A program made the translations under genes and the position numbers. This document shows positions 1-64,000 of a stretch of 64,000 nucleotides of DNA, piece by piece. Numbering within the stretch: position 1 is the first letter of the stretch; each line of letters starts with the position of its first letter. Origin of the DNA: Pleomorphomonas sp. (lineage in GTDB: Bacteria; Pseudomonadota; Alphaproteobacteria; Rhizobiales; Pleomorphomonadaceae); assembly GCA_029976075.1 (NCBI GenBank), contig JARKNW010000021.1, forward strand, positions 1-64,000. The letters are read 5' to 3'. Under the pieces are notes generated by a model. The model did no database searches. It was not told the origin of the DNA and saw nothing but the letters and a program-made list of their open reading frames with translations.

Positions 1-315
1 TTCCTTCTAGATCGCCAGCCGCGTCCGTCCGAGCCCGCCCCGGTGGCGGTGGCCGAGCGTCCCGCGCCTGCCCCGGCAGTGGAGCGCTCTGCTCCGGTCG
101 CCGAGCGTCCCGCCGCCGAACCGGCCCGCGAGCCGTCGCCGGAACCGGTAGCCGCCGCGCCGGCCGAGGCGGGAGCCGAGGACGAAGCGCCGCGCAAGCG
201 CGTTCCGCGCCGTCGCGCCACCACCATCGGCACCCCGATCGCCTCGACCACCCGCCCGCGCACCCGCCGCGCCAAGGCGACGGCCGAAGGCAGCAGCGAG
301 GGCGGCGAAGGCTGA
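1..315 (+). CDS. C-terminal tail of an unidentified protein, 5' end outside window
   Basis: The reading frame is open from base 1 and ends at TGA 313-315. The visible 104 residues begin FLLDRQPRPSEP, continue as a Pro/Ala/Glu/Val-rich low-complexity stretch, and end in a basic Arg/Lys-rich tail followed by an acidic, Gly/Ser-rich end. Such tails occur on RNA-binding proteins, including alphaproteobacterial DEAD-box helicases and RNase E. An opening like VPAFLL is reminiscent of the helicases, but this is only a guess because no catalytic domain is in the window. A strong terminator follows directly. Confidence 0.6.
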   Translation, partial: FLLDRQPRPSEPAPVAVAERPAPAPAVERSAPVAERPAAEPAREPSPEPVAAAPAEAGAEDEAPRKRVPRRRATTIGTPIASTTRPRTRRAKATAEGSSEGGEG

Positions 316-345
316 GGCCGACGCAACTGCCGAACAGGACTTCCC

Positions 346-380
346 AAGGACCGCGTCGTCGCCGACGCGGTCCTTTTCAT
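346..380 (+). terminator. Rho-independent terminator of the truncated first gene
   Basis: A 13-bp perfect stem (346-358 with 363-375) closes a TCGC tetraloop and runs into TTTTCATTT. It lies about 30 bases after the stop codon of the first gene. Confidence 0.9.
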
Positions 381-405
381 TTCGGGGCTGGCGAAGCGAC
401 GCCGC

Positions 406-441
406 ATGCAAAAAGGGCGGCGCCGCATGGCACCGCCCTTT
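406..441 (-). terminator. Rho-independent terminator of typA
   Basis: The stem pairs 412-420 with 433-441 (AAAGGGCGG/CCGCCCTTT). Read on the minus strand it ends in a run of five T. It lies 22 bases beyond the typA stop. Confidence 0.8.
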
Positions 442-463
442 CCGTAGGTTCCCGAAACTTGGC

Positions 464-2290
464 TCAGGCCGCCGCGTCGCGCGACCGCTCGCGCTTGCGC
501 TCGATCGGATCGAGCGTCGTCTTCCTGAGACGGATCGACTTGGGCGTCACCTCGACCAGTTCGTCTTCCTGGATCCAGGCCAGCGCCCGCTCCAGCGTCA
601 TGCGGATCGGCGGCGTCAGGCGCACGGCCTCATCCTTGCCGGCCGAGCGGACGTTGGTCAGCTTCTTGCCCTTGAGGACGTTGACTTCGAGGTCGTTCTC
701 GCGGGTGTGCTCGCCGACGATCATGCCCTGGTAGACCTTCCAGCCCGGCTCGATCATCATCGGGCCGCGATCCTCGAGGTTCCACAGCGCATAGGCGACG
801 GCCTCGCCGATGTCGTTGGAGATCAGCACGCCATTGCGCCGGCCGGGCAGCTCGCCCTTGTGCGGCTGGTAGTCGTGGAACAGACGGTTCATCACCGCCG
901 TGCCGCGCGTGTCGGTCAGGAGCTCCGACTGGTAGCCGATCAGGCCGCGCGTCGGCGCAAAGAACACCAGACGCAGGCGATTGCCACCGGACGGGCGCAT
1001 CTCGACCATGTCGGCCTTGCGTTCGCTCATCTTCTGAACGACCACCGAGGAATACTCCTCGTCGACGTCGATGACCACTTCCTCGATCGGCTCCAGCGTC
1101 TCGCCGGTGGCCTCGTCCTTGCGGAAAACGACGCGCGGGCGCGACACGGCCAGTTCGAAGCCCTCGCGGCGCATGGTCTCGATCAGAACCGCAAGCTGCA
1201 GTTCGCCACGGCCCGACACGAAGAACGAGTCCTTCTCGGTGCTTTCCTCGATCTTCAGGGCGACATTGCCTTCAGCTTCGCGCAGGAGACGATCGCGGAT
1301 CATGCGGCTCGTCACCTTGTCGCCCTCGGTGCCGGCGAGCGGCGAGTTGTTGACGAGGAAGGTCATCGTGACGGTAGGAGGATCGATCGGCTGGGCATGC
1401 AGCGGCTCGGTCACTTCAAGGGCGCAGAAGGTTTCGGCCACGGTGCCCTTGGTCAGACCGGCGATCGCCACGATGTCGCCAGCCTCGCCGATGTCGATGG
1501 CAGTGCGCTCGAGACCGCGGAAGGCCAGAAGCTTGGAGACGCGCCCCTGATCGACGACGTTGCCGTCCTGGTCGAGCACCTTGATGGTCTGGTTGGTCTT
1601 GACCGAACCCGAGGTGATGCGGCCGGTGATCAGACGGCCGAGGAACGGGTTGGCTTCCAGAAGCGTCCCGATCATGCGGAACGGCGCGTCCTGCTCGACA
1701 TGCGGCGGATCGACGTGACGCAGGACGAGATCGAACAGCGGCGCCATGCCGTCGCCCTCTCCGCCTTCCGGCGTCGTCGAGAACCAGCCGTTACGGCCCG
1801 ATCCGTAGAGGATGGGGAAGTCGAGCTGTTCTTCGGTCGCGTCGAGGTTGGCGAACAGATCGAATACCTCGTCGACCACCTCGTGAATGCGGGCGTCCTG
1901 ACGATCGACCTTGTTGATGGCGACGATCGGCTTCAGGCCGACCTTGAGCGCCTTGCCGACCACGAACTTGGTCTGCGGCATCGGCCCCTCGGCGGCGTCG
2001 ACCAACACGATGGCACCGTCCACCATGTTGAGGATGCGCTCCACCTCGCCACCGAAATCGGCGTGGCCTGGGGTGTCGACGATATTGATCCGCACATCCT
2101 TCCAGACCACCGAAGTCGCCTTGGCAAGGATGGTGATGCCGCGCTCCTTCTCGAGGTCGTTGGAATCCATCACGCGCTCGGCGACCTTCTGGTTTTCGCG
2201 ATAGGTGCCGGACTGCTTCAGAAGCTCGTCGACAAGCGTGGTCTTGCCATGGTCGACGTGCGCGATGATGGCGATGTTGCGCAATTGCAT
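464..2290 (-). CDS. typA: Ribosome-associated translational GTPase TypA/BipA
   Basis: TypA (BipA) is an EF-G-like GTPase that binds the 70S ribosome and helps assembly and translation under stress. From the chosen start, the G1 loop AHVDHGKT is at residues 10-17. [11 protein letters not shown] (G3) and NKVD (G4) follow, then EF-Tu-like barrel, EF-G III/V-like and C-terminal domains. The frame extends upstream to an ATG at 2365, but the 25 extra residues look unlike the family. Starting at [16 protein letters not shown] gives 608 aa, the usual TypA length. It is transcribed away from the Bcr/CflA exporter gene. Confidence 0.96.
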
Positions 2291-2498
2291 GGGCGTACTC
2301 GGTTGGGAAAAGACAGACGGCCCGAAGCGAGCCTCCGGACCGTCATTCTGGCGCGCACTATACAAATGAATGTGACGGTAGCAAGAAAAACCTGATTTTT
2401 CGCCCGATCATCAGCCATGCAAAGCGTTGCGACACTTAACAGCGACCGTTTGTCTCTGCTAAAAGCGCCCACTTCGGCCTTCAACTCCGGGACACCCC

Positions 2499-3683
2499 AT
2501 GCAGCATGCCCCGATGACCGAGCGCCATGTCGCGGCAATTGGCTCGCTTCTCATCGCGCTCGGGCCCGTGTCGCTTGCCCTCTACACGCCGGCGATGCCC
2601 CAGTTGGTCACCGATTTCGCCACGACCTATCCGGCGGTAAAGGCAACGCTGGCCGCCTACTTTGCCGGATTCGCCCTGGCCCAACTCATCTGCGGTCCGC
2701 TGTCGGATGCCTATGGCCGCCGTCCCGCCGCGCTCGCCTTCCTCGCGCTTTACACGGTCGGATCGGTCGGCGCCATGCTGGCGCCCTCTGTTGAGGCCTT
2801 GACGATTGCCCGTCTCGTGCAGGGTATCGGCGCGGCCGTCGGCATTTCGGTGGCCCGCGCCATCGTCCGCGACAACTTCACCGGCGAACAGTCGGCACGA
2901 GTCATGAACACCATCGGCATTTTCCTGGCAATCGGCCCGGCGATGGCGCCAACGCTCGGCAGCCTGGCCATGCTGGCGTTCGATTGGCGGGCGATCTTCG
3001 TGCTGATGGTCGCCTACGGCAGCGTCCTGTTCATTGCCGTCTATCGTTTCCTGCCGGAGACCAACCGCACGCCAGACCCGGCCCGAGCCAGTCCGGCCGG
3101 CCTTGTCCGCGCCTATGTCGCACTCGCCGGCGACGGACGTTTCCTGTCCCCGGCCCTCATGCTGGGGCTTGTGTTGGGCGGCTTCTATTCGCTGAGCTCG
3201 ATGCTGCCCTTCCTGCTGATCGACATTGCCGGTCTCAGCCCGCAGGCGTTCGGCTTCGGCATGCTCGCTCAGACCGGGGCGTATATTCTTGGCGGCATCG
3301 TCACCAAGGCACTGCTCAGGCATGTTCCTGCCCGCAACCTGGTACTGCCCGGTCTCGCCCTGGCAATGACGGGTGCGCTGGCGATGGCAGTTTCCGTCGG
3401 TCTTTTTTCGCCATCCTATCTGACGGTGATGGTGCCGGTCGCACTGTTTGCCTTCGCGCTCGCCATGGTGACGCCCGATCTCACCACCCGCGCCATGGCC
3501 GCCTTCCCCGAAAAGGCCGGAGCGGCCGCCGCCCTGCTTGGGTTCGCCCAGATGGGAAGCGGCTTCATCGATTCCGGCGCGGTGGCGCTGATCGGCTCGC
3601 CACCACTCGCCTTTGCCACCGTGATTCCAGTGGTCAGCTTCGCCGCCCTGCTCCTTGGCTTTGCCGAACGGGAGCGGGCTTGA
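2499..3683 (+). CDS. MFS drug exporter, Bcr/CflA family
   Basis: This is a 394-aa inner-membrane protein with about 12 hydrophobic segments. An N-terminal LYTPAMPQL segment lies in the first helix, and GPLSDAYGRRP fits the MFS loop 2-3 motif. Both match the Bcr/CflA branch of proton-driven drug/metabolite exporters. Substrate cannot be told from sequence. An alternative ATG at 2514 (MTERH) is equally possible, and neither has a convincing ribosome site. It converges with the LysE gene, with only 9 bases between the stops. Confidence 0.85.
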   Translation: MQHAPMTERHVAAIGSLLIALGPVSLALYTPAMPQLVTDFATTYPAVKATLAAYFAGFALAQLICGPLSDAYGRRPAALAFLALYTVGSVGAMLAPSVEALTIARLVQGIGAAVGISVARAIVRDNFTGEQSARVMNTIGIFLAIGPAMAPTLGSLAMLAFDWRAIFVLMVAYGSVLFIAVYRFLPETNRTPDPARASPAGLVRAYVALAGDGRFLSPALMLGLVLGGFYSLSSMLPFLLIDIAGLSPQAFGFGMLAQTGAYILGGIVTKALLRHVPARNLVLPGLALAMTGALAMAVSVGLFSPSYLTVMVPVALFAFALAMVTPDLTTRAMAAFPEKAGAAAALLGFAQMGSGFIDSGAVALIGSPPLAFATVIPVVSFAALLLGFAERERA

Positions 3684-3692
3684 GCCCAGGCT

Positions 3693-4334
3693 TCAACTGC
3701 GACGATAGCCGAGAAGCCCCGGTGCCGAGTGCCAGAAGGCCTGCGCGGCAAAGCCCATGAACAGCAGCCCCGATCCTCGGACGATGGCAAGCTCGTGCGC
3801 CCGATAGAAGCGACGTACCGCCCCGGCGCCGATGATGGCAATCATCACCACGTCGGCGGCAAGGAAGCCGATGAAGGATGCGGCAAGCAGTGCCGGCAGG
3901 CTGGAAAAGGAAAGCGTATCGGCGACGCCGCCGACCAGCGCCGTGAAGGTGGCCAGCGCCACCGGATATCCCTTGGGATTGGTGAGACCGAAGATCAGAC
4001 CGCGCCGAAACGGCCGCTCCACCGCCATCACCGCCCGCCCTTCGTGGCTCGGTCGAGCACGGAAAGCGCGCCAGCCGATGAAAGCGAGATAGGTGCCGCA
4101 GATGCAACCGAGCAGATCGAACACCATCGGCCCAACGACATGCGCCCCCACCAGGGCGATGAGCGCAAGACTCGTCCACAGCGTGTCGCCGGCAAGATGG
4201 CCGACGATGAAGCGCGCGCCGGCGCCCCGCCCCTGTCCTGCACCTATGCCGAGCAATGCGATGAAGGCCGGGCCGGGAATCACGACATAGAGGAAGGCGG
4301 CCAGGAAGGCCGACAGAAGAAGCGATAGGGGCAT
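3693..4334 (-). CDS. LysE/RhtB family amino-acid exporter
   Basis: A 213-aa hydrophobic protein with about six membrane segments. The N-terminal VVIPGPAFIALLGIGAGQGR is a variant of the LysE/RhtB signature (usually xTPGPxxxxxxxxxxxxGxR), and an LTNPKG motif lies mid-protein. These proteins export amino acids or related small metabolites. The frame extends upstream to 4520, but the extra part is not membrane-like. The ATG at 4334 gives the usual family length near 210 aa. A second, distinct LysE-family gene lies at 12693-13331. Confidence 0.85.
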   Translation of the reverse strand: MPLSLLLSAFLAAFLYVVIPGPAFIALLGIGAGQGRGAGARFIVGHLAGDTLWTSLALIALVGAHVVGPMVFDLLGCICGTYLAFIGWRAFRARPSHEGRAVMAVERPFRRGLIFGLTNPKGYPVALATFTALVGGVADTLSFSSLPALLAASFIGFLAADVVMIAIIGAGAVRRFYRAHELAIVRGSGLLFMGFAAQAFWHSAPGLLGYRRS

Positions 4335-4625
4335 GAAGAAGCGGGCTTTCCGGCAAGAGACGAACGAGCTTCCCGCAAAACGTCGTCCCGCGCAATCGCC
4401 CCTCTGCCGATAAGCTAGGCACCAGCCGGGACCGCCAGGAACGACGGCGGATATCCGTAGCATTATCATCGGCGATTGGTGCCGGTTCGCGTCATTTTCA
4501 GCAAGCCGCTTTACGCGCAATTAATCGGCGAAAGCGATGCTACCTGAGATGGAGATCGGTCGGGAGGAGATGGCGCGCCGTGCCCAGGCTGCGCCGGACC
4601 GGTCCAATCGGGGGAGTTTCGTCAG

Positions 4626-6620
4626 ATGCCTAAGTTCAGGCTCAAGGGATTCGCGCTCGGTGCGCGGTTCCGCATCGCCACGAAGGTGCTTGCCTTCGGT
4701 TTGTTCTCGCTCGTGGCCCTCGCCGTCGTCGGCGGGCTCTACATGATGCAGGACATCAACGCCAACGACTATCGCCAGCGCGCGGCCAGCGCTCGCATCA
4801 ACGCCGATCTGGCGGGTACCCTTCAAACCACCGCGCTGCAGTTGCGCCGGGCGGAAATAGAGTTCCTGTTCACCGGCAACGAGCGCTACTCGGGACTGCA
4901 TGGCGATCTGACGCGCATGACCAGCTCGACAATCCAGCAGCTCGAAACGCGCATCATGGCCACCGATCCGGCGAAGGCGGAGAACGTCGCCCAGATCAAG
5001 GCCGGCCTCGACGAGTACGGGACCTCCTTCAAGACCATCCTCGACATCAAGAAACAGCTTGGCCTCTATCCGCAGCAGGGCGTCAACGGCGCGCTTTTGA
5101 AATCCAGCCAGGCGGTCAACGATCTGCTGGCCGCCAATCCGGCGCCCGAGCTGGCCGCCCTGTTCGCCACCATGCGGACCCAGGAAAAGGACTTCATGCT
5201 GAAAAGCGACCCGCAGGCCTTCACCGCCTTCGGCAAGACTTCGATGGACTTCACCCGCGCCCTCGTCCGCAGCACTTTGCCCGCGGACGCCAAGGCCGCG
5301 CTCGGCAAGGCGATGGAGGGTTACACCGCCAGCGTCGGCCAGTGGGTGGCCCTGCAGCAGAAGTTCCTCAGCACCTACGAGCAGCTTTCCAACGGCTACA
5401 AGGCATTGGAGCCGCAGCTCGACAACCTCGTCTCGACGATCCGCAGCGTCGACACGTCGGCCTCCACATCGGAAATCCGCGCGCGCCGTGAAGCAAAGGA
5501 TCAGCTGACGATCATCTTCGGCGTCATCATGGCGATGACGCTGGTGTTCGGACTGCTGTTGGCACGCGGCATCGTCAAGCCGATCGCCCGCATCACGGCG
5601 GCCATGAAGGCGGTTGCCGCCGGCGATCGCGACGTCACCATTCCCTATGCCGACCATCGCAACGAAGTCGGCGACATGGCCAGGACGCTCGACGTCTTCG
5701 CCAAGGGACTGTCGGAGACCGAACAGCTCCGCGCCGTGCAGGGCGAGAACGATCGCATCGCCGCCGAGCGTCAGGTTCAGGAGCGGCAAGCCCTTGCCGA
5801 TGCCTTCCAGTCCACCATGGGTGCGCTGGCCGACCGCTTCGCCCGCTCGTCGGCCGAAGTGGCGGAAGCTGCCCGCGAACTGTCCGAAACCGCCGAAGCC
5901 ACATCCGGCCGGGCACAATCGGTGACCGGCGCCGCCGAAACCGCCGCTTCCAACGTGCAGACTGTGGCGGCCGGCGCGGAAGAGCTCACCGCGTCGATCC
6001 GCGAGATCAACGTTCAGGTGTCCAAGTCGGCCGGCATCGCCGAGGAAGCGGCCGCCGAGGCATCCCGCACCGAGACCAAGGTGCGCGCCCTGACCGATGC
6101 CGCCGTCCGTATCGGCGACGTGGTCAACCTGATCCGGGCGATCGCCGAACAAACCAACCTCCTCGCCCTCAATGCCACCATCGAGGCGGCACGGGCGGGC
6201 GACGCCGGCAAGGGGTTCGCGGTCGTCGCCAGCGAGGTGAAGCAGCTCGCCGCCCAGACGGCCAAGGCCACCGACGAGATCGGCTCCAAGATCGGCGAGA
6301 TCCAGGAAGCCACCAACGAGACGGTGACCGCAATCGGTCGCATCACCTCGACCATCTCGATGATCCGCGAAGTGACGGCGTCGATCGCCGGCGCGGTCGA
6401 GGAGCAGGGCGCGGCGACCGGCGAGATCGCCCAGAACACCCAGCGGGCCGCCGAGGGTACCCAGACGGTGACCGGGTCCATCGCCGGCGTCGGCGAAGCC
6501 GCCGAGCATACCGGTCAGGCCTCGACGCACCTGATGTCGCTCTCGACCGATCTCGAACGGCAGTCCGCCGATCTCCAGAGCGAAGTGAGCAAGTTCGTCG
6601 ACAGTCTGCGCGCAGCTTAA
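4626..6620 (+). CDS. Methyl-accepting chemotaxis protein with long helical periplasmic sensor
   Basis: This 664-aa transmembrane chemoreceptor has TM1 at about residues 20-41 and a mainly helical periplasmic domain of about 250 residues, resembling the helical bimodular (HBM) class. TM2 is at about 294-314, followed by a HAMP linker and a cytoplasmic methylation/signalling coiled coil. The CheA/CheW-binding hairpin tip [18 protein letters not shown] is near residues 507-525. No C-terminal CheR-tethering pentapeptide is visible. A GGGGGAG ribosome site precedes ATG 4626. HBM receptors often sense organic acids, but the ligand is unknown here. No chemotaxis operon is adjacent, so it is an orphan receptor. 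Confidence 0.93.
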
Positions 6621-6658
6621 GAGGCATCCAAGGCCGACAGCAGGTGCTTAGTACAAAG

Positions 6659-6691
6659 AGGCCCGCCCCGGCGAACACCGGAGCGGGCCTT
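6659..6691. terminator. Bidirectional terminator between chemoreceptor gene and argG
   Basis: A GC-rich hairpin pairs 6659-6671 with 6678-6690, with one mismatch and a 6-base loop. It sits between two convergent genes. T-runs on either side are short, so termination efficiency is uncertain. Confidence 0.65.
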
Positions 6692-6719
6692 CAGTTCTTA
6701 CAAAGGCTCCTGAGCAGGC

Positions 6720-7940
<1,221 letters not shown>

Positions 7941-8110
7941 GGAAACTCCGTGGGGATGAACGCCGCGGCGGTCGGCGGGAGGGTCGCCAGCGGCTCGAAA
8001 GGATCGCCGGCAATTTAACCGACTATGCCAGCCGTGCAAGGCTGGAGATTCGCCATTTGTCAGCCTTGACCGCAGCTGATAAACCGGCGCTCCAGCCAGC
8101 CGAGCCGAGC

Positions 8111-9565
8111 ATGACCGACACCCAACCCATTTCAGACCGCAACTGGATGAGGCTGACCGTTCTGGTCATCGCCGCCTTCCTTGTCCTTCGCCTCGCGACA
8201 TTGCTCCTGAGCGGCTTCGAGCTGACCTATGACGAGGCGCAGTACTGGGCGTGGTCGCGGCATCTGGCCTTCGGCTACTTCACCAAGCCGGGACTGATCG
8301 CCTGGCTGATACGCGGGACGACCGAGGTCTGCGGCAATGGCGTTGCCTGCGTGCGCGCGCCCGCTCCCATCCTGCATGCGACAGCCGCCTGGTTCGTCTT
8401 CCTTGCCGCGCGGCGACTTTACGATGCCCGCATCGCCTTCTGGAGCGCGCTCGCCTATGCGGCGATGCCGGCCGTCAGCCTCTCGTCGCTGATTCTCAAC
8501 ACCGACGGGCCGTTGCTGCTGTTCTGGTGCATCGGCCTGCATGCGACAGTGCTGTTTCTCGATAAGCCCGCGCTCTCCCGCGCCGTCTATCTTGCCGGCT
8601 CCGTCGCCGTCGGCCTCAATGCCAAGTACGCAATGATCTACCTGCCGGCCTCGCTGCTCGTCTATGTCCTGGCGACACCCGGCAGACGTCCGCTTTTCCG
8701 GCAGGGCGCCACCTGGGTCGCGTTTCTCGGTGGCCTTGCCGGCTTCCTGCCTAACCTGATCTGGAACGCCCAGAATGGTTTCGTCACCTTCCACCACACC
8801 GGCGACAACGCCGGATGGGAGGCGATCGGCTTCAAGGTTGGCAAGATATTCGAGTACCTCGGCGGCCAAGCGGTGATTCCCGGGCCGATCCTGTTCGCCG
8901 TCGCGGTTCTCGCCGCACTCGTCGGCTGGCGGTCGGCCAGACCGACGGCCGACCGGCTGATGATGTGGCTGAGCCTGCCCATTCTGATCGTCATCGGCGT
9001 CAATGCCGCCTTCGCCAAGCTGCACGGCAACTGGGCAGCGACGGCGTTTCCGGCGCTGATCATCTTTGCCAGCGCCCTGCTCTGCCAGGGCCGCTGGCGT
9101 GCCCTCCTGAAACTGTCGGCGGCCATCAACGTGATCGCCGCCGTGGCATTGGCCGTCGGCGCGAGCCTTGTCGGCCACGCTCCACTGCCGGAAAGACCAA
9201 GGCAGCTCCAGCGCCTGCTTCATTGGGCCGATTACGGCGAGAAGCTAGTCGAAGCCGCGCGGGCGGCCGGAGTTCGTACCGTCGTCACCGTCGGACGACC
9301 GATGACATCGGAAACGCTCTATGAGTTGCGCGATAGCGGTCTTGTGGTCCGCCCCTACGTCGCGCCCGGAGCCGCGCCAGCCGACCAGTTCGAAATGACC
9401 ATACCCTACCAGCCCTCCATCCATGGTCCGGCACTTCTCGTCACCGAGGTCGATCCATCGTCCCTGGGCATCGCGCCGGAGCGAATCGAACCGCTTGGCG
9501 CCATCGACACCCAAATCTACAAGGCGGAGGGTGGCCGCCTGCCGATCTACGGGCTCGACCGTTGA
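8111..9565 (+). CDS. ArnT/PMT-like membrane glycosyltransferase (GT39/GT83 type)
   Basis: A 484-aa polytopic membrane protein. [14 protein letters not shown] at about residues 37-50 carries the acidic pair typical of the first periplasmic loop of dolichyl/undecaprenyl-phosphate-sugar transferases of the PMT/ArnT (GT-C) fold. About ten or more hydrophobic helices follow, then a soluble C-terminal part. Such enzymes move a sugar from a lipid carrier to a periplasmic acceptor such as lipid A or protein. Acceptor and donor cannot be deduced. A TTG at 8057 would add 18 residues; ATG 8111 (MTDTQPIS) is preferred. Confidence 0.8.
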
Positions 9566-9596
9566 CAGCAGGCATCGGGATTCCCATTTCGACGCC

Positions 9597-9974
9597 ATGC
9601 GTAAATTCCACCATCCCGACCCCGAGATCATCGGTCCGGCCGAGGGCCACGAGGCCCGCGTCCGTTCCCGCTTCTGGAAAACGGTCAAGAAGGCGGTTGC
9701 GGCCATCCCCTTCATCGACGAGGTGGTGGCGGCCTATTACTGCGCGCTCGATCCCGAAACGCCGGCATCGGTGCGGGCGACCTTGTTCGCAGCCCTCGCC
9801 TATTTCGTGGTACCGTTCGACATCGTGCCTGATTTCATTGTCGGATTCGGCTTTTCGGATGACATCACCATCCTCGTCACCGCGATTACCATGGTCCGGG
9901 GGCATATCGGTGAGCAGCACCGCACGGCGGCTCGCATCGCCCTTGACCGACTCGTCACTGAAAAAACCGGATAA
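9597..9974 (+). CDS. DUF1232 (YkvA-like) small membrane-associated protein
   Basis: A 125-aa protein with the DUF1232 core: a helical LFAALAYFVVPFDIVPDF segment (near residues 61-79) carrying the conserved PxDxxPD signature, then a second hydrophobic stretch. The function of the family is unknown. The open frame extends upstream into the glycosyltransferase gene, but ATG 9597 (MRKFHHPDPE) starts 31 bases after that gene's stop and gives the usual size. Cotranscription with the glycosyltransferase is likely from spacing. Confidence 0.82.
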   Translation: MRKFHHPDPEIIGPAEGHEARVRSRFWKTVKKAVAAIPFIDEVVAAYYCALDPETPASVRATLFAALAYFVVPFDIVPDFIVGFGFSDDITILVTAITMVRGHIGEQHRTAARIALDRLVTEKTG

Positions 9975-10201
9975 CCAGCGGACAGGTAACAGCTTTGGTC
10001 CGGCTGGCCGCATTGTCGCCCGATTTCGGGCCAAGCCTCGCGCCGCAGCAACGTGAGGCGTCCATGATCACCACGATCCGACAGTTCGAAACGCCGGAGC
10101 AACACTTTGGTAACCATGACGCCTTAACGTTTCCCTTAGGCTTCATGCGGACCGCTTCGGTGGGCGCATCAGTGTCCCACGACGAGACCCAAGGTGATTA
10201 G

Positions 10202-10759
10202 ATGACGAACGCACGCACCCTCGGCTTGGCCGTCGCACTGCTGCTCAGCGCGACGACCCTCGCCGGCGCCCAGCAGCAGACCAAGGCGCCCTCGCAGCCG
10301 CAACAGCAGCAGCAGGCCAAGGCACCCACACCGCTCCAGACGTTCGAGAGCTGGGCCACCTACACTTACAATAATGCCGGCGCCAAGGTGTGCTACACGG
10401 CGACGCAGCCGACCGACAAGCAGCCGGCCGGCGTCAACCGCGACCCGGTGTTCATGTTCATCACCAATCGCCCGAAGGAAGGCGTCAAACACGAGGTTTC
10501 GGTGATTGCCGGCTATCCCTACAAGGAAGGCTCCAAGACCACCGTCAAGATCGGCGACGCCACCTTCAGCATGTACACCAAGGATCAGGGTGCCTGGGTC
10601 GACAACGCCGCCGAGGAAACCCGTTTCATCAACGCCATGAAGGGCGGCTCGACCATGGTGATCACCGGTACGTCGCGTCGCGGCACCGTGACCACCGATA
10701 CCTATTCGCTCAAGGGCATCAGCGCCGCGCTGAAGCGTATCGACGGCGAGTGCCAGTAA
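10202..10759 (+). CDS. Invasion-associated locus B (IalB) family periplasmic protein
   Basis: A 185-aa exported protein with a signal peptide at about residues 1-23 (cleavage after LAGA). A Gln/Pro/Ala-rich linker of about 20 residues follows, then a single IalB-like domain starting around TFESWATYTYN and containing CYTATQP and a C-terminal KRIDGEC. In Bartonella, IalB is linked to erythrocyte invasion. Homologues are widespread in non-pathogenic Hyphomicrobiales, where the role is unclear, and a place next to rlmN is common there. Two cysteines (in VCYTA and GEC) could form a disulfide. Confidence 0.85.
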   Translation: MTNARTLGLAVALLLSATTLAGAQQQTKAPSQPQQQQQAKAPTPLQTFESWATYTYNNAGAKVCYTATQPTDKQPAGVNRDPVFMFITNRPKEGVKHEVSVIAGYPYKEGSKTTVKIGDATFSMYTKDQGAWVDNAAEETRFINAMKGGSTMVITGTSRRGTVTTDTYSLKGISAALKRIDGECQ

Positions 10760-10781
10760 GCCACGAGTCGGTTGGATAGTT

Positions 10782-10810
10782 GCATGAGGCCGCGCCGCGC
10801 GGCTTCATGC
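10782..10810 (+). terminator. Hairpin after the IalB-family gene
   Basis: GCATGAGGCCGCG and CGCGGCTTCATGC form a nearly perfect stem with one G-T pair and a short loop, 22 bases after the stop. No T-run follows, so it may be an mRNA-stabilising hairpin rather than a terminator. Confidence 0.45.
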
Positions 10811-10911
10811 GCTGGGCGCGACAGCCAGGGGCCGGAAGTTCGTCGGCAACCGACCAAGAAAGCCCAAGCTTGGGTTTTACCTGATTTTCTGATATGGCTT
10901 CGCACAACCGG

Positions 10912-10952
10912 GAACGGTCGGGACGGCAACGTCCTCGGCCGTTCTTGCTTTT
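10912..10952 (+). terminator. Terminator or attenuator-like hairpin in the rlmN leader
   Basis: A stem of about 14 bp (10912-10925 with 10930-10944, one bulge and one wobble) is closed by a GCAA tetraloop and followed by TTCTTGCTTTTGG. It lies 50-90 bases upstream of the rlmN start. It may end transcription from the IalB-family gene or act within the rlmN leader. Confidence 0.6.
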
Positions 10953-11003
10953 GGGGCGGACATTTTTCGCCTTCTCAACTCCATCAGGACTTATCGAACG
11001 CCC

Positions 11004-12251
11004 ATGTCGACCGTCATCGACCACAGCCCTGTTGCCACATCGCCTGCCGCCATGTCTGAAAAGCCGTCGCTCGTCGGCATGACGCGCATCGAGATGGCGA
11101 AGGCGCTCCTCGCCATCGGCGTCGAAGAGCGGCAGCTCCGCATGCGTGTCGCCCAGCTGTGGCACTGGATCTACGTGCGCGGCGTACGCGAGTTTTCGGC
11201 GATGACCAATGTCGCCAAGGATCTGCGTGCCCGCCTCGATGCCGCTTATGTCGTCGGTCGCCCGGAGATCGTCGCCGAGCAGGTGTCGGCCGACGGCACC
11301 CGCAAGTGGCTGATGCGCTTTCCCTCGCGCGGTGCCGGCAAGCCGGTGGAAATCGAGACCGTCTACATCCCCGAGGAAGGCCGCGGCACGCTTTGCGTTT
11401 CCTCGCAAGTCGGCTGCACGCTCAACTGCGCCTTCTGCCACACCGGCACGCAGATGCTGGTTCGCAACCTCACCGCCGAGGAAATCGTGGCGCAGGTGCT
11501 GGTCGCCCGCGACCGTCTCGGCGACTATCCGGACGCGGCGCCCAACGCCGAGGCGGCCGTTCCGAGCGAAGGGCGCCTCGTCTCCAACGTCGTCATGATG
11601 GGCATGGGCGAACCGCTCTACAACTTCGATGCCGTCAAGCAGGCGCTCGCCATCATCATGGACGGCGACGGCCTGTCGCTGTCGAAACGCCGCGTCACCT
11701 TGTCCACCTCCGGCATGGTGCCCAACATCGCCCGAACCGGCGATGAAATCGGCTGCATGCTGGCAATCTCGCTGCATGCCGTGCGCGACGATCTGCGCAA
11801 CGTGCTGGTGCCGATCAACAAGAAGTATCCGCTCAAGGAACTGATCGACGCCTGTCGCGCCTACCCCGGCCTGTCGAACGCCCGCCGCATCACCTTCGAG
11901 TATGTGATGCTGAAGGGCGTCAACGACAGCCTCGAAGACGCCCGCGATCTGGTGAAGCTCCTGAAGGGCATTCCGGCCAAGATCAACCTTATCCCGTTCA
12001 ATCCATGGCCGGGCACCGCCTACGAGTGCTCGGACTGGGATACCATCGAGACCTTCGCCCAGTTCGTCAACGATGCAGGCTACGCCTCGCCGATCCGTAC
12101 GCCGCGCGGCCGCGACATCGCCGCCGCTTGCGGTCAGCTGAAGAGCGAGAGCGAGCGTTTGCGCAAGACCGAGCGGCTGAAGCTCGAGATGGAGCTCTCG
12201 GAAGCCGACCTTGCCATGCGCGCCATGGTGGCTGGCCACGGAGAGGACTGA
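11004..12251 (+). CDS. rlmN: Dual-specificity 23S rRNA/tRNA adenine-C2 methyltransferase RlmN
   Basis: RlmN is a radical-SAM enzyme that methylates C2 of A2503 in 23S rRNA and A37 in some tRNAs. The 415-aa product carries the cluster motif CTLNCAFC (Cys138, 142, 145). Near the C-terminus, DIAAACGQL holds the cysteine that becomes methylated in the mechanism. The N-terminus (about 25 residues before [13 protein letters not shown]) is a little longer than in E. coli, so a start at the internal ATG (11052) is possible. Its TGA overlaps the ATG of the next gene by one base, implying translational coupling. Confidence 0.96.
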
Positions 12252-12709
12252 TGCGGGCGGTCGGGCGGATCTTCGCCGCGCTGATCGGCTTCATCCTGGC
12301 GATCGTCGCCGCCGCCGTCTTCATGCTGTCGGCTTCGGTCGGTCTTGGCCCCGCAGACCCGGCCGACAGCGTATGGTTCTGGAGTCATTTCGGCGTCGGT
12401 GCCGCGATGACTGCCAGCTATATTGGCGCCACGGCGCTGGCACCCTGGGCGGTCGTCATCCTGGTCACCGAAGTGTTCCGTCTGCGCTCGGCGTTCGTCT
12501 ATCTGGTCGTCGGCGGCATACTGGGACTGCTACCGAGCTTCGGAATCGCCTCGATGATCCGTCCGCTTGACGATGACCCGCATAGCATCGCCATCCTCGT
12601 CGCCACCGGAATTGTCGGTGGCTTCGTCTACTGGCTGGTGGCCGGGCGCATGGCCGGTATCGACGGCGTTTTCCTGACCGGACGGCAAGTCCCTAAAGAC
12701 GAGCCGTGA
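12251..12709 (+). CDS. Small polytopic membrane protein of unknown function
   Basis: A 152-aa protein with about four hydrophobic segments: a first helix GFILAIVAAAVFMLSASVG, then further helices ending near GGFVYWLVAG. No known domain is recognised. Its start codon overlaps the rlmN stop (TGATG), so it is very likely cotranscribed and translationally coupled with rlmN. Its last 17 bases overlap tail-to-tail with the convergent LysE-family gene. Confidence 0.75.
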   Translation: MRAVGRIFAALIGFILAIVAAAVFMLSASVGLGPADPADSVWFWSHFGVGAAMTASYIGATALAPWAVVILVTEVFRLRSAFVYLVVGGILGLLPSFGIASMIRPLDDDPHSIAILVATGIVGGFVYWLVAGRMAGIDGVFLTGRQVPKDEP

Positions 12710-13331
12710 CAAGCTTGGCAGCGAACGCGCCCATCACGCCGGCAAAGATATAGTCGATCGCGCGCATTACACCCGGCCGAGCCTTGAGAAACGCCGCGAC
12801 ACCGCTGGCGCCAAGGATGAGTGGCAAGGTGGAGATCGTCGAAACCAGTAAGAACCACAGGCCGAAGAACAACAGCTTGCCGCGAGCCGCCGGGTCACCC
12901 GGCTCGACGAACTGCGGCAGGAAGGTCAGAAAGAACAGGGCGACCTTGGGGTTCAGCACGTTGACGGCCAATCCCTTGAGATAGAGCTTCACGGCGGGTT
13001 CCGCCGGAAGGACGCCTCCCTCCGGCGCAAAGCGGCTGCCATGACGGATGGCGCCGACGGCGACATGGAGAAGATAGAGAGCGCCAGTCACCTTGAGCAC
13101 GTCGAAGGCGACCGGTGAAGCGGCAAGCAGCGCCGCAAGACCAAAGGTCACCAGAAGCGTATGGACGAGGATTCCAGTGCTTGTGCCGAGAAAGGCGGCG
13201 ATACCCGCCCGCCGGCCACGGGTGATGGCCGTACCGACGAACATCGCCATATCCGGCCCTGGCGTATAGTTGAGCGCCAGCACAGCCAGCGTGTAGGCGG
13301 CAAGCACACCGCCGGTCGGCAGAAAGGTCAT
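12693..13331 (-). CDS. LysE/RhtB family translocator
   Basis: A 212-aa inner-membrane exporter with about six helices. The N-terminal LNYTPGPDMAMFVGTAITRG is the LysE/RhtB signature, and LNPKVALFFLTFLPQFV follows mid-protein, as in RhtB/RhtC-type homoserine and threonine exporters. It is distinct from the LysE-family protein at 3693-4334, and the substrate is unknown. It is convergent with, and overlaps by 17 bases, the membrane protein gene downstream of rlmN. Confidence 0.88.
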   Translation of the reverse strand: MTFLPTGGVLAAYTLAVLALNYTPGPDMAMFVGTAITRGRRAGIAAFLGTSTGILVHTLLVTFGLAALLAASPVAFDVLKVTGALYLLHVAVGAIRHGSRFAPEGGVLPAEPAVKLYLKGLAVNVLNPKVALFFLTFLPQFVEPGDPAARGKLLFFGLWFLLVSTISTLPLILGASGVAAFLKARPGVMRAIDYIFAGVMGAFAAKLVTARL

Positions 13332-13407
13332 GTCGGCACACTCCTGCCGAAGAGACTACGATCGCTGCCATCTTGACCGCAAGGCGCGACCCGGCGAAAA
13401 GCGCCAC

Positions 13408-13875
13408 ATGCGCTCGATCCTGTTTGTTTGTCTTGGCAACATCTGCCGCTCGCCGACCGCCGAAGGGCTGATGCTCAACCATCTTGCCGCGGCGGGCCTT
13501 TCCCATCTCGCCCAGGTCGACAGTGCCGGAACCGGTGGCTGGCATACTGGCGACCCCCCCGATCCCCGCGCCATCGCCGCGGCACGCAGGCGCGGCGTCG
13601 ATCTGTCGCCGTTGCGCGCCCGTCAGGTCCGCAAGACCGACTTCTCCGAATTTGATCTGATTGTCGGCATGGACCGGCAGAATGTCGCCGATCTCAGACG
13701 CATGGCGCCGGCCAGCTCCACGGCACGCGTCGGCCTCTGTCTCGAGGAGGCGCTCGGAATCGCGAACGAGGTGCCGGATCCATACTACGAGGACGACAGG
13801 GCCTTCGATGCCGTCTTCGATCTATGCGACCGCGCCGTGCGTGCCTTCATCGAAAAGATCCACGCCAAGTCCTGA
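13408..13875 (+). CDS. Low-molecular-weight protein tyrosine phosphatase
   Basis: A 155-aa cytoplasmic phosphatase. The P-loop CLGNICRS places the nucleophile at Cys8 and the phosphate-binding Arg at Arg14. The general-acid Asp is in DPYYEDD (Asp124), followed by two tyrosines as in other LMW-PTPs. Bacterial members dephosphorylate protein tyrosine or, in some organisms, arginine residues and often tune exopolysaccharide kinases. No cognate kinase is adjacent. The frame extends upstream to 13330, but ATG 13408 gives the canonical N-terminus MRSILFVCLGN. Confidence 0.93.
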   Translation: MRSILFVCLGNICRSPTAEGLMLNHLAAAGLSHLAQVDSAGTGGWHTGDPPDPRAIAAARRRGVDLSPLRARQVRKTDFSEFDLIVGMDRQNVADLRRMAPASSTARVGLCLEEALGIANEVPDPYYEDDRAFDAVFDLCDRAVRAFIEKIHAKS

Positions 13876-14415
13876 TCACGCGGCCAGCGGATAGGCTTCT
13901 TCGACAAGATAGGGGCCACCACCCACCGAAGCGCGCGAGGAGTAAAGCACGAAGCGATCGACGGGGAAGCTGGGGCCGATGAAATCGCCATGCTCCGACA
14001 GCCAGCGGGCGACGTCGGTCGAGGTCGTGCCCTTGAAGCGGGCGAGCGTAACGTGCGGAATGTAGCGCCGCCCTTCGGCCGGCAGGCCGAGCCGTTGCAT
14101 GATCCGTTCATGTTCGGCCTGCAGTTCGATCAACTGTTCGGTTGGCTCCACCTTGACGGCGAGCGAGTGCGGCACGCGGCCCGAGGCAAAGCAGTGCAAT
14201 CCCCGGAGGCTGAGCTGAAAGGGAGGGCGATAGACGCGGTCGAGCGCCTCGGCCACCTCGTCGGCCGTACGATGATCGATGTCGCCGATGAAGCGGAGCG
14301 TCACGTGATAGTTGGCCGGATCGATCCAGCGCGCACCGGGCAGCCCGCCTTTCAGAAGCGACAGGTGGAAGCTGGCCGTGGCAGGAATTTCGAGGGCGGT
14401 AAACAGCCTGGCCAT
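13876..14415 (-). CDS. thpR: RNA 2',3'-cyclic phosphodiesterase (2H family, LigT/ThpR)
   Basis: A 179-aa member of the 2H phosphoesterase family, which opens 2',3'-cyclic phosphates on RNA ends. It has the two expected catalytic motifs, NYHVTLRF in the first half and IPHVTLARF in the second (His-x-Thr each). The frame runs upstream to 14646, but ATG 14415 (MARLFTALEIP) gives the normal family length. Its stop abuts the convergent phosphatase gene with no spacer. Confidence 0.9.
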   Translation of the reverse strand: MARLFTALEIPATASFHLSLLKGGLPGARWIDPANYHVTLRFIGDIDHRTADEVAEALDRVYRPPFQLSLRGLHCFASGRVPHSLAVKVEPTEQLIELQAEHERIMQRLGLPAEGRRYIPHVTLARFKGTTSTDVARWLSEHGDFIGPSFPVDRFVLYSSRASVGGGPYLVEEAYPLAA

Positions 14416-14599
14416 GGCAACCTCATCGGCAGAGCCGCCAAGGTGACGGCGTTCTAGAAACAGGAATCGCTCGATCGGGCGGGCTTTCCCTCGCAAGGGT
14501 CGACCGAAGGCCAACTCCGATGCAAGCCCTTTTGTTCGCTTGGCGGCGCCAGAGAGGCGATTATATACAAGCGAAACCATTTTCGACCGGGCCGGAGCC

Positions 14600-14737
14600 A
14601 TGCAGTTCGACGACCCCGCCAACGACAACGAAGATCCTGATGTCATCTATGCGCGCAAGATCGCGCGGGGCTTGGCGTTCGTTCTGGCGATAGGCTTGTG
14701 CGCCTATCTGATCATTACCTACATACTCCCCGTCTGA
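14600..14737 (+). CDS. Small single-pass membrane protein
   Basis: A 45-aa open frame with a GCCGGAG ribosome site just before ATG 14600. It has an acidic, Asn/Asp-rich N-terminus (DDPANDNEDPD) and one hydrophobic helix (ARGLAFVLAIGLCAYLIITY) near the C-terminus. It is not recognised. It lies divergent from thpR and upstream of argC. The shape (acidic cytosolic end plus one TM) and ribosome site support a real gene, but no homology is asserted. Confidence 0.55.
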   Translation: MQFDDPANDNEDPDVIYARKIARGLAFVLAIGLCAYLIITYILPV

Positions 14738-14907
14738 CCGACAGTTCCCACCCGACCGTTCTCGTCCCGGCAGCCCGACGGCGCCCGTCAAGGCGCATGA
14801 CAGCGACCACCGATGATGGTAAAGCCTCTCCTCACTCCGCCCGGCGCCCGCCGTGGCGGACTTTCCAACACATGCCGGCGGCAGCCGGCCCATTCCGGGC
14901 AACGACC

Positions 14908-15855
14908 ATGACACGGGCGAAGATCTATATCGACGGCGAAGCGGGCACCACCGGTCTCCAGATCCGCGACCGTCTCGCTGCCCGCGATGACATCGAACTG
15001 CTCGCCATCGACCCGGAAAAGCGCAAGGACATGGACGAACGCCGCCGGCTGCTCAACGCTGCCGATGTCGCCATCCTCTGCCTGCCTGACGACGCGGCCA
15101 GAGAGTCGGTGAGCCTGATCGACAACGACCGTACGGCGGTGATCGACGCATCCACGGCCCATCGCGTGGCGCCCGGCTGGACCTATGGCTTTGCCGAAAT
15201 GGCCAAGGAGCAGGCAGCAGCCATCGCCGGGTCGAAGCGCGTCGCCAACCCCGGCTGCTGGCCGCAGGGTCTCATCGCCGGCATTCGTCCGCTGATCGAG
15301 GCCGGCCTGCTGCCTGCGGGCGCCGCGCTCAGCTACAACGGTGTCTCCGGCTATTCGGGCGGCGGCCGCAAGATGGTCGAAGACTATGGTTCGGCCGCCG
15401 ATCCCGCACCGTTCCTGCCCTATGCCCTCACCTTCAAGCACAAGCATCTGCCGGAGATGTCCGCCTACACCGGCCTTTCGCACGCGCCGCAGTTCCAGCC
15501 GTCGGTTGGCAACTTCGCGCAGGGCATGCTTACATTCGTGCCGCTTCGCCTCTGGTCGGTGGCGCCCGGCATCAAGGCGCGCGCCATCCACGAGCTGCTG
15601 GCCGAGCGCTACGCCGGTGAAACCTTCGTCAAGGTCATGCCGTTCGAAGCGACAGAGCGTCTCTCGAGCCTCGATCCCAGGACACTCAACGGCACCAACG
15701 AACTGCGCCTTCACGTCTTCGCCGACGCCTCCGGCGAGGAAGCGCTGATCGTCTCGCTTTACGACAACCTCGGCAAGGGCGCCTCCGGCGCCGCCGTTCA
15801 GAACCTCAACCTGATGCTGGGACGGCCGGCCACCACCGGCCTCCTCCCCGCCTGA
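14908..15855 (+). CDS. argC: N-acetyl-gamma-glutamyl-phosphate reductase, short type 2
   Basis: ArgC reduces N-acetylglutamyl phosphate with NADPH in arginine synthesis. The 315-aa product is the short (type 2) form typical of alphaproteobacteria. It opens [15 protein letters not shown] (nucleotide-binding loop) and has the catalytic cysteine in NPGCWPQG. The frame continues upstream to 14698, but ATG 14908 ([13 protein letters not shown]) is the expected N-terminus. argG is about 7 kb upstream on the other strand, so arginine genes are dispersed. Confidence 0.95.
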
Positions 15856-15864
15856 TTGCCCAGA

Positions 15865-15909
15865 GCATCGTGCGGAAAAGCGGGACCCGGTTTTCCGCCA
15901 AAACGATGC
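15865..15909. repeat. Palindromic intergenic repeat, copy A
   Basis: A 45-bp imperfect palindrome: GCATCGT (15865-15871) mirrors ACGATGC (15903-15909), and inside it CGGAAAA mirrors TTTTCCG. A related copy lies at 38298-38328. Short palindromes of this appearance are scattered between genes in many Hyphomicrobiales genomes. It lies between argC and leuD. Confidence 0.7.
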
Positions 15910-15977
15910 GACAACAAGGAAATGGAGCGACATTTGCATTCGCAAGAGCGCAGGTCGCTTTCGGGAAAGGACAGATC

Positions 15978-16583
15978 ATGCAGAAATTCGACGTGCTCAC
16001 CGGTGTTGCCGCGCCGATGCCGATCCTCAATATCGACACCGACATGATCATTCCCAAGCAGTATCTCAAGACCATCAAGCGCACCGGGCTTGGCAAGGGT
16101 CTGTTCTCGGAGATGCGCTATCGGGAAGACGGCTCGGAGAACCCCGACTTCGTTCTCAACAAGTCTGCCTATCGCAAGGCGGAAATCCTGGTCGCCGGCG
16201 ACAATTTCGGCTGCGGCTCCTCGCGCGAGCACGCCCCCTGGGCGCTTCTCGACTATGGCATCCGCTGCGTCATCTCCACCAGCTTTGCCGACATCTTCTA
16301 TAACAACTGCTTCAAGAACGGCATCCTGCCGATCGTCGTCTCGCCAGACGACCTCAAGAAGCTGATGGACGACGCCGAGCGCGGCGCCAACGCGACGTTG
16401 ACCGTCGACCTCGTCAACCAGGTGATCAAGGGCCCCGACGGCGGCTCCGTCTCCTTCGACATCGACCCGTTCAAGAAGCACTGCCTGCTGAACGGCCTCG
16501 ATGATATCGGCCTGACGCTCGAGAAGGCACCGGCAATCGCCGCCTTCGAGACCAAGAACGCCGCCGCCCACCCCTGGGCCTGA
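15978..16583 (+). CDS. leuD: 3-isopropylmalate dehydratase small subunit
   Basis: LeuD pairs with the Fe-S subunit LeuC to isomerise 2-isopropylmalate to 3-isopropylmalate in leucine synthesis. The 201-aa product shows [14 protein letters not shown] near the N-terminus and the swivelling-domain motif [18 protein letters not shown]. An AAAGGA ribosome site precedes ATG 15978. leuC is not adjacent, which is usual in alphaproteobacteria. Confidence 0.97.
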
Positions 16584-16595
16584 TCTTTTTTCAGG

Positions 16596-16626
16596 AAACG
16601 CCCTCCCCCCCGGAGGGCGTTTTCAT
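16596..16626 (+). terminator. Rho-independent terminator of leuD
   Basis: An 11-bp stem AAACGCCCTCC/GGAGGGCGTTT (16596-16606 with 16612-16622) with an all-C loop is followed by TTTCAT, 12 bases after the leuD stop. Confidence 0.92.
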
Positions 16627-16640
16627 ATGGGGCTCCCTCG

Positions 16641-17024
16641 ATGCGCCAACTCGTTTCCACCGGTTCGCCCTTCGAGAAGGTCGCGGGCTATTCACGTGCC
16701 GTTGCCGACGGCCCCTGGTGTTTCGTCTCAGGCACGACCGGCTACGACTACGCGACGATGAGCATGCCGGACGACGTGTCGGCCCAGGCGGAAAACGCCA
16801 TGACCACCATTGCCCGAGCCCTCGATGACGCTGGCTTCTCCATGTCGGAGGTGGTGCGCGTCCGCTATATCGTCACCGATGCCGCCTTCGCCGACCCCGT
16901 GTTTGCCGTGGTCGGGCGCTGGTTCGCCGAAATCCGACCGGCGGCAACGATGATCATCGCCGGTCTCATCCGCCCCGAAATGAAGATTGAAATCGAGGCG
17001 ACGGCGCTCCGGAATCAAGCCTGA
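16641..17024 (+). CDS. RidA/YjgF/UK114 family protein
   Basis: A 127-aa member of the Rid superfamily, small trimeric enzymes that hydrolyse reactive enamines/imines made by PLP enzymes. The C-terminal EIRPAATMIIAGLIRPEM and KIEIEATA match the family signature, including an Arg in the position that binds the substrate carboxylate. It begins MRQLVSTGSPFEK, resembling the Rid subgroups outside archetypal RidA, so the exact substrate is uncertain. It directly follows the leuD terminator. Confidence 0.85.
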   Translation: MRQLVSTGSPFEKVAGYSRAVADGPWCFVSGTTGYDYATMSMPDDVSAQAENAMTTIARALDDAGFSMSEVVRVRYIVTDAAFADPVFAVVGRWFAEIRPAATMIIAGLIRPEMKIEIEATALRNQA

Positions 17025-17054
17025 TTCCAAGAGATCAATGGGCATGACGCATCG

Positions 17055-17075
17055 TTGACCGATTGGTTCGGTCAA
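17055..17075. repeat. Perfect 8-bp inverted repeat after the RidA-like gene
   Basis: TTGACCGA (17055-17062) and TCGGTCAA (17068-17075) are separated by five bases. No T-run follows. It could be a weak terminator for the RidA-like gene or an operator for the DUF1223 gene 76 bases downstream. Confidence 0.4.
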
Positions 17076-17151
17076 GCACTCGTGAGTGGATCGTCATCAT
17101 CCATCGTCGTATTTGTTGCTCTAGTAAAGAACAAAGGCGGAGAGACCAGCC

Positions 17152-17922
17152 TTGGATACGATGTCGTGGCAGGGGACATTAGGCGGATTTGCTCGTGGCA
17201 TGGCTTCCTGCTGCATCGCATTAGCAGTCGGAAGCACGAGTGCTGCAGCGGCCAACGTCGTCGAACTATTTACCAGCCAAGGCTGTTCCGCCTGTCCGCC
17301 CGCCGACAAGGTCCTGGCTCAGCTCGCCAAGGATCCTGACACGATCGCCCTGACTTTCGCCGTCGATTACTGGGACTACCTCGGTTGGCGCGACACCTAC
17401 GCCAAGCCGGAGTTCACCCACCGGCAGCGTGAATACGCCAAGGCGCGTGCCGATCACGCTGTTTTCACTCCACAAGCCGTGCTCAACGGCCGAAGCGCGG
17501 TGATCGGCAGTCGCCAGGATGAAATCCGCGCCTCGTTCGACGTCATGAAAGACAACGGCGAGACGCCGGATCTGGCCGTTACCGCCCGTATCGCCGATGA
17601 CCGTGTCGTCGTCACACTGCCGGCTCGTGAGCACTCCGGAGAAGCGTCCGTGTGGGTAGCTGGCTATCTGCCGCCCAAGACGGTGGACATCGGCTCCGGC
17701 GAGAACCGCGATACGGCGGTCACCTACGTCAATGTCGTCGACCGAATGCAGGTGGTCGGCATGTGGTCCGGCGAGGCAGTGACATTCGAACTGCCGCTTG
17801 CCGACGTGGCCCCTGAAGGCACAGCCGGCCTTGCCGTCATCGTCCAGTCCAAGAAGGGCGGCTTGCCGGGACCGATCCTCGGCGCAACCCGTCTGGCCCT
17901 GCAAAGCGGCAGCGGCAGCTGA
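17152..17922 (+). CDS. DUF1223 thioredoxin-like secreted protein
   Basis: A 256-aa protein with an N-terminal hydrophobic signal segment (about residues 13-34, ending TSAAAA). A thioredoxin-like DUF1223 domain begins VVELFTSQGCSACPPADKVL, where CSAC is a CxxC redox motif. FAVDYWDYLGW and FTPQAVLNGR follow, both characteristic of the family. Function is uncharacterised; a periplasmic thiol role is an inference. The TTG at 17152 is nine bases from GGAG, while ATG 17161 would be 18 away, so the TTG start is slightly favoured. Confidence 0.83.
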   Translation: MDTMSWQGTLGGFARGMASCCIALAVGSTSAAAANVVELFTSQGCSACPPADKVLAQLAKDPDTIALTFAVDYWDYLGWRDTYAKPEFTHRQREYAKARADHAVFTPQAVLNGRSAVIGSRQDEIRASFDVMKDNGETPDLAVTARIADDRVVVTLPAREHSGEASVWVAGYLPPKTVDIGSGENRDTAVTYVNVVDRMQVVGMWSGEAVTFELPLADVAPEGTAGLAVIVQSKKGGLPGPILGATRLALQSGSGS

Positions 17923-17947
17923 CCACCGCCCATCACGACGCCTGCCC

Positions 17948-18067
17948 CTAGAACATTCGCCGAACAAATTGAAACATTTGGTCGTGCAGCGAATGCTCCA
18001 GGTTTATTGCTGGAGCAGCCGCTTTTCGATCAGGTTGATTCAACCTGATCGGCGGGTGCTCTAGAAC
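17948..18067. repeat. Composite inverted-repeat (RIME/MITE-like) intergenic element
   Basis: This stretch of about 120 bp carries three nested dyads. ACATTCG near 17953 pairs with CGAATGC near 17991. GCTCCAG (17995-18001) pairs with CTGGAGC (18010-18016). A 23-base palindrome (18028-18050) is centred on GGTTGATTCAACC. The heptamer CTAGAAC occurs at both ends (17948-17954 and 18061-18067). The architecture resembles small non-coding palindromic elements of rhizobial genomes. It fills the space between two convergent genes and touches the stop codon of the RAM-domain gene. Confidence 0.6.
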
Positions 18068-18303
18068 GCCCGGAACGTCAGCGTCGTCAACGTCCGCACA
18101 ATGCCGGGGATCGACGAGATCTTCTCGTTGATGAACTTGCCGATATCATCGTGGGCTGCCGAGTCGACATAGATCTTCATCAGCAGGTCGTATTCGCCCG
18201 ACGTCGAATAGAGCTCGGAAGCGATCTCCTGGGCGTAGATGGCGTCAGCCACCGCGTAGGTCTGGCCAGGCGCGCACTGTAACTGAATGAAAACGGGCTT
18301 CAT
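18061..18303 (-). CDS. Stand-alone Lrp/AsnC ligand-binding (RAM) domain protein
   Basis: An 80-aa protein that is only the C-terminal RAM domain of Lrp/AsnC regulators, with no helix-turn-helix. It begins MKPVFIQLQCAPGQTY and contains YSTSGEYDLLMKIYV, matching the effector-binding beta-alpha fold. A perfect AGGAGGA ribosome site precedes ATG 18303, so the short form is genuine and not a truncated Lrp. Stand-alone RAM proteins form oligomers that bind amino acids, but targets are unclear. Its stop codon lies inside the edge of the palindromic repeat element. Confidence 0.88.
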   Translation of the reverse strand: MKPVFIQLQCAPGQTYAVADAIYAQEIASELYSTSGEYDLLMKIYVDSAAHDDIGKFINEKISSIPGIVRTLTTLTFRAF

Positions 18304-18524
18304 GGAGTCCTCCTTGCCGGAGCGCCTGACGGCGGCGGCACCAGTGCAGTCTTCAAACACCACCGACGGCCTGACGGCAAGCCCTACTTGAAAACGCTAC
18401 GGATGCCGTTTTCCCCAAGCGGACTCGTCGCTGTGGGCGAGGAATGGTTAAGCTAGTCCTAATTCCGCCATCCGTGTATGATTCAAAAAGAAGGTCGAAC
18501 CGGACCCAATCGGTGGGAAGATCC

Positions 18525-19139
18525 ATGACAGGCGGCGAAGCGGGCGATAACAAGATTGGTGAGGGCAAGGTGCGGCGTCTTTCGGATGCCGTGCGCCGTA
18601 TGCGTATCGCCGAAAGCGAGCGGGCCGATGCGTACGCCGACCTGCACGAGGGCGACCGAGCACGGCTGTCGCTGCTGGCCGAAGAGCTCCAGGGCGTCTT
18701 CAGCGAGCTTCCCGCCGACGATGCCTATTTCATCTGCGAGGTCGCAGGTTCGACGCCGCCGCGCCTTTGGATCGACCCCACGACGCATGTGGTGATGGCC
18801 CGCGACCGTCGTTCCTATCGCCTTCTGAAAGACACCCGCCTCGGCCGCCTCACTCTCCATGAGAGTGCCGACCTCGATGCGACGGCTGACGCTGTGACCG
18901 ACTATATCGCCGAGCGTGTCGTGGAGCGCGAGCGTTCGCTCGAGAGCGAAGCGCTGGTAGAAAAGCTGCGGACCGCCGCGCTCGACCGCAAGGAAGCCCC
19001 CAGTGGGGAGCCGGTGTCGCGCGAGCAGGGGAGCGATCGCGGTTCGGCCTTCGTCTGGGCGCTGATCATCTTCCTGGCCGGATTTGCCGTGGGTGCCCTC
19101 GGCCTGGTTGCCTATGCCTGGTTCATGGTGCCGGGCTGA
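18525..19139 (+). CDS. Conserved-looking protein with C-terminal membrane anchor
   Basis: A 204-aa protein, not recognised. The N-terminal two thirds are charged and soluble-looking, with LWIDPTTHVVMARDRRSYRLL mid-way and a predicted helical stretch rich in Glu/Arg. A single hydrophobic helix (about residues 179-201) ends the protein, so it would be a tail-anchored cytosolic protein. GGTGGGAAG lies upstream of ATG 18525; an earlier GTG/ATG start at 18444 is possible. Its last 17 bases overlap the convergent phosphoesterase gene. Confidence 0.65.
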   Translation: MTGGEAGDNKIGEGKVRRLSDAVRRMRIAESERADAYADLHEGDRARLSLLAEELQGVFSELPADDAYFICEVAGSTPPRLWIDPTTHVVMARDRRSYRLLKDTRLGRLTLHESADLDATADAVTDYIAERVVERERSLESEALVEKLRTAALDRKEAPSGEPVSREQGSDRGSAFVWALIIFLAGFAVGALGLVAYAWFMVPG

Positions 19140-20019
19140 CGATCTCTTCGGAACGCGTCTCAACGAACAGGCCGGCTGGCGTCACCTGCATCAGGCGGTG
19201 ATGCATTTGGAAGCCTGCATCGGTCTTCTCGATATCGAACAGATTGAAGCCGGCCGCCGGATGATGCCCGTCCGGCCGCTGTGTTGCGGCAGGCGCTCCG
19301 ATCACCGGCACGGCCCCTTTCGGACCGGGAAGCGTGAGGCGGGTCGGCTGGTGTGTGTGCCCGTGCAGGACGAGTTCGGCGCCAAAGCGGGCGACTATCT
19401 TCCGGAAGCGCCCGGCACCGGAGAGCCGCTTGTGCCAGGCCGTTGCCCCCTTGACCGGCGGGTGATGGATCAACACGACCCGGCAGAGGCCAGCCCGTCC
19501 CAACTCATCAAGCGCAGCCGCCAAACGCTCCCCCTGTTCCGCGGAGAAGCTGCCCGTCGCCATGAAGGGACCGGTTGCAACAGCCGACGACACGCCGACT
19601 ATGGCGATGTCTCCCCGCCGGCGAACGTAGGGCCAGCCGCCTTCCTCGCCGCCATCGGCGGTCATGTAAGCCGCCCAGGCTCGACGTGCCCGGCGGGCGG
19701 CGCCCGGCACATAGGCGTCGTGGTTGCCAGGAACGGCACTGACCACCTCGCCCGTCCCGATCAGACCAAGAAAGGCGGACGCAGTGACATACTCACCGGC
19801 CAGCGCAATGTTGACGAGGTCGCCCGTCACCGCCACATGGTCGGGCTTCTCGGCCGCGATCCCCGCGATCAACGCCGCCTCGACATCGTCGCCAAAGGCG
19901 CGCGATCGATTACGGCGCCAGTTGACGTACCCCAGGATGCGCTTGGAAGCGAGGTCGCGCAGGCGCGCTGCCGGCAACGGACCGAGGTGCAGATCTGAAA
20001 TATGGATCAAGCGGAACAT
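19123..20019 (-). CDS. Calcineurin-like metallophosphoesterase
   Basis: A 298-aa protein with the full dinuclear-metal phosphoesterase signature: ISDLHLG at residues 7-13, then VTGDLVN, VPGNHDAY, VLIHHPP and LHGHTHQP. Such enzymes cleave phosphodiesters such as cyclic nucleotides or lipid-linked substrates; the substrate here is not deducible. The frame starts upstream at 20061, but ATG 20019 (MFRLIHISDLHLG) is canonical. Confidence 0.88.
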   Translation of the reverse strand: MFRLIHISDLHLGPLPAARLRDLASKRILGYVNWRRNRSRAFGDDVEAALIAGIAAEKPDHVAVTGDLVNIALAGEYVTASAFLGLIGTGEVVSAVPGNHDAYVPGAARRARRAWAAYMTADGGEEGGWPYVRRRGDIAIVGVSSAVATGPFMATGSFSAEQGERLAAALDELGRAGLCRVVLIHHPPVKGATAWHKRLSGAGRFRKIVARFGAELVLHGHTHQPTRLTLPGPKGAVPVIGAPAATQRPDGHHPAAGFNLFDIEKTDAGFQMHHRLMQVTPAGLFVETRSEEIVSPAP

Positions 20020-20591
20020 GAACCTTGGGTAGCCGATGCCCGTCGTTCGGTAAAGGCACATGGCACCAAAGCAAGGGGCGGATCGCCTCCCGGCAACCCG
20101 CCCCGAATGGTATGCTCATGAAGTTGGTTCACGCCTCGAACCGTTGCGCGTCCGAACCGGACTAACGCCCCCAGAAGGTCAGCACGGCGGCGACGATATG
20201 GGGATTACTCGCGTCGACGGCCGACACCCAACTATAACGTTGGGAACGGTTGAAGCGACGGCGGAAGAGGGAAAACATGATAGCCTTCTTCTGAGGTTGT
20301 TGAGAGAAATCACGAGCGACTTCTCTTTCACATGAAAGCTATAACAAATGCACAATGTTTTTGCCATGAGGCTAAACACTGAGCTTTCCTTTGAGAGAAA
20401 AGTGGTTAACCCGAAGTATGACCTAGACGAAAGGCTAAAGCGCTTCATCGAACGGTCGCTAACTTTTCAGACAAGGCTAAAACGTGAGACCAAGGGCAAC
20501 AGACGGTGATCGACGATAGGCAGAACGGCTTTTGCGAAGCTGTCTTTGGCAGTACATCCAGCTTTTCGTCCGATTGCCCAGTGAGGATTTC
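20020..20591. other. Long intergenic region with an AT-rich core
   Basis: This 572-base stretch lies between the divergent phosphoesterase and Nudix genes. It holds a hairpin GGGGCGG...CCGCCCC (20075-20104), a dyad CCCAAC/GTTGGG (20227-20244), and an AT-rich segment (about 20250-20500) unlike its surroundings. Short frames here (for example 20198-20335 on plus) lack convincing codon use or a homologous look. No tRNA or recognised small RNA was found. Confidence 0.5.
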
Positions 20592-21071
20592 ATGACCCGC
20601 AATGGTCTCATCGATGCGGTGCAACCCCTTGTCGGACAAGTGCGATCACTGGCCGTGCGCCTATGGGGAGGAACAACGCTGGGCGTGCGCGCCATCGCCG
20701 TCGATGAGGGACGCGTGCTCTTGGTGCGCCACACCTATGTCTCCGGTTGGCACTTTCCCGGCGGTGGAGTTCATGCCGGCGAAACGGCCGAAGTCGCCGC
20801 TCGTCGCGAGCTCGTCGAGGAGACCGGCTACGAGGCGACGGCGCCTGCCCGCTTTCTCGGCCTCTACTTCAACCCTGCAATGGCAGGCCGGGATCATGTC
20901 GCCCTGTTCCAGGTGCCGACGGTCGCGATGATCCGTGCCTTTCGCGCCAACCGCGAAATAGCAGCGATCGGCTTCTTCCCGACCGACGACCTGCCAGAAG
21001 GAACGACCGGCGCCACGCGCCGCCGCCTCGCAGAGCTGTTTGACAGCCTGCCGCCTTCCGAAACCTGGTAG
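20592..21071 (+). CDS. Nudix hydrolase
   Basis: A 159-aa hydrolase of nucleoside-diphosphate-linked compounds. The Nudix box runs GGVHAGETAEVAARREL then VEETGY and matches the GX5EX7REUXEEXGU pattern. A GAGGA ribosome site precedes ATG 20592. Substrate is unknown. It is convergent with ahpD, with a shared terminator between them. Confidence 0.9.
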   Translation: MTRNGLIDAVQPLVGQVRSLAVRLWGGTTLGVRAIAVDEGRVLLVRHTYVSGWHFPGGGVHAGETAEVAARRELVEETGYEATAPARFLGLYFNPAMAGRDHVALFQVPTVAMIRAFRANREIAAIGFFPTDDLPEGTTGATRRRLAELFDSLPPSETW

Positions 21072-21074
21072 CGA

Positions 21075-21108
21075 AACGCCCGGCCGGAAACTGTCCGGTC
21101 GGGCGTTC
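21075..21108. terminator. Bidirectional terminator between Nudix gene and ahpD
   Basis: A 13-bp stem (21075-21087 with 21095-21107, one wobble) closes a 7-base loop, a few bases after the Nudix stop and just downstream of the convergent ahpD stop. Confidence 0.75.
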
Positions 21109-21130
21109 AACGCATTCGGAACGTCGGGGA

Positions 21131-21664
21131 TCAGCCGGCTAAAACCGCCGCCGTCTCAATCCCCACAGCCGCCGATTGGATGATGGCAGCGAAGCGAACG
21201 GCGGTCTGCACCGCCGATGCCGGCAACCCGCCTTCGCGGACCACCTTCTCGTGGCTGTCCATGCACATGCCGCAGCCGTTGATCGCCGAGACGGCGAGGC
21301 ACCACAGCTCGAAGTCGACCTTCTCGACACCCGGCTTGCCGATCAGCTGCATGCGCAGACGCGCGGGCATGGTCCGATATTCCGGGTTCGAGGTCAGGTG
21401 CAGGAAGCGGTAGTAGACATTGTTCATGCCCATCAGCACACCTGCGCCGCGGGCCGCATCCAGTGCCTCGGCGGAGAGATGGCTCGCCGCCTCCGCTTCC
21501 AGAGCCGCCGCAACTGCGGCGTTACGCGTCGCATGGCCACAGGCAACGAACAGGCCGTACTTCTGCTGCTCCGTCAGGCTGTCATCCTCGGCCATGGCCG
21601 ACAGATTGAGCTTCACGTCGCGAGCATAAGTGCCGAGCTTGTCCTGCAGGCTGGCGATCGACAT
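21131..21664 (-). CDS. ahpD: Alkyl hydroperoxide reductase AhpD
   Basis: AhpD is a small thiol protein that passes electrons to AhpC or acts itself as a weak peroxidase. The 177-aa product has the catalytic motif CGMCMDSHE with Cys131, Cys134 and His138, the same spacing as in mycobacterial AhpD. Its ATG overlaps the ahpC stop by one base, so the two are translationally coupled. Confidence 0.95.
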
Positions 21665-22218
21665 CAGGCAGCCTTCAGCGTGTCACCGCCGACCTCACGG
21701 TTGCAGGCGCACAGCTCGTCGGTCTGCAGGGCATCGAGAACGCGCAGCGTGTCCTTCGGGTTGCGGCCGACATTGAGGTTGGTGCCGTAGATGTGCTGGA
21801 TCGTGTTGTCCGGATCGACGATGACCGTCACGCGGTAGGCGACGCCAGCCGGCGAGCGAACGCCGATGCCATCGACCAGCGAACCGGTCGTATCGGCAAA
21901 CGACCAGATCGGCAGCTTGTCGAGGTCCTTGTGGTCACGGCGCCAGGCCAGCTTGACGAACTCGTTGTCGGTCGAACCGCCGAGCACTACCGCGTCACGA
22001 TCCTCGAAGTCCTTGGCGAGACGGGCGAACTCGGCGATCTCGGTCGGGCAGACGAAGGTGAAGTCCTTCGGATAGAAGAAGATAACCTTCCACTTGCCGG
22101 GGAAGGAAGCTTCGGTGATTTCCTCGAACGCGGAAACGCCACCTTCGACGTGATTATTGAAGCCGGGCTTGACACCGGTGACCGTGAAGGAAGGGAGCTT
22201 GTCGCCAATACCGAGCAT
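21664..22218 (-). CDS. ahpC: Peroxiredoxin AhpC
   Basis: A 184-aa two-cysteine peroxiredoxin that reduces hydrogen peroxide, organic peroxides and peroxynitrite. The peroxidatic cysteine is in FVCPTE (Cys57). The C-terminus has CAC (Cys170 and Cys172), the three-cysteine layout known for AhpC enzymes recycled by AhpD rather than AhpF. This agrees with the ahpD gene immediately downstream. It is transcribed divergently from nifB across a 356-base region. No oxyR is adjacent. Confidence 0.95.
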
Positions 22219-22435
22219 GATGAATATCCTCGTTACGAGTGGGTGTGAAAGGGACGAGCGGCACTATCGGCACTTCCGGTCAGAAATGCAAGCCTTTCTT
22301 AGAGGCATTTTAAACTGGAACATTTTCCGCTTGAAATATAAGGGATTTCGCAAAAATTTGCTGACTCACAATCTCCACTCCACCAGCCCATTGTAAAAGC
22401 AGCATTTTCCGCCTCCAGACTACGTCCGCTCTTTC

Positions 22436-22451
22436 TGTCGGAAGTCCGACA
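22436..22451 (+). promoter_or_regulatory. NifA upstream activator sequence for nifB
   Basis: TGTCGGAAGTCCGACA fits TGT-N10-ACA exactly and is itself a dyad. It lies about 87 bases upstream of the -24 element, a normal distance for NifA enhancers. Confidence 0.88.
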
Positions 22452-22522
22452 AAGCCTGTCGTCGATCATGTCGCGTTCGCGGCACAGATCAGTAACCCAT
22501 TGAATAATATATGTATAATTTT

Positions 22523-22537
22523 TGGCACGTCCCTTGC
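22523..22537 (+). promoter_or_regulatory. Sigma-54 (-24/-12) promoter of nifB
   Basis: TGGCACGTCCCTTGC matches the RpoN consensus TGGCACG-N4-TTGC, with the invariant GG and GC ten bases apart. It lies 37 bases before the nifB ATG. Confidence 0.92.
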
Positions 22538-22574
22538 CGAGGACAAGGCGACCTCGCTTCGCCAGGAGAGTGCC

Positions 22575-24029
22575 ATGTCCTCGCAGATCGTTTCCCTCGA
22601 AAGCCTCTTGGCTGCACCGAGCCCACGGCACGGTGGATGCTCGTCGTCATCTTGCGGTTCGTCAGCCCGCCCGGCCGATGTCGACCCCACCATCTGGGAG
22701 AAGATCAAGGATCATCCCTGCTACTCCGAGGAAGCCCATCATTACTTTGCCCGCATGCACGTCGCGGTGGCACCGGCCTGCAATATCCAGTGCAACTATT
22801 GCAATCGCAAATACGACTGCTCCAACGAGAGCCGACCCGGTGTTGTCTCCGAGCGATTGACGCCGGAAGAAGCCGTCCGGAAGGTAGTCGCCGTGGCTGC
22901 CGCCGTGCCGGAGTTGTCGGTGCTGGGAGTGGCAGGTCCCGGCGACGCCCTCCACGACTGGAAGCATACCCGCGCCACCCTGGAGGCGGTGCGTGGCGTC
23001 ATCCCCGACCTCAAGTTCTGCCTCTCCACCAATGGCCTCGCCCTACCCGACCACGTCGATGAGATCGCCAACATGGCGATCGACCATGTGACGATCACCA
23101 TCAACGCCGTCGATCCGGAGATCGGTGCCAGGATCTACCCGTGGATTTTCTTCGACCACAGGCGCCGTACCGGCCTCGAAGCGGCAACCATTCTTCTCGA
23201 ACGTCAGATGCGTGGTCTCGAAATGCTGACGCAACGCGGCATTCTGGTGAAGATCAACTCGGTCATGATCCCCGGCATCAACGACGACCACCTCATCGAG
23301 GTCAATCGGGCGGTACGGGCACGCGGCGCCTTCCTGCACAATGTCATGCCGCTGATCTCCGATCCGGCCCATGGCACGCATTTCGGCCTCACCGGCCAAC
23401 GCGGACCGACGCCGGCCGAACTCAAGTCGTTGCAGGACCGCCTCGAAGGCGGCGCCAAGCTGATGCGCCATTGCCGCCAATGTCGCGCCGACGCCATCGG
23501 CCTGCTCGGCGAGGATAGAGGGCAGGATTTCACGCTCGACCGGCTTCCGGAGACCGTCGCCTATGACCCGGCTCCGCGCGAAGCCTATCGCACCTTTGTC
23601 GCCGCCGAGCGTGGCGACCGGGGCGCCGCCCGCGACGACGCGCTCCGGAGCGTCGGCACAGTGGCAGACGACGTTCGCCTCCTCGTCGCCGTCGCCACCA
23701 AGGGCGGCGCCCGCGTCAACGAACACTTCGGGCACGCTCGCGAATTCCAGATCTATGAGGCGAGCTCGAGCGGCATCACGCTGATCGGCCACCGCAAGGT
23801 AGACGCCTATTGCATGGGCGGCTTCGGCGAGGACGCGACACTCGGCCCGACCATCGCCATGCTGGAAGGCATCGACACCGTGCTCTGCGCCAAGATCGGC
23901 GACTGCCCACGCGACGCGCTCGCGGCGGCCGGCATCACTGTCAGCGACGCCCATGCCTACGAGTATATCGAGGCCGCAGTTGGCAAGGTCTACGCCGATC
24001 GCTTCCGCCGCGCAGTCGCCGTCGCCTGA
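22575..24029 (+). CDS. nifB: Nitrogenase FeMo-cofactor biosynthesis radical-SAM protein NifB
   Basis: NifB fuses two [4Fe-4S] clusters with a carbide and a sulfur to make NifB-co, the core of all nitrogenase cofactors. The 484-aa protein has the radical-SAM motif CNIQCNYC (Cys69, 73, 76). An N-terminal HGGCSSSSCG segment may hold accessory cluster ligands. A C-terminal NifX/NafY-like cofactor-binding domain starts at about residue 370 (LLVAVATKGGARVNEHFGHA). A CAGGAGAG ribosome site precedes ATG 22575. It leads an operon with nifS and nifV under a sigma-54/NifA promoter. Confidence 0.97.
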   Translation: MSSQIVSLESLLAAPSPRHGGCSSSSCGSSARPADVDPTIWEKIKDHPCYSEEAHHYFARMHVAVAPACNIQCNYCNRKYDCSNESRPGVVSERLTPEEAVRKVVAVAAAVPELSVLGVAGPGDALHDWKHTRATLEAVRGVIPDLKFCLSTNGLALPDHVDEIANMAIDHVTITINAVDPEIGARIYPWIFFDHRRRTGLEAATILLERQMRGLEMLTQRGILVKINSVMIPGINDDHLIEVNRAVRARGAFLHNVMPLISDPAHGTHFGLTGQRGPTPAELKSLQDRLEGGAKLMRHCRQCRADAIGLLGEDRGQDFTLDRLPETVAYDPAPREAYRTFVAAERGDRGAARDDALRSVGTVADDVRLLVAVATKGGARVNEHFGHAREFQIYEASSSGITLIGHRKVDAYCMGGFGEDATLGPTIAMLEGIDTVLCAKIGDCPRDALAAAGITVSDAHAYEYIEAAVGKVYADRFRRAVAVA

Positions 24030-24042
24030 GCAGGAGGCCGCC

Positions 24043-25200
24043 ATGGCCATCGGTTCGGTCGCCTATTTCGATGCCAACGCCTCCACGCCCGTCGACCCGC
24101 GCGTTGCCGAGGCAATGGTCGCGGCATTGACCGAGCTTCCCGGTAACCCATCATCCGGCCACATGGCCGGTCGCGCAGCGCGTCGCGCCATCGAGGTGGC
24201 ACGGCTAGAGGTGGCCGCGCTCCTCGACGCCAAGTTGCCGAATGAAATCGTCTTCACCTCCGGCGGCAGCGAGAGCAATGTCACGGCGATCCGCGCCGCG
24301 CTCGCAGCTTGCCCCGACCGCCGGGAAGTGGTGACATCGACCGTCGAGCACGCCGCCGTCAACGCGACGCTGGATCGTCTGGCAATGACGGACGGCATCA
24401 CCATTCGCCGCGTACCCGTCGATGGAAATGGCTGCCTCGATCTCGATGCCTATCGAGCAGCCCTGGGGGCGGACACGGCGTTGGTCACTCTGATGACCGC
24501 CAACAACGAAACCGGCACGCTGTTTCCCATCGCCGACCTCGTACCAGCAGCTCACGCCGCAGGTGCTCTCTTTCACACCGACGCCGTACAGGCCGCCGGC
24601 CGCCTCCACCTGAGCGTCGCCTCCACCGGCGTCGACATGGCGTCGATCAGTGCCCACAAGCTGCACGGCCCCAAAGGCGTTGGGGCCCTCTACATTCGGT
24701 GTGGCACGACCTTCTCAAGTCTCATCACCGGCGGCGGCCAGGAGCGCAACCGCAGAGCCGGCACCGAAAACGTGCCCGGCATCGTCGGCTTCGGCGTCGC
24801 CGCCCGCCTCGCCTTGATGGACGCCAAAACGGACGACACCGCGCAGCTGCGCAATCGCCTCGAAGCCGAAATCGCGACGGTCCTCCCCAATACCATCGTT
24901 CTCGGCGACCGCGCGGCGCGCCTGGCCAACACCGCCTGCCTCGCCTTTCCCGGCTCTGATGCCGAGATGATGCTGCATCGCCTCGACCGGGCGGGCATCG
25001 CGGCATCCTCCGGCTCGGCTTGCGCCTCCGGGGGAAGCGCCCCGAGCCATGTGCTCCTCGCCATGGGGCTAGGGCATCTCGCCGGTTCGACCGTTCGTTT
25101 CTCCCTCTCGCGCTTCAACACCGACGCCGATGTCGACCACCTCATCGAAGTGCTGCCGGTCGTCGCTCGGGAGTCTCGCATTCTGGAGATCGTGGCATGA
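24043..25200 (+). CDS. nifS: Cysteine desulfurase NifS
   Basis: NifS is a PLP enzyme that takes sulfur from cysteine for nitrogenase Fe-S clusters. The 385-aa protein has the PLP lysine in [10 protein letters not shown] (Lys206), an active-site histidine in STVEHAA (His103), and the persulfide cysteine in [10 protein letters not shown] (Cys326). An AGGAGG ribosome site lies upstream of ATG 24043, 13 bases after nifB. Its stop overlaps the nifV start. The operon context favours NifS over housekeeping IscS. Confidence 0.94.
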
Positions 25201-26342
25201 CCGGTATTCATCTCAACGACACGACCTTGCGCGATGGCGAGCAGGCGCCGGGCGTTGCCTTCACGGCCCAGGAAAAGCTCGCCATCGCCGAAGCACTTGC
25301 CGCCACTGGCGTCGCCGAAATCGAAGCCGGCACACCCGCCATGGGCGACGAGGAGATCGACACGCTCGCGGCCATCGTCGACCTGGCTCTCCCGACACGC
25401 GTCGCGGTCTGGTGCCGCATGCGAAGGGACGACATTGGCGCCGCGGTCCGCAGCGGCGCATCGGCGATCAACCTGTCCATCCCGGCATCCGATCTCCAGC
25501 TCGCCGCCAAGCTCGGAATTGATCGGCGCGAGGCACTTGCCCGGATCGCCCGCTTCGTGCCGATGGCTCTCGATCTGGGCTTCTCGGTGTCGATCGGGGC
25601 CGAGGACGCCTCGCGCGCCGCGCCCGATCACCTCGCGGCCATGGCCGAAGCGGTGGAGCGCGCCGGTGGCTGGCGCCTCCGCCTCGCCGATACCGTTGGA
25701 GTGCTCGATCCGCTATCGACCGCGAAACTGGTAGGCGATCTGCGAGCGCAGACGTCGCTGGTCCTCGAGTTCCATGGCCATGACGATCTCGGCCTTGCCA
25801 CGGCCAACACGCTCGCCGCCCTGCGCGCCGGCTGCTCGGAGGCTTCCGTCACCGTACTCGGCCTCGGCGAACGGGCCGGCAATGCGGCGCTGGAAGAGGT
25901 GGCCGTAGCCCTTCTCCGTCTCGACGGCCTGTCGACCGGTATCGACCTGCCCTCCCTGAAGCCGCTTGCCGAGACCGTCGCCCTGGCGGCCGGTCGCAAT
26001 ATCCCGCCCGGCAAGGCTGTCGTCGGCCGCGACGTCTTCGCCCACGAAAGCGGCCTGCACGTCGCCGGTCTCCTCAAGGAGGCGGAAACCTACCAGGGGC
26101 TCGACCCCAGGCTGTTCGGTCGGCAGCACTCGGTGGTCGTCGGCAAGCACTCCGGAGCACAGGCGCTGGAGCACGTATTGGCGAGCCGGGGCGTCGCTCT
26201 CGAACCACAACTTGTCGCGCCGCTCGTGCAGGCGGTCCGTCGGACGGCCACCGAGCGAAAGAGGGCACTGACCAATGGCGAACTCGCCCGCCTGCATGCG
26301 GATCTGGCCGCGGCCAGAGGGTGGCCACCGACCGGTGGCTGA
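25197..26342 (+). CDS. nifV: Homocitrate synthase NifV
   Basis: NifV condenses 2-oxoglutarate with acetyl-CoA to homocitrate, the organic ligand of FeMo-co. The 381-aa protein begins with the DRE-TIM motif [14 protein letters not shown]. It carries [11 protein letters not shown] (His193 and His195, metal ligands) and the [14 protein letters not shown] signature, followed by the C-terminal HESGLHVAG region. It overlaps nifS by four bases (ATGA). 2-Isopropylmalate synthase is the main alternative, but the protein is too short for LeuA and the context is nif. Confidence 0.95.
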
Positions 26343-26364
26343 CACCGCTTTCCTTCCACCAAGC

Positions 26365-26400
26365 CCTCCCGTATAAATCATACAAAACAGTAGGGAGGGC
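26365..26400 (+). promoter_or_regulatory. Hairpin covering the ribosome site of the oxidoreductase gene
   Basis: CCCTCCC (26365-26371) can pair with GGGAGGG (26394-26400), which is the ribosome-binding site of the gene starting at 26405. A smaller dyad GTAT/ATAC and a TATAAAT lie in the loop. It may modulate translation or end the nif operon transcript, though no T-run follows. Confidence 0.4.
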
Positions 26401-26404
26401 GCAC

Positions 26405-27412
26405 ATGTCCACGCTTAAGCCGGTTCGTATCGGCGTCGTTTCCACCGCCAACATAGCACGCGAAAAAGTCATTCCCGGCTTCCGCACCACGCCCTGGCTG
26501 GACGTGGCAGCCATTGCCTCGCGCAACATCGACACAGCGAAGTCGGTCGCGGCAACGCTCGGCATTCCTACCGCCTATGGCTCCTACGAAGCGCTGTTCG
26601 CCGACCCGACCATCGAGGCGGTCTATATTCCGACCCCCAACGACAGCCACGTCGATCTGGCGCTTGCCGCCGCCAAGGCTGGCAAGCATGTGCTCTCTGA
26701 GAAACCGGCGGCAATGAACGCCAGGGACGCCGAGCGCCTTGCCGGCCTGCCGAAGGGAATCATCTATCTCGAAGCGTTCATGGTGCGCCATCACCCGCAA
26801 TGGCTGAAGGCGCGCGAACTCGTCCGCTCGGGTGCGATCGGCAAGGTTGCCGCGGCACAGTCCTTCTTCTCCTATTTCCTCGATGATCCCGCCAACATCC
26901 GCAACAAGCCGGAAAACGGTGGCGGCGGACTCTGGGACATTGGCGTCTATCCGATCGTCACCGCCCGCTTCGTGTTCGACGCCGATCCGCAGCGCGTCAT
27001 CGGTCTGATCGATCTCGACCCGAAGTTCGGCACCGACGTGCTGACGTCGGCCATCCTCGACTTTGGCAACGGACGGCACCTGACGTTCACGGTCGGCACG
27101 CAGACGGTGCCGCACCAGCGCGTCAACATCGTCGGCACCACGGGCCGCATCGAGGTTCTGATTCCCTTCAACGCTCCGCCGATGGCGGAGACGGTCATCC
27201 GCCTCGATCGCGGCAAGGCGCTCGGTGATGCGGAGATCGAGGAGATCCGCCTGCCCGCCTGCGACCAGTACGGCCTGGAAGGTGAGGCTCTTGCCAAGGC
27301 GATCCGTGGCGTCGAGCCGCTGCCCTATGATCAGCACGACGCGATCAGGATGATGAAGATCCTCGATGCGATCGTCGAATCCGGCAAGACCGGCCGTTGG
27401 GTGAGCCTCTGA
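26405..27412 (+). CDS. Gfo/Idh/MocA family NAD(P)-dependent oxidoreductase
   Basis: A 335-aa cytosolic sugar or polyol dehydrogenase. The N-terminal Rossmann fold begins RIGVVSTANIAREKVIPG. VYIPTPNDSHVDLAL and HVLSEKPAAM are the classic motifs, with the catalytic Lys of EKP. GGGGLWDIGVYPI follows in the C-terminal substrate domain. The substrate is not evident. A GGAGG ribosome site sits before ATG 26405. It follows the nif operon by 62 bases but has no known role in nitrogen fixation and is probably separate. Confidence 0.9.
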   Translation: MSTLKPVRIGVVSTANIAREKVIPGFRTTPWLDVAAIASRNIDTAKSVAATLGIPTAYGSYEALFADPTIEAVYIPTPNDSHVDLALAAAKAGKHVLSEKPAAMNARDAERLAGLPKGIIYLEAFMVRHHPQWLKARELVRSGAIGKVAAAQSFFSYFLDDPANIRNKPENGGGGLWDIGVYPIVTARFVFDADPQRVIGLIDLDPKFGTDVLTSAILDFGNGRHLTFTVGTQTVPHQRVNIVGTTGRIEVLIPFNAPPMAETVIRLDRGKALGDAEIEEIRLPACDQYGLEGEALAKAIRGVEPLPYDQHDAIRMMKILDAIVESGKTGRWVSL

Positions 27413-27421
27413 CACGACCGC

Positions 27422-27452
27422 GGGCGGCGAAACAACATCGCCGCCCTTTTTC
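27422..27452 (+). terminator. Rho-independent terminator after the Gfo/Idh/MocA gene
   Basis: GGGCGGCGA (27422-27430) pairs with TCGCCGCCC (27438-27446), followed by TTTTTCTG. It lies nine bases after the stop and shortly before the convergent ROK kinase stop. Confidence 0.92.
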
Positions 27453-27462
27453 TGTTCCCGCG

Positions 27463-28392
27463 TCAGCTCTTCCAGAGGAGGGCAGCGCCCCTGACGCCCG
27501 AGCTGTCGCCGTGCTTGGCCTTGCGGATCGGCGTCGCGACACTGTCTGAAAACACCAGCCGGCTGCCTTCGCCCTCCCAGAGGTTGGTGCGGACGGCGAG
27601 CAACTTCGGCACGTCGTCGTAAAGCTCTTCGACATTGCTCATGCCGCCACCGAGAACGAAGACATCGGGATCGACAAGATCGATGATCAGGGCGAGCGAA
27701 CGGGCGAGACGATCGACATATCGGCCGTAGACCGCCGAAGCCACCGGATCGCCAGCGCGCTTGAGATCGATTACCTCCGAAGCCTTGCGCGCAACACCTG
27801 CCGTCGTCCGGTAGTCGAGTTCGAAGCCGGTGCCCGAACAGAACATTTCAAGGCAGCCGTGCCGGCCACACCAGCACTTGGGGCCGGGGTATTCGCCCTC
27901 CCTGGGCCAGGGCATCGAATAGTGGCCGATCTCGCCGGCGAGTCCCTGGAAACCGGCGTGGCACTTGCCCTTGATGGCTATGCCACCGCCGTGACCGGTA
28001 CCAAGGATAATGCCGACGACCACCGCGAGCCCGGCACCGGCGCCATCGATCGCCTCGGACACGGCAAGGCAGTTGCCGTCGTTGGCGAGCCGAACGGGCC
28101 GACCGAGGGCGTCTTCGAGATCGCGGCCCAACGGCTTGCCGTTCAGCCAGAAAGCGTTGGAGTTGCGGATGAGACCGGTGAGTGGATTTGGGCTACCGGG
28201 CAGACCGATGCCGACGCTGCCGGTCTCCCCCGTTGTCGCCTCGACGTGGGCGACCAGATCGACAACGGCCCGGATCGAAGCATCATAGTCTTCACGAGGC
28301 GTCGGGATACGATGACGGCAGAGCTCCTGGCCATCGTGAGCGAGGCCGATCACCTCCATCTTGGTGCCGCCCCAGTCTATCCCGATGTACAT
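27463..28392 (-). CDS. ROK-family sugar kinase (fructokinase/glucokinase-like)
   Basis: A 309-aa ATP-dependent hexose kinase. The N-terminal phosphate loop is GIDWGGTK. The catalytic region contains RLANDGNCLA, and GTGHGGGI follows. The zinc-binding ROK signature is GHYSMPWP with CWCGRHGCLE. The lengthened Cys-rich stretch and overall form resemble E. coli Mak fructokinase, but glucose or other hexoses are possible. A TGGGAG ribosome site precedes ATG 28392; the upstream in-frame start at 28437 is less likely. Confidence 0.9.
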   Translation of the reverse strand: MYIGIDWGGTKMEVIGLAHDGQELCRHRIPTPREDYDASIRAVVDLVAHVEATTGETGSVGIGLPGSPNPLTGLIRNSNAFWLNGKPLGRDLEDALGRPVRLANDGNCLAVSEAIDGAGAGLAVVVGIILGTGHGGGIAIKGKCHAGFQGLAGEIGHYSMPWPREGEYPGPKCWCGRHGCLEMFCSGTGFELDYRTTAGVARKASEVIDLKRAGDPVASAVYGRYVDRLARSLALIIDLVDPDVFVLGGGMSNVEELYDDVPKLLAVRTNLWEGEGSRLVFSDSVATPIRKAKHGDSSGVRGAALLWKS

Positions 28393-28698
28393 CCAGTCAC
28401 TCCCAGAAAGCTCTTCACCGCGCCCGTCGGCGGGCACAGAGGCGGATGACGTTTACGGCGAAACGTCGTCCGCTCCAACTCCTTGCACATGAACAAGGTT
28501 CGAAAATGCCGGACAACATCGGCATCGGACTTGCTGGGCTTTCCATCTCAGCCCATTCGCCACGCTCCAGAGCCAAACGAATATCGTCACATCGATATTT
28601 TTCTCTAGGACACGCGCCGGAGGCGGCAAATTGTCACATGGGGTTAACCTCTCGGGGCCCAGCATGGATCATCGTCATTGGCAACGACAGAGACTGAC
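28393..28698. other. Intergenic region between ROK kinase and second chemoreceptor
   Basis: A 306-base divergent region. It contains the short dyad AATATCG/CGATATT (28580-28586 with 28593-28599) followed by TTTC, which could be an operator or a small terminator. Nothing else is recognised. Confidence 0.4.
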
Positions 28699-30759
28699 AT
28701 GCGCCTTCGCAATCTTCCCCTCCGCACCAAGCTCATCGCCAGTATCGGCCTGCTGCTCGCGGTGGCGCTCGGCACCCTGACCGCACTTGCGGCCTACATG
28801 TCCATGAAGAGCGAATATGCAAACGCCGAGCGACGCGCATCGGACCTGATGACCGGCTACTCGCTCGACATTCGCAGCAAAGTCGCCGATGCCTATACCG
28901 TCGGGACGACCATTGCCCGAGCGGTGGAGGGCCTGGTTGCCGATGGCAAGGCCGACCGCGATAGTCTGGGCCGATTGGTGACCTCGGTCGTATCCGCGCA
29001 CCCGGAACTTCTGGGCACGACGCTCGCCTTCGAGCCAAACGCCGTTGATAACCGGGATTCCGATTTCAAGACGCATGCCTACTCGGATGCAACGGGCCGC
29101 TTCGTTCCCTATTTCTATCATCGTGCCGACGGCTCGGTTGCCGTCGAAAAACTGGTCATGACGAAGGAAGCCGGGACCGAAGGCTGGTACGACCTTCCCT
29201 TGCGTGAGAACCGCGATCTCGTTACCGCCCCCTACATCTACCCGATCGATGGCAAGGACACGTTGATGTCGACGCTGTCGCTGGTGGTACATCGGGCCGG
29301 CAAGCCGATCGGCATCGCCACCGCCGACTTGCCGCTCACCAAAGTCTCCGCTTTTGTCTCTTCGCTGAAGCCATTCGACACGGGCGCCGTCCGGTTGATC
29401 GGGACCGACAACCTCTGGGTTGCCAACCCCGACGGATCGTTGATCGGCAAGACCGCCGAGGATGACCTTGCGAAGGCTGCCCTGGCCATGACGCCGGGCA
29501 ACAGTGGCACCGTCGAGATCAATGGCGTTTCCACCTATCTCACAACTGCCAAGGTCAGCTTTCCTGGGGTGAAGGAAACCTGGACCCTGGTAATGACCGT
29601 GCCGGAGGCGACCCTAGCCGCCGATGCCCGGTCGAATGCCCTGGCCATGGTTGGCGCCTCGGTCATCGCCCTCCTCATCGGTCTTGGCTGTGTCGGCTAT
29701 CTGGCCCATACCCTGGCCAAGCCGATCGGCGGCATGGCCCACCGCATGGAGGCGCTTGCTTCAGGCGATACCTCCGTCGCCGTCGAAGGCGCCGATCGTG
29801 CCGACGAGCTCGGCGCCATGGCCCGCGCCATCAACATCTTCCGCGACCATACTATTGCTCGCCGCGAACTGGAGAGCGGCCAGGCGAAGGAAGCCGCGCA
29901 CCGAAATGCACGGCAGACCGAGATCGACAGGCTGGTCGCCGGCTTCCGCGAGGAAGCGACGGCCGTCATCGAACGCGTTTCCAATGCCAGCCGGGGTCTC
30001 GATACCATCGCGCGCGAGATGGCCGCCTCGGCCGGCCGCAGCACGGAACGGGCGAGCATCGCCCACGACGCCGCCGGCCGCGCTTCCGACAACGTGCAGA
30101 CTGTCGCGTCGGCTGCCGAAGAGCTGGCTGCGTCCATCGGCGAGATATCCGCCCAGGTCGCCCGGACATCAACCGTGATCGGCTCCGCCACGGAGGGCGC
30201 TCGCGTCAGCCACGAGAAGGTCGGCGAACTCGCCAAGGCAGCCTCCAAGATCGGGGAAGTCGTGACACTGATCCAGGCCGTCGCCGATCAGACCAACCTT
30301 CTGGCCCTCAATGCCACCATCGAGGCCGCTCGCGCCGGCGAGGCCGGCAAGGGGTTTGCCGTGGTGGCGAGCGAGGTGAAGAACCTTGCCGGACAGACCG
30401 CCAAGGCCACCGAGGAGATCTCGCACCAGATCGCGGCCATCCAGCAAGCCACCGACGAAGCGGTCGGCGTCATCGCCGGCATTGCCAGCACCATGGAAGA
30501 CGTCAACACTCACGCCGCGACCATTGCCGCCGCCGTCGAGGAACAGGGCGCGGCAACCTCCGAGATCGGTTCGAGCGTTGAAGCGGCGTCGCTTGAAACC
30601 CGGACCGTTGCCGACAATGTCGACAGCCTCAGCGCCGCCGTCGGCGAGACGAGTAGCGCCGCCAACCGCGTCCTCGAGGCGGCGGCCACCGTCGATGCGG
30701 TCAAGGATGAACTGGCCCGGGAGGTCGACCGCTTCCTCAAGGCGGTGGCGGCAGCCTGA
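28699..30759 (+). CDS. Methyl-accepting chemotaxis protein with dCACHE sensor
   Basis: A 686-aa chemoreceptor with TM1 at about residues 11-33 and a periplasmic double-CACHE domain to about residue 310 ([20 protein letters not shown] and [18 protein letters not shown] are typical). TM2 is at about 313-336, then HAMP and the signalling coiled coil with tip [18 protein letters not shown]. dCACHE domains bind amino acids, amines, sugars or organic acids; the ligand here is unknown. A TTG at 28678 is an alternative start. It is unrelated in sensor type to the receptor at 4626 but near-identical in the signalling tip. Confidence 0.92.
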
Positions 30760-30786
30760 GGTCGCCTCCCCTGCATCTGCCGGCAG

Positions 30787-32007
30787 TCAGCTTCCGTCGA
30801 GCTTCTCGGTGCGACGGAGATCTGGGAAGATGACCGACCAGAGGCCGGCAACCGCGAGCGTGCCGATACCGCCGAACACCACGGCCGGAACAGTTCCGAT
30901 CAGCGCCGCCATGCTGCCGGCGCGGAACTCGCCAAGCTCGTTCGAGGCCCCGACGAACACCATGTTGACGGCAGAGACGCGGCCGCGCAGTTCGTCGGGC
31001 GTGGCAAGCTGGATCAACGTCTCTCGTACGTACACCGAGATCATGTCGCCGGCCCCCATCAGGCCGAGACAGAGGATGGAAAGCCACGGCGTCACCGAGA
31101 CGCCGAATATCACGGTTGCCAGACCGAAAACCGCGACGCCCAGGAACATCTTGACGCCGGCCATCGTCCGAATCGGAAATCTTGCCAGAAGGGCGGCCAC
31201 CAGGATGGCACCGACGCCCGGCGCCGCCCGCATCATGCCGAGACCGACCGGCCCCAACACCAGGATATCGGAGGCGTAGATCGGCATCAGCGCCACCGCG
31301 CCGCCGAGCAGCACCGCGAACAGATCCAGCGAGATGGCGCCAAGCACGATGCGGTTGGAGAAAACGTAGCGAAAGCCAGCCGATACCGCCTGCCAAGCCG
31401 GCTCCTTGGCCTGCCGGGCGACGGTGATCGGCGGCAAAGCCAGCATCAAACCGACTGCGGCGGCCAGCAACACCACCGCCGTACCGAAGGCGGCAAGCTC
31501 GGACACACCGTAGAGAAGACCACCGGCCACCGGGCCTCCGATCGCGGCCACCTGCCAGGACGAAGACACCCAGCCGATGGCATTGGCAAGCGCCGCACGC
31601 GGCACCAGATTGGGGACCACCGACTGCATGGCCGGCCCCATGAAGGCGCGGGCGATACCCAACACCAAAAGGATGACATAGATCGGCGCGACGCTCGGCG
31701 ATGCCGTCCATGACAGAACAAACAGCCAGACCGCCGCAGCGGCTTCGACACCAAAGCAGGCGACGATGATGACACGCCGCGAAACCCGATCGGCGACGGT
31801 ACCGGTGATCAGGACCAGCAGGAAAGCCGGCAGGAACTGCATCAACCCGACATAGCCGAGCGCCATGGGGTCATGGGTCAGGTCATAAACCTTCCAGCCG
31901 ACAGCAACCACCACGATCTGGATCGCGAATGTCGCGAACAGGCGCGCGAGCCAATAGAAGAGGTAAGGTCGGTGGGCGAAAGCGTTCGTCGAAGGCTGGG
32001 AGCTCAT
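30787..32007 (-). CDS. MFS exporter, EntS/MFS_3-like
   Basis: A 406-aa transporter with about 12 membrane helices. It begins FAHRPYLFYWLARLFATFAIQI and contains GTVADRVSRRVII (loop 2-3 motif) and ELRGRVSAVNMVFVGASNELGEF, which are typical of the MFS_3/EntS-like group that includes siderophore exporters. No siderophore genes are near, so the substrate is open. ATG 32007 (MSSQPSTNAF) is chosen over upstream starts to 32163, which would overlap the next gene's coding end. Confidence 0.82.
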   Translation of the reverse strand: MSSQPSTNAFAHRPYLFYWLARLFATFAIQIVVVAVGWKVYDLTHDPMALGYVGLMQFLPAFLLVLITGTVADRVSRRVIIVACFGVEAAAAVWLFVLSWTASPSVAPIYVILLVLGIARAFMGPAMQSVVPNLVPRAALANAIGWVSSSWQVAAIGGPVAGGLLYGVSELAAFGTAVVLLAAAVGLMLALPPITVARQAKEPAWQAVSAGFRYVFSNRIVLGAISLDLFAVLLGGAVALMPIYASDILVLGPVGLGMMRAAPGVGAILVAALLARFPIRTMAGVKMFLGVAVFGLATVIFGVSVTPWLSILCLGLMGAGDMISVYVRETLIQLATPDELRGRVSAVNMVFVGASNELGEFRAGSMAALIGTVPAVVFGGIGTLAVAGLWSVIFPDLRRTEKLDGS

Positions 32008-32128
32008 GTGGTCACTCGGGCGGGCGCGGCTCGGGGCCAGAAGACGACGATTTGTGATTGAGAACGGCGGTCGAGACAAGCCGCCTGATGGGCCTGACCG
32101 TTCGGTATCGGCGTCATCGCCGCTCGAT

Positions 32129-33196
32129 TCAGACTTCCTCGCGCCGTGCCCGCCGAACGGCAAGCCGATGGCGCCCCTCGAAGAAGGCGAGCAGCATCAG
32201 GGCAAAGATCAGCGGAACCACGAAATAGATGAGGCGAAACAGGATCAGCGCCGCAGCGACATCCGGACGATGGGCGATGCCGAGCCCGGTCACCACCGTA
32301 GCCTCGAAAACCCCGACGCCGCCAGGCGTGTTGGCTGCCATGCCGGCCAGGAAAGCGATGGAATAGGTTACGAGATAGCGAGCGACATCCGGCACGGCAT
32401 CGGGCGGCAACAAAACATAAAGCGTGCCGCAAGCGGCCAGCAGATCGATCGCCCCGGCCAGCACCATCAGGAAGGCCGGCTTCGCCTTGGGCATGCGCAC
32501 CACCATGCCACTCACCCTGATGGCACGACGCTTCTTGGCCAGCCAGACGATGAAGGCGGTGAGCGCCACCAGAATGATGAGACCGACCAGCCGGTCGATG
32601 TAGTGGTTCGGGAACACCGGGTATTGGGTGGTCGGCTCCAGCGTCAGCGCCAGACCGATGACGAACATGATGCCCGACCACATGGTCAGCCAGCTCATCA
32701 CGATTAATCTGGCGACCACCGAGAAGCTGACACCGACCATGGAATAGATGCGGTAGCGCGCCCCGCCGCCCGACAGCAGCGGAAAGCCAAGGGTGTTCGC
32801 GAACACATTGGCGATGAGTCCGCCGAACACCGCCCGCGTCAGGCTGATGGAACTGGTATAGTTGAGCGCATGCAGGGCCAGGAGATCATAGGTGGCCAGC
32901 GCTGCGAGACCACACAGGGTGAGCCCGAACGCCAGTGCGAAACGATGGGCAGGCAACGCCAGCAGGGCAGCGTGGATGTCGGCAAGCGACATCTTGGTCG
33001 CCATGTCCCACAGGACCCACACCGCGCCGGCGATCAGCACCACCGCGATGATCGGACCGACCCACCTCAGCACGCGCGCAAGGCGCCCCGGCGGCGCTTC
33101 CGCGCTGATATCGTCGTCGGTGGGATCGCTCAAGTCCTGTCGTCTCCATCCGGGAAGGCGGTTCCGGGCGCGCGGCCCCGGCCTCTGGTCTTTCAT
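32129..33196 (-). CDS. LPG-synthase-type (UPF0104) integral membrane protein
   Basis: A 355-aa membrane protein with about eight helices and the GVGVFEATVV motif of the lysylphosphatidylglycerol synthase/flippase transmembrane family (UPF0104). No C-terminal aminoacyl transferase domain is present, so it is the membrane part alone. Such proteins are proposed to flip or process lipids and to occur next to polyketide or hopanoid genes; neither is adjacent. Start ATG 33196 (MKDQRPGP) has no strong ribosome site, and the true start could be internal. Confidence 0.83.
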   Translation of the reverse strand: MKDQRPGPRARNRLPGWRRQDLSDPTDDDISAEAPPGRLARVLRWVGPIIAVVLIAGAVWVLWDMATKMSLADIHAALLALPAHRFALAFGLTLCGLAALATYDLLALHALNYTSSISLTRAVFGGLIANVFANTLGFPLLSGGGARYRIYSMVGVSFSVVARLIVMSWLTMWSGIMFVIGLALTLEPTTQYPVFPNHYIDRLVGLIILVALTAFIVWLAKKRRAIRVSGMVVRMPKAKPAFLMVLAGAIDLLAACGTLYVLLPPDAVPDVARYLVTYSIAFLAGMAANTPGGVGVFEATVVTGLGIAHRPDVAAALILFRLIYFVVPLIFALMLLAFFEGRHRLAVRRARREEV

Positions 33197-33281
33197 TTAG
33201 AACGCCGGCCGCCAAACGCAAATGTCTTTTTCGGCAAGAGCGTAACCACAGCCTTGCCGAGCGATGTTGATAAGCTGCCTA

Positions 33282-35492
33282 TCAGGGGAATGAGAACTTG
33301 ATGCTACGTTCGTCAAATACCTGCTTGACCAGTTCATTATAGAGCCGCCCCGTCGCCCATTGTTCGCCGGGCAGGGTCTTGATGCGAACTTTCAGCGCGA
33401 CGCCCGCCGATGAGAAGGAAACGACACCCTGCATTTCCAGCGGCTCCAGGATAACGGCGCCGCGCGGCCCATCCATCAGTCGATCGAAGGCTTCCCGCAT
33501 GCCGGCCTTTGCATCCTCCAGATCGGTCGGATAGGCGACGCTGACCGTCGAAGCGGCAAAGGCAAAGCCGCGCATGGCATTGGAAACGCTGGTCACCGAC
33601 GAGAACGGGATGATGTGGTAGACGCCGTCGGCATCACGGATGCCCACCGATCGAATGGTCAACCGATCGACGACACCGGTGAGACCGGCCACGGTGACCA
33701 CATCGCCCTCGTTCATGGCGTTCTCGAACTGAATGAAGGCGCCGGTGATGATGTCCTGAACCAGTTTTTGCGAACCGAAGCCGACGGCCAGCCCGACGAC
33801 ACCAGCACCGGCAACCAGAGGCGCGATGTCGACACCGAGCTGAGACAGCGTCAGCATGGCGGCAATGATGATCAGCACGATCGAAAAAGCGTTTCGGAAC
33901 AACGATAGCAATGTCCGTGTGCGGGCATTGGTGATGCGACCGAGTGACGGGTTGAGGCGATATTCCACCCAGCTCGAAGCGGCGAGCCAAATGCTTCCCG
34001 CTGCCAGCACGATGATGATTGCCGACAGGACGCGTCCCACGGCATCGGTGCCGCGACTGGATTCGAACCACGCAATGAGATCGATGACGCCCCAGCTCTG
34101 CAACACGACGGCCGCCACCACCACGACCAACGAGATGCGGATGGCCCGAAAGACCATCGGAACCATCATGTTGAGCCGGGCTTCGAGCAGAGGCAGCGTT
34201 TTCTTGACATCCGCCGGCAGGCGAACGCCGCCGGATATGGCATGCGCGATCAGGCCATCAACGATACCGCCAAGCGCAATGGCGAACACCGTCTCCACCG
34301 TCGCCCAGGCCATGTAGTCGACGGCATCGAACGGCCGGCTGACCCACAGCACGAAGGCGACGGCAAAGTAGACGATCACGACGATATGCCAGCCATGGGC
34401 CAGAAGCGCCAAGGCCGTACGCAGCACGGAGCTCTTCACCGGCTCGATCAACCGATAGAGACCCGCCCTGACCTCGTCGCGTTTTGCGGTCACCAATATG
34501 GTGGCCCCGACGAGGGTGATCAGAACGATGGCCAGACGGAAGCCGATGCCCACCGAGAAGCCGATCGCCTTGTTGACCAGTGGGTGGGCCACCAGCACGC
34601 CATAGCCCAGGAAGCCGATCAGGCGACTGAGCCAGAGATACCAGAAGCGCGACGTCGCCGGATCAAGATTGAACACGCGAAGGGCCGGCCGACGATACTG
34701 CAGCACCGTTGCAAGACAGCTTTTCAGGAACTCGATCACCACGAAAGCATCGATGAACAGGCTTTGCATCAGATCGATGCGCCCTCCGCCCGATACGGCA
34801 ATGGCATAGGCGGACGTCACGAACCAGGCGAGACCAATCACGGTCCAGTCGATGAGAAGAGCCAGACCGCTCCAGGGAATGCGCCGCGGCAGTGGCTTGT
34901 CCTGAGCAAGGCGCTCGACCGCGCCAAGGGGAAAACGAGCGAGGAAGCGAGCGACGTTCAACGTCGCAAAGGCAAAGACGACGAGAACCGCCAGCGACAG
35001 CCCCTGCTCGCGCACCCCCTCCCAGTTGATGGCTGCGCTGCCATCGAAGAGCCGAGTCAGATTGCCGAGGCCTCGGCCGATTTTCAGCACGACGTCGACG
35101 ACTTGCCGCGACAAGTCCTGGGTTACCGAGCCAATCTCCTTGGCAAGCGGCACGGCCTGGTTGTCGGAAGGTGCCGGCTGGGATGCATCGGCGGGAACAG
35201 CGGCCGCATCGCCCGTCGTCGGTTGAGCCAGCTTTTCAAGTTCATCGATAAGCTTAGCCCGGGCGTTGTCATCCTTCAGGATGTCGACAAGAGCCTTGGC
35301 AGCTTCAGGTGACGTGACGGGAGCAGGCTCGGGTACAGCCGGCTTGGTCGGCAACGCAAGTTTCGGCATGACGACCGCCGGAGGCGCAGCCGGAGCGGCG
35401 GCAGGTGCCGCAGTCTGAGCCATCGCGATGGCCGGAAAGGCGAACGCGAGAACAAGGGCGAGAAGACGTAGGACGGACATGGTTCGCATCAT
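33282..35492 (-). CDS. MscS-family mechanosensitive channel, large form
   Basis: A 736-aa inner-membrane channel of the YbdG/MscM-like size class. It has a signal peptide and a Pro/Ala-rich linker (to about residue 60), many membrane helices, then the MscS core. The pore helix and beta domain run VGLAVGFGSQKLVQDIITGAF then NEGDVVTVAGL, followed by the C-terminal vestibule ending FDERSIKFSFP. It would protect against hypo-osmotic shock. Three close ATGs (35492, 35489, 35480) are possible starts; the frame is open to 35615. Confidence 0.88.
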   Translation of the reverse strand: MMRTMSVLRLLALVLAFAFPAIAMAQTAAPAAAPAAPPAVVMPKLALPTKPAVPEPAPVTSPEAAKALVDILKDDNARAKLIDELEKLAQPTTGDAAAVPADASQPAPSDNQAVPLAKEIGSVTQDLSRQVVDVVLKIGRGLGNLTRLFDGSAAINWEGVREQGLSLAVLVVFAFATLNVARFLARFPLGAVERLAQDKPLPRRIPWSGLALLIDWTVIGLAWFVTSAYAIAVSGGGRIDLMQSLFIDAFVVIEFLKSCLATVLQYRRPALRVFNLDPATSRFWYLWLSRLIGFLGYGVLVAHPLVNKAIGFSVGIGFRLAIVLITLVGATILVTAKRDEVRAGLYRLIEPVKSSVLRTALALLAHGWHIVVIVYFAVAFVLWVSRPFDAVDYMAWATVETVFAIALGGIVDGLIAHAISGGVRLPADVKKTLPLLEARLNMMVPMVFRAIRISLVVVVAAVVLQSWGVIDLIAWFESSRGTDAVGRVLSAIIIVLAAGSIWLAASSWVEYRLNPSLGRITNARTRTLLSLFRNAFSIVLIIIAAMLTLSQLGVDIAPLVAGAGVVGLAVGFGSQKLVQDIITGAFIQFENAMNEGDVVTVAGLTGVVDRLTIRSVGIRDADGVYHIIPFSSVTSVSNAMRGFAFAASTVSVAYPTDLEDAKAGMREAFDRLMDGPRGAVILEPLEMQGVVSFSSAGVALKVRIKTLPGEQWATGRLYNELVKQVFDERSIKFSFP

Positions 35493-35572
35493 CAACGACC
35501 GGAGTAGCCTTCTGTCTTGCCCAAAAGACGGCAGGGCGCAAGCTAACCAAGCTGACACCGCACAACGTCGGG

Positions 35573-37390
<1,818 letters not shown>

Positions 37391-37407
37391 GACCTATATC
37401 GTCTCCA

Positions 37408-38259
37408 TCAGCCGCGCAGCGTGAAGGCTTCGTCGGCGAGCCGCTCGACGATCTCGCGCAGCGCCTTGCGTGACGGACCGGCCGCCGCTACCTGCCGCGA
37501 CACATTGGGCAGCGTGCGCTTGGCCGCCGCCCGACCGAAGCGCGACCTGAGATCGGCCATGGTGGCACCCTGGGCACCGATGCCGGGCGCCAGGATCAGC
37601 GAGGTCGGCAGACGTTCGAGTACCTCGCCAGCGTCGTCGAGCGTTGCGCCGACAACCGCCCCGCAGGGGCCATTGCCCGTCTTGCCGAGCGCACCCTGAT
37701 TGAACGCAGTGAGATCGTCGGCCAGCGCATCGGCCACGGTGCGATCGTCTTCCTGCCGGGCGTTTTGCAGCAGAATGCCATCGGGGTTCGACGAGCGAAC
37801 CACCACGAAGAGGCCTGCGCCGTGCTCGGCAGCACGCTTGACCACCGGTTTCAGCGACCCCGAGCCCATGTAGGCACCGAGCGTGATCGCATCGGCAGGC
37901 GTCCCGGCGTCGTCACCGATCCAGGCAGCAGCATAGGCTTCGATGGTGTGCCCGATATCCATTCGCTTGATGTCGGCGATCACGAGGGCATCGGCCGAAC
38001 GGGCGTGACCGATCACCTCCGCCGCCGACTTCAGCCCCTGCCAGCCAAAGCGTTCGAAAAAGGCGATCTGCGGTTTGAAGATGCCGACGAGGTCACCCAC
38101 CGCTTCCACCATTTCGAGGCCGAACACCCGCACGCCCTCGGCATTGTAGGGAAGATCCCAAGCCTTCAGCACTTCCGGCGCCGGATCGATACCGACGGTG
38201 AGCGGCGAACGGCGATCGGCGATCGCCTCGAAGCGGTCGGCGAAGGAAATAACGGACAT
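37408..38259 (-). CDS. pyrF: Orotidine 5'-phosphate decarboxylase, type 2
   Basis: PyrF decarboxylates OMP to UMP, the last step of de novo pyrimidine synthesis. The 283-aa product has the active-site motif IADIKRMDIGHT (Asp-x-Lys-x-x-Asp), LTVGIDP near the N-terminus and ILAPGIGAQG for phosphate binding. The length and the MDIG form match the longer subfamily 2. A GGAGATCCTCC stretch precedes ATG 38259; the frame starts upstream at 38301. Confidence 0.94.
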   Translation of the reverse strand: MSVISFADRFEAIADRRSPLTVGIDPAPEVLKAWDLPYNAEGVRVFGLEMVEAVGDLVGIFKPQIAFFERFGWQGLKSAAEVIGHARSADALVIADIKRMDIGHTIEAYAAAWIGDDAGTPADAITLGAYMGSGSLKPVVKRAAEHGAGLFVVVRSSNPDGILLQNARQEDDRTVADALADDLTAFNQGALGKTGNGPCGAVVGATLDDAGEVLERLPTSLILAPGIGAQGATMADLRSRFGRAAAKRTLPNVSRQVAAAGPSRKALREIVERLADEAFTLRG

Positions 38260-38297
38260 GGAGGATCTCCGGGCTGGGCGTTGGCAGGCGATATAGC

Positions 38298-38328
38298 GCA
38301 TCGCGCGGAAAAGTGGGAACCGCTTTTC
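38298..38328. repeat. Palindromic intergenic repeat, copy B
   Basis: The first 31 bases, from GCATCG through CGGAAAAG and GGGA to CCG and TTTTC, differ from copy A (15865 onward) at only a few positions. The right half is degenerate. It lies between pyrF and the aldehyde dehydrogenase gene. Confidence 0.6.
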
Positions 38329-38397
38329 AGCGAAAGGTCAAAACGCACAGCGCTCGGAAGACCATTGTTGGATGGCAATTGGATCGAACACGCCCGC

Positions 38398-39801
38398 TCA
38401 GACCGGCGCTCGACGGACGTACCAGCTTTTCGGGCGCGTCAAACCATGGAACCCAAGCGGTGATAGAGCGGCGCCGCGACCGGTATCCTTGACGCCGGTC
38501 CAGGTCAAAGCCGGATCGAGATAGTCGCAGCGATTGACGAAAACGGTGCCAGTCTCGAGCTCACGGCCGATGACCTCGGCAGCGTCAAGGTCTTCCGTCC
38601 AAAGCGAACACGTCAGCCCGTATTTCGAGTCATTCATCAGCGCCAGCGCTTCGGCGTCGTCTCGAACCCTCATGATGCCGACCGCCGGCCCGAAGGTTTC
38701 TTCGTTCATGAAGGCCATCTGATGATTGACCGAGGTCAGCACCTGCGGCGCGATATAGGGCGTTCCTTCCTTGTCGGCCGGAAACAGCTTCGGATCGATG
38801 TGAGATACGGCCCCGCCCCTCAGGGCCGAAGAGATCTGGTCGCGCACCGTCGCCGCGCCACGGGCACGCGCCATCGGTCCCAGCGTCACCTGGGGATCGG
38901 TGGGATTGCCCAGCACGTATTTCCTTGTGAGGTCGACCAGACCGTCGACGAAGTCGTCATAGACCTTCTCGTGCACATAGACCCGCTCGATGCCGCAACA
39001 ACACTGCCCCGAGTTGAAGAAGGCGCCGTCGGCCACGTTCTCGATGGCGAAGTCGAGCTTGGCGTCGGCGCGAACATAGGCGGGATCCTTGCCGCCGAGT
39101 TCGAGATTGATGGCGATGAAGGTGCCGACCGCGGCTCGCTCCATCGCGGCGCCGCCAGCCACCGAACCTGTGAAGGCAACCATGTCGGCCTTGCGGGCGG
39201 CAATCGCCGCCGCCGTCTGGTCATGGCTCAATACGATATGCTGGAACACGCCTTCCGGCAGACCAGCGGCATCAAAGGCATCCTGGAAGCGCTCGGCCAC
39301 CAGAAGCGTCTGGTCGGAGTGCTTCAGCACCACTGTATTGCCGGCCATCAGTGCCGGCATCACCGAGTTGACGGTGGTGAGATAAGGATAGTTCCAGGGC
39401 GCCACCACGAAGACGACGCCGAGCGGTTCGCGACTGATGGTGCGATGAGCACCACGATCGCCGAACTCAAGGCCGCTGTCGAGCGGGGCGAGGCTTTCGG
39501 CAGCGATCTTCGCCATGTGACGGGTGCGCTGCTCGACGCCGTTGAGCTCGAAGGGCGTATAACGGATCGGTCTCCCCATCTGCCAAGTCAGTTCCTCGGC
39601 AATGCGCGGACGCATGGCCAGCATGGCGTCGAGGGCCCTGAGACAATAGTCGATGCGCGTATCAAGCGGCAGCTTCGCCCAAGCCCTTTGAGCATCGCGA
39701 GCAAGGCGGAACACGCGATCCATCTCCGATTCCGTGGCAATCGGGCGTTCGGCATAAACCGAGCCGTCCACGGGAGAGACGAGCGTCATGACGTCGGACA
39801 T
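38398..39801 (-). CDS. NAD(P)-dependent aldehyde dehydrogenase
   Basis: A 467-aa member of the ALDH superfamily. It shows VVAPWNYPYLTTVNSVMPAL (cofactor loop), the general-base Glu in NLELGGKDPAYV, and the nucleophile cysteine in FFNSGQCCCGIERV. NEETFGPAVGIMRV lies in the C-terminal part. Substrate is uncertain; aminoaldehyde or succinate-semialdehyde enzymes are near relatives. GGAG nine bases before ATG 39801 favours that start over 39816. The ethanolamine-type permease gene lies just upstream on the same strand, hinting at amine catabolism. Confidence 0.88.
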   Translation of the reverse strand: MSDVMTLVSPVDGSVYAERPIATESEMDRVFRLARDAQRAWAKLPLDTRIDYCLRALDAMLAMRPRIAEELTWQMGRPIRYTPFELNGVEQRTRHMAKIAAESLAPLDSGLEFGDRGAHRTISREPLGVVFVVAPWNYPYLTTVNSVMPALMAGNTVVLKHSDQTLLVAERFQDAFDAAGLPEGVFQHIVLSHDQTAAAIAARKADMVAFTGSVAGGAAMERAAVGTFIAINLELGGKDPAYVRADAKLDFAIENVADGAFFNSGQCCCGIERVYVHEKVYDDFVDGLVDLTRKYVLGNPTDPQVTLGPMARARGAATVRDQISSALRGGAVSHIDPKLFPADKEGTPYIAPQVLTSVNHQMAFMNEETFGPAVGIMRVRDDAEALALMNDSKYGLTCSLWTEDLDAAEVIGRELETGTVFVNRCDYLDPALTWTGVKDTGRGAALSPLGFHGLTRPKSWYVRRAPV

Positions 39802-39902
39802 GATGGGTGGCTCCATTCGGCTCTAGATTGCATTTAGCAAAAACACTGACCCATCTCTGCATGCCGGCCCTCGGCAATCAAGTCGCCAAGGGAACATGCA
39901 AA

Positions 39903-39927
39903 CGGGGCGCCCGATCAAGGCGCCCCG
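39903..39927 (-). terminator. Terminator after the permease gene
   Basis: A perfect 9-bp stem CGGGGCGCC/GGCGCCCCG (39903-39911 with 39919-39927) is followed on the minus strand by TTTGC. It separates the permease from the aldehyde dehydrogenase gene, though readthrough is possible because the T-run is short. Confidence 0.65.
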
Positions 39928-39953
39928 CAAGTCTCACCTTGAAACCCAAAGGC

Positions 39954-41480
39954 TCATTCGGCGGGAGCTGGTTCCTCGGCCCCGGGCCCCGTGCCGCTAC
40001 TGGCGTGGGCGATGGCGAACTCTTCTTCCGGCGATAGGATCAGCTTGTGGCGACCGATGACGGCGAAGTAGGCGATTGCCGCCGCAAACCACACGGCCAC
40101 CCAAAGCACGCCCTTGGAGAAGTTGGGATCCTGCACCTGATAGTAGAGGGTGACGATTGCGATGATGATCGTCAGCACCGCGCCGGGAATACCGAGCGGG
40201 CTCTTGTAGGGACGCTCGATGTCCGGCTGGTTGATCCGGAGCAGGATGAAGGAAATGGCCTGCATGATGTAGGAGAACATGGCGCCAAACACCGCCATGT
40301 TCAGCAGCACCGAACCAATCGCCGCCCCGCCCTCGGTGGCACCGAGCGCGAACCAGATGATCATCATCACCAGGAGGCCGACGATGGAGCCGGTGACCAT
40401 GGCGACATGCGGCGTCTTGTACTTCGAGTGGGTTAGCGACAGCACCGTCGGGAAGTAACCGGCGCGCGACAGAGAATAAACCTGACGCCCCTGAGCGTAG
40501 AGAATCGTGTGGAACGAGGCGATCAGGCCCGTCAAGGCAACGATGCCGAGCAGCACTACGCCGCCATCGCCATAGACGGCGCGGAAGCCGTCCAGCAACG
40601 GCTCAAGCGATGATCCGAGATGGAAAGCGCCGACACCGGCGACCGACGGGTTGAGCAGTACGATCATGAACGCGGAAAGGATCAGCGTCGAGATGCCCAT
40701 GATCAAGCCTTTGGGCATGTCGCGCTTGGGATCGACCGATTCCTCGGCGGCCAGCGGCAACTGCTCGATGGCAAGGAACAGCCAGACGGCAAACGGCAGC
40801 GTGGCGAGCACGCCCGAGAAGCCGAATGGGAACCACTCTCCGCCCCCCTGCGGCAGCTCGATCGCCGCGCCATCCGGACCGACGCCGATGTTGAGGGCCC
40901 AGCGCGAGAAGTCCATGTGCGGGATGGCGCTCACCCAGAAGAAGACCAGAACGGCCAGCGACAGGATCGTTACGACCAGCGTCACCTTGAATGACAACTC
41001 GAGGCCGAACACGTTGAGCCCGAGAAAGATCGCATAAAAAGCAACCCAAACGAGCGGCGAGTAGGCAGCGTCGAGGCCAAGGATGGAGTTTACGTAGGCA
41101 GTGATGAAGGTGACGATCACCGCCGGAGTAATGACATACTCGACGTTTTCACAAAGGCCGGTGATGAAACCGCCCCATGGCCCCATGGCCGTACGGGCAA
41201 AGGAATAGGCGGCGCCGGTATGCGGCAGCGCGGGACTCATCTCGGCAATCGACAACGAAAGGCCGAGATACATGACGGCGATGATCGCTCCGGCGGCCAG
41301 CATGCCGCCCCAGCCGCCGGTGGCGAAACCGAAGTTCCAACCCGAAAAATGGCCTGAAATCACGGCGCCGACGCCCAGCGCCCACAGCGACCAGATGCCG
41401 GCGTAGCGCGATAGATGTCGCTGCTCGAAATAGCTGGCATCCGCTTTCTTGTAGCTGACGCTTCCTTCAGAGGTGGACAT
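39954..41480 (-). CDS. Ethanolamine permease-like APC transporter
   Basis: A 508-aa amino-acid/polyamine/organocation (APC) permease with about 12 helices. The opening SYFEQRHLSRYAGIWSLWAL and GHFSGWNFGFATGGWGGML are characteristic of the ethanolamine permease group. Later SLSRAGYFP and LTHSKYKTPHVA fit APC transporters. The frame runs upstream to 41855, but the added part has no membrane character and overlaps the cobU/cobP promoter region. ATG 41480 has GGGGAA before it. Cytosolic ethanolamine-lyase genes are not in view, so the substrate is only probable. Confidence 0.8.
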   Translation of the reverse strand: MSTSEGSVSYKKADASYFEQRHLSRYAGIWSLWALGVGAVISGHFSGWNFGFATGGWGGMLAAGAIIAVMYLGLSLSIAEMSPALPHTGAAYSFARTAMGPWGGFITGLCENVEYVITPAVIVTFITAYVNSILGLDAAYSPLVWVAFYAIFLGLNVFGLELSFKVTLVVTILSLAVLVFFWVSAIPHMDFSRWALNIGVGPDGAAIELPQGGGEWFPFGFSGVLATLPFAVWLFLAIEQLPLAAEESVDPKRDMPKGLIMGISTLILSAFMIVLLNPSVAGVGAFHLGSSLEPLLDGFRAVYGDGGVVLLGIVALTGLIASFHTILYAQGRQVYSLSRAGYFPTVLSLTHSKYKTPHVAMVTGSIVGLLVMMIIWFALGATEGGAAIGSVLLNMAVFGAMFSYIMQAISFILLRINQPDIERPYKSPLGIPGAVLTIIIAIVTLYYQVQDPNFSKGVLWVAVWFAAAIAYFAVIGRHKLILSPEEEFAIAHASSGTGPGAEEPAPAE

Positions 41481-41702
41481 TGCGTTCCCCTTTTCATCGT
41501 TATGAGCTTCACGCGCCCAACTCGATCTTGAACCGACGCCCGTTCCCCGCCGAAGCGGGCCCTGCGAACGGGCGAGCGCGGAAGCCAGGGGCTTCGTTGC
41601 AAGGATCATGCTACTTTTGGCCAATAGTCCGTCGCCGCCAGCTTGCGCAAGAGGTCCCGCCCCGCTAGCCGAAGATGGCAATGCCGACAGAAGGAATAAG
41701 CG

Positions 41703-42215
41703 ATGGCACCGATCATCTTCGTTTTGGGCGGAGCCCGTTCCGGCAAGAGCCGCTTCGCCGAGCAGCGGACGCGCAGCTTCGCGGCCGGAGAAAACGTCTA
41801 TATCGCCACCGCTGAATGTCGCGACGATGAGATGGAAAGCCGCATTGCCCTTCACCGATCAAGACGCGGCGATGACTGGCGGACTGTCGAGGCGCCTTAC
41901 CGCCTCGACGAAGCACTGGCCGAGGAGGCCACTGACGGGCGGGCCGTCCTGGTCGATTGCCTGACGCTATGGCTCACCAATCATCTGCTGGCGGACGCGA
42001 ACCTCGACCGCGAAAGCGACGGACTTGCTTCGGCATTGGCGCAAGCCACCGGACCGGTGGTGCTGGTCTCGAACGAGGTCGGGTTGTCCATTGTCCCGGA
42101 AAATGCCCTTGCCCGTCGATTTCGCGACGAGCAAGGGCGCCTCAACCAAAAAATCGCCGCCATTGCCAGTGAGGCTTGGTTCGTCGCCGCCGGACTACCG
42201 CTCAGGCTGAAATGA
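41703..42215 (+). CDS. cobU: Adenosylcobinamide kinase / cobinamide-phosphate guanylyltransferase
   Basis: A 170-aa bifunctional enzyme (CobU in Salmonella, CobP in Pseudomonas) that phosphorylates adenosylcobinamide and then attaches GMP, late in cobalamin assembly. It has the P-loop GGARSGKS (residues 9-16), a candidate guanylylated His51 in the RIALHRSRRGDDW region, and DCLTLWLTNHL with VSNEVG as expected. No other cob gene and no obvious cobalamin riboswitch are adjacent. It is divergent from the permease. Confidence 0.93.
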   Translation: MAPIIFVLGGARSGKSRFAEQRTRSFAAGENVYIATAECRDDEMESRIALHRSRRGDDWRTVEAPYRLDEALAEEATDGRAVLVDCLTLWLTNHLLADANLDRESDGLASALAQATGPVVLVSNEVGLSIVPENALARRFRDEQGRLNQKIAAIASEAWFVAAGLPLRLK

Positions 42216-42622
42216 CGCTTTAGTACTACCTGAGCAGGCGACGCAGGGGGATGGACACCGTCAGACCAAGGATTCGCTACGGACAGACACAAGTGTGATA
42301 TATGTTTAATCAATATTAACTAATGGGAGGTCGTAGCGCAGGAAGCGCTGCTGTAAAAGTGTACGATTTTGGCACGATATCGTCGCATGTCGCATGGCAC
42401 GGTCATTGCAAAGCGTTCGTCGCGGTCTAAAGGCAAGCTGAGCATTGCGTTGTGCGCATAGGTTTTCGGCTTTTTCGGAGAACCTGTCGCCTTGCAGAAC
42501 TAGGGGGAATCCACTAGTTTGGTAAACGTTTTGTTATATCGGAGTAACTGTTGCGGTGATTTCTGCCGGACTGTTTCCGAGTTGGTTTTGAGATTTTTAT
42601 TTTTTAGGTTTCGGGGGATGTA
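42216..42622. other. AT-rich regulatory region and long leader before the sugar transferase gene
   Basis: A 407-base stretch with an AT-rich block (42294-42325) and the sigma-54 promoter candidate at 42395-42410. A downstream leader of about 210 bases contains a dyad GGTTTTC/GAGAACC near 42462-42485 and T-rich tracts just before the start. No short coding frame is convincing. Confidence 0.6.
42395..42410 (+). promoter_or_regulatory. Sigma-54 (-24/-12) promoter candidate of the sugar transferase gene
   Basis: TGGCACGGTCATTGCA matches the RpoN consensus TGGCACG-N4-TTGCA, with GG and GC ten bases apart. It is 212 bases upstream of the start codon and faces the gene. No activator site was recognised. 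Confidence 0.75.
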
Positions 42623-43450
42623 ATGCGTCTAACGGATCTGACCCAAGATTTTTCGAAGGGCGGCGCCGAGAGTTCGTCCGGACTGCAAGCGTTCGCGCTC
42701 GCCGAAGGCGGAGCTTCCGCTCATTATGATAAGCGCCTGATACCCACAGCGACCTTTTCACCGGGCCGATCAACAGCTGGCGCGGCGCATTTCAGCGATA
42801 CAACGAGCGATGCCGGCCGGCCTGACGCCAAACTCGACTGGCGGCCTGTCCACCTCGCCGTAAAAAGGCTGATTGACATACTCGGCGCGGGCTTTGGTCT
42901 GCTCCTGTTGTCGCCATTGCTCATCGCCGTGGCGGCGATCATCAAGCTTACGGACGCCGGGCCGGTGTTCTTCCGGCAAGAGCGCACGGGCCTCGACAAC
43001 AAGCCGTTTCAGATCTTCAAGTTCCGCTCGATGTATGCGGGGCGTTGCGACCATTCCGGAACGATTCAGGCAACTGCCGATGATCCGCGCGTCACGCCGA
43101 TCGGGCGGATCATTCGCAAGACCAATATTGATGAGCTTCCTCAGCTCATCAACGTACTATTGGGCGACATGTCGCTGGTTGGCCCGCGCCCGCACGTCCC
43201 CAAAATGATAGCCGCTGGCATGCTGTATCATGAGCTCGTCCCGGGATATGAGCGCCGCCACGCCATGCGTCCCGGCATCACCGGACTGGCTCAGGCCAGC
43301 GGCCTGCGGGGGCCGACCACCGAGGTCGAACCGTCAGTCATGCGGATCGTGCGCGATATCGAGTACATTCGTAATTTCTCGATCTGGCTGGATATCCGCA
43401 TCCTGTTCCGCACCGTGATGAACGAAGTCATTCGCGGTAACGGATTCTGA
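42623..43450 (+). CDS. Polyprenyl-phosphate sugar-1-phosphate transferase (ExoY/bacterial sugar transferase)
   Basis: A 275-aa enzyme that starts a polysaccharide repeat unit by moving a sugar-1-phosphate to undecaprenyl phosphate. A variable cytosolic N-terminus of about 80 residues is followed by a membrane helix (GAGFGLLLLSPLLIAVAAII), then the catalytic signature FFRQERTGLDNKPFQIFKFRSM, TNIDELPQLINVLLGDMSLVGPRP and MRPGITGLAQ. This matches ExoY and related transferases that start exopolysaccharide. No other polysaccharide genes are adjacent, so it stands alone, which is unusual but known. A stretch GGGGGATGTA precedes the ATG. Confidence 0.93.
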   Translation: MRLTDLTQDFSKGGAESSSGLQAFALAEGGASAHYDKRLIPTATFSPGRSTAGAAHFSDTTSDAGRPDAKLDWRPVHLAVKRLIDILGAGFGLLLLSPLLIAVAAIIKLTDAGPVFFRQERTGLDNKPFQIFKFRSMYAGRCDHSGTIQATADDPRVTPIGRIIRKTNIDELPQLINVLLGDMSLVGPRPHVPKMIAAGMLYHELVPGYERRHAMRPGITGLAQASGLRGPTTEVEPSVMRIVRDIEYIRNFSIWLDIRILFRTVMNEVIRGNGF

Positions 43451-43473
43451 CTGTGCTGTAATCAAGTTGGCTC

Positions 43474-43507
43474 AAACGCCCTCCGACTTGCATGGAGGGC
43501 GTTTTTG
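43474..43507 (+). terminator. Rho-independent terminator of the sugar transferase gene
   Basis: An 11-bp stem AAACGCCCTCC/GGAGGGCGTTT (43474-43484 with 43494-43504) is followed by TTG. The stem arms are the same as in the leuD terminator. Confidence 0.93.
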
Positions 43508-43742
43508 TATTGTGACTCCAAAGGGCTGCCGGGTCCACGATCGATCACCCAGACATCGGTGACAGACCATGCGGAGCGGAAACGCACTTGGCCGGAACCA
43601 TCTCGACAGAAGCGCGTAACGCTTCGGAGACTTGTGCTCGTTATCATCGAGCAACATAAGCCCCGCGACGCGCCCCGTTCGTTGACCCTTCCGCCAGCCG
43701 GGACTAGATCTGGGTTTCCTCGTCTGCTTGACGGAGCCGACT

Positions 43743-44822
43743 GTGAAGCTTCTGCTGCCACTGATCGTTGCGTGGTCCTTCAGCTTGTCGCCAACCTTGG
43801 CCAACGAACCGCCCGGCGTTGCCGGCCGTCCGTTGGCGGTCAAGATCATCACCGCCCGCCTCGTTCCCTATGCCGAAACATTGGCGCTGACGGGAGAAAT
43901 CAAGGCGCGAACATCCTCGCAGCTGTCGTTTCGCCTTTCCGGCCGCATCACCGAACGATTTTTCGATATCGGCGACCACGTGAAGAAAGACGATCTTCTC
44001 GCCCGTCTCGATCCCAACCAGCAGCAGGCGGATGTCGCCAACGCCGAGGCTGCGCTGGCCGCCGCCGAAGCCGGGGCACGCCAGGCGACCTCAGCCTACG
44101 ACCGACAAAAAGTCCTGCTCGACAAGGGCTTCACAACCCAATCGGCATTCGATGCGGCAACCAAAGCGGTGCGTACGACATCTGGCACCGTCGACGCCGC
44201 CAAGGCGACCCTCGACATCGCGCGCGCCAACCTCGCCTATACCGAGCTTCGCGCTGACGCCGACGGGATCATCACCGCTCGCAACGCCGATGCCGGCGAG
44301 GTCGTTGCAGCTGCCCGTCCGATCTTCGTCGTTGCCTCCGACGGCCCACGGGACGCCGTCTTCGACGTTTACGAACAGCTCTTCCTGTCGCTCACCAGTT
44401 TGCCGAACGTCACGGTGAGCCTCGTCAAGGATTCGTCGGTCACCGTGCCCGGAAAAGTGCGCGAGATATCGCCGACCGTCGAAACGCGAACCGGAACCGT
44501 CCGTGTGAAGGTCGACATCGGCAACGCCCCTACCGCCATGAATCTCGGGGCACCTGTCGCCGGTCGCATCAACGGCCGGGAAACCCCCGCGGTCCTGCTG
44601 CCTGCCAGCGCTCTCAACGAAAGCGATGGGGTTGCTGCCGTTTGGGTCGTCTCCGCCGACGGAACCAAGGCTGAGCTTCGCCCGATAGGGATCGCCGCCT
44701 ACACCACCGACAAGATCGTTGTGGGCTCCGGACTTACCGACGGCGACCGCGTCGTCACCAGTGGAGGCAAATTGCTTCGCCCGGGCGCCACCGTGGAGAT
44801 TGTCGGGGAGACCGCACCATGA
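43743..44822 (+). CDS. RND efflux periplasmic adaptor (membrane fusion protein) 1
   Basis: A 359-aa adaptor of an RND efflux pump. It has a signal peptide (residues 1 to about 20, ending PTLA) and a lipoyl-type half-motif near RLSGRITERFFDIGDHVKKDDLLARLD. A coiled-coil hairpin rich in Ala/Glu/Lys follows, then the second lipoyl half (DGIITARNADAGEVVAA) and beta-barrel domain. The GTG at 43743 is preceded by GGAG; the TTG at 43728 is an alternative. The gene ends in ATGA, overlapping the next adaptor. Confidence 0.88.
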   Translation: MKLLLPLIVAWSFSLSPTLANEPPGVAGRPLAVKIITARLVPYAETLALTGEIKARTSSQLSFRLSGRITERFFDIGDHVKKDDLLARLDPNQQQADVANAEAALAAAEAGARQATSAYDRQKVLLDKGFTTQSAFDAATKAVRTTSGTVDAAKATLDIARANLAYTELRADADGIITARNADAGEVVAAARPIFVVASDGPRDAVFDVYEQLFLSLTSLPNVTVSLVKDSSVTVPGKVREISPTVETRTGTVRVKVDIGNAPTAMNLGAPVAGRINGRETPAVLLPASALNESDGVAAVWVVSADGTKAELRPIGIAAYTTDKIVVGSGLTDGDRVVTSGGKLLRPGATVEIVGETAP

Positions 44823-45934
44823 GCTGCCGTTTGGCCGGGGTGGTCCTCGCTGCCCTGACGCTGGTTGCCTGCCAGCAGAAGACAGACGCGCCACCGGCGA
44901 CCCGGCCAGTCATGTCGGAACGGGTTGCTGTCGATGATATCGACCAGCAGTCGTTTGTCGGAACAGTCGAGGCACGTGACAAGGCCGACCTGAGCTTCCA
45001 GGTGCTGGGCCGACTGATGACGCGGAATGTGGACATCGGTGATCTGGTTCGCCCCGGCGACCTCATAGCCACCATCGACGCCACGACGCTGGAACTGACC
45101 GCCCGTTCGGCGGAGGCGGCTCTCGGAAACCGTCGCGCCGAAAGGGAAAATGCAGCGGCAACCGTCACTCGCGTCGAGGCTCTTCAGGCAAGCGGCACGG
45201 CAGCGGAGTCCAGCCTCGATGATGCCCGCGCGGCCTTTGACGCTGCCGATGCCGCCGTTCGCCAGGCGGAGGCGGATCTCGCCAAGGCGCGCGATGCCCT
45301 TGGTTATGCCGAACTCAGGGCGGGGCTGGCCGGCGTGGTGACGGCCACCGGAGCCGAGCCCGGCCAGACCGTGGCCGCTGGCCAGAGTGTCGCCACGATT
45401 GCCAAACCGGATCCGCGCGATGCTGTCATCGACATACCCGACTGGATGGCAGGAACACTGGTCGATGGAGCACCGTTCGTCATTGCCCCGCAGATCGCAC
45501 CCGACCAATCCATCGCCGGCCATTTGCGGGAAATCGCTCCAGATGCCGATCCCATCACGCGAACACGCCGCATCAAGATCGCCCTCGCCAATCCTCCCAG
45601 CATCTTTCGTCTCGGCTCGACGGTCGAGGTGCGAGCCGATCGGGAAGCTCACCCGGCCATCACCCTGCCGGATACGGCCGTGCTGAAACGTGAGGGCAAC
45701 AGCTTCGTCTGGGTGATCAAGGTCGATGAGGCAGACGGCGCTGTCCGCCGCGAAGGCAGCGTCACCCTCCGTCCGGTAACGACCGTGCCGACTGGCGCAG
45801 GGCGTCTCCGGATCGTTTCCGGCCTGTCCGCCGGCGAGCGGGTAGCCATCGCCGGCGTCCATAGTCTCGAAGAGGGGCAAAAGGTTCTGGTACTGACGAA
45901 CGACGGGGCAAAAGCCGGGGGAGACGCATCGTGA
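44819..45934 (+). CDS. RND efflux periplasmic adaptor 2, lipoprotein
   Basis: A 371-aa second adaptor protein with a lipoprotein signal (LTLVAC, lipidated Cys at about residue 18). It shows the same plan of lipoyl halves (LSFQVLGRLMTRNVDIGDLV and LAGVVTATGAEPGQTV) around a long coiled coil, then barrel and membrane-proximal domains. It overlaps adaptor 1 by four bases and the pump gene by four bases (GTGA). Two adaptors for one pump occur in some RND systems, where they may form a mixed hexamer. Confidence 0.88.
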   Translation: MSCRLAGVVLAALTLVACQQKTDAPPATRPVMSERVAVDDIDQQSFVGTVEARDKADLSFQVLGRLMTRNVDIGDLVRPGDLIATIDATTLELTARSAEAALGNRRAERENAAATVTRVEALQASGTAAESSLDDARAAFDAADAAVRQAEADLAKARDALGYAELRAGLAGVVTATGAEPGQTVAAGQSVATIAKPDPRDAVIDIPDWMAGTLVDGAPFVIAPQIAPDQSIAGHLREIAPDADPITRTRRIKIALANPPSIFRLGSTVEVRADREAHPAITLPDTAVLKREGNSFVWVIKVDEADGAVRREGSVTLRPVTTVPTGAGRLRIVSGLSAGERVAIAGVHSLEEGQKVLVLTNDGAKAGGDAS

Positions 45935-48900
45935 GGAGGTTCAATCTCTCGGACTGGTCGCTCGATCACAAGTCCCTCGTCTGGTACTTCATGATCGTCT
46001 TCACGTTGTTCGGCATCTTTTCCTACATCAACCTCGGGCGCGAGGAGGATCCTTCCTTCACCGTCAAGACCATGGTGATCCAGGCTTACTGGCCCGGTGC
46101 GTCGGTCAGCGAGATGACCCGGCAGGTTACCGACCGGATCGAGAAGAAGCTGCAGGAACTGCCAAACCTCGATTTCACGCGCAACCTGACACGCCCGGGC
46201 GTTACCACCGTCTTCGTCAGCCTGCGCAACGACACCAAGCCATCTGCCGTCGATGGCACGTGGGTCCGCGTGCGCAATTTGATTTCCGACATTCGCTCCG
46301 AGTTGCCGGATGGCGTTGTCGGCCCCTTCTTCAATGACGATTTCGGCGATGTCTACGGCAACATCTATGCACTGACCGCCGATGGTTTCACGCCCCGACA
46401 ACTGCGCGACTATGCCGAGGGCATTCGCACCCGCATCCTCTCGGTGGAGAACGTCGGGAAAGTGGAAATCGTCGGCGCCGAAGACGAGGTGATCTACCTC
46501 GAGTTTTCGCCCCGCCAGCTTGCCGCCTATGGCCTTGATGAAAAGACGGTCCTGACAACCCTTGCCCAGCAGAACGCGGTCAACCCGTCGGGCACCATCG
46601 AAACAGGTTCCGAGCGGGTATCGGTGCGGGTGACGGGAGAGTTCCGTTCGGAGAAAAGTCTCGAGGCCGTCAATCTGCGCGTCAACGGCCGGTTCTTCAG
46701 GCTTTCCGACGTTGCAAAGATCAGCCGCGGTTACGCCGACCCGCCGACCGAACTGTTCCGCTACAATGGCGAGCCGGCCGTTGCCATCGCCATCGGCATG
46801 AAGTCGGGCGCCAACCTTCTGAAGTTCGGTGACGCGCTTCGCGCCCAGATGGTCAAGATCGAAGCGGAACTGCCTATCGGCATAGCCGTGCATCAGGTCG
46901 CCGACCAACCCCAGCTGGTCGAGAAAGCCGTCTCGGGCTTCACGCGAGCACTGTTCGAAGCCATCGCCATCGTCCTGCTGGTCAGCTTTGTGAGCCTCGG
47001 CCTCAGGGCGGGTGTCGTGGTGGCGCTGTCAATTCCGCTGGTGCTCGCCATCACCTTCATGGTGATGGAAACATCGGCCATCTCGTTGCAGCGGGTGTCG
47101 TTGGGCGCGCTGATCATCGCCCTCGGGCTTCTGGTCGACGATGCCATGATCGCCGTCGAGATGATGGTTGCGCGCCTTGAAAAAGGCGACTCACTCAGGA
47201 AGGCGGCAACCGCCGTCTACACGTCGACGGCCTTTCCGATGCTGACGGGCACCTTGGTGACGGTCGCCGGCTTCATCCCGGTCGGCCTCAACTCCTCGAT
47301 GGCCGGCGAGTTCACTTTCACCATGTTCGTCGTCATCGCCGTGTCGCTGGTGGTCTCGTGGATCGTCGCGGTGGTATTCACCCCGCTGATCGGCTTCACC
47401 GTTCTGCCGGCCAAACTGAAGCATCAGAAGACGGAAAAGACACGCTTCGCCCGCGGGTTCGAGCGCTTCCTCGTTCTGGGCTTGCGCAATCGGCTCATCG
47501 TCATCGGCCTGACGCTCCTTGCTTTCGGCGCGTCGCTTTACGGTCTCACGCATGTCCAGCAACAGTTCTTTCCCGATAGTGATCGTTCCGAACTGATTGT
47601 CGATTTCACCCTGCCCCAGAACGCTTCCATTGAGGAAACCGGCAGGGTCATCGCTCGCTTCGAAAAGGACATGCTGACCGGCAAGGACGGTGTCGATCAT
47701 TGGTCGTCCTACATCGGCCGCGGGGCTGTCCGCTTCCTGCTGACCTTCGACCAGGAGCCGGCGGCCCCCTATTTCGGCCAGTTGGTCGTTGTGACCCGAG
47801 ACGAAGAGACGCGAGACCGGCTCAAGGCGGAGTTCTCCGATTACCTTCATCGCACCTTCCCGGGTGTCGACAGCTTCGTTCGTCTCCTGGAGATCGGGCC
47901 GCCGGTCGGCCGTCCCGTGGCCTACCGACTGTCCGGACCGGATATCGAAGGGGTCCGCGATGCTGCCGGCCGACTTGCCGCCGTGGTTGCCGGCAACGCT
48001 CACGTCGACAATGTCGTTGCCGACTGGGGAGAGCCGGGGCGCGTCGTCAAGGTGGACGTGATGCAGGACAAGGCACGGCTTCTGGGCGTGTCCTCGCAGG
48101 ACATCTCCAACGCGCTCTATGGCATCATCGGCGGCGCCACCGTTACCAAGGTCCGCGATGACATCTACCAGATCGACGTGATCGGTCGGGCCGTGTCGGA
48201 AGAGCGCAACTCCATAGAAACCCTCAAGAATCTCCAGCTGTCCAGTCAGACCGGATCGAGCGTGCCGCTGGCAGCCGTCGCCAACCTGCGCTACGAACTG
48301 GAGCAGCCAGTCGTCTGGAGCAGGAGCCGGCTTCCAACCGTCACGGTCAAGGCGGCGCGTGCCGATACGACGCAAGCCGATACCATCGTCAAGCAGCTCA
48401 AGCCGGCGATCGACGCCTTCGCCGCCACGTTGCCGGCCGGCTACCAGTTGGCAACCGCCGGGTCGGTCGAGGAATCCCAGAAGGCGATGGCGCCGATCGT
48501 CGCCGTCGTGCCGCTGATGGTCTTTGTGATGTTGACGGTGCTGATGATCCAGCTCCAGAGCTTCAGCCGTCTGGTGCTGGTGGTGGCGGTAGCCCCGCTG
48601 GCTCTGATCGGCGTGGTGGCGGCCCTCCTGCCGACCGGCGCTCCGCTGGGCTTCGTCGCCATTCTCGGCGTTCTGGCACTGGTCGGTATTCTGATCCGCA
48701 ACTCGGTGATCCTGGTCGACCAGATCGAGCGACTGAGAGCGGAGGGCCTACCAGCCTGGGACGCAGTGATCGAGGCGACTGGCCATCGCTTCCGGCCGAT
48801 CGTCCTGACGGCACTGGCGGCCAGCCTGGGCCTCATTCCGATCGCCAGCGAGGTGTTCTGGCAGCCGATGGCCTTTGCCATGATCGGCGGCATCATCGTT

Positions 48901-48987
48901 GGGACCGCCCTCACGCTGATCTTCCTGCCGGCGCTTTACGTCACCTGGTTCCGCATCCGCGAGGAAAGCGCCAAGACGCCGGCCTAG
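45931..48987 (+). CDS. RND family inner-membrane efflux pump
   Basis: A 1018-aa proton-driven tripartite pump subunit with 12 helices and two large periplasmic loops, the AcrB layout. The fourth-helix acidic pair is in GLLVDDAMIAVEMM. GREEDPSFTVKTMVI and NLTRPGV fit the group of RND pumps related to VexF/MdtB-like exporters. The GTG start at 45931 overlaps adaptor 2's stop. No outer-membrane factor or regulator gene is adjacent, so a TolC-like channel elsewhere must complete it. Substrates are unknown. Confidence 0.92.
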   Translation: MRRFNLSDWSLDHKSLVWYFMIVFTLFGIFSYINLGREEDPSFTVKTMVIQAYWPGASVSEMTRQVTDRIEKKLQELPNLDFTRNLTRPGVTTVFVSLRNDTKPSAVDGTWVRVRNLISDIRSELPDGVVGPFFNDDFGDVYGNIYALTADGFTPRQLRDYAEGIRTRILSVENVGKVEIVGAEDEVIYLEFSPRQLAAYGLDEKTVLTTLAQQNAVNPSGTIETGSERVSVRVTGEFRSEKSLEAVNLRVNGRFFRLSDVAKISRGYADPPTELFRYNGEPAVAIAIGMKSGANLLKFGDALRAQMVKIEAELPIGIAVHQVADQPQLVEKAVSGFTRALFEAIAIVLLVSFVSLGLRAGVVVALSIPLVLAITFMVMETSAISLQRVSLGALIIALGLLVDDAMIAVEMMVARLEKGDSLRKAATAVYTSTAFPMLTGTLVTVAGFIPVGLNSSMAGEFTFTMFVVIAVSLVVSWIVAVVFTPLIGFTVLPAKLKHQKTEKTRFARGFERFLVLGLRNRLIVIGLTLLAFGASLYGLTHVQQQFFPDSDRSELIVDFTLPQNASIEETGRVIARFEKDMLTGKDGVDHWSSYIGRGAVRFLLTFDQEPAAPYFGQLVVVTRDEETRDRLKAEFSDYLHRTFPGVDSFVRLLEIGPPVGRPVAYRLSGPDIEGVRDAAGRLAAVVAGNAHVDNVVADWGEPGRVVKVDVMQDKARLLGVSSQDISNALYGIIGGATVTKVRDDIYQIDVIGRAVSEERNSIETLKNLQLSSQTGSSVPLAAVANLRYELEQPVVWSRSRLPTVTVKAARADTTQADTIVKQLKPAIDAFAATLPAGYQLATAGSVEESQKAMAPIVAVVPLMVFVMLTVLMIQLQSFSRLVLVVAVAPLALIGVVAALLPTGAPLGFVAILGVLALVGILIRNSVILVDQIERLRAEGLPAWDAVIEATGHRFRPIVLTALAASLGLIPIASEVFWQPMAFAMIGGIIVGTALTLIFLPALYVTWFRIREESAKTPA

Positions 48988-48998
48988 CCTTGGTCAAC

Positions 48999-49036
48999 AA
49001 AAAATCGTGCGGAAGAGCGAAGACCCTCCCGCACGA
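48999..49036 (-). terminator. Terminator of the galactonate operon
   Basis: TCGTGCGG (49005-49012) pairs with CCGCACGA (49029-49036). On the minus strand the stem is followed by six T. It lies 50 bases past the dgoD stop and also just beyond the convergent RND stop. Confidence 0.88.
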
Positions 49037-49085
49037 CACGACGATCTGAAAATCCAGCCGCGTCTCGCAGAACGCGGGTCCGCTT

Positions 49086-50234
49086 TCACCACTCGGCGAA
49101 AGATCCGTCGGCATGCCGCCAGACCGGATTGCGCCAGCGATGGCCGACTGCCGCCCGCTCCTTGACGTAGTCTTCGTTCACGTCAATGCCGAGCCCCGGC
49201 CCGGTGGGCATCGCAACGAACCCCTCCGCATAGTCGAACACCGACCGATCCTTCACATAATCAAGGAGATCGTTGCCCTTGTTATAGTGGATGCCGAGGC
49301 TCTGCTCCTGGATGAAGGCATTGTAGCAGACCGCGTCGATCTGCAGATTGGCGGCAAGCGCGATCGGTCCAAGCGGACAATGAAGCGCCAGTGCCACGTC
49401 ATAGGCTTCAGCCATGGCGGCGATCTTCCGGCTCTCGGTGATGCCGCCGGCATGCGACGGATCGGGCTGGATGATATCGCACAGCCCGTCCGACAGGATG
49501 CGCTTGAAGTCCCAGCGGCTGAACAGGCGCTCGCCGAGGGCGATCGGGGTAGCGGTCTGGCCGGCGATGTCCTTCAACGCATCGGCATGCTCGGACAATA
49601 CCGGTTCCTCGATGAACATCAGGTGGAAGGGCTCGAGTTCCTTGGCAAGGGTTTTGGCCATGGGGCGGTGGACACGGCCATGGAAGTCGACACCGATGCC
49701 GAAATCCGGCCCCATGGCCTCGCGGATGGCCTGTACCCGAGCCAGAACCGCATCGATCTTGGCATGGCTGTCGACGAACTGAAGTTCTTCGGTGCCATTC
49801 ATCTTGACGGCGGTGAACCCCCTTGAGGCCACGTCACGGGCAGCGGCAGCCGTATCGGACGGCCTGTCGCCACCGATCCAGGAATAGACGCGGATGCGAT
49901 CCCTGAGCTTGCCGCCGAGTAACTGGTAGACGGGAACGCCGAAAGCCTTGCCCTTGATGTCCCAGAGCGCCTGATCGATACCGGCGACCGCACTCATGTG
50001 TAGCCCACCACCCCGATAGAAGCCGGCACGGTAGAGCACGGTCCAGTGGTCCTCGATCAGGAACGGGTCCTTGCCGATCAGATAGTCGGCGAGCTCATCG
50101 ACGACGGCGGCAACAGACGCCGCGCGCCCCTCGAGAACCGGCTCGCCCCAGCCGGATATGCCTTCGTCGGTCTCGATCTTGAGGAAACACCAACGCGGCG
50201 GAACGATATAGGTGGTGAGCTTGGTAATCTTCAT
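49086..50234 (-). CDS. dgoD: D-galactonate dehydratase
   Basis: DgoD dehydrates D-galactonate to 2-dehydro-3-deoxygalactonate. The 382-aa enolase-superfamily protein carries the metal ligands Asp183 (GVDFHGR), Glu209 (FIEEP) and Glu235 (LGERLFS). It also has the acid/base histidines His185 and His285 (ALHCPLGP), matching E. coli DgoD numbering when the second of two tandem ATGs (50234) is used. The C-terminus [12 protein letters not shown] also matches. It is the last gene of the operon. Confidence 0.96.
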
Positions 50235-50261
50235 CATGCGTCTCTTCTGGCAATGCCGAAA

Positions 50262-50903
50262 CTAGATTCGGCCGGCGGCGCTGAGCGCTTCGACAAAAGC
50301 CCTGGCTTTCGCGGCAACAACGGCCGGGCTGTCCCCGGCCTTGTAGATAGATCCGCCGATGCCGAAGCCAGCGACCGGCGTGCCGGTCCAGCGAGCGATA
50401 CCATCGGCGGCAACCCCACCCACGATCAGCATCGGCACGGACTTGGGAACCACGGCCGACAAAGCCTTGATGATGGATGGTGTCGCCGCCTCGCCGGGGA
50501 AATATTTCAGCACGTCGGCACCTGCGCCGATGGCCGCAAAGGCTTCAGTCGGCGTCTGAAAGCCTGGCGAGGAAACCAGCCCCCTCGCCTTGCTTTCGGC
50601 AATGACCGCCGTATCGACGTTGGGCGACACAATGAGGCGACCACCAGCCGCCGCCACGGCCTCCACCTGCTCCTTGCGAAGCACCGTGCCGGCGCCGATC
50701 ACCGCGCGGCCGGCGAAGGTCCTTGCCAGTTTCTCGATGGAGACTAGCGGCTCCGGGGAGTTGAGCGGAACCTCTATAATGCCGATCCCCTCGGCCACCA
50801 ACGCCTCGGTGACCGCCACCGCCTCGTCCGGCCGTATGCCGCGCAAAATGGCTACGATCGGGCAGGACGAAAAAGCCGCCTGAAACTCAACGAGAGCGGA
50901 CAT
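50262..50903 (-). CDS. dgoA: 2-dehydro-3-deoxy-6-phosphogalactonate aldolase
   Basis: A 213-aa class I aldolase that splits 2-dehydro-3-deoxy-6-phosphogalactonate into pyruvate and glyceraldehyde 3-phosphate. It begins with IVAILRGI (Arg21), contains EVPLNSP (Glu44) and has the Schiff-base lysine in VLKYFPGE (Lys133). The FPGE form and the operon context favour the galactose-specific enzyme over the KDPG aldolase Eda. It overlaps dgoK by 17 bases. Confidence 0.95.
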   Translation of the reverse strand: MSALVEFQAAFSSCPIVAILRGIRPDEAVAVTEALVAEGIGIIEVPLNSPEPLVSIEKLARTFAGRAVIGAGTVLRKEQVEAVAAAGGRLIVSPNVDTAVIAESKARGLVSSPGFQTPTEAFAAIGAGADVLKYFPGEAATPSIIKALSAVVPKSVPMLIVGGVAADGIARWTGTPVAGFGIGGSIYKAGDSPAVVAAKARAFVEALSAAGRI

Positions 50904-51840
50904 GGGCAGTCTCCTTGTTGTGACGGGCGATCCTGAGCAGACCGTCGACGAACGTGCGTTCCGGATCGACGAGGCTGACGGTGCCGCCAGTTGCCTCGAC
51001 GGCTTCCCGGTAATGGTCGGCGATCACCCCGTCCGCGACCAGCATGAGTGGCAGATCGGGTGGTACGAGCCGCCTCGCCTTGGCGATCTCCTCCCCGATC
51101 AGCAAGCCGGAGAGATAGGGCTCGACATCCTGAGGCTTGAGGCGCCCCGCAAGAACGCCGGTACGGGCATGAAACGCCAGATTGAGCAGGCCGCCGCCGG
51201 TCGCCGCGGCGGCGACACCCAGACGGGATGCCGCCCGCGCGGCGAAATCGTCGGTGGGAGGTTCGGCAAGAAGCCGCAGTACCGAATGATGGGTAAGCAG
51301 GCTGTAGAACTCCCCCGTCATGAACGTGCGGAAGGTCTCAACCCGGCCGGCTCTGATAACCGCCCACTTGGAATGGGTACCCGGCAAGATCACAACGGCG
51401 TCGCTGGCACCCAGGCCCAGAATCTGCGTCTCCTCGCCACGCATGACATCGGCGGCGGCGTCATCGGTCGTGAGCCCCGGCACGATGTGAATGGGCGAGC
51501 CGCTGGCAAGCTGAAGCGACACCATACCGCCAGCAATCTCCGGCAACCCTGCCGGACAGCTGACATAAGGCACCTCTTTCCAGCCGTTACGACTGCCGAC
51601 CATGCCGGCCATCAGGATGGGAATTCCGGGAAAGCGCCCCAGCCACGCCGAGCACATTCCGGATAGAACCCCCTCGAAGGCGCCATCGGACACCGAGCTC
51701 ATGCCGTCGTCGGACGCGATACTGTCGATAAGGGTGCCATCCTCGGCGACGAGGTGGGCGCGGAAGCGCGTTGTGCCCCAATCGACGGCAATGCAGATCG
51801 GATGACCGGCGCCGATATCGGGCCTGCCTTTGTCGTTCAT
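50887..51840 (-). CDS. dgoK: 2-dehydro-3-deoxygalactonokinase
   Basis: A 317-aa kinase that phosphorylates 2-dehydro-3-deoxygalactonate at C6. The N-terminal CIAVDWGTTRFRAHLV is the phosphate-1 loop, and VILPGTHSKWAV is the family signature. A GTG four codons upstream (51852) is an alternative start. The stop lies inside the dgoA coding sequence, so translation is coupled. Confidence 0.94.
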   Translation of the reverse strand: MNDKGRPDIGAGHPICIAVDWGTTRFRAHLVAEDGTLIDSIASDDGMSSVSDGAFEGVLSGMCSAWLGRFPGIPILMAGMVGSRNGWKEVPYVSCPAGLPEIAGGMVSLQLASGSPIHIVPGLTTDDAAADVMRGEETQILGLGASDAVVILPGTHSKWAVIRAGRVETFRTFMTGEFYSLLTHHSVLRLLAEPPTDDFAARAASRLGVAAAATGGGLLNLAFHARTGVLAGRLKPQDVEPYLSGLLIGEEIAKARRLVPPDLPLMLVADGVIADHYREAVEATGGTVSLVDPERTFVDGLLRIARHNKETAHVRSR

Positions 51841-51866
51841 TTCGTGATCCACTTGAAACGAGCCCT

Positions 51867-52784
51867 TTATGGCCGGCCTGCGCCGGTCACCCCTACTTCA
51901 ATGGCGTAAAGCGACCGGGTCGCCGTGATGTACAACCGCGTGCGACGGGGACCTCCAAACGCAAGGTTCGAGACGATTTCCGGTACACGGATACGGCCAA
52001 TGACCTCGCCAGCCGGCGTCAGACAGATCACCCCGCCGCGACTGCTGGTCCAGACGTTGCCGAGGCTATCGATCCTGAAGCCGTCGGACACGCCATCGGT
52101 GATGACGTGAAAGATCCGTCGGCGCGAAAGCTGCCCATCCCCTCCAACATCGAAGGCCACGATATGGTGCGGTCCATCCGGATCGTGGGAACACCCGGTA
52201 TCCGAGACATAGAGTGTCGTCTCATCCGGCGAGAAGGCGATCCCGTTGGGACGGGAAAAGCCGTCGGCAACCTTGAGAACCGCCCCTGTTGCCGGGTCGA
52301 TGCGGTAGACGTGACAACCCGGCTGTTCGCGTTCGGCACGATAGCCCTCGTAATCGGACAGGATGCCGTAGTCGGGATCGGTGAACCAGATCGACCCGTC
52401 CGATTTGACCACCACATCGTTGGGCGAGTTGAGACGCCGCCCGTCATACCGGTCGGCGAGAACCGTCAGGCTGCCGTCGGGTTCGGTCCGGATGACCCGC
52501 CGGCCGCCGTGTTCGCAAGAGACAAGCCGACCCTCACGGTCGCGGGTATTGCCATTGATGAAGTTCGTCCGCTCACGCAGGACACCGGCACCAATACCCT
52601 CGATGTAGCGCATCAGCCTCTGGCCAGGCACATCGCTCCATAGAAGAAGGCCATGTTCGGCGAACCAGACAGGCCCCTCGGCCCAACCGCAACCGGTGTA
52701 GAGCTGAACAAGGCGGGCATTGGGAGCCGTCAGACATTGAAACCGGCGGTCATGGAGTTCAACGGGATCTTCAATTTCAACCAT
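51867..52784 (-). CDS. SMP-30/gluconolactonase family lactonase
   Basis: A 305-aa beta-propeller lactonase. GCGWAEGPVWF carries the first metal-ligand Glu, RRLNSPNDVVV the Asn, and TDGVSDGFRIDSLGNVW the Asp region. In this operon it most likely hydrolyses galactono-1,4- or 1,5-lactone to galactonate, though substrate is inferred from context. It sits between the transporter and dgoK. Confidence 0.88.
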   Translation of the reverse strand: MVEIEDPVELHDRRFQCLTAPNARLVQLYTGCGWAEGPVWFAEHGLLLWSDVPGQRLMRYIEGIGAGVLRERTNFINGNTRDREGRLVSCEHGGRRVIRTEPDGSLTVLADRYDGRRLNSPNDVVVKSDGSIWFTDPDYGILSDYEGYRAEREQPGCHVYRIDPATGAVLKVADGFSRPNGIAFSPDETTLYVSDTGCSHDPDGPHHIVAFDVGGDGQLSRRRIFHVITDGVSDGFRIDSLGNVWTSSRGGVICLTPAGEVIGRIRVPEIVSNLAFGGPRRTRLYITATRSLYAIEVGVTGAGRP

Positions 52785-52791
52785 GATGACC

Positions 52792-53754
52792 TCACCGTGC
52801 CGTACGATCGCCGCCCGCCAGAACGATGACGGCGATGATGATGATGCCGGTGAGGATCAGACGCACACCCGAGCCGAATCCCCAGGTGTTGAGCATCGTC
52901 ACCAGCAGGAACATGAAGAGCGCGGCGCCCCAGATGCCAGGCACGTTGGCGCGGCCACCCGAAACCGAGGTGCCACCGATCACCACGACGGCGATCGAGG
53001 TCATGAGGTACTCCGCCCCCATGTCGAGTGTGGCTCCCCCCGAAAAGCCGCCGAGAAGTGCCCCGGCGAGTCCGGCCAGCGCGCCGCAGAGGACGTAGGT
53101 GACGAGCTGGGTGCGAACCACAGGCAACCCGGCGAGCCAGGCCGCGCGGCTGTTCTGGCCGACCGCCGATACCGAGCGACCGAACAAGGTCCGCTCCAGG
53201 ACGACCGCCATCAGGATGGAGAACACCAGAGCGGCGATCGCCAGCAGCGGCACGCCGGCAATGGTCGCCGTGGTGAAGCCGGCGAAGGCTGGCGGCGGCT
53301 TGATCAGCAGGCCGCGACCATAGGAAATGGCGACGGACTGGATGAGAAAGCTGGACGACAGCGTTGCCACGATCGGCGGAATTCGCAGGATGGCGATGAT
53401 GCCGTAATTCACGAACCCGACGGCCGCGCCAGTGGCGATCGCCGCCAGTACGGCAGGAACGATCATCGCATCGTCGCCGCCCATCAGCTTCATGGCGACG
53501 GCGCCGGCCAGGCCGATGTTCGCCGGGATCGACAGGTCGGTATTGCCGGGCCCGAGCGTGATGACGAACATCTGCCCCAGTCCCACCACCACCGAGAAGA
53601 CGGCGAAGGAGAGCGCCGCGGTCAGCATGCCGCCACCACCGGTGCCGCCAGTGAATGCCATGGCACCCAGCCAGACGATGCCGGCGCCAAGGTAGGACCA
53701 GATCCAGGGAAGTCGGCCAAGCCGTTCCAGCGAGACGACGGAAGCGTTGCTCAC
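52792..53754 (-). CDS. Sugar ABC transporter permease (RbsC-like) 2
   Basis: A 320-aa inner-membrane permease of the ribose/galactose-type carbohydrate uptake 2 family, with about ten helices. GNTDLSIPANIGLAGAVAM and VIGGTSVSGGRANV (the site contacting the ATPase) are the typical segments. The GTG at 53754 overlaps the stop of permease 1, with GGAGG upstream. The open frame runs on to 53829, but that part lies inside permease 1. Confidence 0.88.
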   Translation of the reverse strand: MSNASVVSLERLGRLPWIWSYLGAGIVWLGAMAFTGGTGGGGMLTAALSFAVFSVVVGLGQMFVITLGPGNTDLSIPANIGLAGAVAMKLMGGDDAMIVPAVLAAIATGAAVGFVNYGIIAILRIPPIVATLSSSFLIQSVAISYGRGLLIKPPPAFAGFTTATIAGVPLLAIAALVFSILMAVVLERTLFGRSVSAVGQNSRAAWLAGLPVVRTQLVTYVLCGALAGLAGALLGGFSGGATLDMGAEYLMTSIAVVVIGGTSVSGGRANVPGIWGAALFMFLLVTMLNTWGFGSGVRLILTGIIIIAVIVLAGGDRTAR

Positions 53755-54689
53755 GATTCCCTCCGGTTGATGAGTGCCCTGAGCGCCAGAACGAGGATCA
53801 GGATGGCGCCTTGGGCGCCAACCTGCCAATCGGGCGAGATCTTGAAGAAGGTTAGAGCCGAGCCGGCCAACGTCAGCGTCAGCGCACCGAGCACGGCACC
53901 GATGGGCGACACACGCCCGCCGACAAACTCGCCACCGCCCAGAATGACGCCCGCCACCGAGAGCAGCGTGTAACGCAGCGCAATATTGGCATCGGCCGAT
54001 GTCGTCAGCCCGATGAGGGCAAGGCCGGCGAAAGCGCCGAACGTACCGCCAAGGGCGTACATCGCCGACTTGGCTGCCAGCAGTGACCAGCCGGCCCTGC
54101 CAACGGCCCGGGCGTTGCCGCCGACGCCACGCAGCACGACACCGAAGGAAGAGCGCATCAGCAGGACGTGCATGCCCAACGCGATCACCACCGACGCGAT
54201 GATGGGAAACGGCACGAAGAGCGGCTTCAGCGTCATCAGCGAACGCAGCACGGCGGGAGCTGTTCCACCGGGCGTCGGCAACAGCAGGATGGCAAGTCCG
54301 GACCAGACGAAGGACATGCCGAGCGTGACGACGATGGCCGGCAGATTCCTGAGATGGATGAGAGCGCCGAGCAACGCGTAGATGATGATGCAGCCGACGA
54401 TGGCGGCAAAACCCAGGATCGGACTGTCATGGAGCCACGTCGCGGCGATGCAGGCGATGAGACTCACATAGGAACCCAGCGACAGATCGAGATCGTTGAC
54501 CGTGATGATGCACATCTGCGCGATGGTGGCGAGCGCGATCGGCACCGCCAGCCCCAGCATCAGATTGAGCCCGAAATAGCTCATGGCGCGCGGCTGCGCA
54601 TAGAAGATCGGCAGGAGGATCAGGACCAGCGACAGGGCCGGCAGAAGCGTCCTCATCAGCCGCTGGCGAGCGAGGGTGGTGGGAGTCAT
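53751..54689 (-). CDS. Sugar ABC transporter permease (RbsC-like) 1
   Basis: A 312-aa permease with about nine or ten helices. [19 protein letters not shown] and [17 protein letters not shown] are the conserved RbsC-type segments. It is overlapped by four bases with the ATPase gene upstream and with permease 2 downstream. Two different permeases imply a heterodimeric channel for one transporter. Confidence 0.88.
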
Positions 54690-56170
54690 GCCGGGACCTG
54701 CTGGGAGGGAGTTTCGGCAAAGGATGCCTTGATGATGCGCTCTTCGGTGAGGGCGTCGCGGGAGAGCTCGTCGACGATGTCGCCGTCACGGAAGACGTAG
54801 ATGTGGTCGCAGTAGCCGAGTTCCTCGAACTCCGTGGTGTACCAGAGGAAGGTCCGGCCACGATCGGCTTCGGTGCGTATGAGGTCATAGACCTCGTATT
54901 TGGTGGAGACGTCGACGCCACGCATCGGATCGTCCATCAGGACGATGTCCGCGTCCGAACCGAAGGCGCGGGCGAACAACGCCTTCTGCTGGTTTCCGCC
55001 CGACAGCGACAGGATCGGATTGTCCATGTCGGGCGTCTTGATGGCAATGCGCTTCTTCCACTCCGCGGCCAGGGAGGCTTCCGCCGCCGGATCGATCAGC
55101 CCGACGCGTCGCATGGCCTTGAGCGAACCGACGCCGATGTTGCGGGCGATCGACCACAGGGGGAAGACGCCGTCGTTCTGGCGGTCGCCGGCAACCAGAG
55201 CCACCTTTCCTTGCACACGGGCCTTGCGCGAAGCTCCGTGACGGCCATGCGCGAACACGTCGAGCAGCATGCGGGTCTGGCCGTGGCCGGCAAGCCCTGC
55301 CAACCCGATGATATCCCCGGACCTGGCCTTGAGCGGCATGGTGCTTGTCGGCACTTCGACGCGCAGGAGCGCCTCGCCGTCGCGCCCCTTGCGCGCCGTT
55401 GCGACCGGCCGGCGCGTCTGGGCGCCGCCGCCCATGGTCGTCACCAGCCGCTCTCGATCAAAGCCCGCGACGGGACCGTCGGCCACGACGGCACCGTCGC
55501 GCATCACGACGATGCGGCTCGAGGCCGACAGAACTTCGCCGAGCATGTGCGAGATGAGAATGATACTGAGACCCGACGCCACGCGCTTGCGGACATAAGC
55601 AAGCAGTTGTTCGGCCGTCACGGCATCGAGCGAAGACGTCGGCTCGTCGAGAACGACGATCCGGGCAGGTTGCGTGGTCTCGGTGAAGGCCCGGGCGATC
55701 TCCACCATCTGGCGCTTGCCGATGCTGAGGTCGGCGATGATGTCGCCCGGAGCGATGCCATGCCCGGGAAATATCTCGTCGAGCATGGTCGCGATCAGTT
55801 GCCCCGCGCGCCGACGCCAGCCCAAACCCTTCAGGCTGCGATGGGCGATGCGGGTATTTTCCGCCACCGTCAGGTTCGGACAGAGCGACAGTTCCTGAAA
55901 GACGCAGCGAACGCCCAACTCGGTGGCGAGATCGACACCGTAGGATTGGCGTCGGTCTTGGCCGTCAATGAGAATGGCGCCCTCGTCGCACCGGATCGTA
56001 CCGGTCAAAACGTTCATCAGGGTCGACTTGCCGGCACCGTTGTGCCCGACGAGGCCGAGACATTCGCCGGCGGCGATCGACAGGTCGACGCCGGACAGCG
56101 CCCGGACGGCACCGTAAATCTTTGCGACCCGCTCGAAGCGGATCAGGGAGGAGGCGGACTGATCGAGCAC
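54686..56170 (-). CDS. Sugar ABC transporter ATPase, tandem nucleotide-binding domains
   Basis: A 494-aa RbsA/MglA-like protein with two ABC domains. Domain 1 has a complete Walker A (GHNGAGKST), signature (LSIGKRQ) and Walker B ([11 protein letters not shown]). Domain 2 has the usual degenerate phosphate loop ([10 protein letters not shown]) but an intact LSGGNQQK signature. It energises the import system encoded around it. Stop and start overlap the permease gene by four bases (ATGA). Confidence 0.92.
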
Positions 56171-56223
56171 GATCGAAACCCGTTTGCAGTGTCGGCTCGG
56201 CCGACAGAAATCGAAGCAAGAAG

Positions 56224-56289
56224 CCGGAGGCGCCGGAAGGAGATAGCAGCGCCTCCGGTTTGGGGCGCTCTCGGGAGGAAAGAGCGCCC
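56224..56289 (-). promoter_or_regulatory. Tandem hairpins between binding-protein and ATPase genes
   Basis: Two strong dyads lie back to back: CCGGAGGCGC/GCGCCTCCGG (56224-56233 with 56249-56258) and GGGCGCTCT/AGAGCGCCC (56263-56271 with 56281-56289). There is no T-run. Such hairpins behind binding-protein genes commonly stabilise the upstream mRNA or reduce downstream expression. Confidence 0.7.
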
Positions 56290-56301
56290 ATGTCGCGGCG
56301 A

Positions 56302-57324
56302 TTACTTCTTGTTGCTGGCTTCGATCGCCGCGATCGCGTCCTTCTGGCTGTACTCGGCATTGGCGATGCCGCCGACCGGCGCGCTGGCCAGCGCCTTGTC
56401 GAGAGTGTCCTGCGTGACGACGAGGTAAGGCACAGTCAGATCATGCGGCACGGTCTTGCCATCGAGAATCTGCTGGGCGACCCAGAACGCCATGGTCGCA
56501 AGTCCCGGAGGCGTCGCCGCCGAGCGGGTCTCGTAACCAGTCGCGTCGCGCTGCTCTTTCCACCAGGCAAGCTCGTCCTGACGGTTGCCGAGAATGATGA
56601 GCGGCGTCGGCCGGTTGGCGGCCTTGAAAGCCTGAGCGATTCCGTAACCGTCTCCGCCCTGGGCGGCGACACCGGCGATTTCCGGCAGCGACGGCAGGAT
56701 CTGGGCGACCGCCTTCTGGGCCGTGGCGCCGTTCCAGTCGCCAACTACCGAGCCGACGATCTTCAGTTCCGGATGCTTGGCCGCTTCCGCGACGACACCG
56801 TCATGGATGGCGGCATCGATCGACGTGCCGGCAAGCCCGCGCACTTCCAGAATATTGCTCCCCTTGGGCAGCTTGGACGACAGGAACTCGATCTGCGACT
56901 TGCCCATGTCGTTGAAGTCGACGACCACGCGATAGGCGCAGGGCTCGGTCACCACACCGTCGAAGGAAACGACGACGATGCCGGCATCGCAGGCTTCCTT
57001 GACCGAACCGTTGAGCGCGTCGGGCGAGGCCGCATCGATGACGATGGCATCATAGCCCTGCAGAACCAGATTCTGGATCTGCGCGGCCTGTTCGGTCACT
57101 TGGTTCTCGGCAGTGGTGAAGGCATCGGCCGAACCGACGACCTTGTCGGCAATGGCCTTCTTGGTGACGTTGTCCCAGCTGGTCAGCATGGTCTGTCGCC
57201 AGGAGTTGCCGGCGAAGTTGTTGGAAAGGGCGATTTTCTTGGCCGAGGTATCGGCAAAAGCCGTCGATGCGACGGCGCAAAGCGATACGGAGCCAACCAG
57301 AACGGCAAGGAGACGGCGCTTCAT
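56302..57324 (-). CDS. Sugar ABC transporter periplasmic binding protein
   Basis: A 340-aa periplasmic-binding protein of the RbsB/type I class with a signal peptide (about residues 1-23, ending STAFA). [17 protein letters not shown] opens the mature domain, and [16 protein letters not shown] and VVSFDGVV follow. It is the first gene of the galactonate operon. A GGAGGAAAT ribosome site precedes ATG 57324. The ligand could be galactose, galactonolactone, galactonate or a related sugar. Confidence 0.9.
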
Positions 57325-57403
57325 TATTTCCTCCGGTAAATGGCCTGGCGGTTGTGATGTCCCCGACGCGTCACGCTGACGTTCCAACTCAAGGCCATTT
57401 CGT

Positions 57404-57422
57404 AGTTCCACTATATGGAACT
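57404..57422. promoter_or_regulatory. IclR-type palindromic operator candidate
   Basis: AGTTCCA (57404-57410) and TGGAACT (57416-57422) form a perfect 7+5+7 palindrome in the space between the divergent operon and the IclR gene. GTTCCA recurs at 57381-57386 as a half site. IclR regulators often bind palindromes with TTCCA-like arms. Confidence 0.75.
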
Positions 57423-57518
57423 TAGTTTCTGACAGTGGTACTTTTGCTCTTGAAGGGTTTTTGTGTCAAGCGCACGTCGGTGTATGAGTGCGAACACTTA
57501 GTCTAAGAGGTTCGGAGA

Positions 57519-58337
57519 ATGGCTGATCGCAAGGACGACGGCGCGAGTGAGGGAAAGCCGGTGACGCGAGATAGCGAGGGATCTTTTGGCAAGATTCTCA
57601 AACTGTTGGATTATGTCGCGGCGGCGGGACATCCCCTCCGGTTCAGCGATATCCAGACGGGAACCGGACTGGCCAAGGGGACGCTGCATCGTCTCCTCAA
57701 GCTGCTCCTCGAGGAAGACATGCTCGCCTATGATGAGGTGGCTCGCGGCTATTCGGTGGGTTTTCGCACGATGCGGCTGGCCCACGCGGCATGGCGGGTA
57801 TCCAGCCTGACGGGCGCCGCCAAGGAGGCCCTCGACCGGCTGAGTCGCGAAACGCACGAGACGCTGCATCTCGCTGCCCTCGACAGCTATCAGGTCCTCT
57901 ATCTCGACAAGCGGCAAGCGCTGCGCGCCGTGTCGATGTTCTCGAGTGCCGGCAAGGTCGGCCCCGCCTATTGCACCGGCGTCGGCAAGGCCATGCTGTC
58001 GACGCTCTCGGCCGACCGACTGGCAAAGGCCCTGGAGGTACAGACCTTCAAGCGCTACACGGCCAACACTCTGACATCGCAAGACGTTCTGCTTGCGGAA
58101 ATCGCCGCCATCCGGGCGCGCGGCTACGCCATCGACAACGAGGAACACGAGCCCGGCATCATCTGCATTGCCAAGCCGATCATCACGTCCGACGGCGAAC
58201 TCTTCGGCGGCCTTTCGATCACCGGGTCGACACATGTCCTGACGATCGAACGGCTGCAAGGATTCCTGCCGCTGCTCGAGAAGGCAGCCTCCGACATCGC
58301 CGAGCGGGCAACCATCATGCGCGTACCGACCCTCTAG
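57519..58337 (+). CDS. IclR-family transcriptional regulator
   Basis: A 272-aa regulator with an N-terminal winged helix-turn-helix (about residues 23-80; RFSDIQTGTGLAKGTLHRLL is the recognition part). A C-terminal IclR effector-binding domain follows (AYCTGVGKAMLSTL and NEEHEPGIICIAKPI are typical). It is divergent from the galactonate transport operon and very likely controls it, probably as a repressor released by a galactonate-pathway intermediate; that role is inference. Confidence 0.93.
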   Translation: MADRKDDGASEGKPVTRDSEGSFGKILKLLDYVAAAGHPLRFSDIQTGTGLAKGTLHRLLKLLLEEDMLAYDEVARGYSVGFRTMRLAHAAWRVSSLTGAAKEALDRLSRETHETLHLAALDSYQVLYLDKRQALRAVSMFSSAGKVGPAYCTGVGKAMLSTLSADRLAKALEVQTFKRYTANTLTSQDVLLAEIAAIRARGYAIDNEEHEPGIICIAKPIITSDGELFGGLSITGSTHVLTIERLQGFLPLLEKAASDIAERATIMRVPTL

Positions 58338-58358
58338 ACGCGTCGAACGTGCTTGGAG

Positions 58359-59108
58359 CTATCCCGACAGCATCGGGCGGAAGGCGTCGCGGATCGTCTC
58401 GAGCGCGGCGATGCGGCGGATTTCAGCATCGACAAAGGTGTCGTCCCGGAGACGCGACGGCCGATCGATGGAAAGACGAGCCACAATCCGGCCGGGTCGG
58501 CCCGCGAGGACCACGACCCGATCGGCAAGCCGCACCGCTTCGGACAAGTCATGCGTGACCAGTACCACGGTCACGCCGCGCTCCTGGGCGTCGAGGCGGA
58601 CGAGCTGCTGCATTTCCCGCGACAAGCCGACATCTAGGGCCGAGAAAGCCTCATCGAGCAGCAGGAGATCAGGCTCGATGGCAAGAGCCCGCGCCAGCGC
58701 CACCCGCTTTTTCATGCCGCCGGAAAGCTGGTGCGGGTAAAGACCGGCGTCGTCCTGGCCGAGGCCGACCTTGACCAGCATCGATCGCGCACGGGAAAGC
58801 CGCTCGGCACGGGGGAGGCGCTGACCGGCGAGCCCGAAAATGACATTGCCGCGCGCCGTCCGCCACGGCAGGAGAAGCGGATCCTGAAAGACGAAGGCAG
58901 GTCGGATAAACGGGCGCTCGATGCGGCCTGAATCGGGCTCGCCAAGGCCGCCCATGATGTGCAGCAGCGTGGTTTTGCCGGCACCAGACGGCCCGAGGAT
59001 GGCAAGCACACTCCCCTTCGGCACACGGAGGTCGATGCCATCCAGCACCGTAACGCCGGGGAAGCCGTGCGTCACGCCAGTGGCGATCAGCGTGTCCTCC
59101 TCGCTCAT
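58359..59108 (-). CDS. NitT/TauT/SsuB-type ABC transporter ATPase
   Basis: A 249-aa ATPase of the nitrate/sulfonate/taurine import family with Walker A GPSGAGKT, the LSGGMKKR signature, Walker B LLLDEAFSALD and the switch His in VTHDLSEA. It overlaps the permease stop by four bases at ATG 59108. The extended upstream frame is not coding. The substrate is unknown; taurine, aromatic sulfonates, nitrate or thiamin precursors are possible. Confidence 0.9.
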   Translation of the reverse strand: MSEEDTLIATGVTHGFPGVTVLDGIDLRVPKGSVLAILGPSGAGKTTLLHIMGGLGEPDSGRIERPFIRPAFVFQDPLLLPWRTARGNVIFGLAGQRLPRAERLSRARSMLVKVGLGQDDAGLYPHQLSGGMKKRVALARALAIEPDLLLLDEAFSALDVGLSREMQQLVRLDAQERGVTVVLVTHDLSEAVRLADRVVVLAGRPGRIVARLSIDRPSRLRDDTFVDAEIRRIAALETIRDAFRPMLSG

Positions 59109-59899
59109 GCCACTTCTCCCGGCAAGCCTCGCCGCCAGATCTCGAAATACCGGCGGACCGGTCCGATGACGATGCGATCGACGATGAGCAGCAGCACCAC
59201 GACCACGACCACCCAGGCCATCGTCTTGGCGGTATCGACCTCGGCACGGGCTGCCGCAAGGCCATCGCCGATACCACCGGCACCGGACAGTAGCTCGGCC
59301 ATCACGGCCACTTTCCAGCTCATGGCCAGCGCCGTCCCGAGTGCCGGTAGCAAGTGGGAGAGAACGTGCGGCAGGTAGACGTCGACGATCCGGGCACCAA
59401 GAGGAACGCGGAACGCGCGCGCCATGGTGCGAAGCCCGCCATCGACGGTGCGCGTACCCTGGGTTGCAGCGGCAAACACGACCGGCCCTGCGGCAACCGC
59501 CACGGAGAATGTCGCCGCAAGACCCGAACCGCCGAACCACAGCAGCGACAGGACCACCCAGGCAATGGCCGGCACGCCGATCAGGATGGTAGCGATCGGC
59601 TGCAGCATCGCCCGCACCGGCATCGAGCGCCCGGCAAGTCCGCCCAACAGCGCCCCGGCGAGCGTCGCCGCGAGAAAGCCGCTGAGCGCGTCACGCGTTG
59701 TCGTCACCACGGCCGGCCAGAGTTCTCCCCGTATCCCAGTTTGCCCGAGGGCAAGGATCGTTGCCAGGGGTGACGGCAAGACGAAATCGCCATAGATACG
59801 GTGACCGATCTCCCAGAGCGCTATGACGGCGACGAGCCCAAGCACCGCCCAGCGACGCTCGCCACCGCCGGCCAGCTGACGCCAGGAGACCTTTGGCAT
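59105..59899 (-). CDS. NitT/TauT/SsuC-type ABC transporter permease
   Basis: A 264-aa permease with six helices. The N-terminal LWEIGHRIYGDFVLPSPLAT and the EAA-like coupling loop MARAFRVPLGARIVDVYLP are the expected segments. It sits between binding-protein and ATPase genes, four-base overlap with the latter and four bases after the former. Confidence 0.88.
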   Translation of the reverse strand: MPKVSWRQLAGGGERRWAVLGLVAVIALWEIGHRIYGDFVLPSPLATILALGQTGIRGELWPAVVTTTRDALSGFLAATLAGALLGGLAGRSMPVRAMLQPIATILIGVPAIAWVVLSLLWFGGSGLAATFSVAVAAGPVVFAAATQGTRTVDGGLRTMARAFRVPLGARIVDVYLPHVLSHLLPALGTALAMSWKVAVMAELLSGAGGIGDGLAAARAEVDTAKTMAWVVVVVVLLLIVDRIVIGPVRRYFEIWRRGLPGEVA

Positions 59900-59903
59900 G
59901 GTG

Positions 59904-60911
59904 TCAGCTTCCCCAATAGAATGCCGGCTCCGGCAACCGCCCGGCGACGATGTCCGGCGACAGCGTCATCAGCGCCTCGAAATAGGCCTCGAGATCGGCC
60001 CTGGCATCCCGTGCCGAGGCAACCTTCAAGCGGAAGCGCGGCAATGACGCCTCGATGATCGGTGACGGCAACTTCAGCGGACCGGCGATCAGCGTCGCAG
60101 CATCCTTTGGATGAGCGGCGACCCAATTTGCAGCCTCCATGGAAGCGGCATGCAACGCGGCTGCCACGTCGGGGTGGGCATTGAGAAAGCCCTCCGTCAC
60201 CGCGAGGCCGGCCTGCGGAATACCCACAGGACGGCCGGTCTGACTGGCATAGAGTTCGGTGACGTCGAGGGCGCGCGTGACGATAACGCCCGCCTGCCTC
60301 GCCTTGATTTCCGCAGCACTTGCGGCCGGCTCCGGCAACACCGCGGCGTCGGCCTTGCCCGCCAGCAGCAAAGGCACCGCCTCGGCCGAGGTACCGACAT
60401 AGGAAAGCGTCAGGTCCCGATCTGGCTCGAGCCCGGCAGCCTTGAGTACGAAGCGGGTCAGCAGGTCCGGCGCGTCGTTCTTGGCTCCCACCAGCAGCGT
60501 CTTCCCCTTGAGGTCTTCGATCCTTTCAAGCCGCACGCCCTGCCCTGCGAAGATATAGAGCAACCCCCAGGTCAGAACATTGACGAGGTGAACCCCGGCG
60601 CCGCGATTGAACAGATTGGCGGCGGCATAGCTGGGTGCGGCGAACAGGGCGATGTCGCCGGACACAACACCAGCCCGCATCTGATCGGCGGTACGCCAGA
60701 TGTCGAACCGTGCGTCTCCCACAAGCGACGACAGGGCGCCGGATGCGACCGCCCGCGCCAGTACGACCGAAGGAGAGGCCGGCATGCCCCACACTGTCAG
60801 ACGGTCAAGCGTGGCCGCGCGAGCCGGAAGCGCGACGAGCCCGGCGACAGCGGTCAGACATTCGAGAAAACGGCGACGATTCATACCTGCGAGCATGGAA
60901 GAAACTGTCAT
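59904..60911 (-). CDS. NitT/TauT/SsuA-type substrate-binding protein, Tat-like signal
   Basis: A 335-aa periplasmic protein. NRRRFLECLTAVAGLV looks like a twin-arginine signal, cleaved near PARAA. The mature domain (WGMPASPSVVLARAV, DLKGKTLLVGAKNDAPD) fits the SsuA/TauA/NMT1-like binding fold. Ligand is unknown. Start at 60911 has AGGT seven bases before it; ATG 60884 begins MNRRRFLE but has no room for a ribosome site. A divergent flavoprotein gene begins at 61286. Confidence 0.82.
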   Translation of the reverse strand: MTVSSMLAGMNRRRFLECLTAVAGLVALPARAATLDRLTVWGMPASPSVVLARAVASGALSSLVGDARFDIWRTADQMRAGVVSGDIALFAAPSYAAANLFNRGAGVHLVNVLTWGLLYIFAGQGVRLERIEDLKGKTLLVGAKNDAPDLLTRFVLKAAGLEPDRDLTLSYVGTSAEAVPLLLAGKADAAVLPEPAASAAEIKARQAGVIVTRALDVTELYASQTGRPVGIPQAGLAVTEGFLNAHPDVAAALHAASMEAANWVAAHPKDAATLIAGPLKLPSPIIEASLPRFRLKVASARDARADLEAYFEALMTLSPDIVAGRLPEPAFYWGS

Positions 60912-61285
60912 GGTGGGACCTGAAACCGAGCGGCAAACCGTCTCTCAAAAGCAATTGCCTGACACTAGACCAATTCGGGCCCGGGAGGAAATTGTCGGAT
61001 CCACGCACGAGCGCGGAGGAACAACGAACCGGAAACCAAGTTATTCCGAAGAGATACGGATAGGCTGCACGCTCGTACGCGATAATGCGTAACGTGAAAG
61101 CTGAGAACCATAAGCATCTAAATCGAAAAAGAGAAAAAGCAACTACGTAGCCCGCTTCGTTTGACTTTCATCATTGCTGTTTGCATGGCAGATGCCTCTG
61201 GAACGCATGATACGGACATTTTCCCCGAGGGTCGCTCGCCTGTGACAGACTTGCCGGGGAACGCCCAACCAAGCGGGGATGGAGC
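60912..61285. other. Divergent intergenic region before the flavoprotein gene
   Basis: A 374-base region with an AT-rich part (about 61095-61150). It contains a weak FNR/FixK-like sequence TTGAC-TTTC-ATCAT at 61161-61174, which is close to chance expectation. No sigma-54 site or convincing small frame was seen. A GGGGATGGAGC segment supplies the ribosome site for ATG 61286. Confidence 0.45.
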
Positions 61286-63286
61286 ATGGCACAGGTTGTT
61301 TATGGCGTGTGGGACGGTGTCGTCCACGATTATCGCCAAGGAAAGGCCGTGGAGGGCGCGACGCCTCCCGACCTGAAGGACTTCGAGGTCTTCAACGAGA
61401 ACAACCCGATCCGCGCCTTCGTGGCCGATCGCGGTTTCTTCGTCTTCGATGAGAAGGTCAATCTCATCGACACCTTCTGGCAGTACCTCAGCAAGGCGGC
61501 CGATGAATCCTGCGGCAAGTGCACACCTTGCCGCATGGGTACCGTGCTGGTGCGTGACGCACTTGGCGCCATGCGCCGTGGGCTCGAGGGCGACCTCAGC
61601 CTCGACGAGATCGCCACCATGGCCGAACAGATGCGCGCCACCTCGCTCTGCGGCCTCGGCCAGTCCTGCGGCACCGCGCTCGGCAAGGCGATCGCCGCCT
61701 TCCGCGACGAGTTCGAGGCCGAGCTCGCCAAGAAGGAACCGGCACGCCAGCAGAACGCCATGAGCTACATGACGGCGCCCTGCATCGAGGCATGCCCGTC
61801 CAAGGTCAACGTGCCCCGCTACATCGACTACATCCGCGATGGCAAGCCCGAGCATTCGCTCGGCGTCATCCTGCAGAAGTATCCGATGGCCGCGACCTGC
61901 AGCCGCGTCTGCGTCCGCTTCTGCGAGGCGGCCTGCCGCCGCAAGATGGTCGACGAGGCCGTCGGCATCAAGATCCTGAAGCGCTATGTCGCCGAGTATC
62001 AGACCGGCCCGCATCCGCTGGTGTTCTCCAAGGACATGATCGCCAACATCCTACCGGAAGATCAGCGCGTCGCCATCGTCGGCGCCGGGCCGGCCGGCGT
62101 TTCCTGCGCCTATCACCTGCTGATGCGCGGCTATCACGTCGACGTCTACGAAGCCCAGGGCGAGATGGGCGGCATGGCCGCCATCGGCATCCCGTCCTAT
62201 CGACTGCCGAAGGACGTGCTGCTCAACGAGATGCACGCCATCACCAATCTCGGCGGACGCTTCTTCTTCAACCAGCGCCTCGGCACCGACTTCTCGGTCG
62301 ATGAGCTGTTCAAGCGCGGCTACAAGTCGGTGTTCCTCGCCCTGGGTTGCCAGGAAGGCACCAAGATGGGCTGCGACAACGAGGATACCAGCCTCGACGG
62401 CTACGAGTCCGGCATCGGCTTCCTGCTCAAGGTCCACGACCACGTCGCTGGCATCAAGACGCACAATATCGACGGTGAAGTCGTGGTTGTTGGCGGCGGC
62501 AACGTCGCCATGGACTGCGTCCGCTCGGCCGTCCGCATGGGCGCCAAGAAGGTCCACCTCGTCTATCGCCGCACCGAAGCCGACATGCCAGCCGACCACG
62601 AGGAAGTCGTGGCTGCCCATGCCGAAGGCATCGAGTTCCATGTGCTGACCAACCCGGTCTCCATCATCTCGGAGAACGGCAAGGTCACCGGCGTCAAGCT
62701 CACCAAGATGGAGCAGACGGAAATGGACGCCAAGGGTCGCCGCAACGTGCGGCCGATCCCCGGCAGCGAATATGTCATGCCCTGCTCGGTGGTGATCGCC
62801 GCCATCGGCCAGCAGGTCGACACCGGTTCGGTCAAGCCCGAAGACGGCGTCGAGATGAGCAAGTGGAACTGGGTCGTCGCCAACAAGGAGACGCTGGCCA
62901 CCTCGCGGCCCGGCGTGTTCGCCGGTGGCGACTGCTACCTCGGCCCGTCGACGCTGATCGCCGCCATGGCCGACGGCCTCAAGGCCGCCCGCAACATCGA
63001 CGACTATCTGCGGCGGGGCTCGACCCGCTTCTTCCCGCGCTCGCGCATGCGCAAGATCCTGGAGAACAACAAGCTGTTCTCCAACGACTGCATCGAGGTG
63101 CCGGTCAAGAACGAGTACCGCGTCCACCATCCGGAACTGTCGCCGGAAGTGCGCAAGACCATGTTCGGGGAAGTCGAGCAGATCATCAGCTCCGAGGACG
63201 CCTACAAGGAGTCCATGCGCTGCATGCGCTGCTACCGCATCTATTCCGTGATCACCGAACACTCCATCCCCGAAGGAGCGGCGTGA
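61286..63286 (+). CDS. NuoF-tail/GltD-like fusion flavoprotein, NAD(P)H oxidoreductase
   Basis: A 666-aa fusion. Residues about 60-140 match the C-terminal [4Fe-4S] part of NuoF (ESCGKCTPCRMGT with Cys76, 79, 82, then TSLCGLGQSCG with Cys122). The NuoF FMN/NADH domain is missing. The rest is like the small subunit of glutamate synthase (GltD): N-terminal Fe-S cysteines (CIEACPS; CSRVCVRFCEAAC), FAD loop VAIVGAGPAGVSCAY, and NAD(P) loop VVVVGGGNVAMDCVRSAV. The C-terminus has extra cysteines (MRCMRCYR). It likely passes electrons between NAD(P)H and the next gene product. Confidence 0.85.
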   Translation: MAQVVYGVWDGVVHDYRQGKAVEGATPPDLKDFEVFNENNPIRAFVADRGFFVFDEKVNLIDTFWQYLSKAADESCGKCTPCRMGTVLVRDALGAMRRGLEGDLSLDEIATMAEQMRATSLCGLGQSCGTALGKAIAAFRDEFEAELAKKEPARQQNAMSYMTAPCIEACPSKVNVPRYIDYIRDGKPEHSLGVILQKYPMAATCSRVCVRFCEAACRRKMVDEAVGIKILKRYVAEYQTGPHPLVFSKDMIANILPEDQRVAIVGAGPAGVSCAYHLLMRGYHVDVYEAQGEMGGMAAIGIPSYRLPKDVLLNEMHAITNLGGRFFFNQRLGTDFSVDELFKRGYKSVFLALGCQEGTKMGCDNEDTSLDGYESGIGFLLKVHDHVAGIKTHNIDGEVVVVGGGNVAMDCVRSAVRMGAKKVHLVYRRTEADMPADHEEVVAAHAEGIEFHVLTNPVSIISENGKVTGVKLTKMEQTEMDAKGRRNVRPIPGSEYVMPCSVVIAAIGQQVDTGSVKPEDGVEMSKWNWVVANKETLATSRPGVFAGGDCYLGPSTLIAAMADGLKAARNIDDYLRRGSTRFFPRSRMRKILENNKLFSNDCIEVPVKNEYRVHHPELSPEVRKTMFGEVEQIISSEDAYKESMRCMRCYRIYSVITEHSIPEGAA

Positions 63287-63290
63287 GACC

Positions 63291-64000
63291 ATGTGCAACG
63301 TCGAAACTCTCACCCCCGTCGGCGCCGAAGCCACGATCAACGTCAAGATCAACGGCAAGGCCGTAACGGCCTATCCGAACGAGACGATCCTCGCCGCCGC
63401 CCGCCGGCATGACTTCTACATTCCGACGCTCTGCGAGCTGGCCGACATCGACCACACCCCCGGCACCTGCCGCGTGTGCCTTGTCGAGATCCAGATGCCG
63501 GACCAGGCCGGCACCCATATGGTGACGGCCTGCAACACGCCGGTTAAGGAAGGTCTCGCCATCGAGACGCGCACCAAGAAGGTGCGCGACATGCAGAAGC
63601 TGCAGGTCGAACTGTTGATGGCCGACCATCTTCAGGACTGCGCCACCTGCACTCGTCATGGCTCCTGCGAACTTCAGGACGTGGCGCAGTTCGTCGGCCT
63701 GAAGGAGAACCGCTTCTTCGACCCGATCCGCGTCGCCTCCCGTGAAGTCGATACCTCGTCGCCGGCCATGGTCCGCGACATGACCAAGTGCATTCGCTGC
63801 CAGCGTTGCGTCGCGGTCTGCCGCTACCACCAGGAAGTCGACGCGCTGGTCATCACCGGCACCGGCCTCGATACAGCCGTCGGCCTGCGTCACGGCAAGA
63901 ACCAGAAGGACTCGACCTGCGTCACCTGCGGCCAGTGCGTCCTGGTCTGCCCGACCGGCGCCCTCGCCGAGAAGGACGAGACCGATCGCGTCCTCGATTT
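63291..64000 (+). CDS. N-terminal part of a hydrogenase- or formate-dehydrogenase-type Fe-S subunit, cut by window end
   Basis: ATG 63291 lies four bases after the previous stop, and 236 codons are visible. Order of clusters: a plant-type [2Fe-2S] domain (CELADIDHTPGTCRVCLVE), a His/Cys-ligated [4Fe-4S] site HLQDCATCTRHGSC (His-x3-Cys-x2-Cys-x5-Cys), then two ferredoxin-type sites CIRCQRCVAVC and CVTCGQCVLVCPTGAL. This N-terminal set is shared by [FeFe]-hydrogenases, NAD-linked formate dehydrogenase alpha subunits and NuoG. The partner gene favours an [FeFe]-hydrogenase, but the catalytic domain is outside the window. Confidence 0.8.
   Translation, partial: MCNVETLTPVGAEATINVKINGKAVTAYPNETILAAARRHDFYIPTLCELADIDHTPGTCRVCLVEIQMPDQAGTHMVTACNTPVKEGLAIETRTKKVRDMQKLQVELLMADHLQDCATCTRHGSCELQDVAQFVGLKENRFFDPIRVASREVDTSSPAMVRDMTKCIRCQRCVAVCRYHQEVDALVITGTGLDTAVGLRHGKNQKDSTCVTCGQCVLVCPTGALAEKDETDRVLD

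Follow-up and report, generated by a model that had tools for sequence, protein, structure and literature searches.

Introduction

Among the [FeFe]-hydrogenases, the HydABC enzymes, whether bifurcating (group A3) or NADH-dependent (group A6), are among the described systems closest to the one reported here, and group A3 is recognized by its FMN-carrying NuoF-like and NuoE-like subunits. HydDB also lists a group A2, to which a sequence-only reading of the DNA analysed here pointed; it is described as 'Glutamate synthase-linked (putative). Undetermined role' and assigned by what the gene directly after that of the catalytic subunit encodes, with NuoF excluded (PMC5037454); surveys of gut and rumen list group A2 hydrogenases as functionally unresolved (PMC6776011; PMC12578642). 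A second set of relatives comprises NfnB and StnABC, which share with the present system a GltD-like FAD/NADPH module coupled to NuoG-type clusters. The FAD of StnC is described as non-bifurcating, its FAD-NADPH site is homologous to that of NfnB, and bifurcating NfnB has a glutamate at the position of a StnC lysine (PMC10482914). In the genus itself, Pleomorphomonas oryzae is reported to possess two [FeFe]-hydrogenases of 'type M3' together with the three maturases (WP_036838588; Degli Esposti et al., 2016, PMC4967309); the main text of that paper does not contain 'GltD', 'gltA' or 'glutamate', and we compare these enzymes by description.

Here, we describe a gene pair that appears to encode an intact iron hydrogenase and a flavoprotein partner probably linking hydrogen to NADPH.

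Results

The window, a 64,000-nucleotide stretch at the start of contig JARKNW010000021.1, comes from a genome whose closest named contigs are Pleomorphomonas, in agreement with the alphaproteobacterial host named in the sequence-only reading. Two adjacent genes, P1 and P2, lie at its end (Table 1); the start ATG of P2 at 63291 stands four bases past the P1 stop codon, and the gene 3' of P2, on the opposite strand, encodes a beta-ketoacyl synthase. Full-length P1 is found in eight Pleomorphomonas contigs at 89-97% identity. Between the window and three relatives, the sites changed in the two genes amount to 0.189-0.381 (synonymous) and 0.017-0.069 (non-synonymous), and since synonymous change far exceeds non-synonymous change in both, the gene pair is not a product of chance.

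Table 1. Features of the P1-P2 locus and the adjacent importer genes (window positions; residue numbers refer to P1).
Feature	Position	Strand	Basis
P1, NuoF-tail/GltD fusion flavoprotein, 666 aa	61286..63286	+	Open reading frame, Pfam, kept pairing with P2
NADH_4Fe-4S domain of P1, residues 65-145; N3-type C76, C79, C82, C122	61478..61720	+	Pfam, alignment
Fer4_20 region of P1, residues 142-239; C166, C170, C205, C209, C213, C217, K232	61709..62002	+	Pfam, alignment
Pyr_redox_2 FAD/NAD(P) module of P1, residues 261-564; R306, Y427-R428-R429	62066..62977	+	Pfam, alignments
C-terminal C646-x2-C649 of P1	63221..63232	+	Alignment
P2, [FeFe]-hydrogenase catalytic subunit, 616 aa	63291..64000, on to contig position 65141	+	Open reading frame, Pfam, motifs
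[2Fe-2S] cysteines of P2	63429..63533	+	Motif, Fer2_4
His/Cys [4Fe-4S] site of P2, HxxxCxxCxxxxxC	63627..63668	+	Motif, NADH-G_4Fe-4S_3
[4Fe-4S] site of P2	63789..63821	+	Motif
[4Fe-4S] site of P2	63918..63953	+	Motif
NMT1-type substrate-binding protein, 335 aa, divergent from P1; candidate partner transporter	59904..60911	-	Pfam, adjacent orthologues
ABC permease of NMT1-type importer	59105..59899	-	Pfam
ABC ATPase of NMT1-type importer, start approximate	58359..59105	-	Pfam

Within the window, P2 matches Fer2_4 and NADH-G_4Fe-4S_3 and has two further 4Fe-4S sites, the series of clusters that the sequence-only reading had made out at its beginning. That reading proposed a search for an H-cluster past position 64000, and the part of P2 beyond the window indeed holds the entire H-cluster domain and a small-subunit domain, in place of the molybdopterin/formate dehydrogenase or NuoG domain considered as the alternative. 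The H-cluster motifs L1 (TSCCP), L2 (MPCTAK) and L3 (EIMACPGGCVDGGG) are located at contig positions 64236, 64404 and 64839, and among 30 rows, some genomes being included twice, MPCxxK and L3 are present in all 30 and TSCCP in 29, the remaining row having SSCCP. P2 exceeds the cut-off of the group A [FeFe]-hydrogenase model TIGR02512 (523.6 vs 405.95 bits). It lies below the curated cut-off of NF040763 (743.7 vs 765), as does the HydA of Collinsella (760), and this counts against the explanation that we prefer below. Judged by its sequence, P2 is a complete group A [FeFe]-hydrogenase catalytic subunit. The maturases that the reading proposed to look for are encoded in the same genome, all over cut-off (HydF 540.2 bits, HydG 505.3, HydE 307.1). 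This Pleomorphomonas-type genome also carries a [NiFe] hydrogenase and a second, HydB-linked [FeFe]-hydrogenase, whose partner protein has both Complex1_51K and 2Fe-2S_thioredx. The nitrogen-fixing lifestyle once placed next to the pair holds for the genome, which contains nifH, but not for map position, as nifH is on a different contig (C114).

The Pfam domains of P1 (Table 1), with neither Complex1_51K (FMN) nor 2Fe-2S_thioredx (NuoE-like) detected in the scan, agree with its original description as the cluster-bearing end of NuoF, devoid of the FMN domain, fused to a GltD-like FAD/NAD(P) module. Only the tail of NuoF is matched by TIGR01959 nuoF_fam (60.9 bits, cut-off 558.65), and among the best 25 of 47 families P1 is below the cut-offs of the GltD-type NCBIfam models TIGR01316, TIGR01317 and TIGR01318. 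The four N3 cysteines are present in Collinsella and 11/11 aligned alphaproteobacterial rows; the C-terminal CxxC is found in these same rows and, additionally, in two StnC-like rows. The three best solved relatives, aligned over residues 126-650, are 9bov_A ('Molybdopterin oxidoreductase', 1178 aa), 9n5u_A ('NfnA') and 8oh5_C, whose 1172 aa equal the length given for StnC. Three observations on P1 count against our preferred explanation: the first two cysteines of the Ilyobacter GltA row in the Fer4_20 region are absent, leaving the ligands of one GltD cluster as candidates; the motif letters bearing on NADP(H) preference are common to all eight rows compared; and the AlphaFold model, based on nine sequences of which the others are 89-97% identical to P1, has a mean pLDDT of 39.9.

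Like StnC, P1 has lysine and arginine at the K170 and R239 positions. The lysine, K232, is replaced by glutamate in the Ilyobacter GltA row of the alignment. The arginine, R306, corresponds to the Arg of 'QYRLDK' in StnC and is the counterpart of NfnB R201, reported to be important for bifurcation; as it is conserved in P1 just as in StnC, it does not decide the matter of bifurcation.

Compared with HydABC, P2 shares the HydA layout and the P1 tail resembles the C-terminal part of HydB, but P1 is without the FMN/NADH and NuoE-like domains, so that the subunits that mark group A3 are absent from the pair, and the catalytic subunit belongs to a separate clade. StnC differs in that its GltD module resides within a NuoG/FdhF-like chain with no H-cluster, whereas P1 stands as a subunit of its own and has a NuoF tail; P2, moreover, is an H-cluster protein, and no NfnA, StnAB or StnC was found among the scanned neighbours. 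A GltBD-type glutamate synthase is likewise not indicated: P1 is under the GltD cut-offs, and the ORFs scanned in its surroundings include no gltB. These same two results, the model comparison covering the best 25 of 47 families, speak against the HydDB suggestion for group A2, namely that such an enzyme 'May couple H2 oxidation to NAD reduction, generating reductant for glutamate synthase' (PMC5037454); the HydDB table entry itself is what favours it, and we regard an H2-to-NAD+ enzyme feeding glutamate synthase as quite improbable here.

Whether the pair belongs to group A2, as first proposed, depends on how the group is read. A GltD-type protein does lie directly beside the catalytic subunit; it is encoded upstream and has a NuoF tail, so the pair fits A2 by architecture and not by the letter of the HydDB rule, under which, the GltD-type protein not being downstream, it would not be filed there. 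The nearest example that we found is in Collinsella aerofaciens (NZ_OY725717.1, L120), where the gene for a GltD-like protein of 610 aa immediately precedes that of a HydA laid out like P2. This protein shares with P1 the NADH_4Fe-4S, Fer4_20 and Pyr_redox_2 domains, the absence of the first cysteine pair and the presence of the C-terminal CxxC, at 33% identity. Because this locus has the same two-gene architecture, the GltD-linked hydrogenase is a kind already known, like HydDB A2, albeit almost unstudied. In the HydA tree with eight odd rows left out, Collinsella stands weakly beside the alphaproteobacterial clade (75/78); its placement is not resolved in the HydA tree with all rows, where it is the one outside member compared, or in the GltD (P1) tree. 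The NuoF tail of P1 scores higher against 13/13 HydB-type proteins tested than against the Collinsella tail.

The plasmid collection gave 168 matching records, of which 2 cover at least 80% of P1; one of the two is the Collinsella pair. A match from Acetoanaerobium was ruled out as a GltD-linked hydrogenase pair, being StnB/StnC-like without an H-cluster domain. Searching the collection with the Collinsella protein gave no further record covering 80%. No relative was found when viral contigs were searched with P1; an alignment search of viral contigs returned four distant GltD-type loci.

Across the order, 34 of 397 genomes have a PF02906 match. P1 lies directly upstream of P2 in 19 of the 20 P2-bearing genomes that do not belong to the window's genus, a contig end cutting the twentieth, and the alphaproteobacterial P2 proteins form one clade (support 100/100) separate from the HydB-linked enzymes. 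A HydB-linked enzyme is missing from 19 of these 20 genomes: 18 have a single PF02906 match, and G1021 alone holds both kinds; G1024 has a second match, a weak one of 107.9 bits whose stretch contains nothing matching HydB. Three genomes of family f260 share the gene order P2, hydG, aspartate ammonia-lyase, hydF; P1 lies 5' of P2 in two of these genomes, and in the other it is cut off. These maturase genes 3' of P2, the retention of the entire relay chain and catalytic motifs, and the Pfam results for P1 and P2, in which PAS and kinase domains are absent, all argue against an [FeFe]-hydrogenase relative with a sensory or regulatory role, or one whose fold serves a purpose other than hydrogenase activity; we consider this very improbable, even though the two-gene unit of the window's genome has no further metabolic gene attached.

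The NMT1-type ABC importer encoded on the other side of P1 adjoins the pair in 23 of the 24 genomes of the order that have an importer orthologue; this repeated proximity is a new lead and makes the importer a candidate partner transporter. In Collinsella, binding-protein and permease-ATPase genes lie directly downstream of the pair, the binding protein falling just under the NMT1 cut-off (20.4 vs 20.5 bits). The scores do not establish a specific orthology between the Collinsella and Pleomorphomonas importers: the Collinsella protein scores 70.0 bits on the window's binding protein and 61.4 bits on a further copy that the genome contains.

Scans upstream of P1 revealed no control site for anaerobic or nitrogen regulation. 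FNR/FixK boxes with at most one mismatch were absent from 19 loci, each scanned over 650 bases around the P1 frame start (411 for the window's locus); at two mismatches, nine loci gave two matches, one each for the window and L017, at differing places. Sigma54 and NifA patterns had no match in these nine loci.

Discussion

We consider it likely that P1 and P2 together make up a soluble [FeFe]-hydrogenase of two subunits, probably NADP(H)-linked and non-bifurcating, in which the NuoF tail acts as relay and docking adaptor. The DNA itself shows how the domains are arranged, which residues are candidate ligands of the clusters, that the H-cluster motifs are intact, that the gene pairing is kept and that maturases are encoded in the genome; the complex and its electron path, cofactor preference, lack of bifurcation and physiological direction are inferred. 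NAD(P)H, most likely NADPH, would exchange hydride with the FAD of the GltD-like module, and single electrons would travel along the [4Fe-4S] clusters of Fer4_20, reach the N3-type cluster in the NuoF tail and continue through the NuoG-like clusters of P2 to the H-cluster, where H2 would be made or oxidized. In P1 the FMN/NADH head would have been replaced by GltD, and we propose that the NuoF tail was retained as the surface on which a NuoG/HydA-like partner naturally docks and through which electrons are relayed.

An enzyme that bifurcates or confurcates seems unlikely to us. In such an enzyme, the FAD of P1 would behave as that of NfnB, or the complex would draw on ferredoxin or on the second hydrogenase's NuoE/NuoF-type protein, producing H2 from NADPH and reduced ferredoxin. 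That the GltD/NfnB fold is bifurcating in Nfn, that the counterpart of NfnB R201 is kept, that H2 formation from NADPH alone is uphill at standard conditions and that a HydB-linked enzyme coexists in the window's genome all speak for this. However, P1 has lysine and not glutamate at the NfnB proximal-cluster position, the two-gene unit comprises no NfnA, NuoE or FMN protein, and the HydB-linked enzyme is missing from nearly all P2 genomes outside the genus. With an FAD most likely non-bifurcating as in StnC, P1-P2 would act simply as an NADP(H):H2 oxidoreductase. Given ample H2, supplied for example by nitrogenase or by CO oxidation, it would run in the direction of NADPH; H2 formation would be expected only at low H2.

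More speculatively, and rather doubtfully as a whole, the order might possess its own lineage of NADP(H)-coupled, ferredoxin-independent [FeFe]-hydrogenases, with the NuoF N3 domain as a universal plug for exchanging the flavin modules of HydA, a dedicated NMT1-type ABC importer supplying a compound used by the enzyme or in its maturation, and diazotrophs that turn nitrogenase- or CO-derived H2 into NADPH.

A pair kept in culturable facultative diazotrophs makes enzyme purification and gene deletion possible, by which cofactor, direction and bifurcation could be settled. It would show how the flavin module on HydA can be swapped while the NuoF cluster domain stays in place, and the ABC importer recurring beside it offers a new and testable lead.

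The P1–P2 locus and its products

The gene pair encodes P1, a flavoprotein in which the tail of NuoF is fused to a GltD-like module, and P2, the catalytic subunit of an [FeFe]-hydrogenase. It lies on a contig of 78,471 bases (C18), of which the window covers bases 1–64000. The draft genome totals 5,355,901 bases over 177 contigs, with completeness 94.36 and contamination 7.9. Pfam assigns NADH_4Fe-4S (the NuoF C-terminus), Fer4_20 and Pyr_redox_2 to P1, which is devoid of a Complex1_51K domain. The sequence-only reading had predicted H-cluster motifs after position 64000, and these are indeed present: P2 carries Fer2_4, NADH-G_4Fe-4S_3, 4Fe-4S sites, Fe_hyd_lg_C and Fe_hyd_SSU, with the motifs TSCCP, MPCTAK and EIMACPGGCVDGGG. 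P2 exceeds the cut-off of TIGR02512 (group A) and falls slightly below that of NF040763 (group A6; 743.7 vs 765 bits). The GltD-linked [FeFe]-hydrogenase is real and conserved, and appears to be functional.

Coordinates of the hydrogenase gene pair and neighbouring features
Feature	Position	Product	Remark
NMT1-type binding protein, permease and ATPase genes	58359–60911		divergent from P1
Block upstream of P1	61112–61146		35 bases
P1 gene	61286–63286	666 aa	
P2 gene	63291 to contig position 65141 (fetched stretch L003:2291–4141)		starts four bases past P1

Distribution of the pair

Searching genome contigs with P1 returned ten loci, eight on contigs titled Pleomorphomonas with the whole protein (89–97% identity) and two, with P1 partial, on contigs titled 'Proteobacteria bacterium'. 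The hydrogenase domain PF02906 was matched in 24 of 385 genomes of the class sample and in five of 398 of the phylum sample, one of the latter (G544) being under the family cut-off. No P1-type fusion was found in the 36 stretches examined, which took in every match of the class sample except that of the window's own genome and, of the three additional phylum matches, two (G544 left out). HydB, the NuoF-like partner of other HydA enzymes, had a counterpart next to HydA in 16 of the 20 class and phylum stretches with a HydA-like match of at least 250 bits, and none in the other four (L069–L072). Two of these four, L070 (G183) and L072 (G394), encode a long HydA (694 and 708 aa) on its own long branch in the tree, with no HydB or P1 match within the fetched stretch.

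Within Rhizobiales, PF02906 was matched in 34 of 397 genomes and seven of 141 genera, the window's genus contributing 14 genomes. The first 245 residues of P1 were recovered in 13 of these 14 (split over two contigs in G755) and in none of the six other genomes of the family, where matches were partial. In the fourteenth, G756, a contig of 5,870 bases (L173) opens with P2; on the equally long contig of locus L022 the last 55 residues of P1 precede P2, and we take the two to be one contig. Outside the genus, P1 lies directly upstream of P2 in 19 of the 20 genomes, the contig of the twentieth (G1030) ending inside P2. The genes that come after P2 in three f260-family genomes are hydG, one for aspartate ammonia-lyase, and hydF. 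Several families of the order therefore have P1–P2 as an established gene set, which is missing from the rest of the window's family as sampled. One genome of another genus of that family (G749, L146:5798–12965), in which PF02906 has no match, has clustered genes for a NuoF-like protein, for a chain bearing NuoG-type clusters and for a GltD-like protein that stands on its own.

Relationship to Collinsella and group A2

The nearest known architecture is that of Collinsella aerofaciens, where a record from a plasmid collection lists consecutively a 253-aa 4Fe-4S protein, a 610-aa 'NAD(P)-binding protein', a '[FeFe] hydrogenase, group A', an ABC binding protein and an ATP-binding cassette protein. 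P1's three domains recur in identical order in the 610-aa protein; both proteins share a C-terminal CxxC, and both lack the first cysteine pair found in the Ilyobacter GltA row. The sequence-only reading had likened the pair to group A2, which HydDB labels glutamate synthase-linked (putative), lists with an undetermined role and assigns where the gene directly after the catalytic subunit encodes a GltD-type protein that is not NuoF (PMC5037454). In both loci, however, the GltD-type protein is upstream, so the A2 rule does not hold to the letter. Later surveys still term A2 unresolved (PMC6776011; PMC12578642). Among the matches listed in the literature searched, which mostly did not extend to subscription journals and hence does not prove absence, no description was found of a GltD-linked pair in Alphaproteobacteria or of a purified A2 enzyme.

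A HydA tree of 43 rows (59 collected, two short ones removed and 14 near-duplicates skipped) placed 16 GltD-linked alphaproteobacterial rows on one side of a branch (100/100, stem 0.92), including L170 of G1030, where the contig cut leaves P1 out of view; the 17 HydB-linked alphaproteobacterial rows were split from them at 100/100. The tree came with a warning about adjoining long branches. Collinsella HydA, the sole GltD-linked HydA from outside, was unresolved in this tree and joined the GltD-linked clade at a non-significant 75/78 when eight long or odd rows were left out; the GltD-module tree did not resolve Collinsella either. Moreover, the NuoF tail of P1 scored 57.8–75.1 bits against all 13 HydB-type proteins tested and 51.6 bits, below every one of these and over a shorter stretch, against the Collinsella tail. 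All GltD-linked pairs may therefore share one origin, or they may go back to two separate fusions.

Proposed electron path

Because P1 lacks the FMN domain, the GltD-type FAD is the only flavin site discernible in its sequence. The NuoF tail keeps cysteines 76, 79, 82 and 122 in every one of the 11 aligned alphaproteobacterial P1 rows and in Collinsella, so it likely holds an N3-type [4Fe-4S] cluster. By analogy with HydB, which pairs this domain with HydA, the tail may serve as electron relay and docking adaptor to P2. All eight aligned GltD-type rows share Y427-R428-R429 and a GGGNxA motif, which provide no test of NADP(H) preference. Such arginines favour NADP(H).

In StnC, which has a GltD-like FAD/NADPH module, electrons are described as passing from NADPH via FAD and clusters C7 and C6 to NuoG-type clusters, with a FAD reported as non-bifurcating (PMC10482914). 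The same source gives Lys (K170) as a ligand of the FAD-proximal cluster in StnC, with Glu at that place in NfnB; P1 and Collinsella have Lys, as StnC does, whereas the Ilyobacter GltA row has Glu. R306 of P1, equivalent to StnC R239 and NfnB R201, is kept in StnC as well and so does not discriminate. For StnC, a GxGxxA motif is stated to favour NADP(H) (PMC7483475).

Genomic context and the adjacent importer

The genome encodes a second [FeFe]-hydrogenase (contig C119), preceded by a protein with thioredoxin-like [2Fe-2S], FMN (Complex1_51K) and NADH_4Fe-4S domains, and a [NiFe] large subunit (C68). HydF and HydG genes flank an aspartate ammonia-lyase gene on C101, with HydE nearby; in this region (L145:2428–12621) a hybrid-cluster (prismane) protein gene adjoins hydE. 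Degli Esposti et al. (2016) had already listed P. oryzae as carrying a complete maturase set and two [FeFe]-hydrogenases of 'type M3', in a main text that does not contain the terms GltD, gltA or glutamate (PMC4967309). A Pleomorphomonas-like isolate converts CO to H2 and CO2, which does not tell which hydrogenase acts (PMC5603099). Beyond the window, C18:71506–78471 (L003:10506–17471) encodes UbiU and UbiV (anaerobic ubiquinone synthesis), NnrS, a Crp/Fnr-type regulator and a CobW/HypB-type GTPase, then Nuo/Hyf-like antiporter subunits to the contig end.

The suggested nitrogen-fixing setting is borne out by nifH on C114. No FNR/FixK, sigma54 or NifA site was recognised upstream of P1 in the loci examined; the link to nitrogen fixation therefore rests on genome content, not on regulation. 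The 35-base block is identical or has at most two mismatches in eight of nine Pleomorphomonas upstream regions (L018 differs) and is possibly a regulatory site or an untranslated leader.

With at most five candidates scored per genome, an orthologue of the importer's binding protein (at least 330 bits) was found in 24 of the 397 order genomes, all among the 34 with the hydrogenase. Its gene lies at most about 4.5 kb from the pair in 23 by coordinates; in G756 the two sit close to contig ends, which hides the distance. The next matches reach at most 268 bits, several in hydrogenase-free genomes, and no binding-protein or permease match stood beside a HydB-linked HydA gene in the stretches searched. 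Three points weigh against a strict link: of the 34 genomes with the hydrogenase, ten have no orthologue at this threshold; related genomes are non-independent cases; and the Collinsella binding protein, narrowly below the NMT1 cut-off, is only slightly closer to the window's protein (70.0 bits) than to a further copy encoded in the genome (61.4 bits). Either the linkage is functional, or the importer and hydrogenase genes may have travelled together. P1–P2 belongs to a known yet uncharacterised kind of hydrogenase; its proposed mechanism is clear and can be tested, and the transporter offers an extra lead.
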